From positions 81,562 through 145,561 of the forward strand of contig VKHL01000071.1 of the NCBI GenBank assembly GCA_015146655.1: DNA of 64,000 nt, in the 5' to 3' direction. Positions 1 through 64,000 of the stretch are shown piece by piece. Position 1 is the stretch's first letter; the number at the start of each line of letters is the position of its first letter. The position numbers and the translations under genes are program-made. Source of the DNA: Ochromonas danica (lineage: Eukaryota; Sar; Chrysophyceae; Chromulinales; Chromulinaceae). Under the pieces are notes generated by a model. The model had not been told where the DNA came from and did not search any database. It was given only the letters and a program-made list of their open reading frames with translations.

Positions 1-1
1 G

Positions 2-1383
2 AGCCCTTCTTGGCCAAGTAAGATGAATTTCAAGTCTTTAAAATCATCCAATCCCTCCGATTATCAGTTCATCCATATGGAATACTGTCTTGGTGGGGAT
101 ATGGAAACTTATTGGCGCAAAGTTCAGTTGGATGACACCATGATTTGCTCGTACATGTTCCAGATGTGCTATGCTCTCTTTGTCGCCCGCGATTGCTTTG
201 CCCTTCGTCATTATGATATCAAACTATTAAACTTCTTTCTCACTTCCGCAAATGATTTATTAACCGACAAGGCAGTTGATAATGTGCTCATCGGCCTCGG
301 GCCCAACATTTACAGTTTGCCTGTCCATCATAATTGTACAAACAGCTCCACTGCTTCTATTGTCAAACTCGCTGACTTTGGCACGAGTGCTCTGGGCCCA
401 GAATTGATCGGAAAGCCCATCACTGTGCAGCAGTTCACCACAATCGAAAATGCCGCTCCCGAGATGTTTTTGTTGGGGAGCAGTGCACGACAATCATTTG
501 CTTTGGATGCCTTTCCGCTTGGGCTGTGCTTTCTTCATCTCTTCTTAAGCAATGCTCCGTATGAGGAAGTGCTGAGCAAGGTCCGCTGTCCACTCTATCT
601 TTATGGACAGCTTTTGAGTGTCTACCACACGAATGATCGCAACAATCCTTATTTTGTTATTCGCGAAGTAGTTTCATCGTTATGTGAAGATGATACTTGG
701 GACTGCTTGACCCATGCCAAGTTGTTCGCCAAGGCAGCTGAGAATGTCGACGACTGCCCCTATACAGTCGTCATGGACACTATCTATCGCTTCTTGGTGC
801 TGATGAATCACTGCCTACCAGAGAGTTTTGTTAAAAACGAGATGTACAAAGACAATCCTGTGCACAAGGTCGTTGTAGACGCCTTGGGATTGGGCGGTGG
901 GCCTCAAACTATTCAACCAACGAGGTGAGCTTTGGCGAATCGATTGCTTTTTTATTAACTCAATGTGTTGACTAATCTTGGCGTTGGGATAGGGCCGTTA
1001 GTAGCCGTTGCCCCGGTTCCTTAAACACTCGCGAGTACTGCATCCAAACCTATCGCAATGATACTAAGGCGTGGTCACTCGCATCAGGCGATAATCAACT
1101 GATGATTCGGTAAGACCTTTTTCTCTTGCCTTGATAATCAGAAAGCTGAACTCATTGTTGTGATCAAAGAATGAGAAAACATTTGGAGGAAATGGGCGCC
1201 TCGGAGCTGGTCAGCTCTTTGTTGGATTTCGACCCTTCGAGTCGTTATCCGATGTTAGACGCTTTGCAGCACCCGATGTTTGATCGTCTCCGCCTGTCCT
1301 CTTCTGATGGACCTCATCGATCAGTTAACACTGCTTCGTTTATGCATTACTACCGGCCGAGCGAAGAGCTCCCGCCGTTGTAA
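2..1383 (+). CDS. Protein kinase-like protein, 5' end cut by window
   Basis: The visible part is the C-lobe of a eukaryotic protein kinase. Exons are about 2-924, 993-1109 and 1170-1383, and the phases agree at both junctions. The catalytic loop reads HYDIKLLNFF, with Tyr in place of the usual Arg of HRD but Asp, Lys and Asn kept. ADFGTS is the DFG motif and NAAPEM the APE motif. A typical kinase end follows (LLDFDPSSRYPMLDALQHPMF). A long insert of about 150 residues after APE is unusual. The ATP-binding N-lobe lies off the left edge; the frame is open to position 2, so the ATG at 23 is probably internal or just after an intron. The substrate is unknown. Family confidence is good; the subfamily is not assignable. 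Confidence 0.8.
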
Positions 1384-2033
1384 TGTCGACAAGAGACAGA
1401 GGTGTCGGATCGAATCTGAAGGAAAGTTGCGCACATTGTCTGTGCACATCGTCTTTCCCTTCTCTCCTGCCTGATCTGCCGCTGCCCTTCTCTTGTCTGC
1501 TGTGTCTTCTTTATGTTTCTAACGAGTTGATTCCTGGGACTTCAAGGACTTCTGATTATTTTGTGTTGTATTCTTCTTTCTATATTCAACTATAATTACT
1601 AGCTGAGTTAAAATCATCTACGACTGACTCCTTTACATGAGATTGAGCGAGTGTTGAGGTTAAATTGGGATGTACTTGTGGTATTTCGTTAGTCTACAGT
1701 GCAGTGGAGGTCACCTTGCCTTCTTCTCCTTCTCTGTCCAGGAACAGACTTGCAAGTGGAAAGGGAGTTGACCAAGTCATGTCATGTCATGTCGTTGATC
1801 TCTCTCATCGAAGAGTAGTCTACAGTATCTAGTCTACAGTGAATGGCTAACAGCAGAGTATTCAATGTTTCGCTACAGTATGCTAGAGTAACTTTACTAT
1901 CGACAGTTGAGATTAAATTAGCGAGTGCTAGCGTTACTAACCTACACGAATCTACACTAACCTACACGAATCTACACTAACTTACACGAATCTACAGTTT
2001 GTACAGAATGAATGAAATGTGATGGCTCCCCCC
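1384..2033. other. Intergenic region with 20-bp tandem repeat
   Basis: No gene is visible. It holds the 3' flanks of the convergent kinase and thioredoxin genes. Positions 1941-1997 carry a 20-bp unit (CCTACACGAATCTACACTAA) repeated almost three times. The short word GTCTACAGT recurs upstream around 1692, 1818 and 1832. Confidence 0.7.
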
Positions 2034-2684
2034 TCAGTTGATCTTCAAGAAGTACCACGCCAAAGCCACCGCTAGAGTCGTCCCCGCCACTAACGAAGTC
2101 ACCATTAGCATCAGCGCTGCAAGAATTGCTTGCCAGGGCTGGAGATGGAAAGTGTCCTGCAGAAGTCGCAGCGAGTCGATGGCGTGCAGCCCCACAGCCA
2201 GCAGAGCGGTCTTGACCTTTCCCACGGGACCCAAGGGACTGGCCAGCAGAGGCAGAGGCTCGTCCAAGGAGTATCCTTCCATGCAGAAGTGCGCTATGTC
2301 TTCAGGCTGTGAGACGGAGGAGTCCTTCAACTGATAGAGCAGTCCATCGCGTCGCAGGAAGAAGGCGGGGATGAACTCCACGGAGAAGAGGCGCGCCAGA
2401 GCAGGACTGGCCGCGGTGTCAACGCGTCCGACCAGGAAGTCCTTGTCTGTCTCTTGCAGAGCCTCAGCGATGGACTGCAGCGGCGCTTCGAGGCGCAGAC
2501 AGCTGGGGCACCACGGCGCGTAGAACTCGAGCAGGAAAGACTTTCCGCCAGACACGAAACTCGAATAGTTGGAGGCGTTCACCTCCACCACACGTGATGA
2601 TGATGCTGATAATGATGCTATGCTAATGCTCAGCCAAGATAGCAACAAGACGATCCGCCATCCAAACTTCTCAACCATTTTCAT
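2034..2684 (-). CDS. TMX-like membrane thioredoxin
   Basis: A 216-residue, single-exon protein that probably acts as an oxidoreductase in the secretory pathway. It starts at ATG 2684 with a signal peptide (hydrophobic residues about 10-26). A thioredoxin domain follows with the active site APWCPSC near residues 55-61 and the cis-Pro region SVEFIPAFF. A single transmembrane helix lies near the C-terminus (about 186-211) with a short tail ending FLKIN. Signal peptide, one thioredoxin domain and one TM helix is the layout of TMX1/TMX4-type disulfide isomerases of the ER. The CPSC dipeptide differs from CGHC of PDI, so redox preference cannot be read from sequence. It is transcribed towards the kinase gene and is divergent from ARL6, with about 100 bp between start codons. 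Confidence 0.85.
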   Translation of the reverse strand: MKMVEKFGWRIVLLLSWLSISIASLSASSSRVVEVNASNYSSFVSGGKSFLLEFYAPWCPSCLRLEAPLQSIAEALQETDKDFLVGRVDTAASPALARLFSVEFIPAFFLRRDGLLYQLKDSSVSQPEDIAHFCMEGYSLDEPLPLLASPLGPVGKVKTALLAVGLHAIDSLRLLQDTFHLQPWQAILAALMLMVTSLVAGTTLAVALAWYFLKIN

Positions 2685-2786
2685 TCCTGGTCACCAGGAA
2701 GATGTTCCGTGGATTCCATGGAATTGTGGAATGTGGTGTGAGGGAAAACGACCATCTTCTGGGGAATTGATGAGAAAGACTGATCG

Positions 2787-3556
2787 ATGGGGCTGTTCGA
2801 TCTGATCGCCGAAGCCTTCGGGTTCTCCAAGAAGCAAGCACGCATCCTTGTCATCGGGCTGGACAACAGCGGCAAGACCACTTTGATCCAACACATCAAA
2901 CCCAAGAAGGTTTGACCTCGTCCTCCTCTTTGACTGACTCACTGACTGACTGACTGACTGACTGACTGACTGACACCTTCTGGTGATAGACGGCCACCAA
3001 TGAAGTCACTCCCACAGTGGGCTTCCAAGTGGAAGAGTTCGCGAAGAACAACATTAACTTCACCATCTACGACATGAGCGGCCAGGGACGCTATCGCTCG
3101 CTCTGGGAGCACTACTACGAGGACGCGCAGGCCGTCATCTTCGTCGTCGACAGCACAGATCGCATTCGGATTTGCGTGGCGAAGGAGGAGCTGGACCAGC
3201 TGCTGAACCACGAGGCCATCAAGCGCTCCACGGCTCCGATCCTCTTCTTCGCCAACAAGGTCACCCTCCTCCACCCCCACCCCCACCACCTCTGCTTGAG
3301 ATCTTCTAACTCTAGCCTTGGAACTAGATGGATCTAGCGGGAGCCATGGCCCCAGACGAGTGCATGGAAGAGCTCGGACTCGATCGCATTCGAGACAAGG
3401 CGTGGTCCATCAAGTAAGTCCTCAGCTGCCGCTACTGTCTGTCTGTACCACTTCATTAACTTATTCTATCTCAGAGCTAGTAACGCGGTGAGTGGAGCGG
3501 GCGTAGATGAAGGCGTGGAGTGGCTCTGCAGCGCAATCGCTCGCCGCGGGAAGTGA
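2787..3556 (+). CDS. ARL6: ARL6/BBS3 small GTPase
   Basis: ARF-family GTPase that recruits the BBSome to membranes for ciliary trafficking. Exons are 2787-2909, 2990-3259, 3328-3413 and 3475-3556, with all phases matching, giving 186 residues, the same length as I recall for human ARL6. It begins MGLFDLI, so Gly2 may be myristoylated or the N-terminal helix may bind membrane as in other ARFs. The P-loop is GLDNSGKT, switch 2 is [17 protein letters not shown] (the SGQGRYR form is typical of ARL6), and the guanine-specificity motif NKMDL is assembled across the exon 2/3 junction. Its presence implies the organism builds a cilium or flagellum. Intron 1 carries a GACT microsatellite. Confidence 0.95.
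2931..2974. repeat. (GACT)n microsatellite in ARL6 intron 1
   Basis: About eleven copies of the tetranucleotide GACT fill most of the first ARL6 intron. A shorter run of the same unit sits at 6223-6250. Confidence 0.9.
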
Positions 3557-3647
3557 TCCTCCTCCTCCTCCTCCTTCACTACAGCAGTTTGTAATATACT
3601 ATAACTAGAACACTACCCTCTTTCTCTTGACTTACAGCGCACCGCAA

Positions 3648-6035
3648 CTAGACGGGGCGGAGGTGGAGGAACCAGCGTCGCCTCTTCTGCCCCGCCGTCC
3701 AGAGGTGGTCGAAGTAGCTCTGCACGTCCACGTGATGGCCGTGTTGGGGGCCTGGATGGCCGCGATAGAGCGTGATGGAGCCTTCCTCAGGACATCCTTC
3801 CTTCCTCAAGAAGAGCTCCTGCACTGTGATTCCCTGCTGCCCTCGCACTTCTTCCTCTTGTACCCGAGCATCGCGATAGTGTGCCGTGGCTGTGCGGGCG
3901 AGTAACATTCCATAGTTGAGATTGTCAGTGAGGATGGTCAAAGTGCCGCTCTCAGGCACAAGAAGACGGCGCAGCTGGGCAAGGAAAGGGGCGGTGAGCA
4001 GATGCGTCTTGGCTGCGTGTTGGTCCAGAGTGGTCTTGCCAGAGAGTCGCTGCTGACCTTGTTGGTCCGGAGGCTGAGGATAGTTGATGAAGATTCCCTC
4101 GACACAGGCTGAGGAGAGATGGCGAGAGACGATCTGCACCGCATCGCCTCCCAACACACACAAGTTGCTCTCACCAGGCACCACAGCATCATCATCATCT
4201 TCTTCGTCATTCTCTTGGGCTGCTTTAGCGTTAGTGTTAGCGTTAGTCAATCCAACTTGTTCTTCACAGCGAGTTTGAATATCTTTGAGTAAGATGTCAT
4301 GCGCTCTGTCCCAGCGCAACTCCAGCGCCAGCCAGTGAGCCTCCACAGTGGCAGTGGCAGTGCCTCTTCTGCTGCTGCCGCCGTGATTTCGATGATGTGC
4401 TGCCTGCGCCACCACCCAATCGCCATGGCCAGCGCCAACTTCCAAGAAGACTGGCGGCCTGCGCTTCTTGTCCTTCCCTTCCTGCTCTTCTTGTTCTTCT
4501 TCTTTCTCCTCGCGGATTGAGAAGACTTTAGACAAGTCTAACCGACCCTTCGCATCGAAGCAGCCGCGTAGTTTGGCCTCAGTGCGGAGGATTTCCTTCT
4601 CATGCCGAGCGAGCAGGGCGGGAGGGAAAGCTTTGGCTTGGCCCGTCACACTGAGACAAACCTCTTCCGGAGAAGTGCGCAGCAGACCAAGCTTCTCCTT
4701 AACTGCGAGGAACAGACCCTCTTGCACCTTCTCCTGCTGCTGCTGCACTGCTTCCTTTGCTAGCACCTCGTCATCGCGATCGCCTTGTCCATCGAAGCCG
4801 AAGTAAAGCATCTTCGACAGAGCGCGGGCATACCCTCGACAAGCACTCGCTATTACCCTCTCCTCCCCCTCGCTGGACGAGCTGGCAGGTCGCACGGCCA
4901 GAGCGTCTTCGAGCTGCTCGATCTCCGATGAGAGGAGAGTGTGCTTGTGTGCCTGGAACAGCTGCGAGGACTCGCCTCCTCCTCCTCCTGCTGCTGCCCC
5001 ATCCTCTTCGTGCAAAAGTTTCGCTCGCATCTTGCCAGCCAAGCGTCCAGCTGTGCTCTTCCGCACCAGTTCTTTGGCCACGTTGAGATGTTTGGCCGCC
5101 TCGCCGCGCAGGCCCAGCAAGAGAGAGACGCGAGCGAAGAGCACTTGCACACTGGCACTCTCGAGAGAGTCTCCAGGCAGCTGCAAGAGAACGAGGCGTG
5201 CGTCATCGAAACGCAGACTTCGACAGAGAAGCGACGCCATCGCCTCCAAGATAGCGCATCGATTCCAGTGGTCGCCCTGCTGCACCTCCTCCTCCTGCTG
5301 CTCCTGCTCAGCAGCTGCTCTCTCCAGTATGCGTGAGCCTTGAGAATAGGCCTGTAGCGCTCGTCCAATGGCACCAGTGCGCATGCATCCTCTCAAGAAG
5401 GTGGTGAGGGAGCGCAGGTTGTGCTCGCCGTGGCCGCGCATTTCCTCGTACAGCGCAGCCGCAGAGGCGATGCGTCCCAACTCGCAGTAGCCCTTCAGCA
5501 AGGTCGTGTAGGTCACCTCGTTAGGCTGCACGCCTTCGTCCTGCATGCGGCGCAACAGCGCAGCGCCTCCGTCGAGATCGTGGCAGCGCATGTGCACGTT
5601 GAGCAGATTGGTGAAGACGTGCACATCCAGCCGCAGCCCGCGCTTGACGTGCTGCTTGACGATCTGCTTGGCACGACTCAACTGCTTCTTCACAGCGAGG
5701 TCAGCCAGCTGTTTGACGAGGAAGTGAGTCATGGCCTTGGCCTCCTTGCGAGACAATTCCACACGAGCTTTCTTGGCAGGCCTCTCCTCCTCCTCTTCAT
5801 CCTCCTGCTCCTCTCCATGCTCCTCTTTCTTCTCCACACCCTCTTCTTCTACCAAGTCAGTCACTCCTGCTGGTTGGTCAGTGTAGGACTCGCCCAGGGC
5901 CGCCAGCTCGCTCTTCAACTTGCCGATCTTCTGGAAGATCCGCTTCTTCACCCTCGCAGCAAGCTCTGGCTCGGACTTGAGCCTCTCAGCATGTGCTGCG
6001 ATACGCGAGCGAATGTCAGCTGCCAAGTTCGTCAT
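3648..6035 (-). CDS. PPR-TrmB fusion protein (tRNA m7G methyltransferase-like)
   Basis: A 795-residue, single-exon protein joining an RNA-binding repeat region to a methyltransferase fold. Residues 1-100 are helical then acidic with a basic patch (PAKKARVELSRK). About 135-240 contain two to three pentatricopeptide repeats; the clearest are FTNLLNVHMRCHDLDGGAAL and VTYTTLLKGYCELGRIASAA. The C-terminal part (about 528-795) resembles TrmB/TRMT8: SAM-binding FLEVGAGHGDWVV near 530, LALELRWDRA near 570, and FINYPQPP near 648 where TrmB has a NxPDPW-like motif. TrmB makes m7G46 in tRNA. The Tyr-Pro-Gln-Pro version is divergent, so activity is uncertain. PPR proteins normally act on organelle RNA; no clear transit peptide is visible. 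Confidence 0.82.
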   Translation of the reverse strand: MTNLAADIRSRIAAHAERLKSEPELAARVKKRIFQKIGKLKSELAALGESYTDQPAGVTDLVEEEGVEKKEEHGEEQEDEEEEERPAKKARVELSRKEAKAMTHFLVKQLADLAVKKQLSRAKQIVKQHVKRGLRLDVHVFTNLLNVHMRCHDLDGGAALLRRMQDEGVQPNEVTYTTLLKGYCELGRIASAAALYEEMRGHGEHNLRSLTTFLRGCMRTGAIGRALQAYSQGSRILERAAAEQEQQEEEVQQGDHWNRCAILEAMASLLCRSLRFDDARLVLLQLPGDSLESASVQVLFARVSLLLGLRGEAAKHLNVAKELVRKSTAGRLAGKMRAKLLHEEDGAAAGGGGGESSQLFQAHKHTLLSSEIEQLEDALAVRPASSSSEGEERVIASACRGYARALSKMLYFGFDGQGDRDDEVLAKEAVQQQQEKVQEGLFLAVKEKLGLLRTSPEEVCLSVTGQAKAFPPALLARHEKEILRTEAKLRGCFDAKGRLDLSKVFSIREEKEEEQEEQEGKDKKRRPPVFLEVGAGHGDWVVAQAAHHRNHGGSSRRGTATATVEAHWLALELRWDRAHDILLKDIQTRCEEQVGLTNANTNAKAAQENDEEDDDDAVVPGESNLCVLGGDAVQIVSRHLSSACVEGIFINYPQPPDQQGQQRLSGKTTLDQHAAKTHLLTAPFLAQLRRLLVPESGTLTILTDNLNYGMLLARTATAHYRDARVQEEEVRGQQGITVQELFLRKEGCPEEGSITLYRGHPGPQHGHHVDVQSYFDHLWTAGQKRRRWFLHLRPV

Positions 6036-6423
6036 CTATTGGGATGCAGTCTATTGGTGGAGGGAAGAAGTGTCAACTATTACTGCGTTGCGTGCGAATT
6101 ACAGTTAACTGTCTGACCTCTTTTGTAGACTGCTAGAATAGTATACAGTGTGTAGTGTGTCCTCCTCAACGATGAAATGTGACCGAATAGACTCTGTTAG
6201 ACGTATAAATAATATCCATGCTCACAGACCGACTGACTGACTGACTGACTTAACTGAAGAAAAGCACTCATTGATCAACAGTCTCGTTAGACTACTATCC
6301 GTCTATTGCCTCTCAATATACAACATGCAGAGAGACAAGACGAGCTATACAAGTTGATGAGACCGCACCGTCAGTCGCCTACTATACTACAACGATGGAG
6401 ACCTACCGTGTCTCTCTCTCTCT
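6036..6423. other. Intergenic region between PPR-TrmB and Rab5
   Basis: Upstream of the PPR-TrmB gene and 3' of Rab5. It contains a GACT microsatellite at 6223-6250 and a CT-rich stretch near 6410-6424. No coding region or RNA gene is seen. Confidence 0.6.
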
Positions 6424-7364
6424 TCAGCAGCAGCCTCCACTCCGAGGAGCTGGCTTGTTATTTGCATTGCTTAACGAGGCCCTAACGACGCTGCTATCCG
6501 GAACCGCAGCAGCCGGCAGTAAAGCACCTAGTTGACACAAGCACACCAATGAACAGCATTTGGTCAGTCATATTGGATCTATTCCACTGAGATGATGGAC
6601 TCACTTAGGCGAGTGAAGATATCCTGGACATTGGTGTCGTCCTTCGCGCTCGTCTCAAGGAAGATCGCTCCAATCTTCTCCGCATAGTCAGATGCGTTGG
6701 CTCGGTCCACCTCCTGTCAAGCAAAGAGAGAGTAAGTCATGAGAACGACATGCCAGCTTGTCCAGCACGTACCCGATGAGACTCGAGGTCAGTCTTGTTG
6801 CCCGCGATGGCGAGCGCGATTTCTTTCGGTCCTTTTGCCTGGAGCTCCTCCACCCAGTTCTGCAGGGTCTTGAAAGAAGCGGATCGGGTGATATCGTAGA
6901 CCAGAATGGCAGCCGCGGCGCCGCGATAGTACATGGCTGATGAGAGAGCAGGACATCAGAGAAATGCCAGAGAAGAAGAGGCAAATAGAGGGGTTGCAAT
7001 GGATCACTCACGGGCAAGGCTGTGGTATTTTTCTTGGCCTGCAGTGTCCCAGATCTGGAATTTGATGGGCTTGTTGTTCACGTTGATGAGCTTGCTCATG
7101 AAGGACGCGCCAATCTGGCCAACAGCGAGCGAGTGACTGTCAGCAAAAGGTGGAGAGCCGAGGAATTTTCAACTTACTGTGGACTCGCTGTACGGCCGGA
7201 AGCTGTTGGTGACGAACCGCAGCACGAGGCTGGACTTGCCCACGCCGGTGTCGCCTAAGAGAACGACCTGTCAAACAACAACATTATCTCCAGAAGAAAA
7301 GAAAAGAAGCAAGGAAGTAAGGAATTACCTTAACTTCTCTGGGTTTGCCTGAATCGAAGTTCAT
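6424..7364 (-). CDS. RAB5: Rab5-family small GTPase
   Basis: Early-endosome-type Rab GTPase of 201 residues in six exons: 7364-7329, 7267-7178, 7114-7012, 6936-6773, 6713-6605 and 6527-6424, with every phase consistent. G1 is LLGDTGVGKSSLV. The switch 2 run [20 protein letters not shown] is characteristic of Rab5. GNKTDL and ETSAKD are the base-recognition motifs. The tail ends SGGCC, a double-Cys geranylgeranylation site, and is encoded by the last exon, which an ORF search alone would miss. Rab5 drives endosome fusion. Start is ATG 7364; no other ATG fits. Rab21/Rab22 are the alternatives within the same clade. Confidence 0.93.
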
Positions 7365-7558
7365 TGCTGGGAAGGAAGATCTGCAATTCCTGCTCGAAAA
7401 TTCCCTCCAGCAGCCCAACACAACATGATCCGCCCCGCCAACCCGCCACCCCCACCCTTTAACTTGTCATTAAAACGCGATTAATTTGCGCAACGGATTC
7501 CGTGAAGTTAACAAGCATTTCCCCAGTCACGGCGATTCCGCCCCAAGTCGGACCGTAC

Positions 7559-7703
7559 AGGCTTTTCGTATTTCGGGATTTTCGTTTAGCGCGATTTTCG
7601 GGATTTTCGGGATAAAACGCGCAGCTCATCCAACAAACCACACGGAAAAAGACTTGTTAAACGCGTTTTATCGTCACGAAAATCCCGAAATACGAAAGGC
7701 CTG
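7559..7703. repeat. Imperfect foldback inverted repeat
   Basis: Arms of about 27 bases at 7559-7585 and 7676-7703 share the core TTCGTATTTCGGGATTTTCG in opposite orientation. Inside, GATAAAACGCG-like words also pair (about 7611-7621 and 7662-7672). The region has no gene and lies upstream of Rab5 and of the first ATG8 copy. It could be a foldback MITE or a shared regulatory palindrome. Confidence 0.65.
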
Positions 7704-7857
7704 CACGGGCCAGTCTCAGTCCTCCCACACCTCGCGCACAGGCACAATGCCACCGCTTGCAGTGAGTGAGTGAGTGCGAAGGAACATCTTCTCCTGCTGC
7801 AACAATCAAATCAAGTCAGACAGATCATTCCCCCTCCCCCAGCAAGAGAAGACTGCC

Positions 7858-8362
7858 ATGAAAAAATTCAGGCAAGAGCATGAATTCGAAGAACGAAAAT
7901 TAGAATCAGAGCGAGTGCGAGCAAAATATCCTGATCGTATTCCTGGTGAGTTCTCCGCCTCTTTCTCTCTTCCCCTTCTCCGTCCCCTTACCTCTCGCCC
8001 CGGCCTTGTCTTTAGTTATCTGCGAGAAACTAGACAAGAGCAAAATGGAGGTAAGATATATCGTGTTGTTTTCTCCAAACATTCCTTCACTTCCGTCTCA
8101 CTCTGATCTCTCATGTGTGACGTCACCCTTTCTCCAGGATATCGACAAGAAGAAGTACCTGGTGCCTGCTGACCTCACCTGCGGGCAGTTCATCTATGTG
8201 ATTCGCAAGCGTTTAAAGCTTCCCTCAGAGAAGGCACTCTTCCTTTTCGTCAACGGATCTATTCCCCCCACCTCCGCTATGCTCAACGCCATCTACGATC
8301 AGCACAAGGACAAGGACGGCTTCCTCTACATGTGCTATTCTGAGGAGAATGTCTTCGGGTGA
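7858..8362 (+). CDS. ATG8: ATG8 copy A, ends in glycine
   Basis: Ubiquitin-like autophagy protein that is conjugated to phosphatidylethanolamine on autophagosomal membranes. Exons are 7858-7945, 8016-8050 and 8138-8362, phases 1 and 0, giving 115 residues. Family landmarks are the N-terminal helices ([20 protein letters not shown]), [28 protein letters not shown] and the C-terminal ENVFG. The stop codon follows the Gly directly, so the residue used for lipidation is already exposed and ATG4 priming would not be needed, though ATG4 could still delipidate. Start ATG 7858 gives [10 protein letters not shown] as in ATG8. It is the first of a tandem family reaching 18.7 kb. Confidence 0.93.
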
Positions 8363-8995
8363 GGATGAGGCAGCTTCTGTCTCTCCGTCCTGCCTTTGTC
8401 CTTTCTGTAGATAGTCAACGTGTCTCTACCCATAATATATTTGTTCGACTTAAGTTGAACATGGAAAGCTTTCAGTTGCTCTTGATGTAATTAAATATAA
8501 TTGTTTCGATTTTATGATCTGTGCTAGGATGACGGCGTAATTCTTCATTCTCGCCATATATATGAAGCCGTAACTTTTCATATGGTTGTTGTGCATCTCA
8601 TGCCCAATCTTTAGTAGTATTTCCACCACCAAAGCAGCAGCTTGGATAATAAGATGACCACTCATTCTCTTGAAAAAATGGTAACTAGTATAAAAGGTCT
8701 CTGCAATAAATTTCTTCTGAAGTCTGAAGTGTTGCACAGTTTCTTCTCCCAGCAACAGTTTCCCCACCCCCCACAAGAGACCCCCTTTGTATGTGTGTGT
8801 TTGTTGTTTTTGCCGCGTGTTTGTTGTTTTTGGTGCTGTTTTTTGCTCCCAGCTCTGCGTTGCGTGCACAGAGTGTGCGGGTGCGGGGTGCGAGAGGGGT
8901 GGTGGTTGCCTCTCTCAAGACAAAAAGACAAAGACAAAAGAAGAAGTTCATCTCGACCCACACTGCAAATCTCAACATAATAAATTTATACAGTC
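8363..8995. other. Intergenic region between ATG8 copies A and B
   Basis: AT-rich 3' flank of copy A, then a GT-rich stretch (8785-8900) and the leader of copy B. No ORF with protein-like composition, no TTAAGTTAAC decamer and no structured RNA is evident. Confidence 0.6.
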
Positions 8996-9987
8996 ATGTT
9001 CAAAGAAAGCCATACCTTTGAGGAACGCGTGAAGGAATCAGAGCGTGTGCGAGCCAAATATCCTGATCGCATTCCCGGTCAGCATTTCCTCTGTCTTCTC
9101 TTCCCTCCCACCTCCTCTTCTCTTGTTGACTCTCTCTGATAACTCTACTCTGTCATTGTCTTCAGTCATCTGCGAGAAGGTGGAGACAAGCTCAATGGAG
9201 GTAATGATCCTTCACTTCCCTCTCTCTCTTATCTCTCATATATGATGTCACACCTTCCTCCCTACAGGATCTCGACAAGAAGAAGTATCTGGTGCCGTTT
9301 GACCTCATCTGTGGACACTTCAACTATATGATTCACAGGCGCTTAAAGCTTCCCTCAGAGAAGGCGCTCATCCTCTTCGTCAACGGATCTATTCCCCCCA
9401 TCTCAGCCACTATGTCAGAGTTGTATGACCAGCTCAAGGACAAGGACGGATTCCTTTACGAAGCTCGCGATCAGCTTCCTATACTACAGACTGTATTCAT
9501 TAATGAGAATGTGGAGACAGGGGAGGATAACGTAGTTTTGTCTCTGATTGCAATATTTTTTTTCATTATCTGCGCCATCTTCAGCATACCAATCAAGTCA
9601 GAATCCCCTGACGCCAGAGTCTCCACGCAAAAGAAGACTAGACTAAACTTCAGAGATCAGCTTGAATTTGAAGAACGAAAATTAGAAGCAGACAATAACC
9701 GAGCAAAATATCCCGATAGACTTTCTGGTGAGTTCTCTTCCCTCCCACCTCCTCTTCTCTTGTTGACTCTCTCTGATAACTCTACTCTGTCATTGTCTTC
9801 AGTCATCTGTGAGAAGGTGGAGACAAGCTCAATGGAGGTAATGATCCTTCACTTCCCTCTCTCTTATCTCTCATATATGATGTCAAAACCATATATCTCT
9901 CATATATACTCTACGCCGCCTGAAGGTGGAACCTTCAACCAGCTTGAACCTGGTGAGGTATTGCATCAACCCAAGGATGGGATATAA
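8996..9987 (+). CDS. ATG8 copies B and C fused: ATG8, TM segment, partial ATG8
   Basis: Predicted exons are 8996-9077, 9166-9200, 9268-9727 and 9803-9987 (253 residues). The first unit is a near-complete ATG8 ([12 protein letters not shown] to DKDGFLY), but the C-terminal YSEENVFG is replaced by EARDQLPILQ and the frame runs on. A strongly hydrophobic stretch follows (VVLSLIAIFFFIICAIF, a likely transmembrane helix), then a second ATG8 N-terminal part ([19 protein letters not shown]) and exon 2, after which no exon 3 exists. DNA coding the linker resembles the 5' leader of copy A, and the ATG that would start unit C is gone, so C can only be read as part of the fusion. Lipidation is unlikely because no C-terminal FG exists. 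It could be a decaying pseudogene; expression data would decide. Confidence 0.6.
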
Positions 9988-10107
9988 GAAGCAGATGCTG
10001 TCTTGAAAGTCTTCAAGAAGTCAACAAATTTCCTATTAATTACACAAATTAATTACACTCTGTCAACAAAATTCCTTTTACATTAATGCATAGACATTAA
10101 AACAACA

Positions 10108-11982
10108 TCACTTTAGCAAAACGCTGAGCAATTTTTCAACAGAGGGATCATTTACGTACGCCTCTATCTCAGCACAGGCAACAGCAATTACACCTCCCAA
10201 AGACTTGTAAAGAATTTCCACATCGCGTCTCCTGCTGATCTTGGTAGTTACTGTCTCTGACAAACGAAAGTCGATCCATTTCATAGCACCATTCAGAATC
10301 AACACGTTCTCGATGCGAGGGTCACCATGGATTACACAATGAGAATGTAGTCCACACAATGATACAGCCAGATCCCTCTTCAGCTCATTAGACACTGGAA
10401 GTACAATCCTTTGCCCTTCTTGAGCTAGCAGGTAACCAGCATACTGAACGCCTCCAACTTCGCCCCTTCGATATGATCCTTCGACCAGAGGAAACACGAG
10501 AGACGTGATAGCTTCACACCTGTAGTGCTGCTGCATCAACAGATACTCCTTCTCTACTTCGTCGCTCTTTAGACCCAGAACGATCTTAATCACTTGGCCA
10601 TTTATCAATCGGAACACTCGACCATTGGCTCCAGTCCCCAGCCACGCAGAGAGATCTTCTTCGCTATTTGAGTAGTCCACAATGGACACACCCAACTCCT
10701 TACACAGAGCATTCGTCGCCTCCAGCCATGGGTTGTTTCCTTGTAAGAACTCTATCAGAAGTTCTTTCGAGCCACGCTGACACCATTGGCATTTCTTAAC
10801 CTCAATGATAGTGTTTCCAGATGACTTAATCATCCAAAACTGGTCCTTGTCGAACAATACACCTTTTAGTTTCAACGCCACACCGTTGTGATCAAAACAA
10901 TCTTCACCAGCAATCTGAAGGTACTTGCACTTCTCTCCGAATGCCTGCATGTCAATTTTCCACTTGGCATCCCAAATGCAGTGAATACTCGAACGACTCT
11001 CCCAACTAACGAATTTACCAAACAATCGCTTTACAGTACACATAGGAGCATTGTTGTAAGGTGACGAGTATTGAATAAGAGGATGGTACGCCGAAAACAA
11101 ATCTGGCTTCAGATCAGATTTGCGATGACCGCTCATACAGCGAAGCCACTGAAAATACTCACTATTCACCAGCCGAAGGTCAGGGTTCACCTCTTTTACT
11201 ACTTCTATCAATGCTGGTGTGTATAAATTCACCAGATGTTGCTCATGCGGTCTTGGAGTCTGATTGTAGATCAATGTGGCCGCATCAATCAAATTACCAG
11301 TCATGATTACAGCTCCAGTACCCTCCGAAGCCTCCTTGATGTTGCCAGTCATCAATAAACTGTTGTAAATAGCCATACCGTGATCAGTGTTAGAGGCCGA
11401 TACTTTATTGAGTCCAGATTGTGGCGGCATTTCCAGTTCATCCAGTCGAAGTGTTTGTCGTTTAACTTCAGAGCTCACATTCTGAACGGCAAAGCTCACT
11501 TTCTTCATGTTTTCGTTCATTTCCTTGATTTCATTCTCCAAACCTATTTTTGAAAGAAATTAGAAAGCGAAGTAAAGAAATAAATACGTAATGCTACAAC
11601 CATTTGTCATAGCAGTCTCACCTCTTTTTGAGTCCATCAGTATGAGCTCCTTTTCTTGTAATAGATTCTTTTCTTTTAGTAATAGAACTTTTTCTTCTTG
11701 TAATCGTTTCTTTTCTTCTTCTAACTCTTCTTTTTTCATTCCTACATATGCTATCAACTGTTCTTGTAACAGCTCATCTGTCGTAACTAATGGAATCTTC
11801 GACTTCAAATCATTTTTTCTTTCTTGCTGTTCTCCTTCGCTAAAATTCTCGAAAGAAGCTAAAGCGAGCTTGACAAATTTAACCTCTGCAATGACCTCAT
11901 CTAATGTCATCTTAACTTTCGTTGGAAGGAATTCTTTTCCTTGTCCCATCAGAGAGACAGGATATTCCATGGAATATTCCAT
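10108..11982 (-). CDS. CR/crinkler-type effector-like: coiled coil, nuclease-like, kinase
   Basis: Two exons, 11982-11622 and 11543-10108, join in phase to a protein of about 598 residues. Residues 70-140 form a Lys/Glu-rich coiled coil. About 200-400 contain KSDLKPDLFSAY and, 46 residues on, IWDAKWKID; the D ... DxK spacing resembles PD-(D/E)XK nuclease-fold domains. From about 420 a small kinase-like domain follows: GTGANGRVFRL (Gly loop), GQVIKIV (Lys), HGDPRIENVL (catalytic loop, HGD) and WIDFRLSE (DFR for DFG). From established knowledge, nuclease-like plus kinase modules occur in Crinkler-RHS-type effectors of oomycetes, fungi and other eukaryotes. No secretion signal or LxLFLAK header is visible, so 'effector' is only a family label. 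Start ATG 11982. Confidence 0.7.
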
Positions 11983-12500
11983 GGATACGAAATAGAAACG
12001 TCGGATTTTGCAAAAGGACTAAAAGGTGACTTTCTTGTAAGTCACCAAGCCCACAATGTTGAAATCAATGATATTTATCACCTTCAGCCGACACACCCAG
12101 ATTTAGCTAACCACCTATTCTAGCAGTAAGATTTGGTAGCAGCTGCCAAGGGATCTTCCACACTGTGCGCACGTTGGATGACTCTTGAGTTAGGTGACTG
12201 TCACAGTGCTTATTGAGTCAGGTGTTTCAGAGATTCAGATCTCTCTGTCTTGTCTGAGTGCAGAAGATCGAGAGGAGTGGTGATTGTCTTCTCTGTCTTT
12301 CTTACTGATGACTGAGGCAGCACCACTCATATCGACTCGACAATATCCTATCCTCTTTCTCACTCAATAGTGCTAGCGATGCTACTTTAAATGCTGTAAA
12401 TAACTCTAATACTAACACTACTACTACTATTGCTACTTCCTCCTCCCTTCTAACGGATCCATGGCATGCCGTCGAAAGAAAAAAAAAGAAAGAAATATCA
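11983..12500. other. Intergenic region, no gene seen
   Basis: Separates the CR-type gene from the piggyBac remnant. Codon-like stretches are short and broken. A palindromic TATTCCATGGAATATTCCATGG stretch overlaps the start codon of the minus-strand gene at 11963-11984. Short ACTACTACT runs occur near 12410-12425. Confidence 0.55.
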
Positions 12501-13038
12501 GTCGACCGACCTGAGTCTATTGAACTGCTTTTTAAAGGTTTTCCAATTGTGGACATACATGATCACAACCGCCAGGGTGCTCTAGCAATTGAACACTCTT
12601 GGAAGACACAAAAGAGCCTTTTCCACCGTCTGGGGAATGATTATCGTCGATTCATTCTTCTGCTTCCGCCACATCTTCCGCTCCAAACATCCAGAAGAAA
12701 CAGAAAACTGTCCAACCTTAATCGACTTTGCTGACAAACTGGCGTACCAAATGATCTACGACAATGCAACAAGTGGGGAAGAAGATGAAGCAACGACATC
12801 AAACAGTGTGCTAGGCAAACGTTCCATCGAATCCAGCGTTGAGTATCACCGCTTAACACCAACGAGCACTTTGGCGCGAGCAAAAGGAGATTATCCGCAA
12901 TTACGATGCATGATCTGTAAAAAGCAGACCCGGCTGTTTTGTAGAACTTGCTACGAGAAGGATAATGTGCTGATTGGCATTTGTAGTGAAGAAAGGAGTC
13001 CAGAGAGCACCTGCCTTCAGCAACACAAATCTTGTTAA
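12501..13038 (+). pseudogene. piggyBac-type transposase remnant, frameshifted
   Basis: The frame at 12501 reads VDRPESIELLFKGFPIVDIHDHNRQGALAIEHSWKT, in which VDIHDHNRQG...LAIEHSWKT matches the third-Asp region of piggyBac transposases (DDE_Tnp_1_7). Near 12610-12625 the similarity moves to another frame, reading VWGMIIVDSFFCFRHIF. This continues to a Cys-rich end, CMICKKQTRLFCRTCYEKDNVLIGIC, like the C-terminal zinc-binding domain of the family. The N-terminal two thirds are missing. The frameshift and truncation make it a dead copy. Confidence 0.75.
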
Positions 13039-13092
13039 AACTTAGCAAAGTGACTGGATGTTTGTTAAGTTTTAATTAAAAACTGAATCAAT

Positions 13093-13416
13093 CTACTTCA
13101 TTTGATCTGTGGGAATTCCAGCTCCAAGACTCTTGTACTGATCAAATTGGTTTGCTAACATATCTACTCTCGAAAAGAAAGTTTGAATGTCTTCTCTGGG
13201 CTTGTATCTGTTGTTTTCCCAGCGGTTGCATAAGTCACAATAACCAGCCTCTAAAGTAACTGGTGAATATAATTCACATATTCTTTTCCATGCAATATAA
13301 AGATTGCCATTTTTAAATTCTTCTTCCACTTGTCTAATCACGAGAGGGTGAATAACTTCAGTAAATAGTTCGACAGCTTTGAGATTACCATAGTGACCTA
13401 GATCTAGCCTCGTCTA
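13093..13416 (-). pseudogene. Copia-type gag (UBN2) fragment
   Basis: A minus-strand open stretch reads LKAVELFTEVIHPLVIRQVEEEF, then AWKRICELYSPVT, then a run ending FFSRVDMLANQFDQYKSLG. The pattern W..L...Y...(x~40)..F......L...G is that of the gag-like UBN2 domain of Ty1/Copia retrotransposons. It is open on both sides only to nearby stops and lacks protease, integrase and reverse transcriptase, so it is a fragment. Confidence 0.6.
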
Positions 13417-13750
13417 GGGCCCTGGTTTCTCAACAAATCTGTTTGAAGACTTCGTTATAAACCGTACCTTTGAGTGAAAATATCGCTTACTTTAGAGTCA
13501 TTGATACTATTTTCCGTTGAAAACAAGGAAACTTGGAGTCTTTCTAGACATCCAAGTGAGCTCTGTGTGACTGACTATCTTTCGCTGAAATCTTTTTCCC
13601 TTTTCATTCAAACTCTTTCAAATTTCTAGGCATTATACCTCTAAATGAGGCAATTATAATGACCATAACAAGTTACCAAAAATATTCTTTCGGTCGTTCA
13701 AAAATAAGTAAAAATACTTAAAGTATCTCCAAGCGACCCAAAGCGCCTAA

Positions 13751-14083
13751 ATTGCATGGGTACACGGGAAAGGCGACAAGGCGATCTCTGGTCCCAATGC
13801 AGTCAAGATCACACCACAGCAGGCCGCGAAGCTAATGTGGCTGGTGGGAACTGTAGAAGGTGCTATAAAATATCCCGATGATCCTTTTATGATGGCCAGC
13901 CCAACGGGACAAAGGAAGTTTCTGTTCCTCGATCTGCTGCATCCCTCACAGATCAAGGCATACATGAGCAGGACGAACAAGAGCCTGCGTGATCTCTTTG
14001 AGAAGCATAATCGGAGCGAATCCAACATGCTCTTTCAAGAGGGGGAGGTGGAAGATGCGGAAGAAGATAGCGAAGATGATTAA
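13751..14083 (+). CDS. Unrecognised acidic-tailed ORF, possibly a gene fragment
   Basis: The frame is open from 13751 to the stop at 14081-14083. The first ATG is at 13835 (83 residues), but protein-like sequence begins before it (AWVHGKGDKAISGPNAVK). The body is mixed and natural-looking (DPFMMASPTGQRKFLFLDLL, QIKAYMSRTNKSLRDLFEKH). The end is acidic (EGEVEDAEEDSEDD). I do not recognise a family. Lack of an upstream ATG in frame and the surrounding transposon remnants suggest the 3' end of a larger lost gene or an element-borne coding fragment. Confidence 0.4.
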   Translation: MAWVHGKGDKAISGPNAVKITPQQAAKLMWLVGTVEGAIKYPDDPFMMASPTGQRKFLFLDLLHPSQIKAYMSRTNKSLRDLFEKHNRSESNMLFQEGEVEDAEEDSEDD

Positions 14084-14718
14084 CAACAGCTAGTAGTTAT
14101 GTACATATACATCACCACAGTTTCTACCATTTAAATGAAGCATGAACTAACTGGCACAGAGAAAAGAAGAGAACCATCATTGTAGATCAAGAGAAAGCAA
14201 CCGTCCCTATCAAGATGATAAGAAGTATCCTAAGGATACAACAAAATACAGTGCTTTCAAGAGGGCGACATCACAAAAAGTGTGGTATAGCGCAAAAAGG
14301 CAGCCAACCAACATGATAGATGAAACATCAGCGCTAGCACTTTAGTCTTCTAAAGAACTGAGATTATTAGACAAGAGATTGCACCGTCGCACTCTAACCC
14401 AAATCATCCTCGGCAGTGCCATCCAGTCATCAAGATGTCTTGGTTGCTCATCATCTTGGTTGTATCTTGTTGAGCCAACCAAGATGATGAGCAACCAAGA
14501 CAAGGATGACCAACCGTGTTGTTGAAAAGCAGGACCAAAAACGGGTTTCGCAATTAACCCAGCCAGAGCCGCAGATTCATATAAATTAAGTGCGCTAGGC
14601 AGCTTATTAAAATGTATAATCGAAGCTGAATAAATGCCATAACATACAGAACCAAAATTGATAGGCTAATTATGCAAAATGATTTGCGCTGTGGTCGACC
14701 GATTCCACGCAATGGGCT
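14084..14718. other. Intergenic region with hairpin
   Basis: No gene seen. It holds the perfect 26-bp inverted repeat listed separately and ends at the 32-bp repeat block upstream of the next ATG8 unit. Confidence 0.6.
14437..14501. repeat. Perfect 26-bp inverted repeat (hairpin)
   Basis: Arms 14437-14462 and 14476-14501 are exact reverse complements (GTCTTGGTTGCTCATCATCT... in the left arm), with a 13-base loop. A transcript would form a stable stem of the length expected for small-RNA precursors. Confidence 0.85.
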
Positions 14719-14792
14719 TTAAGTTAACTGAACACTCTCCCAACTCTCTCTTAAGTTAACTGAACACCCTCCCAACTCTCTCTTAAGTTAAC
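14719..14792 (+). promoter_or_regulatory. 32-bp tandem units with TTAAGTTAAC upstream of ATG8 D/E
   Basis: TTAAGTTAAC occurs at 14719, 14751 and 14783, exactly 32 bp apart. The spacer reads TGAACACTCTCCCAACTCTC. The last unit lies about 105 bp before the ATG at 14897. The same block precedes copies F and G. Confidence 0.7.
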
Positions 14793-14896
14793 TGTTAACT
14801 TGTTGTGCTGCTGTGCTCCTCTCTCAACAACAAACAACAACTACTTCCAGTAGAATAAAAGAAATCCATCAACACCCACATCATCACTCCAAAATA

Positions 14897-15873
14897 ATGA
14901 AGTTCAAAGAAAGTCATACCTTTGAGGAACGCGTGAAGGAATCAGAGCGTGTGCGAGCCAAATATCCTGATCGCATTCCCGGTCAGCATTTCCTCTGTCT
15001 TCTCTTCCCTCCCACCTCCTCTTCTCTTGTTGACTCTCTCAGATAACTCTACTCTGTCATTGTTCTCCCATCTCAGCCACCATGTCAGAGTTCCATGACC
15101 AGCACAAGGTCAAAGATGGATTCCCTTTCTTGCGCTTCAATGATCTGCCACTCGCTGCAGTCATCAGCGATTGCGTGACACAAATGATAATGATGATTGT
15201 AAAGATGGTTGAGCTATTCATGCAATTTGTGTTTATTGTTCCCGCCATGTTGCTCTATAAAATATGTATCACACCAACCAGATCAGCATCTCCTCTCTCC
15301 ACGCCAGGCAAGACCACACTAAACTTCAGAGAAAAGTATAAATTTGAAGTACGAAAATTAGAAGCAGACCATTTGCGAGCCAAATATCCTGATCGCATTC
15401 CCGGTCAGCATTTCCTCTGTCTTCTCTTCCCTCCCACCTCCTCTTCTCTTGTTGACTCTCTCTGATAACTCTACTCTGTCATTGTCTTCAGTCATCTGTG
15501 AGAAGGTGGAGACAAGCTCAATGGAGGTAATGATCCTTCACTTCCCTCTCTCTTATCTCTCATATATGATGTCACACCTTCCTCCCTACAGGATCTCGAC
15601 AAGAAGAAGTATCTGGTGCCGTTTGACCTCATCTGTGGACACTTCAACTATATGATTATCAAACGCTTAAAGTTTCCCGCTGAGAAGGCGCTCTTCTTCT
15701 TCGTCAACGGATCTATTCCCCCAGTCTCAGCTACTATGTCACAGTTGTATGACCAGCACAAGGACAAAGACGGATTCCTTTACATTTCTTACTCTGAAGT
15801 TGTTTCGTCCTACCACTTCCTGAGGATGACGTATCTGTCATTCTTTCCACATAAACGAACTGATCGTTATTGA
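14897..15873 (+). CDS. ATG8 copies D and E fused: N-terminal exon, TM segment, full ATG8
   Basis: Exons 14897-14981, 15077-15403, 15492-15526 and 15592-15873 splice in phase to 242 residues. Unit D supplies only its first exon ([13 protein letters not shown]...YPDRIP) and the end of its third (ATMSEFHDQHKVKDGF); the part between is deleted. A hydrophobic segment follows (VKMVELFMQFVFIVPAMLLY), then LNFREKYKFEVRKLEADHL and a complete ATG8 core ([38 protein letters not shown]). The C-terminus ends YISYSEVVSSYHFL...KRTDRY with no FG, so classical lipidation is not expected. The design parallels the B/C fusion, with the start codon of the inner unit lost. A promoter-like repeat block precedes it. 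It may be a membrane-anchored ATG8 variant or a decaying copy. Confidence 0.6.
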
Positions 15874-16289
15874 TTTGTTTGTGGCAGATCTCATGCCCTA
15901 TTGACTACTTTGTCTCCTCTGCAATGTATCTTGGATGATGATAACGATATTAAGATCACCTCTTAACTTAGATGTGATGTTGTGTTAGTTGGCAGGTTAT
16001 AGACGTCTTCCACTTGTTAAGGCAACTGTCAGCTCCAGTCCCCATGTCATACACTCTCTTTGCTTCTCACTCGAAGACAAGCAGTGAGTGTAGAGCGAAA
16101 TAAGAGAAGAAGCGATAGAAGTGTGTGAATGATCCAGGAGGCGATCCTATATGAGGAAGGTCAGCATACAATCAAACAGAACATTTTAGACCGTAAGTGC
16201 TAATTGTTTGTTTCTCGCGTAGCATGGTTATGATATGATTATCCTGTCCCTGCCTTGGAAGAGGATTCAAAGTTCTTCGAGTTCGCTGC
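15874..16289. other. Intergenic region 3' of ATG8 D/E
   Basis: No gene of confidence. A minus-strand 60-codon open frame (16172-16354) overlaps the long hairpin and reads SKLMEVLSDLQVLIEQQDSQ, probably a fragment of an unrecognised coding sequence. Confidence 0.5.
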
Positions 16290-16415
16290 CTCTGCGAATC
16301 TTGCTGCTCGATGAGAACCTGGAGATCGCTCAGCACTTCCATCAGTTTGCTCAAATAAGCCGATCGAAGTGCTGAGCGATCTCCAGGTTCTCATCGAGCA
16401 GCAAGATTCGCAGAG
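16290..16415. repeat. Perfect 50-bp inverted repeat (hairpin)
   Basis: Arms 16290-16339 and 16366-16415 are exact reverse complements over 50 bases, separated by a 26-base loop. The left arm begins CTCTGCGAATCTTGCTGCTC. The arm sequence is open in frame on the minus strand (SDLQVLIEQQ), so this looks like an inverted duplication of coding DNA, able to form a long hairpin RNA. Confidence 0.9.
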
Positions 16416-16433
16416 CCAAGAGGCAACTGCCTC

Positions 16434-16530
16434 TTAAGTTAACTCAACACTCTCCTTTAAGTTAACTGAACACTCTCCCAACTCTCTCTTAAGTTAACTG
16501 AACACCCTCCCAACTCTCTCTTAAGTTAAC
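16434..16530 (+). promoter_or_regulatory. 32-bp tandem units with TTAAGTTAAC upstream of ATG8 F
   Basis: The decamer TTAAGTTAAC lies at 16434, 16457, 16489 and 16521; the last three are 32 bp apart. From 16457 to about 16799 the sequence is almost identical to 14719-15060, a recent duplication of leader, exon 1 and intron 1. Confidence 0.72.
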
Positions 16531-16634
16531 TGTTAACTTGTTGTGCTGCTGTGCTCCTCTCTCAACAACAAACAACAACTACTTCCAGTAGAATAAAAGA
16601 AATCCATCAACACCCACATCATCACTCCAAAATA

Positions 16635-17132
16635 ATGAAGTTCAAAGAAAGTCATACCTTTGAGGAACGCGTGAAGGAATCAGAGCGTGTGCGAGCCAAA
16701 TATCCTGATCGCATTCCCGGTCAGCATTTCCTCTGTCTTCTCTTCCCTCCCACCTCCTCTTCTCTTGTTGACTCTCTCAGATAACTCTACTCTGTCATTG
16801 TCTTCAGTCATCTGTGAGAAGGTGGAGACAAGCTCAATGGAGGTAATGATCCTTCACTTCCCTCTCTCTTATCTCTCATATATGATGTCACACCTTCCTC
16901 CCTACAGGATCTCGACAAGAAGAAGTATCTGGTGCCGGTTGACCTCACTTGCGGGCAGCTCATCTATGTGATCCGCAAGCGCTTAAAGTTTCCCTCAGAG
17001 AAGGCGCTCTTCTTCTTCGTCAACGGATCTATTCCCCCAAACTCAGCCACTATGTCGGCCGTGTATGACCAGCACAAGGACAAGGACGGATTCCTTTACA
17101 CGTATTTTGGTGAGGAGAATGTCTTTGGGTGA
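16635..17132 (+). CDS. ATG8: ATG8 copy F, ends in glycine
   Basis: Exons 16635-16719, 16808-16842 and 16908-17132 encode 114 residues with all ATG8 landmarks: [54 protein letters not shown] and a C-terminal EENVFG directly before TGA. As in copy A, the lipidation Gly is exposed without ATG4 cleavage. The leader and first exon duplicate those of copy D. Downstream lies a copied fragment of the RNA polymerase gene, so this unit was probably duplicated together with its right flank from the copy G locus. It appears intact and likely functional. Confidence 0.92.
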
Positions 17133-17189
17133 TGAAGGCGGCGGTCCATGTTACCGTGATGTAATATAATAATGGTATAAAGTCAAGAC

Positions 17190-17465
17190 AGTTCGACCAT
17201 CGTAGCTTGTAATCGCTCTTAGTCACTTCTCGAATTTCAAGAGTGCCTCTCTTGGGCAACTCGGGCAGATTAAGATCCGGGAAGCGACGCGCTATCGAGT
17301 CGCGCAAGTTCTCGAGGATGGGGTACTCGTACAGCTCGACGAAAGACTCTCGCAGACACTGGGCAAGAATAGGAGCATCTGCTTGTTAATGAGTCAAGGA
17401 GTGCTTCCAAGATAGTCCCAGCCTTCTAACACTGTTTTAATATTCGCTTTAGAACTATTTAGCTC
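17190..17465 (-). pseudogene. Truncated duplicate of mitochondrial RNA polymerase 3' end
   Basis: The segment from about 17210 to 17391 matches the 3' coding end of the polymerase gene at 18832-19001 (LRDSIARRFPDLNLPELPKR in the minus frame) but lacks its stop region. At about 17380 it jumps to sequence matching 20417-20500 of the same gene, deleting some 1.4 kb. The flank before it (17134-17209) matches 18693-18768. It is a non-functional by-product of segmental duplication. Confidence 0.88.
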
Positions 17466-17466
17466 T

Positions 17467-17661
17467 GAGCTACTAGAGTCCTGGATGAGCTACAAATTGT
17501 CCGTGGACAACGGCACCAAATCCACTGATGAGCGATCCCCTCGCCAGCAGCGAGCAGTGCGACTGAATAAAGAAGAGACTGTTGTACAGTTCAAGCTCTA
17601 CAAGTCCGACAAGAAGCTGGAAGCAGCGACTCGGAGACGGCGGGGCAAATTCGAGAAGTAG
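17467..17661 (+). CDS. Small unrecognised basic ORF fragment
   Basis: A 64-codon open frame without a good start reads ELLESWMSYKLSVDNGTKST, then RAVRLNKEETVVQFKLYKSD, with a basic end (ATRRRRGKFEK) before TAG. The composition is protein-like but I know no family. It begins at the junction of the polymerase duplicate, so it is probably a relic of another gene captured by rearrangement. Confidence 0.3.
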   Translation, partial: ELLESWMSYKLSVDNGTKSTDERSPRQQRAVRLNKEETVVQFKLYKSDKKLEAATRRRRGKFEK

Positions 17662-18097
17662 TGAACAAAAGCAGCTCAACCAGCAGGGTGTAACTAAAGT
17701 CTCTCCTAGGCTGATTGGAAGGCAGAGCGGGAGAGAAGAAAAGCTGACAGCTATTATTTGCTTCTCTTGCGTAGCTTTAAGACTTAAGCGGTCACAGCCA
17801 CAAAAGGATGGACACAATAGACCGGCCGGAATAGTATTTCGACATTTCAAAGAATTCAGCTACCGAAGTGGACATATTTCCGATCACATACACCTCCTAT
17901 TCGGGTCCATAAATTATCAACCATAAGAGAACATCCATCTCCACATAGTCATTGCCACAATGCCATGGAGTTATCAACGAATGAATCCGACACCAACCTC
18001 GCGAAAATGGCTTTTAAAGCGCACTTTTGAGATCAGCAAAGTCGCAAAATAGCTTTGGCTGTGCGGAACTTTCCGAAAACACTCTCCCAACTCTCTC
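17662..18097. other. Intergenic region before ATG8 G
   Basis: No convincing gene. It ends with the shared leader block containing CTCTCCCAACTCTCTC and one TTAAGTTAAC at 18098. Confidence 0.5.
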
Positions 18098-18107
18098 TTA
18101 AGTTAAC
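18098..18107 (+). promoter_or_regulatory. TTAAGTTAAC decamer upstream of ATG8 G
   Basis: A single copy of the decamer, followed by TGTTAACTTGTTG as in the D and F leaders. It lies 107 bp before the ATG at 18214. Confidence 0.6.
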
Positions 18108-18213
18108 TGTTAACTTGTTGCTATGACACAGTGCTCCTCTCTCAACAACAACAATAACAACAACAACAAGAATGGAACAAATTCATCAACACCCACATCA
18201 TCACTCCAAAATA

Positions 18214-18688
18214 ATGAAGTTCAAAGAAAGCCATACCTTTGAGGAACGCGTGAAGGAATCAGAGCGTGTGCGAGCCAAATATCCTGATCGCATTCCCGGT
18301 CAGCATTTCCTCTGTCTTCTCTTCCCTCCCACCTCCTCTTCTCTTGTTGACTCTCTCTGATAACTCTACTCTGTCATTGTCTTCAGTCATCTGCGAGAAA
18401 GCAGAGACAAGCGCAAAGGAGATGATCCTTTACTATATACTTGACGTAGCACCCCGCCTGGATATCGACAAGAAGAAGTATCTGTTGCCTGCTGACCTCA
18501 CCTGCGGGCAGTTCATCCATGTGATCCGCAGGCGCTTAAAGCTTCCCTCTGAGAAGGCGATCTTCCTCTTCGTCAACGGATCTATTCCGCCCACCTCAGC
18601 TACTATGTCAGAGTTGAATGACCAGCACAAGGACAAAGACGGATTCCTTTACTTGTGCTTCGGCGAGGAGAATGTCTTTGGGCGATGA
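18214..18688 (+). CDS. ATG8: ATG8 copy G with exonised intron and C-terminal FGR
   Basis: Exons 18214-18298 and 18387-18688 give 128 residues. Intron 2 of the other copies has lost its GT donor (GAGATGATC instead of GAGGTAATGATC) and shrunk to an in-frame insert, [13 protein letters not shown], between the SAKE and [12 protein letters not shown] parts. The C-terminus is EENVFGR, so unlike copies A and F an ATG4-type protease must remove the last Arg before lipidation. An in-frame ATG at 18172 could add MEQIHQHPHHHSKI; the shorter start matches the other copies. The insert falls at the join between the N-terminal helices and the ubiquitin fold, so the core may still fold. It lies tail to tail with the RNA polymerase gene. 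Confidence 0.85.
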
Positions 18689-18817
18689 AGGCGGCGGTCC
18701 ATGTCACTGTGATGTAATATAATAATGGTATAAAGTCAAGACAGTTCGACCATCCTAGCTTGTCATCATCATCATCATTACATCACAATTTACCTACAAC
18801 ACATTTCAGCCATTCTT

Positions 18818-21637
18818 TTAATGGAAAAAGTAATCGCTCTTAGTCACTTCTCGAATTTCAAGAGTGCCTCTCTTGGGCAACTCGGGCAGATTAAGATCCG
18901 GGAAGCGACGCGCTATCGAGTCGCGCAAGTTCTCGAGGATGGGGTACTCGTACAGCTCGACGAAAGACTCTCGCAGACACTGGGCAAGAATAGGAGCATC
19001 TGAGGGATGCGTCCAAAAGGAATCGTGCACGGCAGCAAAGCTGAGTCCTCTCTCTTTCATGCGCAGAGAGGTCAGCAACATATGCGTGGCGTCGAGAGAG
19101 TGCACGAAGTTGGGAGGGAAAGCTGTCTTCTGCTTGCGACTTTCCACAGGCAAGTAGTCACTATTGAGAGCCAAGACAACACGCTGCAAGACAGTATTGA
19201 TAGAGTGACGAGCTTGCTTGCGATAAGGCTGGGCAACGGGCAGATTAAGAGGAGTCATCCAAGACATGCTATAGCCCTGGGCGGACACCATATTGGAGGT
19301 GACCGCCAACCAGTCCATGATCTCCTTCGCACTCTTGAACATCTCTCGAAGAGACTCCAAGGTGGTCTTTGCCAAATACTTGGCAGCCTGATCAATCTCC
19401 TGCTCCAGGGCGGGGGTCATGATGCGTTTGCTTTGCGCACCATTAGAAGTGAAATACTCCTCCAAACGAGAACGAATCTGATTCTTTGCACCAATGGCCG
19501 TCACTCCGTAGACACTTGTCATCACTGTTTGCTTGATCACCTTACGAGAAATCACAGGACGAACTAAACGTGCCAGATGACCATTCTTAGCGACCAAAGG
19601 GTCCTGATGGTCCTCAGGGATCAACTCATCCTGAGATAACTTGCGGCTGACTATCTCCAAAACTTTTGTGTAGACATCCTGTGGGCTGTCTGAAGGGACA
19701 AGGTTGACTGCCTTGCCTCCCAGCTCATCTCTGCCGATACCAGCATAATGCTGCAGACCGTTACAAGAGCCGTCCTGATGCACGGGCAGGCTGCAGCGAT
19801 AGCTTGTGGGATCATCTAAAGCATAGGCGTTAGCCAATTCATAGCAAGTAGCCAATGCCTGGAAAGGACTTTCAGCCTTGGCCCACCACATGTTTCCTTC
19901 CAAAGGTCTCTGTGCGCTCTCAAGGACGTTGCTCATATTCTCGTCCACCCAGGCTACTCGATCATCGAAAGAGATCTTGTTAATACCCCACAAGTTCGCC
20001 AGATGGATCTTTAACCATCGAAGACCTTCAGGGCCCACTTCTTTGGCGACAGAGAATCGCAGCAAACCTCTGCATAAATCAGATCCAATATGCGAGAGGT
20101 TGGGTGGTACAGGGTAAGCTCGACCACGGAAATCCATATTATGTGGGAAATAGATAACATCATTGATAAACTGTTGAGCAATGGAAAGCTTGATATTCAT
20201 ATCACAACGCAAAGAATGTAATTCAGCATTGCGTTTGAGCACACGCTTTGTCATTTGATTGAAGAGAACTCTGTCCACTTGAGGGGTAGCGTTCTCGCCT
20301 TCTCCAGCCACCATGAAATCTTCTTCTTTAGGCAAAGTGACGTTTTCTCTCGATGGGACCTCTCCAATCAACAGACCCCGTTCTAGTGCCTGAGTGATCA
20401 CCTCGTAGACCTCCTTGTTAATGCGCCAAGGAGTGCTACCAAGATAGTCCAAGCCTTCTAAGACTGTTTTAATATTTGCCTTTTGAACTATTTCCATCTG
20501 AGAGCGGGTATAGTGCTTCATCAGGGGGGCGCGAAGGTGGATATAGGCCCCATAGTACTGCTTGTTATTCCAGGGCTGGGGTGGCACCAACATTGGCAGC
20601 AGACGGGGGAAGACCAGACGCTTCTGTTGCGACTCATCGACACTATTAAACGCTGCAGTAGTCATAAATAAGACAGATGCTCTCTTCTGCGAACGAGGAT
20701 TAAACTCCGTGGAGCAGGTGAAAACAGGCTCTCCTCCCTCCAGCTTCACCTCTCGCACCAGCGTCTCTAACAAAAACCCGCCGATCTTGGCCTTCAGTGC
20801 AAGACTCCATGGCTCTTTATCATTGAGAATGCGCTTGACACTCCTATAGAGAGCACGCACTTCTTTCTTGTTCTTGTTATTTCGTAACTCTAGTAACTTC
20901 TTCTTGGCGAAGGTGTCCTCCTTGTCCTTCTGTTGCCGCAGTTTCTCCATATTGTACTCAATCTCCAACAGAGAACCAATCTCACTCAACAAGACCGCAA
21001 TCTTAACACCAGCATTGCCAGCCCGCAAGATGGCTCCGATGACAGTGTCCAAAGTGACGACCGCCACCTTCTGCACCGGCAGGGTGAGGAGGTAAGGACC
21101 ATAGATGGAGCGATCGACACCACTCTCACGCATTTCGATCTTCTGACCTTCGTTTGCCAAGGCAATGACGAAAGGCTCGTACCAGTTAACGAGGTTTCGC
21201 TTCACATTCTGTGTGCTGGTGCTCTGCCCCACAGACTGCAAGTTCTTGATCAACTGAATGCGCTCCTCAGAAGCAGCCAGATATTGATCCATCTCTATCT
21301 TAATTTGTCTCTCATAAAGACTCAAGGCTTTCTCTTGATTGCGGTGAGCGACGGACTTGTCAGGATGAGCTTTGGCCTCCTCCAGTACTCGCTTGAAAGT
21401 GGCCATGACAGAATAGGCATTGGTCACTCCGAACTGCTTTAATTTCTGGTCCAAGGATTGGATAGGATTGACATTAAAAGAAGGTGGAGAATGCGCAGGA
21501 GGTACGGTGGAAAAGTCTGGTTCCACGTTAAGATGATTGCTGACAGCAGGCAGAACAGAAGAAAAGACACGCCGAGCTGATTGCGACGGAAATTGGATTC
21601 GGCCTGAGACCTTTACTCTATTCCTAGCTAGCAACAT
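18818..21637 (-). CDS. POLRMT: Mitochondrial (T7-like) RNA polymerase
   Basis: Single-subunit phage-type RNA polymerase of 939 residues in one exon. The N-terminus (MLLARNRVKVSGRIQFPSQS...) is basic, Ser/Arg rich and free of acids, as a mitochondrial presequence. Conserved blocks are PHNMDFRGRAYPVP, motif A VHQDGSCNGLQHYAG with the first metal Asp, motif B SRKVIKQTVMTSVYG, and motif C AAVHDSFWTHP with the second Asp. The C-terminus is SDYFFH. The length is in the usual range for such enzymes. It transcribes organelle DNA; if the organism has a plastid, a plastid-targeted paralogue could exist elsewhere. A broken copy of its 3' end lies at 17.2-17.5 kb. Confidence 0.96.
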   Translation of the reverse strand: MLLARNRVKVSGRIQFPSQSARRVFSSVLPAVSNHLNVEPDFSTVPPAHSPPSFNVNPIQSLDQKLKQFGVTNAYSVMATFKRVLEEAKAHPDKSVAHRNQEKALSLYERQIKIEMDQYLAASEERIQLIKNLQSVGQSTSTQNVKRNLVNWYEPFVIALANEGQKIEMRESGVDRSIYGPYLLTLPVQKVAVVTLDTVIGAILRAGNAGVKIAVLLSEIGSLLEIEYNMEKLRQQKDKEDTFAKKKLLELRNNKNKKEVRALYRSVKRILNDKEPWSLALKAKIGGFLLETLVREVKLEGGEPVFTCSTEFNPRSQKRASVLFMTTAAFNSVDESQQKRLVFPRLLPMLVPPQPWNNKQYYGAYIHLRAPLMKHYTRSQMEIVQKANIKTVLEGLDYLGSTPWRINKEVYEVITQALERGLLIGEVPSRENVTLPKEEDFMVAGEGENATPQVDRVLFNQMTKRVLKRNAELHSLRCDMNIKLSIAQQFINDVIYFPHNMDFRGRAYPVPPNLSHIGSDLCRGLLRFSVAKEVGPEGLRWLKIHLANLWGINKISFDDRVAWVDENMSNVLESAQRPLEGNMWWAKAESPFQALATCYELANAYALDDPTSYRCSLPVHQDGSCNGLQHYAGIGRDELGGKAVNLVPSDSPQDVYTKVLEIVSRKLSQDELIPEDHQDPLVAKNGHLARLVRPVISRKVIKQTVMTSVYGVTAIGAKNQIRSRLEEYFTSNGAQSKRIMTPALEQEIDQAAKYLAKTTLESLREMFKSAKEIMDWLAVTSNMVSAQGYSMSWMTPLNLPVAQPYRKQARHSINTVLQRVVLALNSDYLPVESRKQKTAFPPNFVHSLDATHMLLTSLRMKERGLSFAAVHDSFWTHPSDAPILAQCLRESFVELYEYPILENLRDSIARRFPDLNLPELPKRGTLEIREVTKSDYFFH

Positions 21638-22182
21638 GGCATAGAATGGTAGAGGTAAGGCTGGACAGGTAGGGATCGGGACAAGATGACGATGACGAGG
21701 AATGGAGTTGTTCGATCTGGTTGGCCAAGGCAGCGCTGGTTGGCTGAGTGTGTGTGTGTGTGTGTGTCACTGGCGGTGTGTGTTCTGCAGCTCTGCTGTT
21801 CTGTGGAGAGAGGGCCTTCACCCCCGCCATTCCTTGAAACCCTGCTTTTCTGAGATTTTACTCTCATTTCGCTATATATATTCACTTCTCTTTTCCACCT
21901 CTCTGAAGGCAGAACGAGCGACGATCCCCACGCAAACATAATTACCGTTCGGATTAACTTTATGGTTATCTACACCGTAAACCATAGCACAGCTGTGATT
22001 GCAAGTCTTAGACCCACTTAAACCACACAATTGCTAGCTTATCTAGGTTAGTTATATCAAGATTTCAACTTTTCCGCCAGACTGTGGAGAGACAGTCGCA
22101 CCAGTTGAAGTCTCGTAGTTTAAAGATGGTTGGATAGGGTACAGTAACTTGGACAAGTGCTGGGAGTGTGCTTAGACCTATC
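21638..22182. other. Intergenic region with (TG)n
   Basis: Upstream of the RNA polymerase gene and 3' of ATG3. It contains a TG dinucleotide run at 21747-21767. No coding sequence is seen. Confidence 0.6.
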
Positions 22183-23136
22183 TTATGACAGCTGAACATC
22201 GCTAGTGTAATCATACTCAATTGTGGGGACAACAGATTGGATGAACTTCAAGAAGATGAAGAAGTATTTGTCCACGGTAGGCGTCACACCGCTTTCCTGT
22301 AGCGCCTTGATTATAGTGAGCATTGCTGGCGCGTGTTGGCAAGGGTGAATAGAAGCTATAACAAAATGAAAACCCCGTATGAAAAGGAGCTATCAGGATT
22401 GACTAGGTCATAATAGAGTCTTACCGTGTGGCGCAGAGAGGTGCGGGTGAGGATCAATCGTTACGGTGCGCTTGGCATAGTCTTGAATGACATCTTCAAA
22501 GATCGCCTCAGGAGAGAGGACACTGCCGCTCTCATCGTATCCAAACAGCCAAATGCGAGGCGTGCGGTAGTAGTTGTCGTAAGTGATGGAGACGTCGTAT
22601 CTCCTCGCACTCAATAGGTGGTCCTCCTCTCCTTTGCACGGGTCCGCTGTTGCGGCATCAAGCTCAAGTCCTTCTTCTTCTAAGTCTAGGTGACTGCTAG
22701 CGGCGGCTGGGGTAGCAGCTTTGGCAAGGGGGGCAGGGGGGAGGAGGGACTTCTGAGGATCTCGCACACTCGCCCATTCGTCCGAAATACTCGCAGAATT
22801 TACATCAACGAAGTCATCATTGCCTGGCTTGCCTTCGGCGCCTTCTTCCGCTCTTTCCACGTCCTCGTCCAGCTCAGCGCCGGCCAGCGAGGAGACGCGA
22901 TGATAAGAAGGCACGCCATCCGTGGCTAAGAACTGTTTATTGGGGGGCAAGTATGGCCTTTGTTTGGAGGCCTCACCACTTTCCCACCTCCAGGAGGGAC
23001 AGTTGGCCACCAGCTGGTCCCCTGCCCGCACAAACTCCTCGGGAGTCAGCATGCCCTTCTCAAGAAATACAGACTCTGTGAGCACGGGGGTGAGATATTC
23101 TCTAGCGCTTTTAAACAGTTGGAAAGCTCCTTCCAT
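22183..23136 (-). CDS. ATG3: ATG3, E2-like enzyme for ATG8 lipidation
   Basis: Exons 23136-22425 and 22355-22183 join in phase 1 to 294 residues. The N-terminus (FKSAREYLTPVLTESVFLEKGMLTPEEFVRAGDQLV) is the membrane-sensing helix and first part of the E2 fold. An acidic, poorly conserved linker follows. The C-terminal half reads YDVSITYDNYYRTPRIWLFGYDE and, in exon 2, SIHPCQHAPAM with the catalytic Cys in HPC. The end, KFIQSVVPTIEYDYT, is diagnostic for ATG3. ATG3 accepts ATG8 from ATG7 and passes it to phosphatidylethanolamine. Without splicing the HPC motif would be missed. It sits about 4.4 kb from the last ATG8 copy, and a reverse-strand TTAAGTTAAC lies upstream (23246-23255). Confidence 0.96.
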
Positions 23137-23615
23137 GACTCAAATGCGATAGACGATGAGGGAATGTTTGTTTATGTTAATTGTGGGATTCCTTCTGATT
23201 CTCTCACATGAGAGAGACGTTAACTTACACGATTCTCCGCTCATCGTTAACTTAAGAGCACATCGCAATCCCACCCAGAACAGTGCAGGAATCACATTGG
23301 TAGAGCACTCGCATGCAGAGAGGATGAGTAAGTAATAGTGTTGTAAAGCTGGGGTAGTTTTGTGATGATGCTATACTAGTGTGTCATACTATACTATACT
23401 GTTGCTCGTGTGCTATGGTCTAACTGCATTAAATCTGAATGATGCACAGTGTAGTGTGTATGATGTTAACTACTACGGGCTTAGATAAGAGCAGTGGCGT
23501 TGATTGATACTCTTCTAGGCAATGGGCGGAAAGCAAGGAAGCTCATAGCAGTGTGGAGGAAGGTAGTTACGGTTACCGGACCAGCTAGGGTAGCCAGACT
23601 AGACTGCTGACTCCC
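23137..23615. other. Intergenic region between ATG3 and RPL23
   Basis: Promoter side of ATG3. It contains the decamer in reverse orientation (GTTAACTTAA at 23246-23255) and a near copy at 23219-23228. No gene is seen. Confidence 0.6.
23246..23255 (-). promoter_or_regulatory. TTAAGTTAAC decamer upstream of ATG3
   Basis: Exact reverse complement of the decamer found before ATG8 copies D, F and G, 110 bp upstream of the ATG3 start codon. Confidence 0.55.
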
Positions 23616-24191
23616 TTAGAGGATGGAGCCAGAGTTGGAGGCGATACGAGGCCACATATCGGCGCACTCCTTGGCAACAGGGCCAGAGACGGCAGAGCCC
23701 TTCATCTCACCCTTGTTGTTGACGATGACACCGGCGTTGTCCTCGAAGTAGATGAAGACTCCTTCCTTTCTGCGCCAGGTCTTGCGCTGACGAACGATGA
23801 CAGCAGGGTGCACCTTCTTTCTCAACTCAGGCTTTCCCTTCTTACAGGAAGCCATGACCAAGTCGCCCACGGTGGCGGAGGGCAGCTTGTTGAGTCTACC
23901 CTTGACACCATAGACGGAGATGATCATCAAAGACTTGGCGCCAGTGTTGTCAGCGCAGTTCACAACAGCGGCAACAGGGAGACCTAAGAGAGTCAATAGA
24001 GAGGGAGAAGTCAAGGCTCTGTCTGTTTGTCTGTCTGTGCTAGCAGTTCACTTACCCAAAGTCATGCGAAACTTGGTTCCAACAGCTCCTCCTCGTCCTG
24101 AAGGAAAAAATACCCCACAGCCACCAGGTGATTTGGTAAATCATAGAGGAAATAACAAAGCAGAAGAAGAAGACAACTCACCTTTTCCCAT
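23616..24191 (-). CDS. RPL23: Cytosolic ribosomal protein uL14 (RPL23)
   Basis: Large-subunit ribosomal protein of 139 residues. Three exons, 24191-24182 (only 10 bases), 24097-24056 and 23983-23616, splice in phase to give [20 protein letters not shown], followed by [20 protein letters not shown]. Further signature blocks are [40 protein letters not shown] and [18 protein letters not shown]. Introns crowded at the very start of the gene are typical for ribosomal protein genes. The protein forms part of the GTPase-factor and subunit-bridge region of the 60S subunit. Confidence 0.97.
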
Positions 24192-24544
24192 TTTGTCTTT
24201 GTCTTAGCTAATTCACCACACTAGACTTTGTGATGACAAGAGGCAGAGAGACAGACAGAGCCAGCCACTAACCACAGAAACCAGCCAAAGAACCCACTGG
24301 GAAGAATACTTTTCTCCCAGATTATCTTCCCTTGCCTGTGAAACGACTTTTCGAATCAAAGAAACGCACGGCATCATGACAACATGCTGCTGTACAGTGT
24401 TGGGCATTGCGCGCAATCGAATCCCGCCGCAATAGTGTAGAACCTTGTCTTGTCCTCGTCTTGACTATATTCTGGAGAGTGGAACTTCCTTCTGGAGTGG
24501 TCTTGATTTCATAGTACATTTTAATAATTTGTGGAATATTTTCT
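24192..24544. other. Divergent promoter region, RPL23 and Tudor-like gene
   Basis: About 350 bases between the two start codons. No exact TTAAGTTAAC and no ORF of note. Purine-rich AGAGGCAGAGAGACAGACAG at 24238-24257 is the only conspicuous feature. Confidence 0.6.
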
Positions 24545-25384
24545 ATGGGGACAGCAGCCTTGGTACCTTCTCGAGGTTCATGCGAGTTGCCCGAGTCCAG
24601 CAAAGAGAGCGCCAGTGACTTTGTGGCAGCCTTGGAGCTCGCCCCAGAGAAGGTTAGCCCCGACCCCTCCCCTCTCATCCCTCTGTATCTCCCAGAGATC
24701 TAACCTTCCTTCTCTTGGCAGTGCCGGCCTGTCTCTCTGGATCGGCAGAGCGAGAGCAAAGGTCCTCGCTTGGGCACCCAACCGCGTGACGATGGCTCCA
24801 CCAAGTCCTTTGATGGCTTTGTATCGCGTAGAAAGCTCTCTCTCGCCGATATGCTTTCTCGAAGTCACTTGGACTGTGAGAGCGGCAAGTTCATCTTCAG
24901 CCCCTCGACTGACCAGATCACTGTGGGCGATATCGTGCGCGTGCACTTCTACGAGAGCGAGAAGGAAGGGATAGTTATTGAGAAACTCTCTCAGAGTACT
25001 CTGCGGGTGGACTTCGGAGAGTTCATCAAGGAGTGCACGGTAGAGAACTGCCAGCTGCTGGTGCGCTCCGTGGAGTTCGAAGTGGGAGACAAAGTAGAGG
25101 CCAGGCCTCATGGATCAACCTTATTCTTCGTAGGCAAGGTCATCAAAGTACATGAAGACAAGTCCATCGATGTGCTCATGGACGGAGATGACCCCGACGA
25201 CATCGAGACCAACATCCCTCTAGAGGAGGCGCGGAAGCTCATGAGCAGACGTTCCGTCGTGGTCAGTCGCTGGAAGCGCGCATTTATGCTCGTCATCGCA
25301 GCAAACTTCTTTAAACGAATTGCTTTCAAGCCTCAAAGTGAAGAAAAACATGAGGAGAAGGAGGCTATGCGGGAAGAAAAGTAA
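24545..25384 (+). CDS. Tudor/Agenet-like domain protein
   Basis: Exons 24545-24652 and 24722-25384 join in phase 0 to about 256 residues. After a Ser-rich start comes FVSRRKLSLADMLSRSHLD, then two SH3-barrel-like units: ITVGDIVRVHFYESEKEGIV...LRVDFGEFIKECTVENCQLL and FEVGDKVEARPHGSTLFFVG...SIDVLMDGDDPDDIETNIP. The pattern (G-D-x-V ... W/F-x-G-x-V ... V-x-F/M-D-G-D) is that of Tudor or Agenet domains, which read methylated Lys or Arg or serve as scaffolds. The aromatic cage is not obvious in either unit. The C-terminus is basic then Glu/Lys rich. The partner is unknown. Confidence 0.65.
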
Positions 25385-26024
25385 TTTCGATACTTGGTAT
25401 CATGAACAACAACAATACGATTATAACAACAACAACCAGTTGAAGTGGACGATGATTATGGGGGAGATCGCTCACTATCCAATCCAGTGGGATGGATTCA
25501 GACTTATCTATCCATCCTCTCTCTCCTTCACATAGACTAGCCAGAGCGTTGCATTCCCTCCCTCCTACAACCCATCAACACTATTCTACTATCCGATCAC
25601 GAACAAGATCATTGTACTGTATCTCCCCCCTGCCTGTTTTCTTTTGTTTCGTTCTCTTGGTTCTTTGTAGTGTTCTCTTTTACACGACACGACCTGTTGC
25701 AAGTGTTCTTCGTTCCCTGTGGACATGTTGATTTGCGCATTAGATGTTATTATGTTTATCGATTCTGGAGCTGTGATTTTGATGGAAATGAGATGGTGGG
25801 TCGGTCAGACGGTTTAGTCTATACGGAGTACTGAGTATTCTCGACAATTGGCTGCCACGAGCTAGTGATTCGCTCTTTTGGACTGCCTGCAGGTCTCTCT
25901 GTAAATATCTATCAGATCTAAGCACAACAGTTATGACATAAGATAGCTAGTGTAGATTGTGTAAAACGAATGAATTGTTTTTCGAGGGCTGTTTTGGTGG
26001 TTAGAGTGGATAAGTTAGAGAGAA
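25385..26024. other. Intergenic region between convergent genes
   Basis: 3' flanks of the Tudor-like gene and of the giant minus-strand gene. CT-rich around 25500-25570. No gene, repeat or RNA structure is recognised. Confidence 0.6.
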
Positions 26025-29000
26025 TCAGTAGTGACCAGGCTTGGAAATGCGCACAGCGCCATTGTTGCCTCGATGAGTGAGAGTGGCATCGCCAAGGCCG
26101 CCTTGTCCAGCCAGTCCTCCCACTTTGTCCCACTCCCCTATCCCACAAGCAGCTGGGGGGTTGTGTTGTAACCCTCCTGGTTGGTAGTCATGGCCTAGGA
26201 TGACCACATAGTCCCGGACTATCTCTGGATTGACATAGCTTGATCCTCCACCACCACCTCCCGAGATACCAGGAGAAGTCCCTCCTCCGCCACCGCCGTA
26301 GTAACCTCCCCCTCCCCCTGCACCAAACTCGCACCCGCTTCCACCTTGCCACATACCGCCTTCCGTGGCCGGCCACTGAGCATTATAGGTCGTCCCAGTC
26401 TCTCCCGCTCTACCAGGCATGGAAGCTGTCGCAGTCCCGCCATTGACGGGGTCGATGCGACTACCTGGAAGTTCACCTTCGAGTCCTCCTCCAGGGCGGC
26501 CGGATTGTGATCCTCCCCCACCTCCCCCACCAGCGACAATGTAGACTTGACTGCCTCTCGGTGTGCGTCTACAAAGGGCGGAATAGCCGCCACCGCCTCC
26601 ACTAGCCCAGACCTTGCCACCGGCATAGCCCACGCCACCGCCAGGCATACCCCCAGCACTCTCTCCGCACCGCGCCTCAACTACCACCATACTCTTCCTA
26701 TCCTCGCCAGGCTCAGAGTTAGGCCGTTGTTGCAGTTGCTGGCTTTTTGGTGTGCGCTTTAGACGTTCTGTTTCTTGGAGTCGCTTCAAAGCTTGAATGC
26801 GACGTTGTTCTTCCAGAGAAGCGATCTCCATCTCAACTCCTGGAACCCCTTCGCCTCCTCCTTCACCAACAGTGATTTCCAGCACGCTGAAAGGCTCAAC
26901 CACGAGAATAGCTTCAACATAGGCGCCTCCTCCTCCATCACCGCCTTGTCTACCGTGAAAATAGCCACTGCCCCCACCCGCTCCCCACAGCTGCACCTTC
27001 AGGCGCGTTATTTTCTTGGGGATGCGGTAAATATACACTCCAGGGACAGTGTAAGTGGTTACTCCTAAAGCCATAAGGTGGTAGTCGCGATGAGCTGCAC
27101 GGTCACAGGCTCGCATTTGTGCAGCGCATTCTTTGCCGTCATCATATAGCCAATTGCATCGCACCACGCGTAGTTCGCATTCATCAGTTTCATGGAGTAA
27201 ACGATCATCTTCTGCTTGAATCAACATCTCGACAGTTCCTCCAAATTTCGTGCCACAGCCCAAGCGGCACTCTAATGGCTTGGCAGATCTCTTTACACAG
27301 CGCTCTGACAGATGCTTGTCCAGTTCTTCGAAGCACACCCATTCTAGACATTGTAGAGGACAGATGACTAACCGCTTTACACACTCTTCGGTCTCATGAT
27401 ATTGTTGATTGGTGACCATCCCTAATACAGAGTTTTCTCTGTGCACCAAGCTATTGTCCACAACTTCCCCGTTACTATCTAATGGATCGCTGGGATGAGG
27501 ACCATTTTCAATCACAGAGGAAGAAGACATAGGCCGCATGATCACAGAGGTCGATGAATTGAAAGTAGTCGTGCCATCTGAATGGGGAGCTAGCCAGAAC
27601 TCCTCAGTATGTTTTACAGGACAGCCTAGTGCGCATCCAATAATCCGCTTGGCGCAACGATGCTTTTGATGGTCTTCTTGCTCATGTCCGATACGAAACC
27701 AATCCCCACAACCCCATTCACAGATCATGAATCCGTCAGCTTGTCTCTTCATGGCGATATGCGCTCTTCGAATAATCTTTCTTCGTCTTAGGGATTTTGG
27801 AGTAGTCATAATAACTTCTTTGTCGCGCAGAAAGTTCTCCACGTATTGAACCCTGCCTTGTGCTTCTTCTTTCTTCTTCATTAACTCTTGTCTGAGAAGA
27901 TTTCGCTTGAGCACACGATCTTCCATTTGATATTTGAGTTCCAAAGATCTCAACATTTTCAACTCTTCAGCACGAGACATGCGGAAACCTGATTCAGCTT
28001 TCAACGCTGCCACTTCATCGTAGACTCGATCTCGTCGAACTTTCCCCTCCAACCGATCGATCTCTTCCCGAACAACCTGTGCCTCTAACTCAATACGCTC
28101 TAAGCGACCTCTCATAAGACGTGTAGTTGCGCTGACCGCAGAGACAGCCGCAACTTTTGCCGATCCTGTCCCACCAGCTTCTCCCTCGACACCAGCCAGT
28201 TGCCTGGTCAGCTTGTAAGCATTGGATTTCATATCCTCCAGCTGCTCTAGCTCTCGTTGTAGTTTCAGTTCTCTTTCTCGCTGTGCTTTGCGGTTATCTG
28301 CCTCACGACGCCGTCGGATCTGCTGCCTCCATTTCACTTCCATGCGAGCTAGCATAAGTGATTCTCCTTCCATTGGCACGGACTTGATGAGCATGCGAGG
28401 TACCCATCTCGCCATAATATCGGGAACATATTTATGCACAAGATCATACATGTCTTCACCTGTTTGATCGTCGAATCGAACCTTGGTCACCACTGCCGTC
28501 TCGTCCATGCGTCGCGTAGGGAAGCGAAAGATCACTTCTTGACCTTCCTTGAATGCAGACTCAGGTTTAGTGTTCTTGACATAGAGCGCTGGTTTGTCCC
28601 ACTGATAGACATTGTCTTCTTCCTGCCAATAGAAGTATTGTGCAGTGATGTTATCTGTATATTCCTCCCACTCCCATCCGTCAACATCCAAGAAGTCTCC
28701 GACTGAACGAGATCGCCGACGAAGATAAGCCCATCCTGCCAAGATCTCCTTTAGCTTTTGTACTTCAGGTGGAGGATCAAAAGCAAAAGAGCAAGACTGC
28801 CAAGTAAAGATTGGCCGTGCTCTTCGAAACTTCTGTCTGTAAACAGTTTGTAATCGCAAAGCCGCTTTCTCGCTTTGGAAAGACTCATGCTGAACGTAGA
28901 AGACTTGATCAAGAAGTGGATGAAGCATTTCGTCCCATTCTCCAAAGACTCTTCGAGTGATGGCATCTTTGTAGAGACGGAGCCAGTCGATGCCTCCGAG

Positions 29001-32000
29001 GGTGAGGGCTTGTGAAGGGATTGGCTCGCGAAGAGACAGTTTCGACCAAGCACTCACATGCTTGCTGGTGTGGAAATAGAACTTTGGACGAGAGACTAAC
29101 TCTAAATAAGAGCGTTCAAGTACTTCTTCAGGGAGCTCTGGATCGTCGAATCGTATGCGATAGAATCCTGGACGGACCACTGAGCGGATGCGGCCAGTCT
29201 CTTTGGGCGGTCCTGCATATCTCGTGCAAAGAACTAGATCACCATGGCGCAATTGTTCAGGCTCTTCAACATCAAAAACTTCAACCCAGGCACCTTGTTG
29301 TTCAACTTGTGGTCGAAAACGAGCAAGCATAGATGTTTGCACATTATCTTGCAGTTGCTGGAGACCATCGGTGCCGTTCAAAGACTCCTCTTTCTTAACC
29401 AGCACGCTCTTATCACTCCCCTTGCCATCACCACCTTCTCCCTTTTCTTCTTCTTCTTCTTCCGCAGTGGCTTCGCTGGACTCTGAAGAAGTTTCTGAGG
29501 AAGTGTCAGAATCTTGGTTTGCTGCGTGGCCGACTACCAAATCCTCTCCTCCTCGGTCTTCTGCCTCTTCATCAGCCTCCTCGTCAAGTTTGAGACGTTC
29601 TGTTGAGCATTGGCGGCAAATATGCCATCCAGACGTCGTCTTTGCTACTCCACGACGATCGAGACGAGGAACCAAAGCGAAGATGGGAGGGTAATCCTTA
29701 TCTCGCTTACGCTTGCGAGCAGTCTCTTTCCGCTGGTTTTCTCCAGCTAGCTGTGTCTTCATTTGTGTCTCACTAATAGTACATGCTTTGCATTGATATT
29801 GTGCCAGTTTGCCAACTTCCATACACATGCAATAAAGAGTACGTGAAGAGTTTGCTTGCAGGAGGAAGCGCACTCCTTTGTGGTTGGCATGACAACGCGT
29901 TATACAAGGTTCGCAAACTACCAAAGAGCGTGTTATTGAAGAAGACGAAGAAGTACCACCCCCTCCATCAGAACCACTCTTCTGCATGAGCATCTCGGCG
30001 GCATTTGTCTTCCACGCTCGATTACATTGCTCGCAAGAATACCATTTCTGCTCCAAAGAAGCATTCCTATACTGTAGCAACAACACAAGAAGCAATTCAA
30101 TACAATGGTTGTTACAGGATTGTTCCATTTCATCATACCTGATAGGCGGTGCAAAGCATTTCAGCAGGAGAAATAACCACGGCATCGATTGGGCGATCAT
30201 ATTCACACATTTTGGTCAAGCGATTACGATAGAAGAGATTGCCATGTTGGTCTGTGAATACTTCCCATTCTTTAGCATAACCCAATCGCTCTTCGTTCCT
30301 TGTGGCATTCTTCAGGATGAGAGTCCAGTCCATCTCAGGCGGTGGAGTAAAGCGTAAGGTGAACGTGGTCGCTTGGTAATAATACTCAATCTCTGTAGAG
30401 TTACAGCGATAAATCTGCCAATCGCCAAATTTTCTCAAGAATGTTGATTTGATATGACGGAGGAAATCTAAGGCAAACGTGTAGTCAATCAGAGCTTTGC
30501 CACTGGGAGGTTCATTCCAACAGTATTCGGAGTGCTTGTCACCCATCAACCGCTTTTGTGGCATACGACAATAAAAGTGATTTCCAGTATCAGGGTCTTC
30601 GTACATTTCCCACTCATTCTCAAAGCGCTTGCGAAATATTGATGCTTGACGAAGGCAAGCCCAAACACGATCTTCTAGCTGATTTCCACGGCGGATGCAG
30701 TCATCCAAAATACTCTGCCGATGCTCTTCCGTCCGCTGCCGATCTATTCGACTATAGTCCTCGAATAACGTGTTTAGATCTCCTTCACGTCTTGACATGA
30801 GCAGTCTCTCTCTTTCCTCTGTGGACGAAGGCATGTCTCGAATAACTTTGTTCTGGATGAGAAGGTCAATAGCTCGCCGATGATGCATATCAGCAAGACT
30901 CACGTTGCATCCAAAAGTATCGATTAGAGCAAGAATAATAGCTTCATGACTGTTGATTTTATTCGCGTCACATGCCATGTGCAAGGCAGTTCGACGGGAG
31001 CGATTAATGGAGTCGATGGCAGCCTGGCGGTAAGTGTAATTCAACAAGACCGACAGATCCTGTGGATTGCCGACCGTTTTGATAAATACTTGCTCCCCAG
31101 TTATCTCATCGGTAATAAAGATGCCAGTCTCAGGCCTGGGATCGAATCGTGCAAGAACATCCTGCATGATCTCCTCACATGATCGTGGCAGCATATATTT
31201 CACATCGTCATCCATCAAGCCAATGAGCATTAGAGCAGCATCGTGCAGCCAGACCTTTTCAAATCTGACTGTATCTGCTGGACCTAGCTTCTTACCTGGG
31301 AGACCTTCAAACACCTCAGTGACGACCTGGAGGAAGGTTGCGTCTTTGCGAGGTCTCACTTTGTCCGAAGTAATCGTTCGAGCCAGTTCTTGGCCCTTAG
31401 CCGCCAAATAGCACACCACTTCGACATGATTATTCAAAGCTGCCACGTGAAGCGGTGTGTTATTGTTCAAATCTCCAGCGAACAATCGCCCGCCATGATC
31501 GACGAGTACCTTGCAAGCCTCGACATGTCCGCGCATCGCCGCCATATGAACAGCATTGCGACCTCTGCGATCGATATAACGAACGTCAGCATTGAATGAT
31601 AGGAGGACTTTAATTATTTCCGCGTGTCCATTCATGGCAGCAAAAGCCAAGGCAGTGACTCTCTCGCAGGAAAGAGGATCCAGCACTTCCTCATTCACAG
31701 CCACGCCACACTTGCAATAGATCACCACGTCGTCCAAGTATCCTGCACGACAAGCATGCCAGAAGTCCAAGATACTAGGTCTCTCTTCATTCTTTCCAAT
31801 TAAGCAGCCCAGCTCATTGTTGCGAAGTTGTTGAGCGAAGGCGATGTCGTCTTCCTCCAAATCCAGGTAGCGATCTTTGAGCAGCTGGAAGATCACTTCA
31901 CCATCAATCCCCTTCTTAGCAGTCACTTTTATCCACTCTACAAAGTCATCATTGAGGCGAGTGCCAGCATCAGAGAAGTCCACCTCAGGGTGACTGTCCA

Positions 32001-32919
32001 GAAAGCTCAAGAGAGAATGCCAGGCCAGGATGCGATGCATCAATCCAACATTCTTGTGAGGATGAAAGCCTTTGCTGGCAAGAATAGAAACAATCTTGCC
32101 TGGCTCCACGCCTCGCAACAAGTTGTCATCCACCCATGCCAACCAATCCTCTGGGAACTCTCCAGGTTTGAACTTCATGCCTGGCATGGAGTCGCCCAAG
32201 TTGACCAATGCAGTCGTGGCAGCAGCATATTTGGCTTCACGAGTATTATTTCCTAATCCTTGAAACTTCTTCACACCATATTCTGATATGATCTCCCCTG
32301 CTTCAATACGGTGCCACATGCCAGAGAGAGTTAGTTCCACCACATACAAAGTGGGATTGAAGAGCGTGGCCTCTCTCTCCTCCACTATATCGAACTTTAT
32401 CTTGACATCACGAGTACGAGCTTGACGCTCCAATTCTCCCAAAGGAGTTGAATTGAGTTTGTCCAGCAGCACGGAGAAGCCTTTGAGGCGGTCATCTCCG
32501 CGCTTTATCATGACAATGAAAGCGCAGAACTCGTCGAAGTCAATCTCCCCACTGCCATCAGCATCGACAATCTTCAACACTTCCTCTGCCTTCTCCATGG
32601 AGTAGTCCAAGCCCAAGAAATGCAAGATCTTCTTGATCTCGTGGCGGTCGATAGTGCCGCTTTTGTTGCCGTCAAAGCGAATGAAGAGGTTCACCATCTC
32701 CTCGAACTCCATGGGAGTCAACAAGCTGAGAAACTCATTAGGGCATCGATACCCATCGACGACGAGTGCATTCTTCTCGAAGTACTCTTCCTGCTCTTGC
32801 AGGTCTGAGTCCAAGATGACTGTCCCGCTGCCCGCCTGCGACTGCTCGGCTGGGGTCGCTTGAGTGAGAGAGTCATTATCAGCCCAATCTACACCTAGAG
32901 TGGAAAGATCTTCCATCAT
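26025..32919 (-). CDS. Giant multidomain protein: EF-hands, ankyrins, WW-like, zinc fingers, Gly-rich
   Basis: Two overlapping open frames are exons of one gene: 32919-30139 and 30071-26025, split by a 67-bp intron in phase 0, giving 2275 residues. Order of parts: two EF-hands with canonical loops (DGNKSGTIDRHE at 83-94, DADGSGEIDFDE at 119-130); a dsRBD-like helix (GLGNNTREAKYAAATTALVN); ankyrin repeats at about 380-510 (RNAVHMAAMRGHVEACKVLV); WW-like units (WEMYEDPDTGNHFY, WEVFTDQHGNLFYRN, WEEYTDNITAQYFYW); Cys-rich fingers; Tudor-like units (GDLVLCTRYAG); long coiled coils; TRAF-type zinc fingers (CEWGCGDWFRIGHEQEDHQKH); and a Gly-rich C-terminal domain starting TVPGVYIYRIP. It is presumably a calcium-responsive scaffold. 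No enzyme domain is seen and I recognise no single named orthologue. Confidence 0.85.
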
Positions 32920-32996
32920 CAGGCTGAGAGGACACTTGATACAATCTCAGTCTGAAATTGTAAATTAAATGTCGAAAACTGGAAAAAGGAAACTGG

Positions 32997-33287
32997 CTAA
33001 ATGCCTTCAAAATCCCAGATTCTGACTATTTGGAATTCCCGCGCAAGCTGTACTAGTGCTTCCCCTCTGCTCTGACTGGGACTGCTTCCCACTTTTACTT
33101 TCTCTCCACCGTTTGTGTCTTGTTCTTCTTCATCTGATGGCAGGCCTGAGATCTGATGGTATTTATATATCTTCTTCCAGTAGTTGGGATACACAAGATG
33201 CTGTTTTATGCATAGAGACAGAAGCTGAGAAGGCAAATTCTTTCTTCCTCGTCTTCCACCCACTCTGACCTCACTCACTCGTGCTCT
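32997..33287 (-). CDS. Possible minus-strand exon, uncertain
   Basis: A protein-like open frame ends ALVQLAREFQIVRIWDFEGI before a stop. It has no ATG and is bounded upstream by a CTAG that could be a splice acceptor. Any upstream exon would have to overlap the plus-strand zinc-binding gene, and no match in phase to the SET gene at 33.8 kb was found. It may be a shadow. Confidence 0.25.
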   Translation of the reverse strand, partial: RARVSEVRVGGRRGRKNLPSQLLSLCIKQHLVYPNYWKKIYKYHQISGLPSDEEEQDTNGGEKVKVGSSPSQSRGEALVQLAREFQIVRIWDFEGI

Positions 33288-33290
33288 CTA

Positions 33291-33591
33291 GAAAAACCGC
33301 GGGAACTATCGATGTAGTCGCTGTAACTTGCCAAAGAAAGGACACGTCTGTCCTTATCAGCCTCGCTTTCGAAAGAAAGAAGCCTGCGAGATGAGAGGTA
33401 GTCTTCATCTGTCTGATGGTCGGAACTGTCATGCTAATTGCTTTTGTGTCAACCAAGACGAAAGTGTGCAGGTGGAAGTCGATCCGGAGATGACTGTGGC
33501 AGCATTGGGCAGCCTCGACTTGCAGGGCTTGCCCGAGTCCTACCTCGTCCAGCCAGAGAAAGCCTCCGCGGCGGCGGCCTTCCCGTGTTGA
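33291..33591 (+). CDS. Small CxxC zinc-binding protein, first exon not found
   Basis: The exon starts after a CTCTAG acceptor and reads NYRCSRCNLPKKGHVCPYQP, a compact C-x2-C...H-x-C zinc-binding motif followed by basic residues. This type of motif occurs in nuclear proteins of plants and protists. A second, in-frame intron of 60 bp is likely at 33398-33457 (GTAGTC...branch TGCTAATT...AAG), which would replace a Cys/His-rich stretch by EMRDESVQVEVDPEM. The C-terminus is QGLPESYLVQPEKAS...FPC. The start exon is not identifiable: candidate ATGs at 32969 and 33138 do not reach the acceptor in the right phase. The role is probably nuclear but unproven. Confidence 0.55.
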
Positions 33592-33837
33592 CGCCAAAGA
33601 AAGAACTGTGACTAGTGTTATGTATGTTAGAATCTACGGTTTTGAAAGATTATTGGAGAATTTTGTCGAGGCTCCGCGGCCTTGGCTGTCAGCGATTCGG
33701 AGAATTGAATTAGTTAACAGACGACGTTGTTCATTGCGAAACATTGATTGCGATTGATTGCTCTTCAACTACTGCCATTGCCATTGCGTATTACCATGGA
33801 TACAGTTAGATTACACGACAATCATGAGCCACTAATA

Positions 33838-35321
33838 CTAAAGGAAGAGCTCACTCCCTGCAGAGATCTCACGAGCTGCAAAGAGAGCCAAACGAGGCAC
33901 AGCGGAAGGCGTCGACCGATCAAAGACCATTGTTTTGAAGATATTTGGTTTTGTTCCAGTTGGTGTCAGGCGGATGAATGATGCCACACTTCCGAAACAT
34001 CGACTATCAACACACAGCTTTCCGTCACAGAAGGCGGAAAGATCTTTTCTGGCTCTATCCAAGGAGTACGTGCGATGGAAAGGCAGCCAGGTGCGCGCTG
34101 CCATCACACCTTGTGGTAACTGTACTCCCTCTTGAGCCGCCTCATCCAAAACCACATACTGTCCCGTGAACTCGCAAACAAAGGCATTGATTGCGATGTC
34201 GCTCAAGGTGCGCACTCCCCAACCACAGGAAGATAATGATTTCTGTGCCCCACTAGAAGGACTGAGACGAAGTCGGAATATCTGCAGTCGACTGCCTAAT
34301 CCTCTCTGAACTACTCGATTTGTGCAGCGTCGTACTGAACAAGCACAACGAATATTGCATTCTACCACACGGTGCTGGTCATAATCACCGTAGGGGATCA
34401 GCTCTCCGCGGTCGTTGTAGTTCCTTCCCGAGGCGATGCATGAGCAGTCATTGACGTCATCGCATAGGTCTTCGCAGCGACAGCAAGGCAGAATATGCAC
34501 ACTGCGACTATTAGTAATGAAAGAGTCGCTGTCCAATGGCTGGGAAGTGTAGACCTTGTTGTCCAAAGGCTGAGCCTCGTCCAGAGCGTTCTCGAAGGTC
34601 ACCGGAAGAGCTTCTTGTCCCTTGGAAATATCTCCTTTCACCGCACTGTCTCCTTTGATGTCTTTCTCTCTGGCTATCCGGGCGTGCTCGGGACAGACAA
34701 AGCGTGCATGGTATCGCCTCAGTCGAAAGCCCTGTTTCAACGCACAATGCAGATGGAGAGTGACCTTGCACGTGGTCTCATGGCATCCAATCGAAGCCCC
34801 GCGCTTTCCACAAGAGGTACAACTAACAAACGAAACAGATCCAGTCGTTTAACATGTCGCCAATGAGCACAGTCAGTAAATCAGTACCTCAGACCATTTG
34901 CTCGGGTCAGCTCACTGCGAACATTCAGCCACTTGGAACCAGTAAACCAGACACGAGGAGAGGCTATAGCGCAGGTGAAATGGGCAAAGGTACGCCCCTT
35001 CCCGCGATTGAGAGAGAACTTGGACACCCAGACGCCATCCACGTCAGCGAAGGGCACTTCGTCGGAAGACTTCATATCCTCATCTTCGTGGTCGTCAAAG
35101 GTCTCCGCAAAGCTTGAAGAGCTGGTGACCAGTCGCCTCAATAGGCGGCCGAAATCGTGTCCCTCCTTGCAGAAAGCGCAAATGTCTGTCGCGATGTCCA
35201 GAGGTCTTGTCTCGTCAAAGACATCTTCAACGTATTCCCCACCCGACTTCTTCTCTGGCGTAGAAGACAAGTCTCTTGACGATGACTTTGCTTTCTTTCT
35301 TTCACCACTTAGCGTTCTCAT
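33838..35321 (-). CDS. ePHD-preSET-SET histone methyltransferase-like protein
   Basis: Exons 35321-34888 and 34822-33838 join in phase 2 (472 residues). An extended PHD finger spans the junction: CAFCKEGHDFGRLLRR, FAHFTCAIASPRVWF, then CTSCGKRGASIGCHETTCKV...LHLHCALKQGF...FVCPEH. Next is a Cys cluster like preSET (CCRCEDLCDDVNDCSCI, VECNIRCACSVRRCTNRVVQ), then a SET domain (GWGVRTLSDIAINAFVCEFTGQYV). The normal NHSC motif is replaced: GSVASFIRLTPTGTKPNI stands where FINHSCDPN is expected. The frame stops after AAREISAGSELFL; a GTATTAG donor just before that stop could add a Tyr-starting exon (ELFLY), but the acceptor is unclear. It looks like a Lys methyltransferase, possibly inactive. Confidence 0.78.
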
Positions 35322-35479
35322 TCCTTTCTGTTTTGACCATGTCTTGTTTTACCATTTTACCGCTTTGTGTTAAAACATGTCAAAACCTTTCCCATACCAT
35401 CCACCGCCAAAGATCGTCCAAACACTGTATTTTAGATTGGACCATTGGAATTCGGAACTCATCGCTCGGGTCTGGTGAA

Positions 35480-37261
35480 ATGAGCTCCAATGTCAGTAAT
35501 AAAGATGGCTTTGACTTCTTGGTGACCTTGGTTTTTATTTTCGTCGCCGTCATTCTTCTCTTCCCTCTTAACATCTTCGTGCCTCTGGATCGGCGGATGG
35601 GCGCCTTGCTCGGAGCAGTTCTCTGCATGCTTTTCATCTGGTCTTTCCCTCGCTACCATAACGTGAATATTGGCCAGCAGGTGGACTTCTCTGTGCTGAT
35701 CATCCTGAGCTCGATCATGGCGATCAACTTCGTGCTGCTGCGCCAGCCATGGATCAAGAAGATCACGGGGCAGATCCAGTACATGATACGAGAAGATGTA
35801 GATCGAGGCTTCTATGCTGTCTCGCTAGTCGCTCTGTTCGCCTCGCCTTTCATCACCAATGATGGTCTGTGCTTGATGCTCGTGCACCCCGTGCTGGACG
35901 CCTTCGCCCACGAGACAGAGTCTCTCAAGACACTCTCCCTGCAGCCCGCTACTCCTTCTGCACCAACCGCTTCTACCTCGAGAAGGTTATGCCCCAGCGA
36001 CGCTCTCTTCTTCATGCTGAACATCGCTTGCTCTGCGAACATCGGCTCGTCGCTGACCTACACGGGCAACCCGCAGAACATTATCGTGGCTCGCTATCTG
36101 GGCAACTACATGAATGGTGGTATCTTCTGTATCTTTATGATCCTGCCAGTTGGAATCAGCTGGATCGTGTCAGTATACGTCTTAAACTATTTCCGCAAGC
36201 GAGCGGCTGCAGCCTATCAGAGCGACCACTCCCTCAACATGCACCACCTCAGCCTGCTAGACCACGGCAAGGAAGAAGGTGACGAGGAAGACGAGGAGAA
36301 GAGATCCGATCATGGCCAGGAGATGACAGTTATCTCACCATTACAGAAGCATGTCCAGAGAGAGGAAGGTTCAGAGCTGGACTGCCCCAGCGGACCTGTT
36401 GCTCTGGACGAGAAGAGCGCTGAATACAAGCACGAGCATGAAGGATCCACATTGAGAGACCGCTGCCCACCCGTCCATCAAGAGGATGAGGAGCACGGCT
36501 CAAGGAATGGTTTGAGTTCTCCCAGAGAGGGATCGCAGAAGATTCATAATGACGGAGTGCGCTGGGATGTGGTCAATGCTCCTTACATCGTCTTCACCGC
36601 TCTGGTCGTCATCATGGTGCTTGAGTTCACTGGTGTTGTTCCTCTCGCTGGTCTCTTCGCCTTCACCAGTGTGATGGTGGTAACAGGAGCTATCGGCTGC
36701 AATTACTACCTGGCCATGAGCAGATCGGAGAACACCCCGCAGCACCTCATGCAGCGTATTCACATCGTCAAACAATTCTTGGAAGACTTGTTCCACGAGC
36801 TGGACTATAATCTGTTGATAATCTTCATCGGACTGTTTGTTGTGTCGGGATCGTTTCTTCTCACTGGCACGCCCCAAGCGATCTGGACGGGAATAGCGGG
36901 ACAGGCTGCTTTCACCACTTCTCTCTCCACCTTCACCATCTCTATTTATATTATTTTGGCTTCTCAGCTCATAGGAAATGTCCCTGTGGTATTCATGGCG
37001 GTGGATAATATGATTGAATTGCCAAGGAAGGCACAGATTTTCGGCTGGCTGATGATGGCCTTTGTCTCGACTGTGGCAGGCAACTTTACTCTGGTAGGAT
37101 CTGCAGCCAATATTATTGTGGTTGAGAAGGCCATGCGACACAAGCTAGCGCCTATTCATGTCGACGCGGTGCAGCATTTCAAATATTGTTGTTTGTTAAC
37201 GGTCATCTGCATTGGCCTGGGAGCTGTTGTGCTGTACATAGAAGCGGAACTTTTCCTGTGA
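35480..37261 (+). CDS. ArsB/NhaD-type anion permease
   Basis: A membrane transporter of 593 residues from ATG 35480; the frame is open further upstream but without support. It has about ten to twelve hydrophobic helices in two halves, each with a family signature: ASPFITNDGLCLMLVHP and SANIGSSLTYTGNPQNIIVA in the first, and LVGSAANIIVVEKAM in the second. The NDG...GNPQN pattern marks the Ion Transporter superfamily (ArsB, NhaD, CitMHS, and animal P protein/OCA2). The hydrophilic loop of about 150 residues between the halves is His/Glu/Asp rich. The transported ion cannot be assigned: arsenite, Na+, citrate or sulfate relatives all share the fold. Confidence 0.85.
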   Translation: MSSNVSNKDGFDFLVTLVFIFVAVILLFPLNIFVPLDRRMGALLGAVLCMLFIWSFPRYHNVNIGQQVDFSVLIILSSIMAINFVLLRQPWIKKITGQIQYMIREDVDRGFYAVSLVALFASPFITNDGLCLMLVHPVLDAFAHETESLKTLSLQPATPSAPTASTSRRLCPSDALFFMLNIACSANIGSSLTYTGNPQNIIVARYLGNYMNGGIFCIFMILPVGISWIVSVYVLNYFRKRAAAAYQSDHSLNMHHLSLLDHGKEEGDEEDEEKRSDHGQEMTVISPLQKHVQREEGSELDCPSGPVALDEKSAEYKHEHEGSTLRDRCPPVHQEDEEHGSRNGLSSPREGSQKIHNDGVRWDVVNAPYIVFTALVVIMVLEFTGVVPLAGLFAFTSVMVVTGAIGCNYYLAMSRSENTPQHLMQRIHIVKQFLEDLFHELDYNLLIIFIGLFVVSGSFLLTGTPQAIWTGIAGQAAFTTSLSTFTISIYIILASQLIGNVPVVFMAVDNMIELPRKAQIFGWLMMAFVSTVAGNFTLVGSAANIIVVEKAMRHKLAPIHVDAVQHFKYCCLLTVICIGLGAVVLYIEAELFL

Positions 37262-37758
37262 TTCATTTGAATAGCTCGTTTGGTTGGCAGTGAATTCTTG
37301 TTTTGATAATATATATTGATGATAATAGCTTACTACTTAAGCATATAGTGATGATGATGGTTATGTTGATGATGATCATGGTGACTGATTAGAAGGGTCT
37401 CGAAGAAGAGATGACTTTAGTATTAATGTCCTTATTATTACATGAAACATGTACTAGTACTACAATTAATTCGAAGTAGCCCAACATACCAGATTCCCAG
37501 GTTTAGCCACCTGGTTGTCTAGGCTAGCAGGTTAGCCGGTTGGCTTGGTTGTCCGTTGACTCTTGTCACGCAAATAATAATATTAATCAGACTCTGTCAT
37601 ATGGTAACAGCAACAGTAACAGTAACGAACATCAGACTTCCCGTCAACACCAACAAGTAACATTAACAGACGATCTTTGAAGCTTAGAAGATATCCATTC
37701 TTTATCATCGAATAGACCAAGTGAATCATATTCAAGAACTTCAAGAACTGTGTTGACC
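37262..37758. other. Intergenic region
   Basis: AT-rich sequence with ATGATGATGGTTATGTTGAT-type runs near 37350-37380. No gene is found. Confidence 0.6.
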
Positions 37759-40700
37759 ATGGAAACCTCTTCCACCACCATCTCGTTAGTCTCCCCACAG
37801 CCGCGAGGGAGAGAAGAGAGTGAGATGGAAGAGATGCGCAAGGCTTTAGAAGCAGCGCAGAGACTTATTCAAGACCTTCAGACAGAGCTCTTGGTCAAAG
37901 AGCAGAGGATAGTGGAGCTGGAGGACTGCATCTCTGCGATGTCTTCCAAAGAGAACTTGTTGGCCAGCAATGCAGCGGATCCTCCAGAACAACTCTCTCC
38001 CAAGAAGATGAAGAAGCTCTCTTTGCCTGACAATACTGACTCTGTGGTCTGCACTAAGTCAGCACCCAATACTCTTATTCGAGAGCAACCATCCCTGCCC
38101 CTCCCACAGCCCAGCGAGGACTTGATCGCCTCGCCTAATCGCAGCTTTGAATCACGCAGTCTGCATGGAAGACATGCCAAATCATCTATAGACTTGATGA
38201 CTATGAAATTGAATGAAGGGAAGCAGGCTAGCTTGAAGACCACCACTTTGGGTCAGCGGTTGGCGATGACGGCCAGGCAGCGCAGGCAAGTCGCACAGAC
38301 TAATCGCAGCCGCAGTCCCGCGACCACAGCTGCGGCCTCTCGAAGCACAGGGAATTTGCAACCTGCTCCAGAAAACAACCGATTAGCCCAAACAATGCCA
38401 TTGCAACCTGCTCCAGGCAAGCCCTCTGTGGATCGATTGAGCAGCACGTTATGTGTTGAAGATCCGCGCTTCCGTCTCCCCTCTATGGCTCTACTCATTG
38501 CACATGATAACCCACAGCTAGGCAAGACTATTCGCAACATGGTTCTCAAGCAAGGGTCTGTGTTGTGTATGCTGGAGAGTCATAACGGGAAGGGCAGCAG
38601 TCACTTCTTATTGGGAGATATTGTCTTCAGTGGGGATTTTGAAGCTGTTGAGCACAGCTCATATGCCGAGCAGCGTGGTTCAGGATGTATTGTTCTATCA
38701 CAGCTATATCTGGCAGTGGCGGACACGAAGAGTCTTCAACAAAGACCAGGTCTACAGGATATAATGGAGATCGAGCTGCCCTTTGCCTCTCGCAGCTGTG
38801 ACGATCTGGAAGCACTTGAGAACTTCTGGAAGCCCTGCAGGTCGCGTGTTGACGTGATCTTAGACCCTTACCACTCTAACAAGCGTTGGTTCCCTTATTT
38901 TGAAGGACGTCGCAAAATGGCCCCGCAGTTTCGCTCTAAAGGCGTGGGATACTTGCGATTGGGAGATGACATGAGCAATTTTGGAACAGCCTTCCTGTCA
39001 GCTGATGGAGGCCAGACATATCTAGACAATGGGGCATGCAATGCGATGCAAAAGCCGTCATCTCTTGCGATAGTTAGCACTGCCTCTCCTTTGCCTCTCG
39101 GAAGAACAAAATCCATTCGCCAACTAGTCGAAACCTCGCGTAGCAATTCAATCAATGAAGTGCGCGATGGGGAAGAGGAGGATGAGGAAGAAGTAGCAAC
39201 AGTCTTTCCAGTGGACGCCACTGCGTTAGAGGCAGCTTTTGATGCAGTCTCACAGGGAGAGACTGTTGACCAGGTATTACTTGATCTCAGCCAGCAGATG
39301 GATCGATTAAGAGAAGAACATTCGAAGTGGACTGATCGCCAAGTAGCTCTTCAAATCCTTCAACAAACTCTATCCAAGCTAGGCGAGCGAAAGGGGTTAG
39401 AAGATCTTGTGCTGAAGACTAACAGCAGCTGTGGACTGTTTTCAGATTTGTTTCTGTGGCTGAGCGATTGCTTCACTAGAGTGTCGCACATCTCTGTGCT
39501 GACAGCTGCGTTGCGACTAGTGGAGGTCTTTGCTCCTCTACGAGCTCTGCCAGCCTCACCCACTCTTGCTCTCGCTTGGAAGGCTTTGGTTGCAGAGGCA
39601 CTCTACCTTCTTCGCTCTGGCAACCGCAATGTCGCAGAAGCTGCCAGTCAGACGCTCTTGACTCTTCACCGAGGCGGTGCTCTTCCACTGCCACACATTG
39701 TCGAGACAATTGATGACATTCTGAATGGTCATTCGAGTAGTGACAAGAAGAAAGCTAAAGTGGTCAGCAACACTCATAAAGTGCTTGCCTGGCTGCAAAG
39801 TGTCTTATTGGTGGAGAGATCTCAAAGCACACTGGAAGTACCCTCTACCATCCTCACCTCTCATCAACTCTTCTGTCTTCTCAAAAGTGTCAAGGTGCTT
39901 CTAACTCATAGAGAAGAACCATCTAGAGAAGCTGCGGTCAATACTCTGGCACTAATCGTCTCTATTGAGGTTATTCAAATGAACCAACAAGGATCTCGAT
40001 CATCTTCTCCAACTGACAGCCAGCCTAGTTCACCCACCAATTCTCTGAGTACTAAGATCTCGATGTGGAAGAGTATCCTTGAGCAGGCTAACACCTCAGA
40101 AGAGAAGACTGCCCTGTGGCAGGAGATGCTGGAGGGCAACTGCACGGAGAGCACCAAGGCGATAGTCAAAGAGATCATTGAAACAGCAGCTAAAGTTGGT
40201 GGCAAGATCCTCTCAGCTCTTTGTGCTACATTGTCTGCTTGGGTGGAACCTCAGCGATCCTCAGCCTTGTCTGTATCTGCGGGGGTGAAGAGTCTGAAGC
40301 GCAGACTGTCTTCGCATTGCAAGCTAAAGACCGCCGCTTCACCCTCTGCTTTACAAACACAGCTGCCAAATGAACAGTCGCAGTCGCAATCATCTCACCG
40401 AGATGCCCAACAAGGGAACTCTCGGGACCACCTTGCCTCACTTTGGTATGAAACAAAACTGTTGCTCAAGGTCTGTCCCACTGGCCAAGATCACTGGGAG
40501 ACGGTCATGCAGGCAGTACAAGGTGCCCCTGCATGCTTTAGTGGATTGATGGCTATTGCGGAGGAAAGGCAGATCTCTGTGGGCTCTCTCATCCGCAAAG
40601 TTCTGCCATTTGACGAAAATACCTCTTCTGCCGATCAAGCAGCTTCCGCAGCGCTTCATCTTGAGAGAATTGCACAAGAGGATCCTCCCGTGGCAAACCT

Positions 40701-40950
40701 GGCCAAGCAAATTGCTTACATACGAGGTACATTGCGAGTGAAGATAGCTGATGAAGCAGACTTTGCACAGGTAGGTCGACAACTTTTCCCGCCCTGTGCT
40801 TCTTGATTAACGAGCTGATCTTATTATGACATTATTCAGGCGCGACTTGCTATTGCCACACTGAGCAAACACTTGGAGCAGTTGAAATGTGCCAGTGATA
40901 GTCGAAGCATGACTTTGCATGATTTAATCTCCTCTCTAGAAGTTCCGTGA
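37759..40950 (+). CDS. Coiled-coil and helical-repeat protein of unknown function
   Basis: Exons 37759-40770 and 40840-40950 join in phase 0 to 1040 residues. ATG 37759 is chosen because the upstream open codons include no ATG. A short coiled coil (MEEMRKALEAAQRLIQDLQT...LVKEQRIVELED) starts the protein. A Ser/Pro-rich, probably disordered region with basic patches follows to about 230. About 235-430 form a globular unit (IAHDNPQLGKTIRNMVLKQG, FLLGDIVFSGDFEAVEHSSY) with a DNGACNAMQKP end, reminiscent of a galectin- or SPRY-like sandwich but not identifiable. The remainder is alpha-helical, HEAT/ARM-like (ALRLVEVFAPLRALPASPTL, NVAEAASQTLLTLHRGG). A cytoskeletal or scaffold role is plausible only. 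Confidence 0.75.
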
Positions 40951-41619
40951 CGTCGTTGTGCAAGATTGCCATGGGCAGTGCTAATTTGTTAGTTTTTATA
41001 TTCTTGGGTATTAGTCTTTCTCTTGCTAGCTTCTAAATTCTTTTTATGTTTGTTAACAACAATCAACTCGTGATATGGTGTGTTGGATCGTGTTCATCAT
41101 ATTTACAATGACACTCCACCGCATGTAATGTATCCTACCCCGCATGTAATGTGTTGATTCCAAAGGGGAGATATTGGACTCACTTGAATTGGAATACAGA
41201 CTTGTGGAGACCGCTCTAGAGTACTGCAGGGTAGTAGTAAAGTACATACTCTACTAGACATCTTATTGTCATTCTTATTGTCATTCTTATTGTTGTTGTC
41301 TTTCCACTCCAACAAGTCCGGAAGTTGCAGTTGACAGCTCAACCGCTTTGTTTTCCCTCCCTCAGCCACCACGTGTTTCCCATTTGTCCGTTGGCTGCAG
41401 CGGACTTCTTTGAAGTACGACTTATAAACCAAAATAGCAAGGTTCTCTAGCAGGCTTTTGTTGGGTTGAGGTTTGGCCAACGGAATTCATTTTCTTTTCG
41501 ATGGCCGCGTTCGTCTGCCAAGTCAGAAGAACTGCTGCAATTGAGGAATGGAAGTGGAAGACGTCTATTCCATATTCTAATCAACCTTCACAGAAGAAGA
41601 AGTTCTTGTCATCGTCGTC
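40951..41619. other. Intergenic region
   Basis: Contains a repeat of ATTCTTATTGTC (three copies near 41265-41300) and two copies of CCGCATGTAATGT (41119-41131, 41139-41151). Minus-strand open frames here lack ATG starts and look like chance. Confidence 0.6.
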
Positions 41620-42439
41620 ATGGGAGGCTCACCATCTGTTTCAGCTTGTCCTAGTGTGGAAGGGAAGGGTCTTTGTGTTGTGCCATCCCAAGCATCCACT
41701 GTAGCCTACACACAAAGAGAATCCTTCGAGACAATCTTTGCCTATCTCACACCCGTTTATTACACCACTGAACCCTTGCTAGACTTTGAGAAAGAAGTGG
41801 TGGTCAAGACATGGAAGGAAATCATCAATGCTCGTGCTGCAGAGTTTTGGAGAATCAAGAAGGAGAATGCCGATATCCCCTGCAAGACTCCCATTCAATA
41901 CTTTGGCAACCAGTTCTTTATTCGACTCCTCGAAGTCAATCCCACTTGCAAGGGAATGTTCACTGGAGGCACCATGTCGAGAGGGGAAACCTTCGTGAAG
42001 ATGATCTCTTTCATAGTGGACAAGCTGGAGGACGATGATCGTCTGGCAAGGACATTGGAGACTCTAGTGAACTCTCATTGTCGCATGGGAGTGAAGGCAG
42101 TGGAATGTAAGTGGACTACATGGTATTTGCTTTATTCTGTTCACGAGCATGGATGTTGACTTTGTGTTGATTGTGTGTCATACAGTTAGTGTATTCGGGG
42201 ATGTATTGTTCTTCACTCTGAAGAAAGTGCTTGGACCAGAATACACTCCCATCGCCCATGGAGGTTGGGTGAAGGTCTATTCAAAGCTTCTGACAATCAT
42301 GTTGCCAAGGGTGATTGCGATCGAGTACAAGCAAAGAGATCATATTGTGAAGGTGTCTCATGAGCGCCAAGATGTTGTTTTGGGCAAAGCGAAAGGTCGT
42401 GAAGGAGAGGAAGACAAACGCCCAGGTTGCCCAGTGTAG
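41620..42439 (+). CDS. Globin with acylation-type N-terminus
   Basis: Exons 41620-42106 and 42186-42439 join in phase 1 to 246 residues. The central part is a haem globin: helix B/C-like YFGNQFFIRLLEVNPTCKGM, an E helix with ETFVKMISFIVDKL, proximal-His region LVNSHCRMGVKAVEFSVFGD, and GH helices WVKVYSKLLTIMLPRVI. HxxxGV followed by F..FGD is as in neuroglobin, globin X and flavohaemoglobin-type globins. The N-terminus MGGSPSVSACPS fits the N-myristoylation pattern (Gly2, Ser6) and carries a Cys at position 10 for possible palmitoylation, suggesting a membrane-bound globin. The C-terminus is basic and charged. No reductase domain follows. Confidence 0.85.
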
Positions 42440-43069
42440 CTGGAGTGAAAGTGGCATCTCTTGTTGTTTTTGTTGTTTTTTGTTGTTTTAGAGGATATTT
42501 ACCATTTCTATCTTATTTGCAAACAGGCAAACGGTAACCGCAATTCTAAATCCTTGAGTGTTGGTGTTAAGTTATATTGTAGATAATAGAGTATTTTATA
42601 ATTGTGTTGTCCCTATTGATGTAAATTCAACTTATCTCTAACGCTGATTTGGGTGATATTCTCATGTGATCGCATAAATTGGGCCAACCAATTACAATGG
42701 GTCATGTGACTTATCACGCCAGCGTTTTGAGTCTTGTAGTATGCTATAGTCTAGTTGTCTTGTTAAATCATATTGATTGTTTGCATTGATCGCATGCTAT
42801 AGATTGCATAGAAGAGTTTACACAACAAGAACAGTAGTGCGTGAAAATAGAAAGTGGTCACTCAACAGCGATTATCAATCAGTATTTTGTATTCTTAACA
42901 CACTTTACCATTTCTTTAATGTTGTCACAAAGAGCAATGTAGGATTACTAGCTAAGCCTTAAATATGTTCTCAACAACTATTAAAGCACTATTATCACCA
43001 CAACAATCAAACCTTGCCAAGAAACAACAGCCACCACCAAAATAGAACCGGACCCTAACCATTCCGCGG
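42440..43069. other. Intergenic region between convergent genes
   Basis: Starts with a TTGTTGTTTTTGTTG run (42462-42488) in the globin 3' flank and ends in an AC-rich stretch before the EF-hand gene stop. No gene is recognised. Confidence 0.6.
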
Positions 43070-45976
43070 TTAAATAACTGAAGCAAGCTTGAGGAAGTCA
43101 TCTGCTAGGTCGACGAAGGCATCTAACGTGAGCTCTTCGTCTTTGGCCAGACCAGCTGCTTGAAAACCTTCCAGTGCCGCAACTCGACTCAACTCAGACA
43201 GACCCACACCCAAGGTAGTCACCTTCCGAGCAGCAAGTTGAGAGCACATAGTCACCACAAGCAATCCTGATTGGAGAAGTTGCTGCAACTGGTCCAGAGA
43301 GATGAAACCATCGCTATTTGCATCAACAACTGTGAACGCCACCATGAGGCGATCCTCCAAAGGCGCCTTCGCGCACAGCAAAGCCAAGCCAGGGCACAAA
43401 GAGGAAAAGTCTACACCTTCATGCTCTCCTGATTGCCGGCTTGGCGAGGAGAAGGCCGAGAAGAGGCGGTGTGCCAGTTGCAACGACATGTCCAAGTCCT
43501 GCTCCAACACTTGCGCACGTTGGAGATTCTGACCCAACCACTTGCTCCATCCTGGCACACCCAATCGACCTGCATGACAACGTCCTCCAAGCTGATCCAA
43601 GAGATCTTCAGGGCGATAGTTCTCCAATCCTAACAAACACGCTGCAGCGCGAAGTTCGAGCACCACAGAAGAAGGAGGGAAGATCTGGTCATTCAGCAAG
43701 ACTTTCCTTGGATCGTCCTCATCATCTTCACTGTCAGAGAAGGCTTCCAGACGATCCTCTGACTCTTCTTCATCATTTGTTCTTCCTTCTTCACCGGTCA
43801 TAATAGGCTGTGTTTGTTTGCGCTGGAAGCTGACCCTCTCGAGGTGATCCAAGAGATGTGACAACACTTTCTCAAACTCTTTTCTTGACCATCCAATCTC
43901 TTGAGCACTGTCTGCACGTCCTTCAAAGCAGACTTCCAACCAATAGGCTGTAGCCTCTTCCTCTGCACGTGGAAGGTATTGATCGACAGTCTCCCAAGGG
44001 TGCAGCGAGAAAACGACTTGAAAGAGTAACAAGATCACACTGTGAAGTGCACGATCACGATATCGGCCATTACTCAAGGGCACTTGGCTAGCTATGAGGT
44101 CAGTGATCACCTTAACTCGACTTTGTCCGACAAGGAAGAGTTGCAAAGCGATGGATGCTCTTTCAACAGAGAGCTCACCAGCTTGTGTAGGATCCAACGT
44201 TGTCAACAGACGATCGAGGATGAAGTCAACAATACCTCGCTGCAACACAGAGCTGACCACATAATGTCTCCCGACTAGACGCAATAGGGCGCGGGAGAGT
44301 GTAAGGGGCTTGACCAGATGGTTCTTGTTGCCCAAGGCTCGCAGGAAAGAGACGAGATCCTTGGGCGAACAACCACCTAGTGACAATAGCGCTTCACGAG
44401 CTTCAGAGAGAGTTAATGGAGCGCCTCGATAAGCAACAAAGAGAGAGGCAATTTGGTCATCTTCCAACGCTCCAGCAGCAGCTGCCGCAGCAGCTTGTGG
44501 GGGATCAAATGGACCTGGAGACTCTGGCGGACCTTGTCCATGAGACACAGCAGCCATCCTTCTGTCCAAGTCCATGGAAGAAGAAGAGTCGAGGCTGTTG
44601 AACCATTCAACCATCACTCCCTTGGTGATAGAAAGCATGTTCAGCATGAGGCGTACACCACCAATTAGTTGTGCAATGTAGCCTTCTTCTTCTCTGTCTC
44701 CGCTGTTGCTGCTGCTATCGCGGTCAATTGCCACTTTGATGTATATCGCTTGAGCCAAGTCCTCTGCCTCACAACCACTGGCCGTAGCCAGCGAAGGATT
44801 GAAGTAAAAGATGACTCGAGCAATCATCAAGAGGTCCGAATGTAAAGCCACGGTCTCGTCATTACCAAGTGCTCGCAGCGCTAAGACTTCTCTGGGAGCC
44901 AAGACAGTCAAGAGACTCAAGAGGTAGAGCAGAGGGCAGGGGCGACGAAGCACTTCCCATCGCCTCGCTTGACTGCCTTCAACAAACTCCGAGGAAGCCA
45001 AGCCTAACAACTCCAAGAGCATCAAGAAGACATCTTCCTTCCAGATGGTATCTGCTGCTCCATCATCTTCTTCTTCCTGCCACAAGGAAGACAGCCAAGC
45101 CACAACCTCATCGTGAGAGAGAAGGATGGAGTCTTTTCTGTTTAAGACCTTCTTAGCCAAGGTAACGACAGACTTCTTAGTGAGGTGAAGTCGCTCTCGA
45201 CAAGCAGTGAAGAAAGCAGAAAGCTTGGAATCATCATAACAAGCTCGAAGATCCAATCGACCTCTTGACTTGCTTCGCTTGAGTCGACTGGCAGTAGAAG
45301 AAGGGGAAGAAGAGACGTCTAGACTCTTCTGCAAGACCCAAGTCATAGCAGTGTAGAAGAGTTCTCTAAGAGGATCGAAGTCTGTGGTGGAGAGGTACCA
45401 AGCAGAGAAGTCCTCATAGTCCATGTGCTGCAGCTGGTGATGATGATGAGTGGGGTCTTTCTCCAAGACTGCCTGGAAGCATCTCCTAGCTGTCTTTTGA
45501 GCAAGTGTCTGAGAGTCAAGAGCAGCTCCATCGAGGACGAAGGCCAGGCCTGGATGACTTGCGAGGAGGTGATCGAAAGCTGCCCGCGATACTTCCACGA
45601 ACTCTTCCTCGTCTACCATGTGGTCCCCTGCCAAGTCCAGCACTTGGAAGATCATCTGACTCTGCTCTTCCTTCCTCTTGACCAAGGAGGAGGAGGAGGA
45701 GAGGTCTGTGGGGCGCAGGGTGGCTGGAGAGGAAGCATCGCGGCTGACAGCCAAGATTTTCCCTCCCACTAACTGACTGGGCAGTCTCCATAGGAAGGAG
45801 AAAGGATAGTATATACCATGGTCGTCAACGAAGCCTACGGTCTGAGTCACTTCTGGGAAGGTGGTCTGGTAGAGAGTGACCACTTCCTCCGACGAGATCT
45901 CGTCATACAGACACAGAACACGGAACTTACCCGTTGATGGCTCCACAATTTGAACAAAATAAGTCTGAGAGCTCAT
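43070..45976 (-). CDS. EF-hand protein of unknown function
   Basis: A long single-exon frame. ATG 45976 (MSSQTYFVQIVEPSTGKFRV) gives 968 residues; the open codons upstream have no ATG. An EF-hand loop near residue 115 reads DLAGDHMVDEEE, with Asp/Ala/Asp then Asp and Glu at 12. A C-terminal one, VVDANSDGFISLDQ, has Gln at position 12, so calcium affinity is doubtful. Much of the rest is helical and Leu-rich, with an acidic stretch (NDEEESEDRLEAFSDSEDDEDD). I recognise no named family. An exact TTAAGTTAAC lies 125 bp upstream. It is followed on the same strand, upstream, by the penicillin-amidase relative. Confidence 0.75.
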   Translation of the reverse strand: MSSQTYFVQIVEPSTGKFRVLCLYDEISSEEVVTLYQTTFPEVTQTVGFVDDHGIYYPFSFLWRLPSQLVGGKILAVSRDASSPATLRPTDLSSSSSLVKRKEEQSQMIFQVLDLAGDHMVDEEEFVEVSRAAFDHLLASHPGLAFVLDGAALDSQTLAQKTARRCFQAVLEKDPTHHHHQLQHMDYEDFSAWYLSTTDFDPLRELFYTAMTWVLQKSLDVSSSPSSTASRLKRSKSRGRLDLRACYDDSKLSAFFTACRERLHLTKKSVVTLAKKVLNRKDSILLSHDEVVAWLSSLWQEEEDDGAADTIWKEDVFLMLLELLGLASSEFVEGSQARRWEVLRRPCPLLYLLSLLTVLAPREVLALRALGNDETVALHSDLLMIARVIFYFNPSLATASGCEAEDLAQAIYIKVAIDRDSSSNSGDREEEGYIAQLIGGVRLMLNMLSITKGVMVEWFNSLDSSSSMDLDRRMAAVSHGQGPPESPGPFDPPQAAAAAAAGALEDDQIASLFVAYRGAPLTLSEAREALLSLGGCSPKDLVSFLRALGNKNHLVKPLTLSRALLRLVGRHYVVSSVLQRGIVDFILDRLLTTLDPTQAGELSVERASIALQLFLVGQSRVKVITDLIASQVPLSNGRYRDRALHSVILLLFQVVFSLHPWETVDQYLPRAEEEATAYWLEVCFEGRADSAQEIGWSRKEFEKVLSHLLDHLERVSFQRKQTQPIMTGEEGRTNDEEESEDRLEAFSDSEDDEDDPRKVLLNDQIFPPSSVVLELRAAACLLGLENYRPEDLLDQLGGRCHAGRLGVPGWSKWLGQNLQRAQVLEQDLDMSLQLAHRLFSAFSSPSRQSGEHEGVDFSSLCPGLALLCAKAPLEDRLMVAFTVVDANSDGFISLDQLQQLLQSGLLVVTMCSQLAARKVTTLGVGLSELSRVAALEGFQAAGLAKDEELTLDAFVDLADDFLKLASVI

Positions 45977-46399
45977 CTCGTTCTCACTGGCCACGAAGTG
46001 GATTTGATTCGCTGAGACAGTAAGTAATTGAAGGGTAAAGTAAATAGTCTTCACAGTAATTCAATTCCTTCTCGCCTGCTGCTTCCCCCACTGTCTCTTA
46101 TTAAGTTAACACTCCACCCATCAACTGTAACAATGACGACAGAATGAATAATAAACCCGACAACAGTCATGGTCATAGTTACACCAAAGGAAAGGGGATA
46201 GTTACTGGATTCACATTGTCATTCTCATACACGGGATTTGCAATCGAGTTCTAATCAACAGGCACTGCTTGATTCCATGGCATTCCATGGAATTCCCATA
46301 ACAAGTTAAGCAATCCACAGAGACAGTGTGATGAAGGAAAGCTACAAGAAAGATGGTGGAATACTTCACAATATTAGGAAGATCTAATATTCAAGACAC
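45977..46399. other. Intergenic region with TTAAGTTAAC
   Basis: Promoter side of the EF-hand gene, with the exact decamer at 46101-46110. An ATTCCATGGCATTCCATGGAAT palindromic pair lies near 46274-46298. Confidence 0.6.
46101..46110. promoter_or_regulatory. TTAAGTTAAC decamer upstream of EF-hand gene
   Basis: Same decamer as before ATG8 D, F, G and ATG3, here 125 bp before the start codon of the EF-hand gene. Confidence 0.5.
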
Positions 46400-49186
46400 T
46401 CACAACTCTTTCTTGGTAGCAGTCCTGGAAGACGAAGAAGACGATAAGCGAGACAGTCTATCCATGAGAGATCTCAACGGCTGATTGTATTCTTCTAGCA
46501 TGCGAAACAGAAGAGTTGGTCGTCTACTACCCTTAGACTGTAAGCCTGGTCCCTCAGCTTGCACGGATTCAATGCGCTTATTGGCCATCTCTACGAGGAG
46601 TCGGAAAGCTGGTCGCAGACAATGTCTGTCCACCTCCAGCGAACCGCGAGACAGCAGCTCATGACCCAAAGGCCCGCCCACGTAGTCTGTCTTGTGAACA
46701 CTATCCAGTCCTCCCGCGCCCTCCTCGGGGCCTTTGTTTAGAACAGCATCTTGCAAGGGGGCAATGGGAGTGAGAGCGTGCGGGTAAGTCACACTGTGCA
46801 CTTGACCCCACCACCACCACTTCAACTCTTCATCATCCACCACGTCTTCCTCCTCCTTGGCCTGTGTCTTCTGGCTTGATCGCATAAACAATGAAAGATA
46901 AGATGGTGGAGGAGAAGCAAAGATGTTCTCTTTGAATGTGCCAGACAGCCAAGTCATCGTGGAGGCCAAGGCTTTCAACAAGAGAGGAAGAGGTACAAGA
47001 CCATCGTTAAGGAGGTGCTGCAATCCTCGAATACGAGGGTCTGCCATTGTCAGCCGAGGCAAGGCAGTGAGGTTGCGTCGACTAAAGTGGTCAGCATAGT
47101 AACCATCAAACAGAGTGTCCAGCGTTGTGTTCAGCTCCAACATAGACAGCGTGGACGGGAGCTGGTCTACAGAGTAAAGATGTTGTAGCAATCCTGCTCT
47201 CACACCTTCTAGCAACGATGGAACAAATGATCGGGCTTTATAACGACCATCAAACGATCGCAACGCCTTCTTCACCACCTCGACACGGCTTTGCAGGGCA
47301 GGACGTAGCAGATGGTTCAAATCAGATACTGCACCTTCTGACTCAAGAGCTGACAGAAGGTGTTGTGCTAGTGCATAGCCCGAGGGAGAGAACGTGTCCG
47401 AGAGGACAGACCGCACGTCCTCCAGAGAGACTTTCTTCTCCATTGCCTCCTCCCTAGACAGAGACAGCAGTCGACAAAGACCTGAAGCTCGGCAGCTCTC
47501 TAAGTTTCGATGCTCTTGCAGTGATGCCATCGTTTCCATGTTTCCGGCTATGATAATCTGTGGTGCGGAGGAGGATTTGCTGGGTGGTAGGAGGGTGACG
47601 GGCTGTCGGCGAGGAATGGCTTGCATGCCCTGCACTTCCTCCTGCACGATGTCTTTCAAGGATGGCGATATTTCTCCAATGCGCCCATTTTCAAGGGCAT
47701 AAATGATGCGATAGGGCAGGCCTGCCATCTCCGAGAGATCCGTTAGAACGGTCATCAAGTCTCCCACTTCTTCATGGACAAAATGCAGCTGAAGCAATGG
47801 TTGCAACGAGAGGCGCTGTTTGAAGAACGAACTACAAAGCACTATCTTTGCGTCCACTTCTTCAGGCAGAGCTCGGAAAAGATATTTTGTAGGCAAGATA
47901 TTTTGAATTTGCACTCCACAAGCCTGTCGCACCACTTCAACCCGCACAGCCTCAGCGACTCCGTAGACAAAGATCTCCTCCTCCTTCACCTCCTCAGGTG
48001 GAGAGTGAACGAACGAGGTAGACGTTGATGAATAGTAAAGCTGCTCATCAGGTCCTTGGGCATGAGCTAGCATAGACCACGCCACCGCCGCAGAGCGACC
48101 AGACAGCACAAGAGGTACTCCTGGAAAACTCACACCACATGCTCTCATTCTGCCCTCATCGGAACCTTCCTCTTCTCCACTTGAATAGAGGCAATTTCGA
48201 TACCAAAACCCTTGATGGTGAGTCTGCATAAGAAAGGCATCAGATTAGTCAACGGACCTGGTCAGAATAGATAGCAGCAATTGCCATACCGTAGAGATAT
48301 ATAGCTGAGCTAAGATAGCACTACCTGTGGCAGAAGAATTGCCATCAAGAGCGATCGCCCAACCTCCTAAAGCACCCAACAAGGTGTGGCCATTCACTTC
48401 TTGATGGACTGTAAGGCGTGAAGAGGATGCGAAGAGTTTCGCGAGAGAAGCACCCGTTAATTCATCCGTCTTCTTCACAAGAAACTCCATCAAGTCATCC
48501 TCCCAACCTCTACTTTGTTCATAGAGCAGAAGACGAAGTACAGCGAGGGAGTGCTGGGGCTGCCAGGGCTGCAAGGACTGCAAAGTGTGTGGCCCTAATC
48601 CCTCAGTGAGATCGAAGTCCTCAGGCATTGTCACACGTGGTTCTCGAGTGAGATAGTTGTTAATCCCTTGGCTGTAGCACTCGAGCAGATGACGTGACGA
48701 GGCAGGCAAGTGGTCGAGATCGTGCTGGGCGAGGTCAGGCAGGTCCAGTGTCCTCACGAGGCGATCCAAGGAGAGTGTCTTATTACCAAAGATCTCAGAC
48801 AGTCTTCCATAGGCAGCACGTCGATAGACCTCCATCTGATAGCTTCTCTCCATGGCATGGAGGTATCCTTGTTCTTGCACCGCACCACACACTGTGTGGC
48901 CACGAATGACCGCAAATCCCTCGCCATTCACATCCACTGCCTTCCTAGCTGGCGACCACCATGTCTTTGCAAGGTCGATCGTCTCGAAGAAGCCTTTCAA
49001 AGTAGGCAGCAGGACGAGATGTCTCAGCTGGGTGCGGGTCCAGGAATAGGAAACAAAGAGGGAAAAGAGAAAGATGGGATAGACCATGGCACTCAAGATC
49101 TTAGGCCAGATCGGCTTGACCTTCTTGGGCTTGTAGATGATAGTGACCTTTCCTAAGCCATGTGCACCAGCCACTGTCTTTCTCAT
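46400..49186 (-). CDS. Penicillin-amidase family protein lacking the nucleophile
   Basis: Exons 49186-48290 and 48223-46400 join in phase 0 to 906 residues. ATG 49186 precedes a TM helix (ILSAMVYPIFLFSLFVSYSW), so the bulk is likely lumenal or extracellular. Family features are GYLHAMERSYQMEVYRRAAYGRLSEIFG, the A/B junction region LLGALGGWAIALDGNSSATG, and GVSFPGVPLVLSGRSAAVAW. In active N-terminal-nucleophile hydrolases the junction has SN(N)W with the catalytic Ser; here it is LGGW, so self-cleavage and amidase activity are not expected. The C-terminus is SRTATKKEL, which resembles a KDEL-type ER retrieval signal. It is probably a pseudoenzyme. Confidence 0.8.
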
Positions 49187-49543
49187 TTCAAACTCAACAG
49201 AAAGAGAATGAGGCAATCTGGCCTGAGTATCTGAAGATTTAGTGATTTGGCTATCTGGAAAATTAGGGGTTAGTCTAGCTGGGATGGGTGGGTTGTGTCT
49301 ACAACGGAAGTGTTACTATAGTATGAACTACTATCATACAATGTTGAAAGAGGATAGGTGTATCAGCATGTACATCCTATCCTTGCCTTTACAACAACAG
49401 CTTTCGTGCCCACCCACACCTTTGCTTAATCTGTGACGACACTAACCAGCCACATAGCTACACTGTGGTTCCGGAGTTAGGGCACCCATCCAAAGAAATG
49501 CAAGCCATAAACGATAGCATCCAGGAAGGACCAGCCCACCTTT
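49187..49543. other. Intergenic region
   Basis: Upstream of the amidase-like gene and 3' of the THP3-like gene. No ORF or repeat of note. Confidence 0.6.
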
Positions 49544-52062
49544 TCAAAGCAATAATTTAATCTCTCCCAGTGCTTCAGCAAGAGGCCGTAGAACAGTTGT
49601 CTTAGTGTCCCACAGCAATTCCCCATTCTCCACCACAAGCTGACAGCCTGCCTTGTAGAGAAACTGCAAACCTGCAAATAAGTGTGATTGGAGCAGACGC
49701 TGATGAGCCTCACTGTGGTCTCCATGATGAGCTCGAGACACAGAATGTCCTATTTGCTCCTGCACCTGCTCCTCCGCTCCTTTCTTCTTTTGCTTCTTCT
49801 CCTTCTTCTTGCGCTTCTTCTTGCCCTTCTCCTCCAATGCATTCTCTGTCTCCTTCCCTTGTTCTTTCTTCTTCGCCTCAGCTTCTTCTTTGATAGCATC
49901 TGTATGAGAAATGACTAACCGAAGCAGTGATTGGTAATCTTGTTGTTTCTCGTCATGCTCATCATGCAAATCAAATCCCAGTTCCTGCAACACAAATAAT
50001 GCGGAGACATTCGGCTTGAACCCTTTGACCATCTGCTGCAAAGCCTTGAGTCGCAAGCTCGGGATCATGAGATCGACGAGACAGTAGCCCATATGTGGTG
50101 TAGAGCGGTGCAGCTGGAAGAAGACGTGATAGTTGCCAGATGCCACTGCACGGTGAAGTGATAAAGCGTGATGGACTGCGCTGTCATCACGTGCTGCTGT
50201 TGTCAGTGTACGATAAAGAAAGATCATGTCACTACTACCCGCTGAAGAATTGACACTATCCTGTAGGTAGACATAGTAAAGAATGCGATAGGCAAGGAAC
50301 TCCATCTCACAACCTCGATAACCGAGTGCATAGAGCTGCTTCAGTTGTGTTTGACATTGATTATACTCATTAAGATCATCGCTCTCGAGAGCGACCCGTG
50401 CATGCGTTTCATAGACTAAAACAGAGAAATCTGGCAAAGATCAATAACAACGGTTAGTTTGGGAATGTTAGCTATTGAAACATGATGATCAAGATATGGC
50501 TTACCATTTTCTATATGCTGTACTGTGAGATCTTGACGAATGGATTTCAATTGGGAACACATATAGAGGTAGTCCACTTCGTCACTTTCCCATCGATGCA
50601 AGATGAACTCCAAAGCCTTGCGTAGTACTGACTCAGGCCGTACCGCGCTGGGGAGTGGCGCCGAAGTAAGACGAAAGTAGTCCTTCTCAAGCTTCTGACA
50701 TGTGCCCACCACGCGCAGACTATCCAGATCCATGCCTACCTCACCGTGACTATTATGGCTCCCAGAGCTGCTGTGGTTGTTGAGACGAGATCGCTTCTCA
50801 TGGTAGCTAACTTCTTCTTCCGTCCCTCCTTCATCCTCTTGCTGGAAGCGGAAAGCTCGCCTCTGTCGCATCTGAAAGTCATCTGGTGTGTCCAAACTGC
50901 TCCCTTGTAGCCTTCTTTTCGCACTGCTTGTGTCCTTCTTTTCGATTAAAGAGAAAGTCGACACGCTTGGAATATTGCTAGGAAGCTCATCATCGAATCG
51001 GCTCTTGCGTTTCCTATTTGAAGCAGAAGCATCATTCGCACCTGCTGGACTCGTAAGGCTTGACTGTGCATTTGGTGTGCCTTCCTGAGGGCGGGTATCA
51101 ATCTGCAGACTGACGGGTCGCACAGGTGGCGGCGCACTTCGAGGCATAGCAAGGGCAGGCTCCAATTCCCATTTGTGTACATGTAACCTACCTTCTGCTG
51201 TCACACGCGATACAATCTTCTGCAACTCCTTGGAGACATAGTCTCGTTCAGCATCACTTGTACATGTTGCAAATGATCTTTTGACAAATTCCCGCAGACT
51301 GGCTGGTTGTTGTGCAGGTTGATTGGATTTGACGCTCGCGTTGGCATTGTTGGCATTAGTAACAGAGGTAGAAGACGAGAGAGGCATTGAAGAAGTTGAA
51401 GTAAATCTGCTTGGGTTGGGCTTCTTTGGTAGCGTGGCAGTCAAAGCATTGACGCCACCACCTATCCCTGCACCGATTGATCCATAAGCAGCAGCTGTGT
51501 TCCAAAGAGTAGTAGCACCTGCGGATTGAGCAGAGGAGGTGAGAGTGTTGGCGGCTGTTGCCTGCAGGTTCGGAGTCATCAATGCTGCCTTGTAGCTATT
51601 CACTGGAGCAGTAGTAGCTGCTGTAGTGACACTGGAAACAGAAAGAAGGCATGGTTAGTGAGGGAAAAGGTAAAGAAAAGAGAGAGAGAGAAGTGCCCAC
51701 CTGGAGGAGGCGGTGGTGGCAGAGGAGGAGAAGGCGGTGGGGAAGGAGTAGTACTGTTGGTAGTACTGCAAATAGATGGGATCCATTTTCGCTAGAGGGG
51801 TGGAGTAACCAGATACACCACTCATCGAGCTTGTGGTAGTAGCTGCTGTAGCGGCTGGGGTAGTGGAGGTGACACCCGCTGCTGTGAGGGCAGAGGTCAT
51901 CCACGGCTGCTGCTGTTGTTGTTGACTGACTCCCCCAGACAGACCCGCACTTTGAGCATATCCAGGAGGAAGTGGCATAGTAGGACCTGACTTTAACGTT
52001 GGTATCGCATTTTCTATCACACTCTTACACCAGTGACTGGCGGAATTGTTTGGGTTGGCCAT
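49544..52062 (-). CDS. THP3/LENG8-like SAC3-GANP domain protein
   Basis: Exons 52062-51701, 51631-50505 and 50430-49544 join in phases 2 and 1 to 791 residues. The N-terminal half is low in complexity (Gln, Ser, Thr, Ala, Pro) with a basic stretch NRKRKSRFDDELP. The SAC3/GANP core begins VVGTCQKLEKDYFRLTSAPL and continues with PSAVRPESVLRKALEFI, QLKSIRQDLTVQHIEN and FSVLVYETHARVALESDDLN, then NQCQTQLKQLYALG and FLAYRILYYVYLQD. This run is the LENG8/THP3 signature rather than that of SAC3 itself. Yeast THP3 acts with CSN12 in mRNA processing and transcription-coupled export. A basic Lys-rich segment (KGKKKRKKKEKKQKKKGAEE) lies near the C-terminus. Confidence 0.9.
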
Positions 52063-52427
52063 GATTTCGATCAGCCGATGTCTTTGTTGTCATCATGCCA
52101 TGAACAAGCGACTTGCCTTTTCGGATTTCAGAATATTAGAACTTCCGGGTTTTCGTGTGCCTTTCATAACTTTCAGCCGAAATAGCGTTAATTTGTGCCA
52201 CTTATGCTGCTAAACTGCTGCACTGCAAATACAAACCAACAACAGCAACAACACATAAGCGGCAAGGAAGAAATCACCGCAATAATCTTTTAGTGAATTC
52301 TGTTAGCAACACATGCTACCAATAACGAAACCTGTTAAGCCATGCGAAGGGCTATAGATTGTGCTTCATTTACAAGCATAACACAACTTTTCTCTCTCAA
52401 ATCTACTGAAGCATACACGCTTCGAAT
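52063..52427. other. Intergenic region
   Basis: Promoter side of the THP3-like gene. No decamer, repeat or coding region recognised. Confidence 0.6.
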
Positions 52428-53597
52428 TCACCGCCGTAGTCTAGTGGCTACTTGCAAGGCCAAAGGAAGAACATCTCGACAGAAGAAGAAGGCGAAGGGA
52501 GCACAGAACATGAGTGAGTCCACACGATCCAGTAGACCTCCATGACCAGGAAGCAAAGATCCCGAGTCTTTCATCTTAGCATCACGCTTCATCATCGAGG
52601 CAGTGAGATCTCCAACAAGAGCGATCAGACTCAGCATGGATCCATACATTGTGCCGGTGATCGGCCACAGCGGCCATTGCAACAGGTAAGCCCCCAATAA
52701 CGCCACCAAAGTGCAGCTTGCCCAACCACCCACGGCTCCCTCCACCGTCTTATTAGGTGAAGCAGCCCCAGCAGCTGCGCTTAATGAAGACAACTTGTGC
52801 TTTCCAAATCGTCGACCCACAAAGTAAGCACCAATATCACTGAAGACAATGGCCGCCCACGTCCACCACGTTACAATCGCTCCGAGTGTCCATGCATCAG
52901 GATCATACCATCTCTGAGAAAGAAACTTCCTCAGAGTATCAGAGAAGCGGATATTGCTCAAGGTCTCCAAACCTCGCAGTCTCACCCAGAAGGAAGGCAG
53001 GTAACCAATATAGAACATGCCTAACAACGAAGTCGATATCTCGCTAATGGAAGCAGACTTCTTGTTAAAGACAAGTAGCCACATCATCAGCAAGGTAGAA
53101 AAGAGTGGTAAAGCTAGCTCATGGAAGGCTGGACACATAGCTGCGGTGAGGTAGCAGGCCAGAGAGGCTAGCGTGCCGATCTTGACAGCGGGGTTCACAC
53201 CTGTGGCTCGCACCATGGCATAGTATTCATTCTGAGCAATCAAACTAGCAACTAAGAAACCCAATGTGAAAATGCCATTCCCTGATGCAATCCAAACAGT
53301 GCCAATAGCTCCGAGGCTGAGGCCTGTGATCCAGCGCTGCACGAGATTCTGTGTCCAGATAGAGGCTGGCTTAGTAGGTGGAGGATTACTAGTAGGGGGC
53401 AGTGTATTGCTCTCCGAGGCAGCACAACGATGATGTCGCCATGCAGAAGGTAAAGGCAGTCTCTGATCATGAGGCAAAGGTAGTAAGAGAGATGACGATG
53501 ATGTCTTCATCTTCTCTCTTAATACCGTGATTGAGGTATGATGAAATCCACCAACGATGACGCAAAGGAGAGATAATAGAAATAATGTGATAATCAT
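52428..53597 (-). CDS. Phosphatidate cytidylyltransferase, likely plastid-targeted
   Basis: CdsA family enzyme making CDP-diacylglycerol from phosphatidate and CTP for phosphatidylglycerol synthesis; 389 residues from ATG 53597. Several TM helices (GIFTLGFLVASLIAQNEYYA, ASLACYLTAAMCPAFHEL) precede the family signature near the C-terminus, SMMKRDAKMKDSGSLLPGHGGLLDRVDSLM, seen here as KRDAKMKDSG...LPGHGGLLDRVDS. FSDIGAYFVGRRFGKHKL is a further match. The N-terminus IITLFLLSLLCVIVGGFHH is a signal peptide with Phe right after the probable cleavage site. A Ser-rich, basic stretch follows. That is the bipartite presequence pattern of complex plastids. The sequence is closer to bacterial/plastid than to ER-type CDS. 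Confidence 0.9.
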   Translation of the reverse strand: MIITLFLLSLLCVIVGGFHHTSITVLREKMKTSSSSLLLPLPHDQRLPLPSAWRHHRCAASESNTLPPTSNPPPTKPASIWTQNLVQRWITGLSLGAIGTVWIASGNGIFTLGFLVASLIAQNEYYAMVRATGVNPAVKIGTLASLACYLTAAMCPAFHELALPLFSTLLMMWLLVFNKKSASISEISTSLLGMFYIGYLPSFWVRLRGLETLSNIRFSDTLRKFLSQRWYDPDAWTLGAIVTWWTWAAIVFSDIGAYFVGRRFGKHKLSSLSAAAGAASPNKTVEGAVGGWASCTLVALLGAYLLQWPLWPITGTMYGSMLSLIALVGDLTASMMKRDAKMKDSGSLLPGHGGLLDRVDSLMFCAPFAFFFCRDVLPLALQVATRLRR

Positions 53598-53895
53598 CTT
53601 TTCTTCTTGAACTATCTTTCTCCTCAAAGCTCTTGTGCTGCTGGCTGTTGGCCCTCCCTCGACTAGACTAGATAACAGCACAAATCCTTAATTTAGTGTA
53701 ATTCCTCTAGAAAGTGTTTCTTTGAAAAACTGTCTGTTTGAAAAAGGTGTTTGTGTGTCCTCTGCCAGACACCTCTCAGCTCGCCTGCAACCTCGTTCAC
53801 CTTCCAACCGCAAAGTGCAAGTATCCCACAAACCTTCGGAACATCTTCCCGATCAGAATTGATTCCATCCTATCAACTACTCAAGATTCATAGGA

Positions 53896-55098
53896 ATGTC
53901 TGTAGCACAAAAAGCTGTCTATATCGTAGGAGCTAAGCGTACTCCTTTTGGAGCTTTTGGTGGGAAATTAAAGACATTAAATGCGACGGATCTTGCTGCT
54001 GTCAGCGCGAAGGCTGCCCTCGCTCAGGCCAACCTTAGCCCTGAGAAGGTTGATGAGGCATTTTTTGGTAATGTCATCTCCTCTAGCTTGGATGCTGCCT
54101 ACCTTTCGAGACACGCTGCCCTCAAAGCTGGCGTGCCTATCAAAGCTCCTGCTATTACAATTAACAGACTCTGTGGTTCCGGTTTTGAGACTGTCTGTCT
54201 CGGTGCTGAAGCCATTCAGCAAGGTAGGATATCAGTCGCTATGTGTGGCGGAAGTGAGAACATGTCTCAGGCCCCCATGGTCATTGATGGTCTCTCTGCT
54301 CGTTGGGGTGCAGCTCTTGGCAAGGGACTCAAAGCTGAGGATTCCCTCTGGGCTGGTTTAACTGATTCCTATGCCAAGCTTCCTATGGGATTGACGGCTG
54401 AGAATCTGGGTGCTAGATATGGCGTCACTAGAGACGAATGCGACGAGTTTGGTCTTCGTAGCCAGAAGCTCTACCAAGCAGCGGCTGCTAAAGGAATCTT
54501 TAATACTGAGATTGCTGAAGTTGAAGTCAAGGGAAAGAAAGGCCCAGAAAAAGTCACTACTGATGAGCATCCCCGCAGCAATGCCACTATTGCTGACTTG
54601 CAGAAGCTCAAGCCAGTCTTCAAGGAACATGGCCTGGTCACTGCCGGTACGGCTTCTGGCATTTGTGACGGTGCTGGTACTTTGATCCTTGCCGATGATA
54701 AGGCCGTTCATGTTAACCACTTAAAGCCCTTAGCTCGTGTGGTTGCCTGGAGCAGAGTGGGTTGTGATCCCAGCATTATGGGCATTGGCCCTGTGGATGC
54801 TATCAAACACGCTTTGAAAGCCGCTCATCTCACTCTCAATGATATGGATATTATAGAAATTAACGAAGCTTTCGCTGCCCAATATCTGGCTTGCGAGAAA
54901 GAGCTTGGTCTTGATCGTGAGAAGGTGAATGTGAATGGTGGTGCCATTGCTATGGGTCATCCTCTCGGTGCCTCAGGCTCTCGTATCCTCTCTCACCTTA
55001 CTCATGAGTTAAATAGAACTGGAAAGAAATATGCTATTGGAGCTGCTTGCATCGGTGGTGGTCAGGGCATTGCAGTCATCCTCGAGAATCAACATTAA
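53896..55098 (+). CDS. 3-ketoacyl-CoA/acetyl-CoA thiolase (ACAA2-like)
   Basis: A 400-residue single-exon thiolase cleaving 3-ketoacyl-CoA or condensing acetyl-CoA. The nucleophilic Cys is in [15 protein letters not shown], with [11 protein letters not shown], the His motif [17 protein letters not shown], and the second Cys in [11 protein letters not shown]. Many positions match animal ACAA2 ([40 protein letters not shown]). The N-terminus [19 protein letters not shown] has no evident presequence, as for ACAA2, whose uncleaved start targets mitochondria. The C-terminus ENQH is not a PTS1. A beta-oxidation role in mitochondria or cytosol is likely. The gene is divergent from the cytidylyltransferase, about 300 bp apart. 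Confidence 0.95.
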
Positions 55099-55162
55099 TC
55101 ATAGAAATATGTAGCCTCGGGCTAATCTTAATTACATTATTTAACACTATCAACGGTGCTCG

Positions 55163-56657
55163 TTATTTTACAGAAAATTGGATAGAGGGGCCTCCAGGGC
55201 AAGAACTCTGAAGTGTTTGTGCAGCAAGTTGCACTGTGTTGGCAGCACGAAGTCTTCCAGCGGACCAGTTCTCCACGGCTGCTTTGTATTCCTCCCATTG
55301 AACCAACGCAGCTTGCCGACTTCGATGCAATCGTCTCCTTGCCTCCTGAAGTCGGGAATACGCTGTCTTGCACTCTTGAGAGCGAATGCACTCCTCTGAT
55401 AGACATCAGTCACAATGATTAGTTCCCAATATCACATAGTGTAGGATGATGATTACTACCAATCCAATCTTCTCTTTCTTTCCAGTCTTGCCAATAAGCT
55501 TGAAGTAACTCAGCATCCAACACATTGGATAGAATTCCATCTCTGTACAACAACTTGTTTAAAACTAATCTATGAAGAAAAAGTTTGAGGTACAGCCAAG
55601 CCTCACCTTTGGTGTTCCAATAACCTTGATATCAGATGTTGTGCTTGATCGTCATCGCTAATAACAATAACAACAATAAAACCAAACAACCTCGTCAATT
55701 TGTTTCATGAGATCAGAGAGAGAAGGACACACACCTGAAGAATATCGATGCATCAACTGAAACATTGCCTGTGTTATCTTTGAGAATATCCATGAAATGA
55801 GTTGAAGCACAGGCTCGTGTCCAAAGGTCACGAATGACATCTTCAATAGCGATCATCTCACGACGTGTTCGAGCCATGCGAACCAATCGATCAGCTTTCC
55901 TTGCTTCATTATATTGTGCTTCATGCTGTTTCAAGGTTTCCATTTGAATCGTCAGTGCATCTTCGATAGTCTGTAACGAGGGTAATGCCTGTAGATTGTG
56001 CACAGTTTCCTGCACTGCTTTGTGAATCGACTGTTTGAGCTCTGAAAACAATGTTAGGCAGGAATTGACTGTCGGGACCTGCAAACTTTGTTCGATAGCG
56101 TCGATACTTTCTAACAGGTCGATCACCTGGGCACGGATAGCTGAGAGGTCGAAGATTCGTTTGGTAGTCTTGGGTGTGTTGGTTGAGGTGGTGGGGCGAA
56201 AGCGAATGCCTTCGTTCTTCTTACTTGACGCCATTTCTTCAATCAGGCGGAGCTTTGCTCTTATTTTAGTGAGGTAGGTCTGTACGGTATCATAGTCAGG
56301 CAGGGAGGAAGTGATGGTGACGGGCGAGAGATCCGCAGTGAGCGTCATCCGCCACTGCCACTTGGCCAGCGAGTCAATCACATCGCACAGTCGCGTCACA
56401 CGCACACTTTGTGTCGCTGTCAGGCCTATACCATTTGTTCGACACTCCATCCCGAGAGATTTTAAAGATGAGAGCTTTTGATCGCAGAGGTCCAAGGCGG
56501 CTAGGAAAGGTTGTAATTCCACCCAAGAAGAGCCAAGCAAGACTTCGTCTAAAGACTCTAAGCCATATGATAAAGCACTAAACTCTCCATTCCGAGGGAA
56601 ATCAAGTAATTTAGGTGGAGAAAACACTTTTTGAAACCAGGAGATGATCTCATCCAT
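55163..56657 (-). CDS. Coiled-coil protein, possibly HAUS1-like
   Basis: Four exons, 56657-55735, 55657-55607, 55569-55460 and 55395-55163, keep phase to give 438 residues; the last three exons are short and not evident as ORFs. The start MDEIISWFQKVFSPPKLLDF is followed by helical sequence with long heptad-like stretches (LLESIDAIEQSLQV, QTIEDALTIQMETLKQHEAQ) and ends with AYSRLQEARRRLHRSRQAAL and GGPSIQFSVK. The start (I-x-W-F-x-K-x-F) recalls the augmin subunit HAUS1, which binds microtubules, but this is a weak impression. It shares a 165-bp divergent promoter with the DOT1-like gene. Confidence 0.65.
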
Positions 56658-56822
56658 CTTCACCAAATAAATCAGAAAAATAATACCCTTTTACGTTCTC
56701 CCGTAAAACGGTTTTAAGTTAACAAGATAATCTTAACTTAAGGAGATTCCTGCTTGTAGCCGTTGACCAATGACCTGCTCGGGCAGTACTGCAGACTCTA
56801 ATCACACTCAAAGACTCCAAAG
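56658..56822. promoter_or_regulatory. Bidirectional promoter with paired decamer
   Basis: Between two start codons. It has TTAAGTTAAC at 56714-56723 and an opposed near copy, CTTAACTTAAG, at 56732-56742. Confidence 0.55.
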
Positions 56823-58298
56823 ATGATTGTGACCCCTGTAAAGAGTAGACTAGGAAGTTCTAGACATAAAGTAGCACCTAAGATCGTGAGCCCAGGTGTC
56901 AAAGATGTCTCCACCTTCTCTCTGGATGAAGAAGATGAAGAAGATACAGTAGCAGTAGTAGTGGACAAGAATAAGAAGCACCAAGAAGCAGAAGCTGAAG
57001 CAGAAGAAGAGGTGGAGTACTGGCAAGAAGCCTCCAAAGAGAATGACGACCAAAGTCAAAAGCTGGAAAGCAAGGCTATTGTAAGCAAGATCTCCTACTT
57101 GCCCAGCACGGCCATGGCCTACAAGATCGTCCACAAAGCCACAGGTAGCCTAGGGGGTAATGGCTATAATGGTGCCATCTATGGTGAACTCACCATCGGC
57201 TCCATGCAGAAGGTCATTAATGTCTTGAAAGAGCAGTGCAAGATGGACAGTCAATCACGATTTCTTGACGTGGGAGCTGGTCTGGGAAAACCAAATTTCC
57301 ATGCTGCACAAGATCCTAAAGTGAGAGTCTCTGTGGGTATTGAGTTGGAAGAGATCCGTTGGCAGGTAAATAGAGCTTTACTCTGTCTTGTTTCTATTTC
57401 ATTTCATATCATCATTATGATGGAATGTTGTTTTTTACATCTATGACAGCTTTCCATGCAAAACTTGCTTTTCATGGTAAATCACCAGAAGAAAGAACAA
57501 GCCAAGCTAGACAAGGCTACTACCACTACCACTGCTGTGAATACGATTGTTATTAAAGAAGATAAGAAGAACAAGAAGAACAGTAAGAAGACAGCAGGAA
57601 AGACTTCTCAAAACGAGGAGGAGGTAGTGGAGGAAGAAGAAGAAGCATTGGTGAACATTGTCACTCCCATCCCCACCAGAGAACGAGGCGTAGTCAACCC
57701 TACCAGTCAGCCTTCTTCAAGACAAACAGACCCTGAAGGATCAGTAGAAGTAGCAGTAGGTAGTGGTGGACTAGGAGCAGGTGGAGTGAATTTCGTGGTG
57801 GGAGATATCGACACAGCAGACAGCTTGGATCCTTTCACTCATATCTACATGTACGACTTGGGCTTCCCTCCTCCTTTACAGAGAAGCATCGCGGAAAAAT
57901 TCCATCGTAGTGTCCATGCTCGTTATCTTATTTCCTATCGTTGTCCACGTCGTGTCATTGATGAATATGGTTACAAAGTGCGACCCATCTGTCAGATTAA
58001 CACTTCCATGTTTGGGTCAGGTGAAAACCACATGGCCTATTTCTACGAGCGGATCATGGATGAAGAAGGAACTTCAACTCGCAACAAGCTTCCTCCTAGA
58101 AAGGCAGATCGAGTGACCTTACCTGGTCGTTGTGCCTTGGAGGAGGACGTGCAAGTATATTGTGATCCTGCCTTTACCAAAGCTGTGCAACTAGCGGCAG
58201 GTCCTTTAGATGAACTTGCTGATCATGTCCAAGAAGTCACTAATGCATTTATGAATGCTGCAAGACCCAAAAGAGAGCGAAAGGCTAGACAGTTGTGA
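56823..58298 (+). CDS. DOT1-like SAM-dependent methyltransferase
   Basis: Exons 56823-57365 and 57450-58298 join in phase 0 to 463 residues. The N-terminus is acidic. The catalytic part reads YNGAIYGELTIGSMQKVINV, then FLDVGAGLGKPNFHAA as SAM motif I, VGIELEEIRW as motif II, and later FVVGDIDTADSLDPFTHIYM followed by YDLGFPPPLQRSIAEKF. The order GEL...VGAGxGK...GIE...YxxDxGFP is like the DOT1 fold, which methylates histone H3 Lys79, though DOT1 has D-x-GSG. A Lys/Glu-rich insert of about 110 residues splits motifs II and IV. The C-terminus is basic (ARPKRERKARQL), fitting chromatin binding. The target is unproven. Confidence 0.65.
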
Positions 58299-58461
58299 TG
58301 ACAACATTATGCAATGTTATTGTTATTGTTGTTATTAATACCACTACTAGTTGTACTACTACTATAAGTGCAGTAGTAAGCTGTTCTAGACTAACTTTAT
58401 CATCACAATGGAATCGTTGTTATTGCTTTATGATAAACTATAAGAAAGATTAGCATCAGAT

Positions 58462-59802
58462 TCAGCATGTTGCTACAATTTCAAGAGTAGGTAATAGCTC
58501 GTCAATATCAAACTTGGCGATGTAGGCATGCGCATCCTGATGTCCGAAGGAGACGTAGAGATGCTTCTCCTCGTCATCCACCGCAATTCCTGCAGGGAAG
58601 ACAACATAGTCACGATGGTTATTCATCCAAGATCCCTGGTAGAGGAAGTCTTGAAGGATGGGATGGCGGGAGATTGAGTGCACGTGGAAAGGGTAATTCG
58701 GACAGAATGTCACAGCTCCCATGAAATAGGTTTGCAATCTCCACGTAGTCTGAAAAGAGGACAGTGTATGAAAGAAAGCCATATATAACCCTCGCACTTT
58801 GATGGCAGGAGTGCCGCCTCTAATAGGGAGACCGTAAGACGCAGACCAGCTCAATGGGATGTCCACTTTTGACTGATAGACAGTGGTCATCTTCGCTTGT
58901 AAAGGATCAGCATTTGTTGGATCATAGACTGTCTTGGCATGTTTGACAATATGCAAAGGATTAATCGAGGTAATCCAGTACTGTTCCCCTTGATGTTCAA
59001 AAGGTGTCCAATTCTTTTGTTTTCTTCCTGTTAAGAAGACTGTTTCAGGAGAAAAGGAGACTGTATGTTGACTTTGCACCCCTGAAGAAGATCCTGACAA
59101 GGAGGTAGAGTGTCTACTCCCGCCGCCACCAGACATGGTGATGTTGATATAGGCGATCTCAGCAGTGTCTCGAGCATCTCGCAGACGAACAAACGTCAAG
59201 GCGATCTGCTTGCCACCATGAAGGACTAGTAGACGAGGATCTTCATGATAGCTATACTTCCCTATAGAGAAGTTCCAAGGATTTTGTCCGTGACTGTCTC
59301 TTAAACCATGAGAGAAGTCATTGAAAAGCACTTCGAAGGAATCGTCATGAGCATTGTGATGCATCCAAGCCAAGGAGATGGCTGTGCCATTGCGATAGGC
59401 GATCAAATAGCGGTCTTTCCATCTAACGAGAGCAGGATTGAAAAGATTGATAAGTTGTGTTTTCTTCCAGAAGGTTTGTGGACAGAGCAGATTGACACGA
59501 GCGAGCATGTTGGCAATGGCAGTGTCAGGGTTAGGAGGGGGAAGAGTGAATGTTGGGGCAGGGTCTGATATAGTGTAAATACTCATATCATCCACTTCTT
59601 TCGCCTCGGAGAGTCTCAATTCCAAGAAAGTGGCGACTTGGTCATTATCGGGTAGAAGTCGTGCGATATTTGTCTTTTCGAAAATAAGATAGAGTTTGTT
59701 TGACTTATTATCACGAATAAGATGATAAGGTAGAGTAGAAAGAACTTGACTATAGAGAGTAGTCACTAGAAATAGACCGAAAAGCAGAAAATGAGAAGAC
59801 AT
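58462..59802 (-). CDS. Secreted five-bladed beta-propeller (GH43/GH130-like)
   Basis: A 446-residue single-exon protein with a signal peptide (HFLLFGLFLVTTLYSQVLS). Repeated propeller-type motifs follow: LFNPALVRWKDRYLIAYRNG, YHEDPRLLVLHGGKQIALTF, GLPIRGGTPAIKVRGLYMAF and VVFPAGIAVDDEEKHLYVSF. NPAL(x)..RYL, EDPRLL and FPAGI are close to motifs of GH130 mannoside phosphorylases and GH43-like glycosidases. The catalytic Asp of GH130 could be the one in EDPR. N-glycosylation sequons are present (NGT, NFS, NIT). A cell-wall or glycan role is likely. Confidence 0.7.
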   Translation of the reverse strand: MSSHFLLFGLFLVTTLYSQVLSTLPYHLIRDNKSNKLYLIFEKTNIARLLPDNDQVATFLELRLSEAKEVDDMSIYTISDPAPTFTLPPPNPDTAIANMLARVNLLCPQTFWKKTQLINLFNPALVRWKDRYLIAYRNGTAISLAWMHHNAHDDSFEVLFNDFSHGLRDSHGQNPWNFSIGKYSYHEDPRLLVLHGGKQIALTFVRLRDARDTAEIAYINITMSGGGGSRHSTSLSGSSSGVQSQHTVSFSPETVFLTGRKQKNWTPFEHQGEQYWITSINPLHIVKHAKTVYDPTNADPLQAKMTTVYQSKVDIPLSWSASYGLPIRGGTPAIKVRGLYMAFFHTLSSFQTTWRLQTYFMGAVTFCPNYPFHVHSISRHPILQDFLYQGSWMNNHRDYVVFPAGIAVDDEEKHLYVSFGHQDAHAYIAKFDIDELLPTLEIVATC

Positions 59803-60623
59803 TCACATGCACGACCAGATCAGATCTGATTGTCAGGGGAAGACAAATTGGAAAAGTCGATAATACCTATTTTAAAACTACTCTCACGCAGGACAAAAGT
59901 GGGGACAAGACCCGCGCAATAGTTTCACTCTGAGTTGGAAATGAATAAATGATAAGAATAATAAAAATGATAAAAATGACAAATAGACCACTTCCATCAA
60001 AAACAAAAGCAGGAAAAATGCTCTCCAATACATGATCCATCGTTTGGCGTTATTTATCTTGAGTTGGAATCCATAGGTGGCATGCAAAATGCCGTCTGGT
60101 CAGCGAGTCGTTGGACAAGCCTTGGACGCCTTTTCGCTTCTATTGATGCCTTGGCGAGTATTTAAATGTACTTTAATGTATGGAGATATGATTTGGCTGA
60201 AGTTTGTCGCACTTTGACAAGGTTAGAACTGAGTGGTGGAACCGATGTGGAACTGGTATGCAACTGATCCGACTAATTGCATTTTGACCCATCCTCTCGA
60301 AGAAGAGAGTGGAGGGTTGGACTCGAGGCCTCATTAGCTAATGAAGCACAAAAGATCGGAAAGCCATGCAACCTGCTCCGCAATAAAGTTCTGACTCTCG
60401 AGAAGGAAGTTGAGCTGTAATCAATGATGTCTCCCTTGCTACCCTTTGTAGTAATCAGTCTGTAGTAAATAACAAGCAAAACCTCAATATCAAGAAATGG
60501 TCGATTTATTTCACATTAAAGCACATAATCACATTGTAAGATCACCATTACTATTATTACTACGAGAGAAGAATGACAAAAGGAAGAAGAATTGGTTAGT
60601 AGTAGTAGGGAGTGATATTAAGT

Positions 60624-60971
60624 CTATTTAGTCTTCGACACCACCTTCTGACAAAAGTTCTCGTGCAATGGTAGGCTTTCGCTATGCTCAGAGTAGACCC
60701 AGATTCGGCAACCTTTCCCTCCGCATTTTGTCCACGTTGCCTCATTCGCCCTCTTTAATGATGTCGTAGTAGTGATGACGATTTCTTGTCCACATCCCAT
60801 AAAGGCGCATTGCCGTGATTTCCTTACTTTTAATGTGTCCGCCATGGCTTGCTCCTGCTCTCTTTGCTGTTTCTCCGCAGCAGCTGCGATCTCTGCCTCT
60901 TTTCGATTGGCAAGCTCAGCTTTCCAATGAGGGTGATTGTCCATCATAAAACGCTGACGATTGGTAGCCAT
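60624..60971 (-). CDS. ORF within inverted-repeat element, Cys-rich
   Basis: 115 residues from ATG 60971. An Ala/Glu/Gln-rich helix (RKEAEIAAAAEKQQREQEQA) leads to a zinc-binding-type segment: CAFMGCGQEIVITTT, then WTKCGGKGCRIWVYSEH and NFCQKV. Cys-containing C-terminal segments of the form KC...C..W are common in transposases. The start lies 6 bases after the stop of the upstream ORF in another frame, so the pair may be one broken gene or two overlapping cistrons. Confidence 0.5.
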   Translation of the reverse strand: MATNRQRFMMDNHPHWKAELANRKEAEIAAAAEKQQREQEQAMADTLKVRKSRQCAFMGCGQEIVITTTTSLKRANEATWTKCGGKGCRIWVYSEHSESLPLHENFCQKVVSKTK

Positions 60972-60976
60972 CTCGT

Positions 60977-61237
60977 TTAATGGCTTTCCAGGTGGTCGAT
61001 GTTCTCTTCTCCCGCGAAGACATCATCGAAAATACATTCGTGAATGATAGCGTGTTCTCTCCAGTAGGGGACGAACACAAAATCGAACAAGCGCAGGAGG
61101 TTGTCGGCTTCGGCCTGACTCAGCTGCACAAACTCCGGATTGTGCCCCAATATGGTCCTTTTGTTGATAAAAGAGCCTTCAAAACCGGCTGTCATGAGGG
61201 CTGATTGGACGCTCATATTGGTGAATGCTCTATTCAT
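60977..61237 (-). CDS. ORF within inverted-repeat element
   Basis: 86 residues from ATG 61237: MNRAFTNMSVQSALMTAGFE, then KRTILGHNPEFVQLSQAEAD, and an acidic end (FDDVFAGEENIDHLESH). I recognise no family. It lies directly upstream of the Cys-rich ORF in the same element; together they resemble the C-terminal part of a transposase, but this is only inference. Confidence 0.45.
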   Translation of the reverse strand: MNRAFTNMSVQSALMTAGFEGSFINKRTILGHNPEFVQLSQAEADNLLRLFDFVFVPYWREHAIIHECIFDDVFAGEENIDHLESH

Positions 61238-61703
61238 GAAGCCTTGATCTTGGAAGCCAAGCTTTCAAAGTTTCTGCACTTTTGTGCTTCATTAGCTAAT
61301 GAGGCCTCGAGTCCAACCCTCCACTCTCTTCTTCGAGAGGATGGGTCAAAATGCAATTAGTCGGATCAGTTGCATACCAGTTCCACATCGGTTCCACCAC
61401 TCAGTTCTAACCTTGTCAAAGTGCGACAAACTTCAGCCAAATCATATCTCCATACATTAAAGTACATTTAAATACTCGCCAAGGCATCAATAGAAGCGAA
61501 AAGGCGTCCAAGGCTTGTCCAACGACTCGCTGACCAGACGGCATTTTGCATGCCACCTATGGATTCCAACTCAAGATAAATAACGCCAAACGATGGATCA
61601 TGTATTGGAGAGCATTTTTCCTGCTTTTGTTTTTGATGGAAGTGGTCTATTTGTCATTTTTATCATTTTTATTATTCTTATCATTTATTCATTTCCAACT
61701 CAG

Positions 61704-62045
61704 TTAGTGGAAACCGTGCCACTTTCGGGAATTCGGATTTTCGTAAGAGTTACAAACTCGTTTTTCAAAAGTCCTGATTCTTGATTCACAACTGACAATT
61801 CACGATTTCTCAAAAGTCAGGGAAAATGTGCGAGAAGAGAGTGACGAGAAAAACTTCCACTTTTCACTCTTTTTCTCTTCAACAACACTCGAAAATACGA
61901 AAACACGAAAACCCCAAAGTGGAATGCCGCTGATATTGGATTCCTGTAGTCCTACGTGAGTAATTACTCTTTTCCTTCTTCAAACACGAACCTGCTGGAA
62001 CCACTGCTATTGTTGCATTTTATGGGAAACCGACCACAACGGGCC
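61704..62045. other. Intergenic region before the P-loop gene
   Basis: AT-rich, with TCGAAAATACGAAAACACGA-type words near 61887 that recall the foldback repeat at 7.6 kb. No coding sequence is certain. Confidence 0.5.
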
Positions 62046-63640
62046 TTAGCAAGAACGCTCAAATGTTGCGTCGGCCTACTTTTGCAGCGGAAAGACTAAG
62101 ATCTCACTTGATCATGCGCTCGATTGTCATGAATGCAAAGGGACCCATTACGGTTTATCGAATTGGAATCAGATGTGTCAAAAGCAGTTTGTATATGTTG
62201 ATCGAACCAAAGCTATTGCGCAACTGGACGCAGAGACAGTCCATTCCTGTCTATGGAGCCCACGCAGAACGGGGAAAACATTGCTGGTCAACCAACTGGC
62301 GCTTTGGCATGACAAAGCCATCACGGAAAAAGAGGTATATCGTTTTTATTATTTTGACTGGGCATTTTGTTCGACTGCTAATGTTTTGTTTTTCCAGCGC
62401 ACGGAGCTGTTCTCCGGTACGTACATCGGACAAAATCCAAGTTGTGAAGCTGGCAGATACCTGGTTCTCGCCATGGACTTCAGTAAGGTAAGAGGTGTAA
62501 ACATAACGGCAAGCTTCACGGAAGTGGTGAATGCGTCGGTCTCCAAATTTTCGAAGAAGTATCGCAAGGCGGGCCTTCTGGATGAAGATGTGACAATAAG
62601 CGACAATGATTTCACGTCCAGCCTCTCGAACTTAGCCACAGTTGTTGAGTTGAGCGGCCACAAACTCTCTTTGATCGTCGACGAGGTCGATTCATTTGCT
62701 AATCGCCTCCTTGTTCAAGTCAGCCGCGAGAAAGGCCTGGACAACTCTGGATACCACGAGTTCGTCAAGAAAGAAGGTTCAGTTTTACGTGATTTCGGTC
62801 GAGTGGTGAAGGCAGAGAGCAGCACTTGCATCGAACGTATGTTCTTCACAGGCGTGATGCCAGTGGCGTGGTCCGACGCCTTCTCCTCTCTCAACACGGT
62901 AGAGGACCTCACACATACCAACGCATTTCAAAATACTCTCGGCTTCAAGAGCAGCGAAATCGAGGAGTTGCTGGTGCTGCTGTTCCCGGGGATGGACCCC
63001 GAAGAGCGTGGCATGCACTTGGAGTCGATCAGAAACAAATGCAACGGATATCGCCGCTCATCAGCACAAGGGTAAGGTTTATACAATGCACAGGGAGTGT
63101 GGTACTACCTGAAACAACTGCAGGACAAGGGCGACCAGATGGTGCCCCGCATGGACCCTAACATCGTGCAGCCGGCGAGTGACGAGGTGGCAGCCTTCTT
63201 GGTGAAGCACGCTGCTGGTGAGTTCACGCTAACATAATCTGATTCGACCGTTTGCTAATGTTTATCGTTTGTTTTCAACAGCGACGAAGACGTACTCACC
63301 ACTGCACTTCTTTAACGGAGCCATCCCTTTCAGTCCTCTCCAGACATTCTCCGCAGAGTCTCTCTTCGACCCGGTGCGAGCGCCAGATGCTCTGCTCAGC
63401 ATGGCCTACTATTGCGGCTACCTGTCGTTCCAATACCCGAAGCATGAGGTGTACGGAGATGTTCTGGTGGCACCGAATGATGAAATGAGAGACGTTTTCA
63501 TGGATGCTGTTTTGCAGAGTCTTCCCGGTGATTATCAGAAGTTGGCATTAGAATGGATGGCGAAGAACGTGCCGCGCGCTGTCGCACTGAAAGATGCTTA
63601 CGATGCGCACGTTACGGGAAACCTGCCTAATGTGAAATAG
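62046..63640 (+). pseudogene. CR-effector-type P-loop NTPase with in-frame stop
   Basis: One frame is open from 62046 (SGKTKISLDHAL...GLSNWNQM) into CQKQFVYVDRTKAIAQLDAE, then LWSPRRTGKTLLVNQLALWH (Walker A, RRTGKT), LSLIVDEVDSFANRL (Walker B) and FFTGVMPVAWSDAFSS. This is the arrangement of the AAA-ATPase-like family linked to crinkler/RHS proteins and their relatives. A 63-bp in-frame intron at 62335-62397 (TGCTAATG branch) is likely. After KCNGYRRSSAQG a TAA at 63073-63075 interrupts the frame, yet the same frame continues GLYNAQGVWYYLKQLQDKGD and, after an intron at 63218-63281, TYSPLHFFNGAIPFSPLQTF to 63640. A single nonsense mutation in an otherwise intact gene is the simplest reading. 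The start exon is unresolved. Confidence 0.7.
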
Positions 63641-63862
63641 TACCCTCATCATCGTTAGATCATGATAGTTTTGTTTGCTTGTTGGCGTGCTTTCAATTGT
63701 AACAAAAATTGCATTCAGTTACTACTTATATTTGGGGTTTTCGTGAGGGCCTGCAACGGATTTTGTGAAGAAATGTGACTGAAGTGGTATTTTGTTGTTG
63801 TATATTTTGTGAAAGCTCAAGAACCCCACTTATTTCTGTTGAAACTACCAGCAGCAATCTAA
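63641..63862. other. Intergenic region
   Basis: 3' flank of the broken NTPase gene, AT-rich. No gene is seen. Confidence 0.5.
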
Positions 63863-64000
63863 TCAAAACAACACATGATAGGACTCAATCAAAACACTTT
63901 TCTTTACTTGTTTAGGATAGTCGATCTCTTCACCTGGCACCTCGACCTTATCCTTATACATATTCAAACTCACCACACCATACACGAGTGGGTGCCTACT
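63863..64000 (-). CDS. Possible 3' end of a gene running off the window
   Basis: Minus-strand frame open from the window edge to TGA at 63863-63865, reading LNMYKDKVEVPGEEIDYPKQ and ending SVLIESYHVLF. The composition is protein-like, but 45 codons are too few to identify a family. Confidence 0.35.
   Translation of the reverse strand, partial: SRHPLVYGVVSLNMYKDKVEVPGEEIDYPKQVKKSVLIESYHVLF

Follow-up and report, generated by a model that had tools for sequence, protein, structure and literature searches.

Two chimeric genes lie within a tandem ATG8 array in the stretch of Ochromonas danica DNA analysed here (the window, 64,000 nucleotides). BC (8996..10006) and DE (14897..15873), on the forward strand like all features below, are mosaics of ATG8 parts, and it is probable that they are recombination chimeras from the array which were later truncated and are now drifting towards pseudogenes. 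They resemble by-products of recombination more than novel autophagy components, but since the frames are open, production of a protein is a real possibility.

Three copies in the array keep the C-terminal Phe-Gly. Copy A (7858..8362), an ordinary three-exon ATG8 gene, ends in ENVFG-stop, as does the three-exon copy F (16635..17132); copy G (18214..18688) ends in ENVFGR-stop and has a 39-nt coding stretch in place of intron 2. The spliced products of A and G are identical to the EukProt models P0001 (gene6609) and P0002 (gene6614), and model P0122 starts with the entire copy F and then continues beyond its stop codon. At 47 conserved ATG8 positions copy A keeps 46 (one lost) and F and G keep 42 each (five lost), while the cores B and E of the chimeras keep 37 each (ten lost). 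Five matches to the ATG8 profile PF02991 were reported for the 31 Mb genome, all inside the array. Family matches for ATG4, ATG3 and ATG7 were also found in the genome, so ordinary lipidation is likely to be available. The normal work of ATG8 is most likely done by copy A, perhaps together with F and G. A mitochondrial-type RNA polymerase was also placed in a 100/100 clade with Ochromonas and ChrysophyteH1 rows, in a tree (20 rows) built from the query plus 19 of 120 listed matches. A metagenome protein of a close relative (P0230) shows 94% identity to it across the part of the polymerase used as query. The insert at 13000-14700 gave no match to phage records.

BC is present in EukProt as a single gene model (P0121, gene6610), the sequence of which was reproduced exactly from the window DNA. 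The model has five exons (8996-9077, 9166-9200, 9268-9727, 9803-9837 and 9926-10006) and the frame is open across GT-AG introns. The original prediction ended the gene at 9987, which gives 253 amino acids; the EukProt model instead removes 9838-9925 by splicing and stops at 10006, giving 230. Its ATG8 core, which is nearly complete, comes first; a strongly hydrophobic helix follows, and after it only the first two small ATG8 exons. The product scored 142.3 bits against PF02991 (curated cut-off 27), with the match spanning profile positions 1-95 of 104. The body of core B (9268..9459) is exon 3 as far as GFLY; the C-terminal strand and Phe-Gly that normally follow GFLY are replaced by other sequence, and ENVETG is read within the chain, without a terminal Phe-Gly. 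C (9640..9837) is made up of the N-terminal exon without its start codon, an intron and exon 2; exon 3 is absent.

DE has inferred exons at 14897-14981, 15077-15403, 15492-15526 and 15592-15873, and its 242 amino acids are open and in phase across three GT-AG introns; the splice phases are compatible in both genes, as had been predicted. Here exon 1 is followed by a small piece of exon 3, then by a hydrophobic stretch less marked than that of BC (15145..15270; best 19-residue Kyte-Doolittle mean 2.16) and finally by a near-complete ATG8 core. D joins exon 1 to the final portion of exon 3 (remnant at 15077..15129), exon 2 being absent, and its inferred splice acceptor is now supplied by former exon DNA immediately 5' of the remnant. 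The ORF of D and the linker scored 17.3 bits against PF02991, under the cut-off of 27, and the exon of core E 97.5 bits, above it. E (15316..15873) has no start codon and ends YSEVVSSYHF..., with no ENVFG. From its promoter region through exon 1 and into intron 1, most of which is included, D (14717..15063) is identical to gene F at 16455-16801 (347/347), and the copied block has its edge within intron 1 at 15063/15064. No gene model for DE was found among the best 120 of 3288 matches, nor among all 115 matches of the DE protein.

It had been proposed that each gene carries two ATG8 units around a hydrophobic segment. Two complete units per gene are ruled out by exon content, as exon 3 is missing from C, and D has no exon 2 and little of exon 3. 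A hydrophobic segment was confirmed in both genes; each has one core, and these lie at opposite ends. The loss of the ATG of the second unit was confirmed: C starts with RLNF and E with TLNF, where copy A has MKKF.

The hydrophobic segment of BC, VVLSLIAIFFFIICAIFSI (9532..9588), gave the best 19-residue Kyte-Doolittle mean in the product (3.09, residues 128-146 of P0121), and the predicted model has a helix at 127-144. Its N-terminal flank is acidic and its C-terminal flank basic. By the positive-inside rule, flanking charges predict which side of the membrane is cytosolic; applied to these flanks, the rule predicts that the ATG8 part is non-cytosolic. BC and copy A, as control, were modelled by AlphaFold with the same 42 sequences, BC being folded whole with its linker included. 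The family fold is a ubiquitin-like core of four strands preceded by two N-terminal helices. BC gave two strands and a mean pLDDT of 68.4, compared with four strands and 93.3 for copy A. In a PDB structure search with the BC model, 49 of the 50 rows listed named an ATG8-type protein or complex and the remaining one was untitled (rmsd range 4.7-6.2).

The end of the BC linker (9589..9639) does resemble the 5' leader of copy A, as predicted (local score 37; shuffles 21.7 +/- 3.4, 0/300 as good), and this leader-like DNA is now coding. The further claim that the leader also became the membrane segment is mostly ruled out by position: the match begins near 9568 and about two-thirds of the segment lies upstream of it, so the leader is not its main source. 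The 3' UTR of copy A gave a suggestive alignment with the BC segment that was not significant (z 1.7, 38/500 shuffles as good). For the BC and DE segment DNA no comparison exceeded z 0.7, whether with the 3' ends of E, F and G or with the 5' region of B, and the DE segment gave z -1.0 with the 3' end of copy A and z 1.3 with its 5' region.

The two fusions had been described as independent, which is doubtful; from sequence comparison a single origin of both is likely, but not proven. C and E have a replaced start codon in common, and in the 87-nt N-terminal exon 11 sites group C and E against A, compared with 5 for C and A against E and 9 for E and A against C. The DNA of the transmembrane parts also aligns with a local z of 3.3 (5/500 shuffles as good). 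This is modest evidence, as the identity of C and E in the N-terminal exon (69/87) is little above that of A and E (67/87) or A and C (65/85). In favour of two separate fusions, each made by read-through onto the leader of an A-like copy and decaying now, the peptides of the transmembrane parts show no significant likeness (z 1.25, 222/2000 shuffles as good) and the leader-like DNA of BC is no closer to DE (33/44, 18 gap columns) than to A (37/44, 23 gap columns); the linker peptides match each other only downstream of the transmembrane part, at E 0.028. Nevertheless, two fusions are unlikely given the shared start, the grouping of sites and the DNA alignment, and given how improbable it is that both linkers would be open by chance. 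When the linkers were shuffled, only 159/4000 for BC and 148/4000 for DE were left open. A Kyte-Doolittle value of 1.6 was attained by 17/148 of the open DE shuffles and by 3/159 of those of BC, so the BC segment is not a chance expectation.

The array is a mosaic with sharp-edged identity blocks and contains a second exact repeat (17209-17381 = 18830-19002, 173/173). The introns of B and E differ at 0/153 aligned bases, apart from one 2-nt indel, whereas exon 3 differs at 15/192 (Fisher p 0.0002), a pattern such as conversion tracts give. Taken with the lost start common to C and E, the losses at conserved positions and the two strands in the BC model, the exact repeats and this intron identity support the view that BC and DE are chimeras.

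Simple decay is less easily reconciled with the state of the frames. The disabled frame of a pseudogene was found in neither gene. In a neutral simulation of the 321-nt region shared by BC and DE, with one fusion assumed, both copies were open in 660/4000 runs at 15% divergence without indels, in 18/4000 at 25% with 0.05 indels per substitution and in 0/4000 at 40% with 0.1; simulation of the linker alone was less telling (2077 to 20 of 4000 open). Two open frames are thus unlikely under neutrality, given one fusion, and selection may have kept them open for a time. In addition, dN/dS for exon 3 was below 1 in 6/6 pairs among B, E, F and G (range 0.36-0.73). A dN/dS near 1 in both fusions was the result named beforehand as speaking against function. 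The N-terminal exon came close to it (C-E 0.93, A-C 0.86), and exon 3 of B and E gave 0.49, which is not different from 1 (p 0.19); these values are in keeping with decaying chimeras.

The alternatives weighed here are not mutually exclusive. The open frames, the strong BC segment and the 37/47 conserved positions retained in each core would all suit a working, lipidation-free ATG8 on a membrane, with BC, DE or both serving as docking site or decoy for LIR-bearing receptors, and two yeast studies offer precedents for lipidation-independent or tethered Atg8 (PMC8176713, PMC8997447). Such a role is rather improbable: B and E have losses in common in and before GQFxYVIRKR, BC lacks the last-strand sequence after GFLY, and the flank charges predict a core outside the cytosol. 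The original suggestion of a new autophagy component fared poorly for similar reasons, with ten of 47 conserved positions and the Phe-Gly lost from each core, the 5' part of D a zero-divergence patch from F and two strands in the BC model against four for copy A. Nor was the same fusion seen elsewhere: among 349 proteins compared (E up to 1) the DE linker had no match, and the BC linker recovered nothing besides P0121, the model of BC itself. A search of the genome itself with the BC linker and the C exon gave 8 matches (E up to 1), 7 in the array and one weak one elsewhere (E 0.07). The literature titles and abstract openings listed, from a library without most subscription papers, described no naturally occurring ATG8 that carries a membrane segment.

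BC could instead be an expressed membrane protein with a new function outside autophagy, its ATG8 part a leftover fold. The single EukProt model, the open-frame simulation and the greater difference in exon 3 than in the introns are in keeping with this. However, the model set also reads through the stop of gene F (P0122), which makes the model weak evidence, and conversion accounts for the intron similarity; this reading too is improbable. Little credence can be given to the bolder combination in which one birth event gave a true ATG8-TM-ATG8 gene whose descendants kept one core each, on opposite sides of the helix, with at least one of them translated, membrane-anchored and lipidation-free, titrating or docking LIR-bearing receptors. 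Least credible is an assembly artefact in which reads of near-identical repeats were misjoined, chiefly at the D/F duplicate, since although the exact repeats of 347 and 173 bp could exceed short reads, the flanks of the two repeat segments differ, BC lies outside both repeats and EukProt contains a BC model, though possibly one built from the same assembly.

Recombination in the tandem array would yield such chimeric genes by the following route. Most likely, one event, either unequal crossing-over or deletion, would have fused the 3' part of one copy with an A-like copy's leader; the first unit would have lost its stop codon and the intervening T-rich DNA would have become the hydrophobic segment. 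The fused gene would then have been duplicated. BC would subsequently have lost exon 3 from its second unit, and the first unit of DE would have been stripped of exon 2 and the greater part of exon 3. DE would have acquired its promoter and exon 1 from gene F only very recently, by conversion or crossover. Any proteins produced would be ATG8 relatives unable to be lipidated, probably inserting into membranes and most likely without a role in autophagy.

Chimeric, degenerate copies arise in tandem arrays through unequal crossing-over and gene conversion. BC and DE are like these in their mosaic identity blocks, sharp-edged exact repeats and lost exons, and differ in their in-frame junctions and hydrophobic segment. 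Even if decaying, they show a protist ATG8 locus shedding in-frame chimeras through recombination. They belong with the ATG8/LC3/GABARAP family (PF02991) by the profile matches of BC and the E exon above the cut-off and by an exon structure as in A and F. Family members bind LIR/AIM motifs and carry a C-terminal aromatic-Gly for conjugation by ATG7 and ATG3; this aromatic-Gly is present in A, F and G but missing from B and E; conserved positions are also altered, and a hydrophobic segment and ATG8 fragments are attached. In yeast, according to one report, transmembrane segments emerge from thymine-rich non-genic DNA (PMC7005711). The T-rich, non-canonical stretch now encoding a hydrophobic helix in BC and DE is similar, but there the new ORF is free, whereas here a gene of an old family would have been extended from a putative non-coding source. 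If translated, BC and DE would be natural experiments in which the lipid anchor of ATG8 is swapped for a protein helix. Work in yeasts describes a membrane protein, Hfl1, that recruits Atg8 independently of lipidation, and Atg8 tethered to mitochondria that bypasses a mitophagy receptor (PMC8176713, PMC8997447); for one Atg8 function a membrane-helix fusion in place of the lipid anchor was insufficient (PMC8176713). Hfl1-bound Atg8 is thus held at a membrane without lipidation, as proposed for BC and DE, but by a separate membrane protein, where BC and DE have a fused helix instead.

At least five exon matches to the ATG8 family profile PF02991 were obtained genome-wide (31.2 Mb, 337 contigs), and all five reported lie inside the ATG8 array of the window. 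Copies A (7858-8362, first in the array), F (16635-17132) and G (18214-18688, the last ATG8 copy) are separate ATG8 reading frames ending in Phe-Gly or Phe-Gly-Arg, and A and G match the EukProt models gene6609 and gene6614 exactly. Two chimeric loci lie between A and F: BC (8996-10006), second in the array, and DE (14897-15873), on the 3' side of an insert with other ORFs. EukProt holds BC as a single fused model (gene6610, 230 aa, a cluster of two member sequences), which was rebuilt letter for letter from the window DNA using exons 8996-9077, 9166-9200, 9268-9727, 9803-9837 and 9926-10006. No model of DE was seen among all 115 matches of one search or the best 120 of 3288 of another.

The ATG8 genes of the array have three exons: exon 1 encodes the N-terminal helices, exon 2 is 35 nt long, and exon 3 carries the bulk of the ubiquitin-like fold. 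The 5' part of BC (B) comprises exons 1, 2 and 3 as far as GFLY, then an altered end, EARDQLPILQTVFINENVETGEDN, and the hydrophobic stretch VVLSLIAIFFFIICAIFSI. Beyond this its 3' part (C) runs from DNA resembling the 5' leader of A through a startless N-terminal exon and exon 2 into unrelated sequence. In DE, the 5' part (D) joins exon 1 to the last part of exon 3, apparently through an acceptor formed of former exon DNA; a longer, weaker hydrophobic stretch follows, and the 3' part (E) has a startless N-terminal exon, exons 2 and 3 to YSE, and an out-of-family tail. The original prediction of two ATG8 units per gene is thus contradicted by exon content: each gene holds one core, at opposite ends in BC and DE. 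Both cores lack the Phe-Gly terminus used for lipidation. In G, a 39-nt stretch (18422-18460), coding in the EukProt model, replaces intron 2, as an insertion directly before the DIDKKKY segment.

The start codon is lost in C and E alike, and C=E against A at 11 sites, compared with 5 for C=A against E and 9 for E=A against C. Together these modestly suggest, from sequence comparison, one fusion, ancestral to BC and DE and subsequently duplicated. Once F is added to the comparison, only 4 sites set C=E against A=F; identities are 69/87 (C-E), 67/87 (A-E) and 65/85 (A-C). The two hydrophobic stretches align poorly (80/115 aligned bases, 48 gap columns; local z 3.3 for DNA, 1.25 for protein). 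The BC linker plus C exon, as a genome query, matched the DE segment at 50% over query positions 29-88 (E 7e-10), much of the score coming from the homologous N-terminal exon.

Intron 1 of B, C, D, E, F and G is almost identical over aligned bases (73/75 to 88/88), despite differences in exon 3 among B, E, F and G. We read this as probable gene conversion; a higher replacement rate in exon 3 would leave a similar picture. Over its first 347 bases D matches the start of F exactly, the identity stopping within intron 1. Behind F, 173 bp of the 3' end of the neighbouring RNA polymerase gene are duplicated exactly (17209-17381 = 18830-19002); the EukProt model of F (gene6613, P0122) extends beyond F's stop, toward this duplicate. 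Between E and F, at 16287-16418, lies an inverted repeat of 62 nt whose arms are 94% complementary and separated by 8 nt.

For exon 3, dN/dS was 0.17-0.30 when A was paired with B, E, F or G, and 0.36-0.73 in pairs among the latter four. For the N-terminal exon it was 0.93 (C-E), 0.86 (A-C), 0.61 (A-E), 0.29 (A-F), 0.70 (C-F) and 1.01 (E-F). Conserved positions (47 columns in which a single residue accounts for 95% or more of 39 further ATG8 proteins) are kept at 46/47 in A, 42/47 in F and G, and 37/47 in B and E. Neutral simulations point the other way: of 4000 runs, between 660 and 0 left the shared 321-nt frame intact in the two copies, depending on assumed divergence and indel rate, and between 2077 and 20 did so when only the linker was considered. 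These simulations assume one fusion preceding all divergence, and BC and DE had been chosen for their open frames. The fused frame was probably coding for a period and is now under weak or no constraint.

With the same 42 sequences, the model of A had four strands (mean pLDDT 93.3) and that of BC two strands of at least 3 residues (68.4), with predicted helices at 127-144 and 167-186. The strand loss may be partly technical, since BC was folded whole and homologues cover mainly its first 105 residues. A PDB search with BC named ATG8-type proteins or complexes in 49 of the 50 rows listed, one being untitled; the fit is loose, at rmsd 4.7-6.2 over about 103 columns.

Inside the insert, 10108-12018 (- strand) contains an ORF whose kinase match (PF00069, 19.9 bits) stays below the cut-off of 31.7, with an adjoining charged, coiled-coil-looking ORF that gave no Pfam match; another ORF without a Pfam match (13093-13413, - strand) resembles a retrotransposon gag piece. 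Elsewhere in the window, one ORF combines PPR repeats with a Methyltransf_4 domain (3648-6035, - strand) and another is AAA-ATPase_like (62050-63075, + strand; PF09820, 101.6 bits). The array almost adjoins an ATG3-type E2 gene (about 22183-23136, - strand; PF03987, 166 bits), a phage-type RNA polymerase gene (18818-21766, - strand) lying in between. The ATG3-type translation contains HPC, which we take to be the active-site motif.

The genome also gave matches to the ATG4 family, to ATG3 with a second Autophagy_act_C protein, and to the ATG7 N-terminal domain, so ordinary ATG8 lipidation is likely in this organism, judged by family matches. With moderate confidence, we prefer to regard BC and DE as young chimeras in decay rather than a new autophagy component; a working membrane-anchored ATG8 seems improbable. 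In a yeast study (PMC8176713), lipid-free Atg8 recruitment was able to work via Hfl1, but Atg8 fused directly to another vacuolar protein was no substitute.
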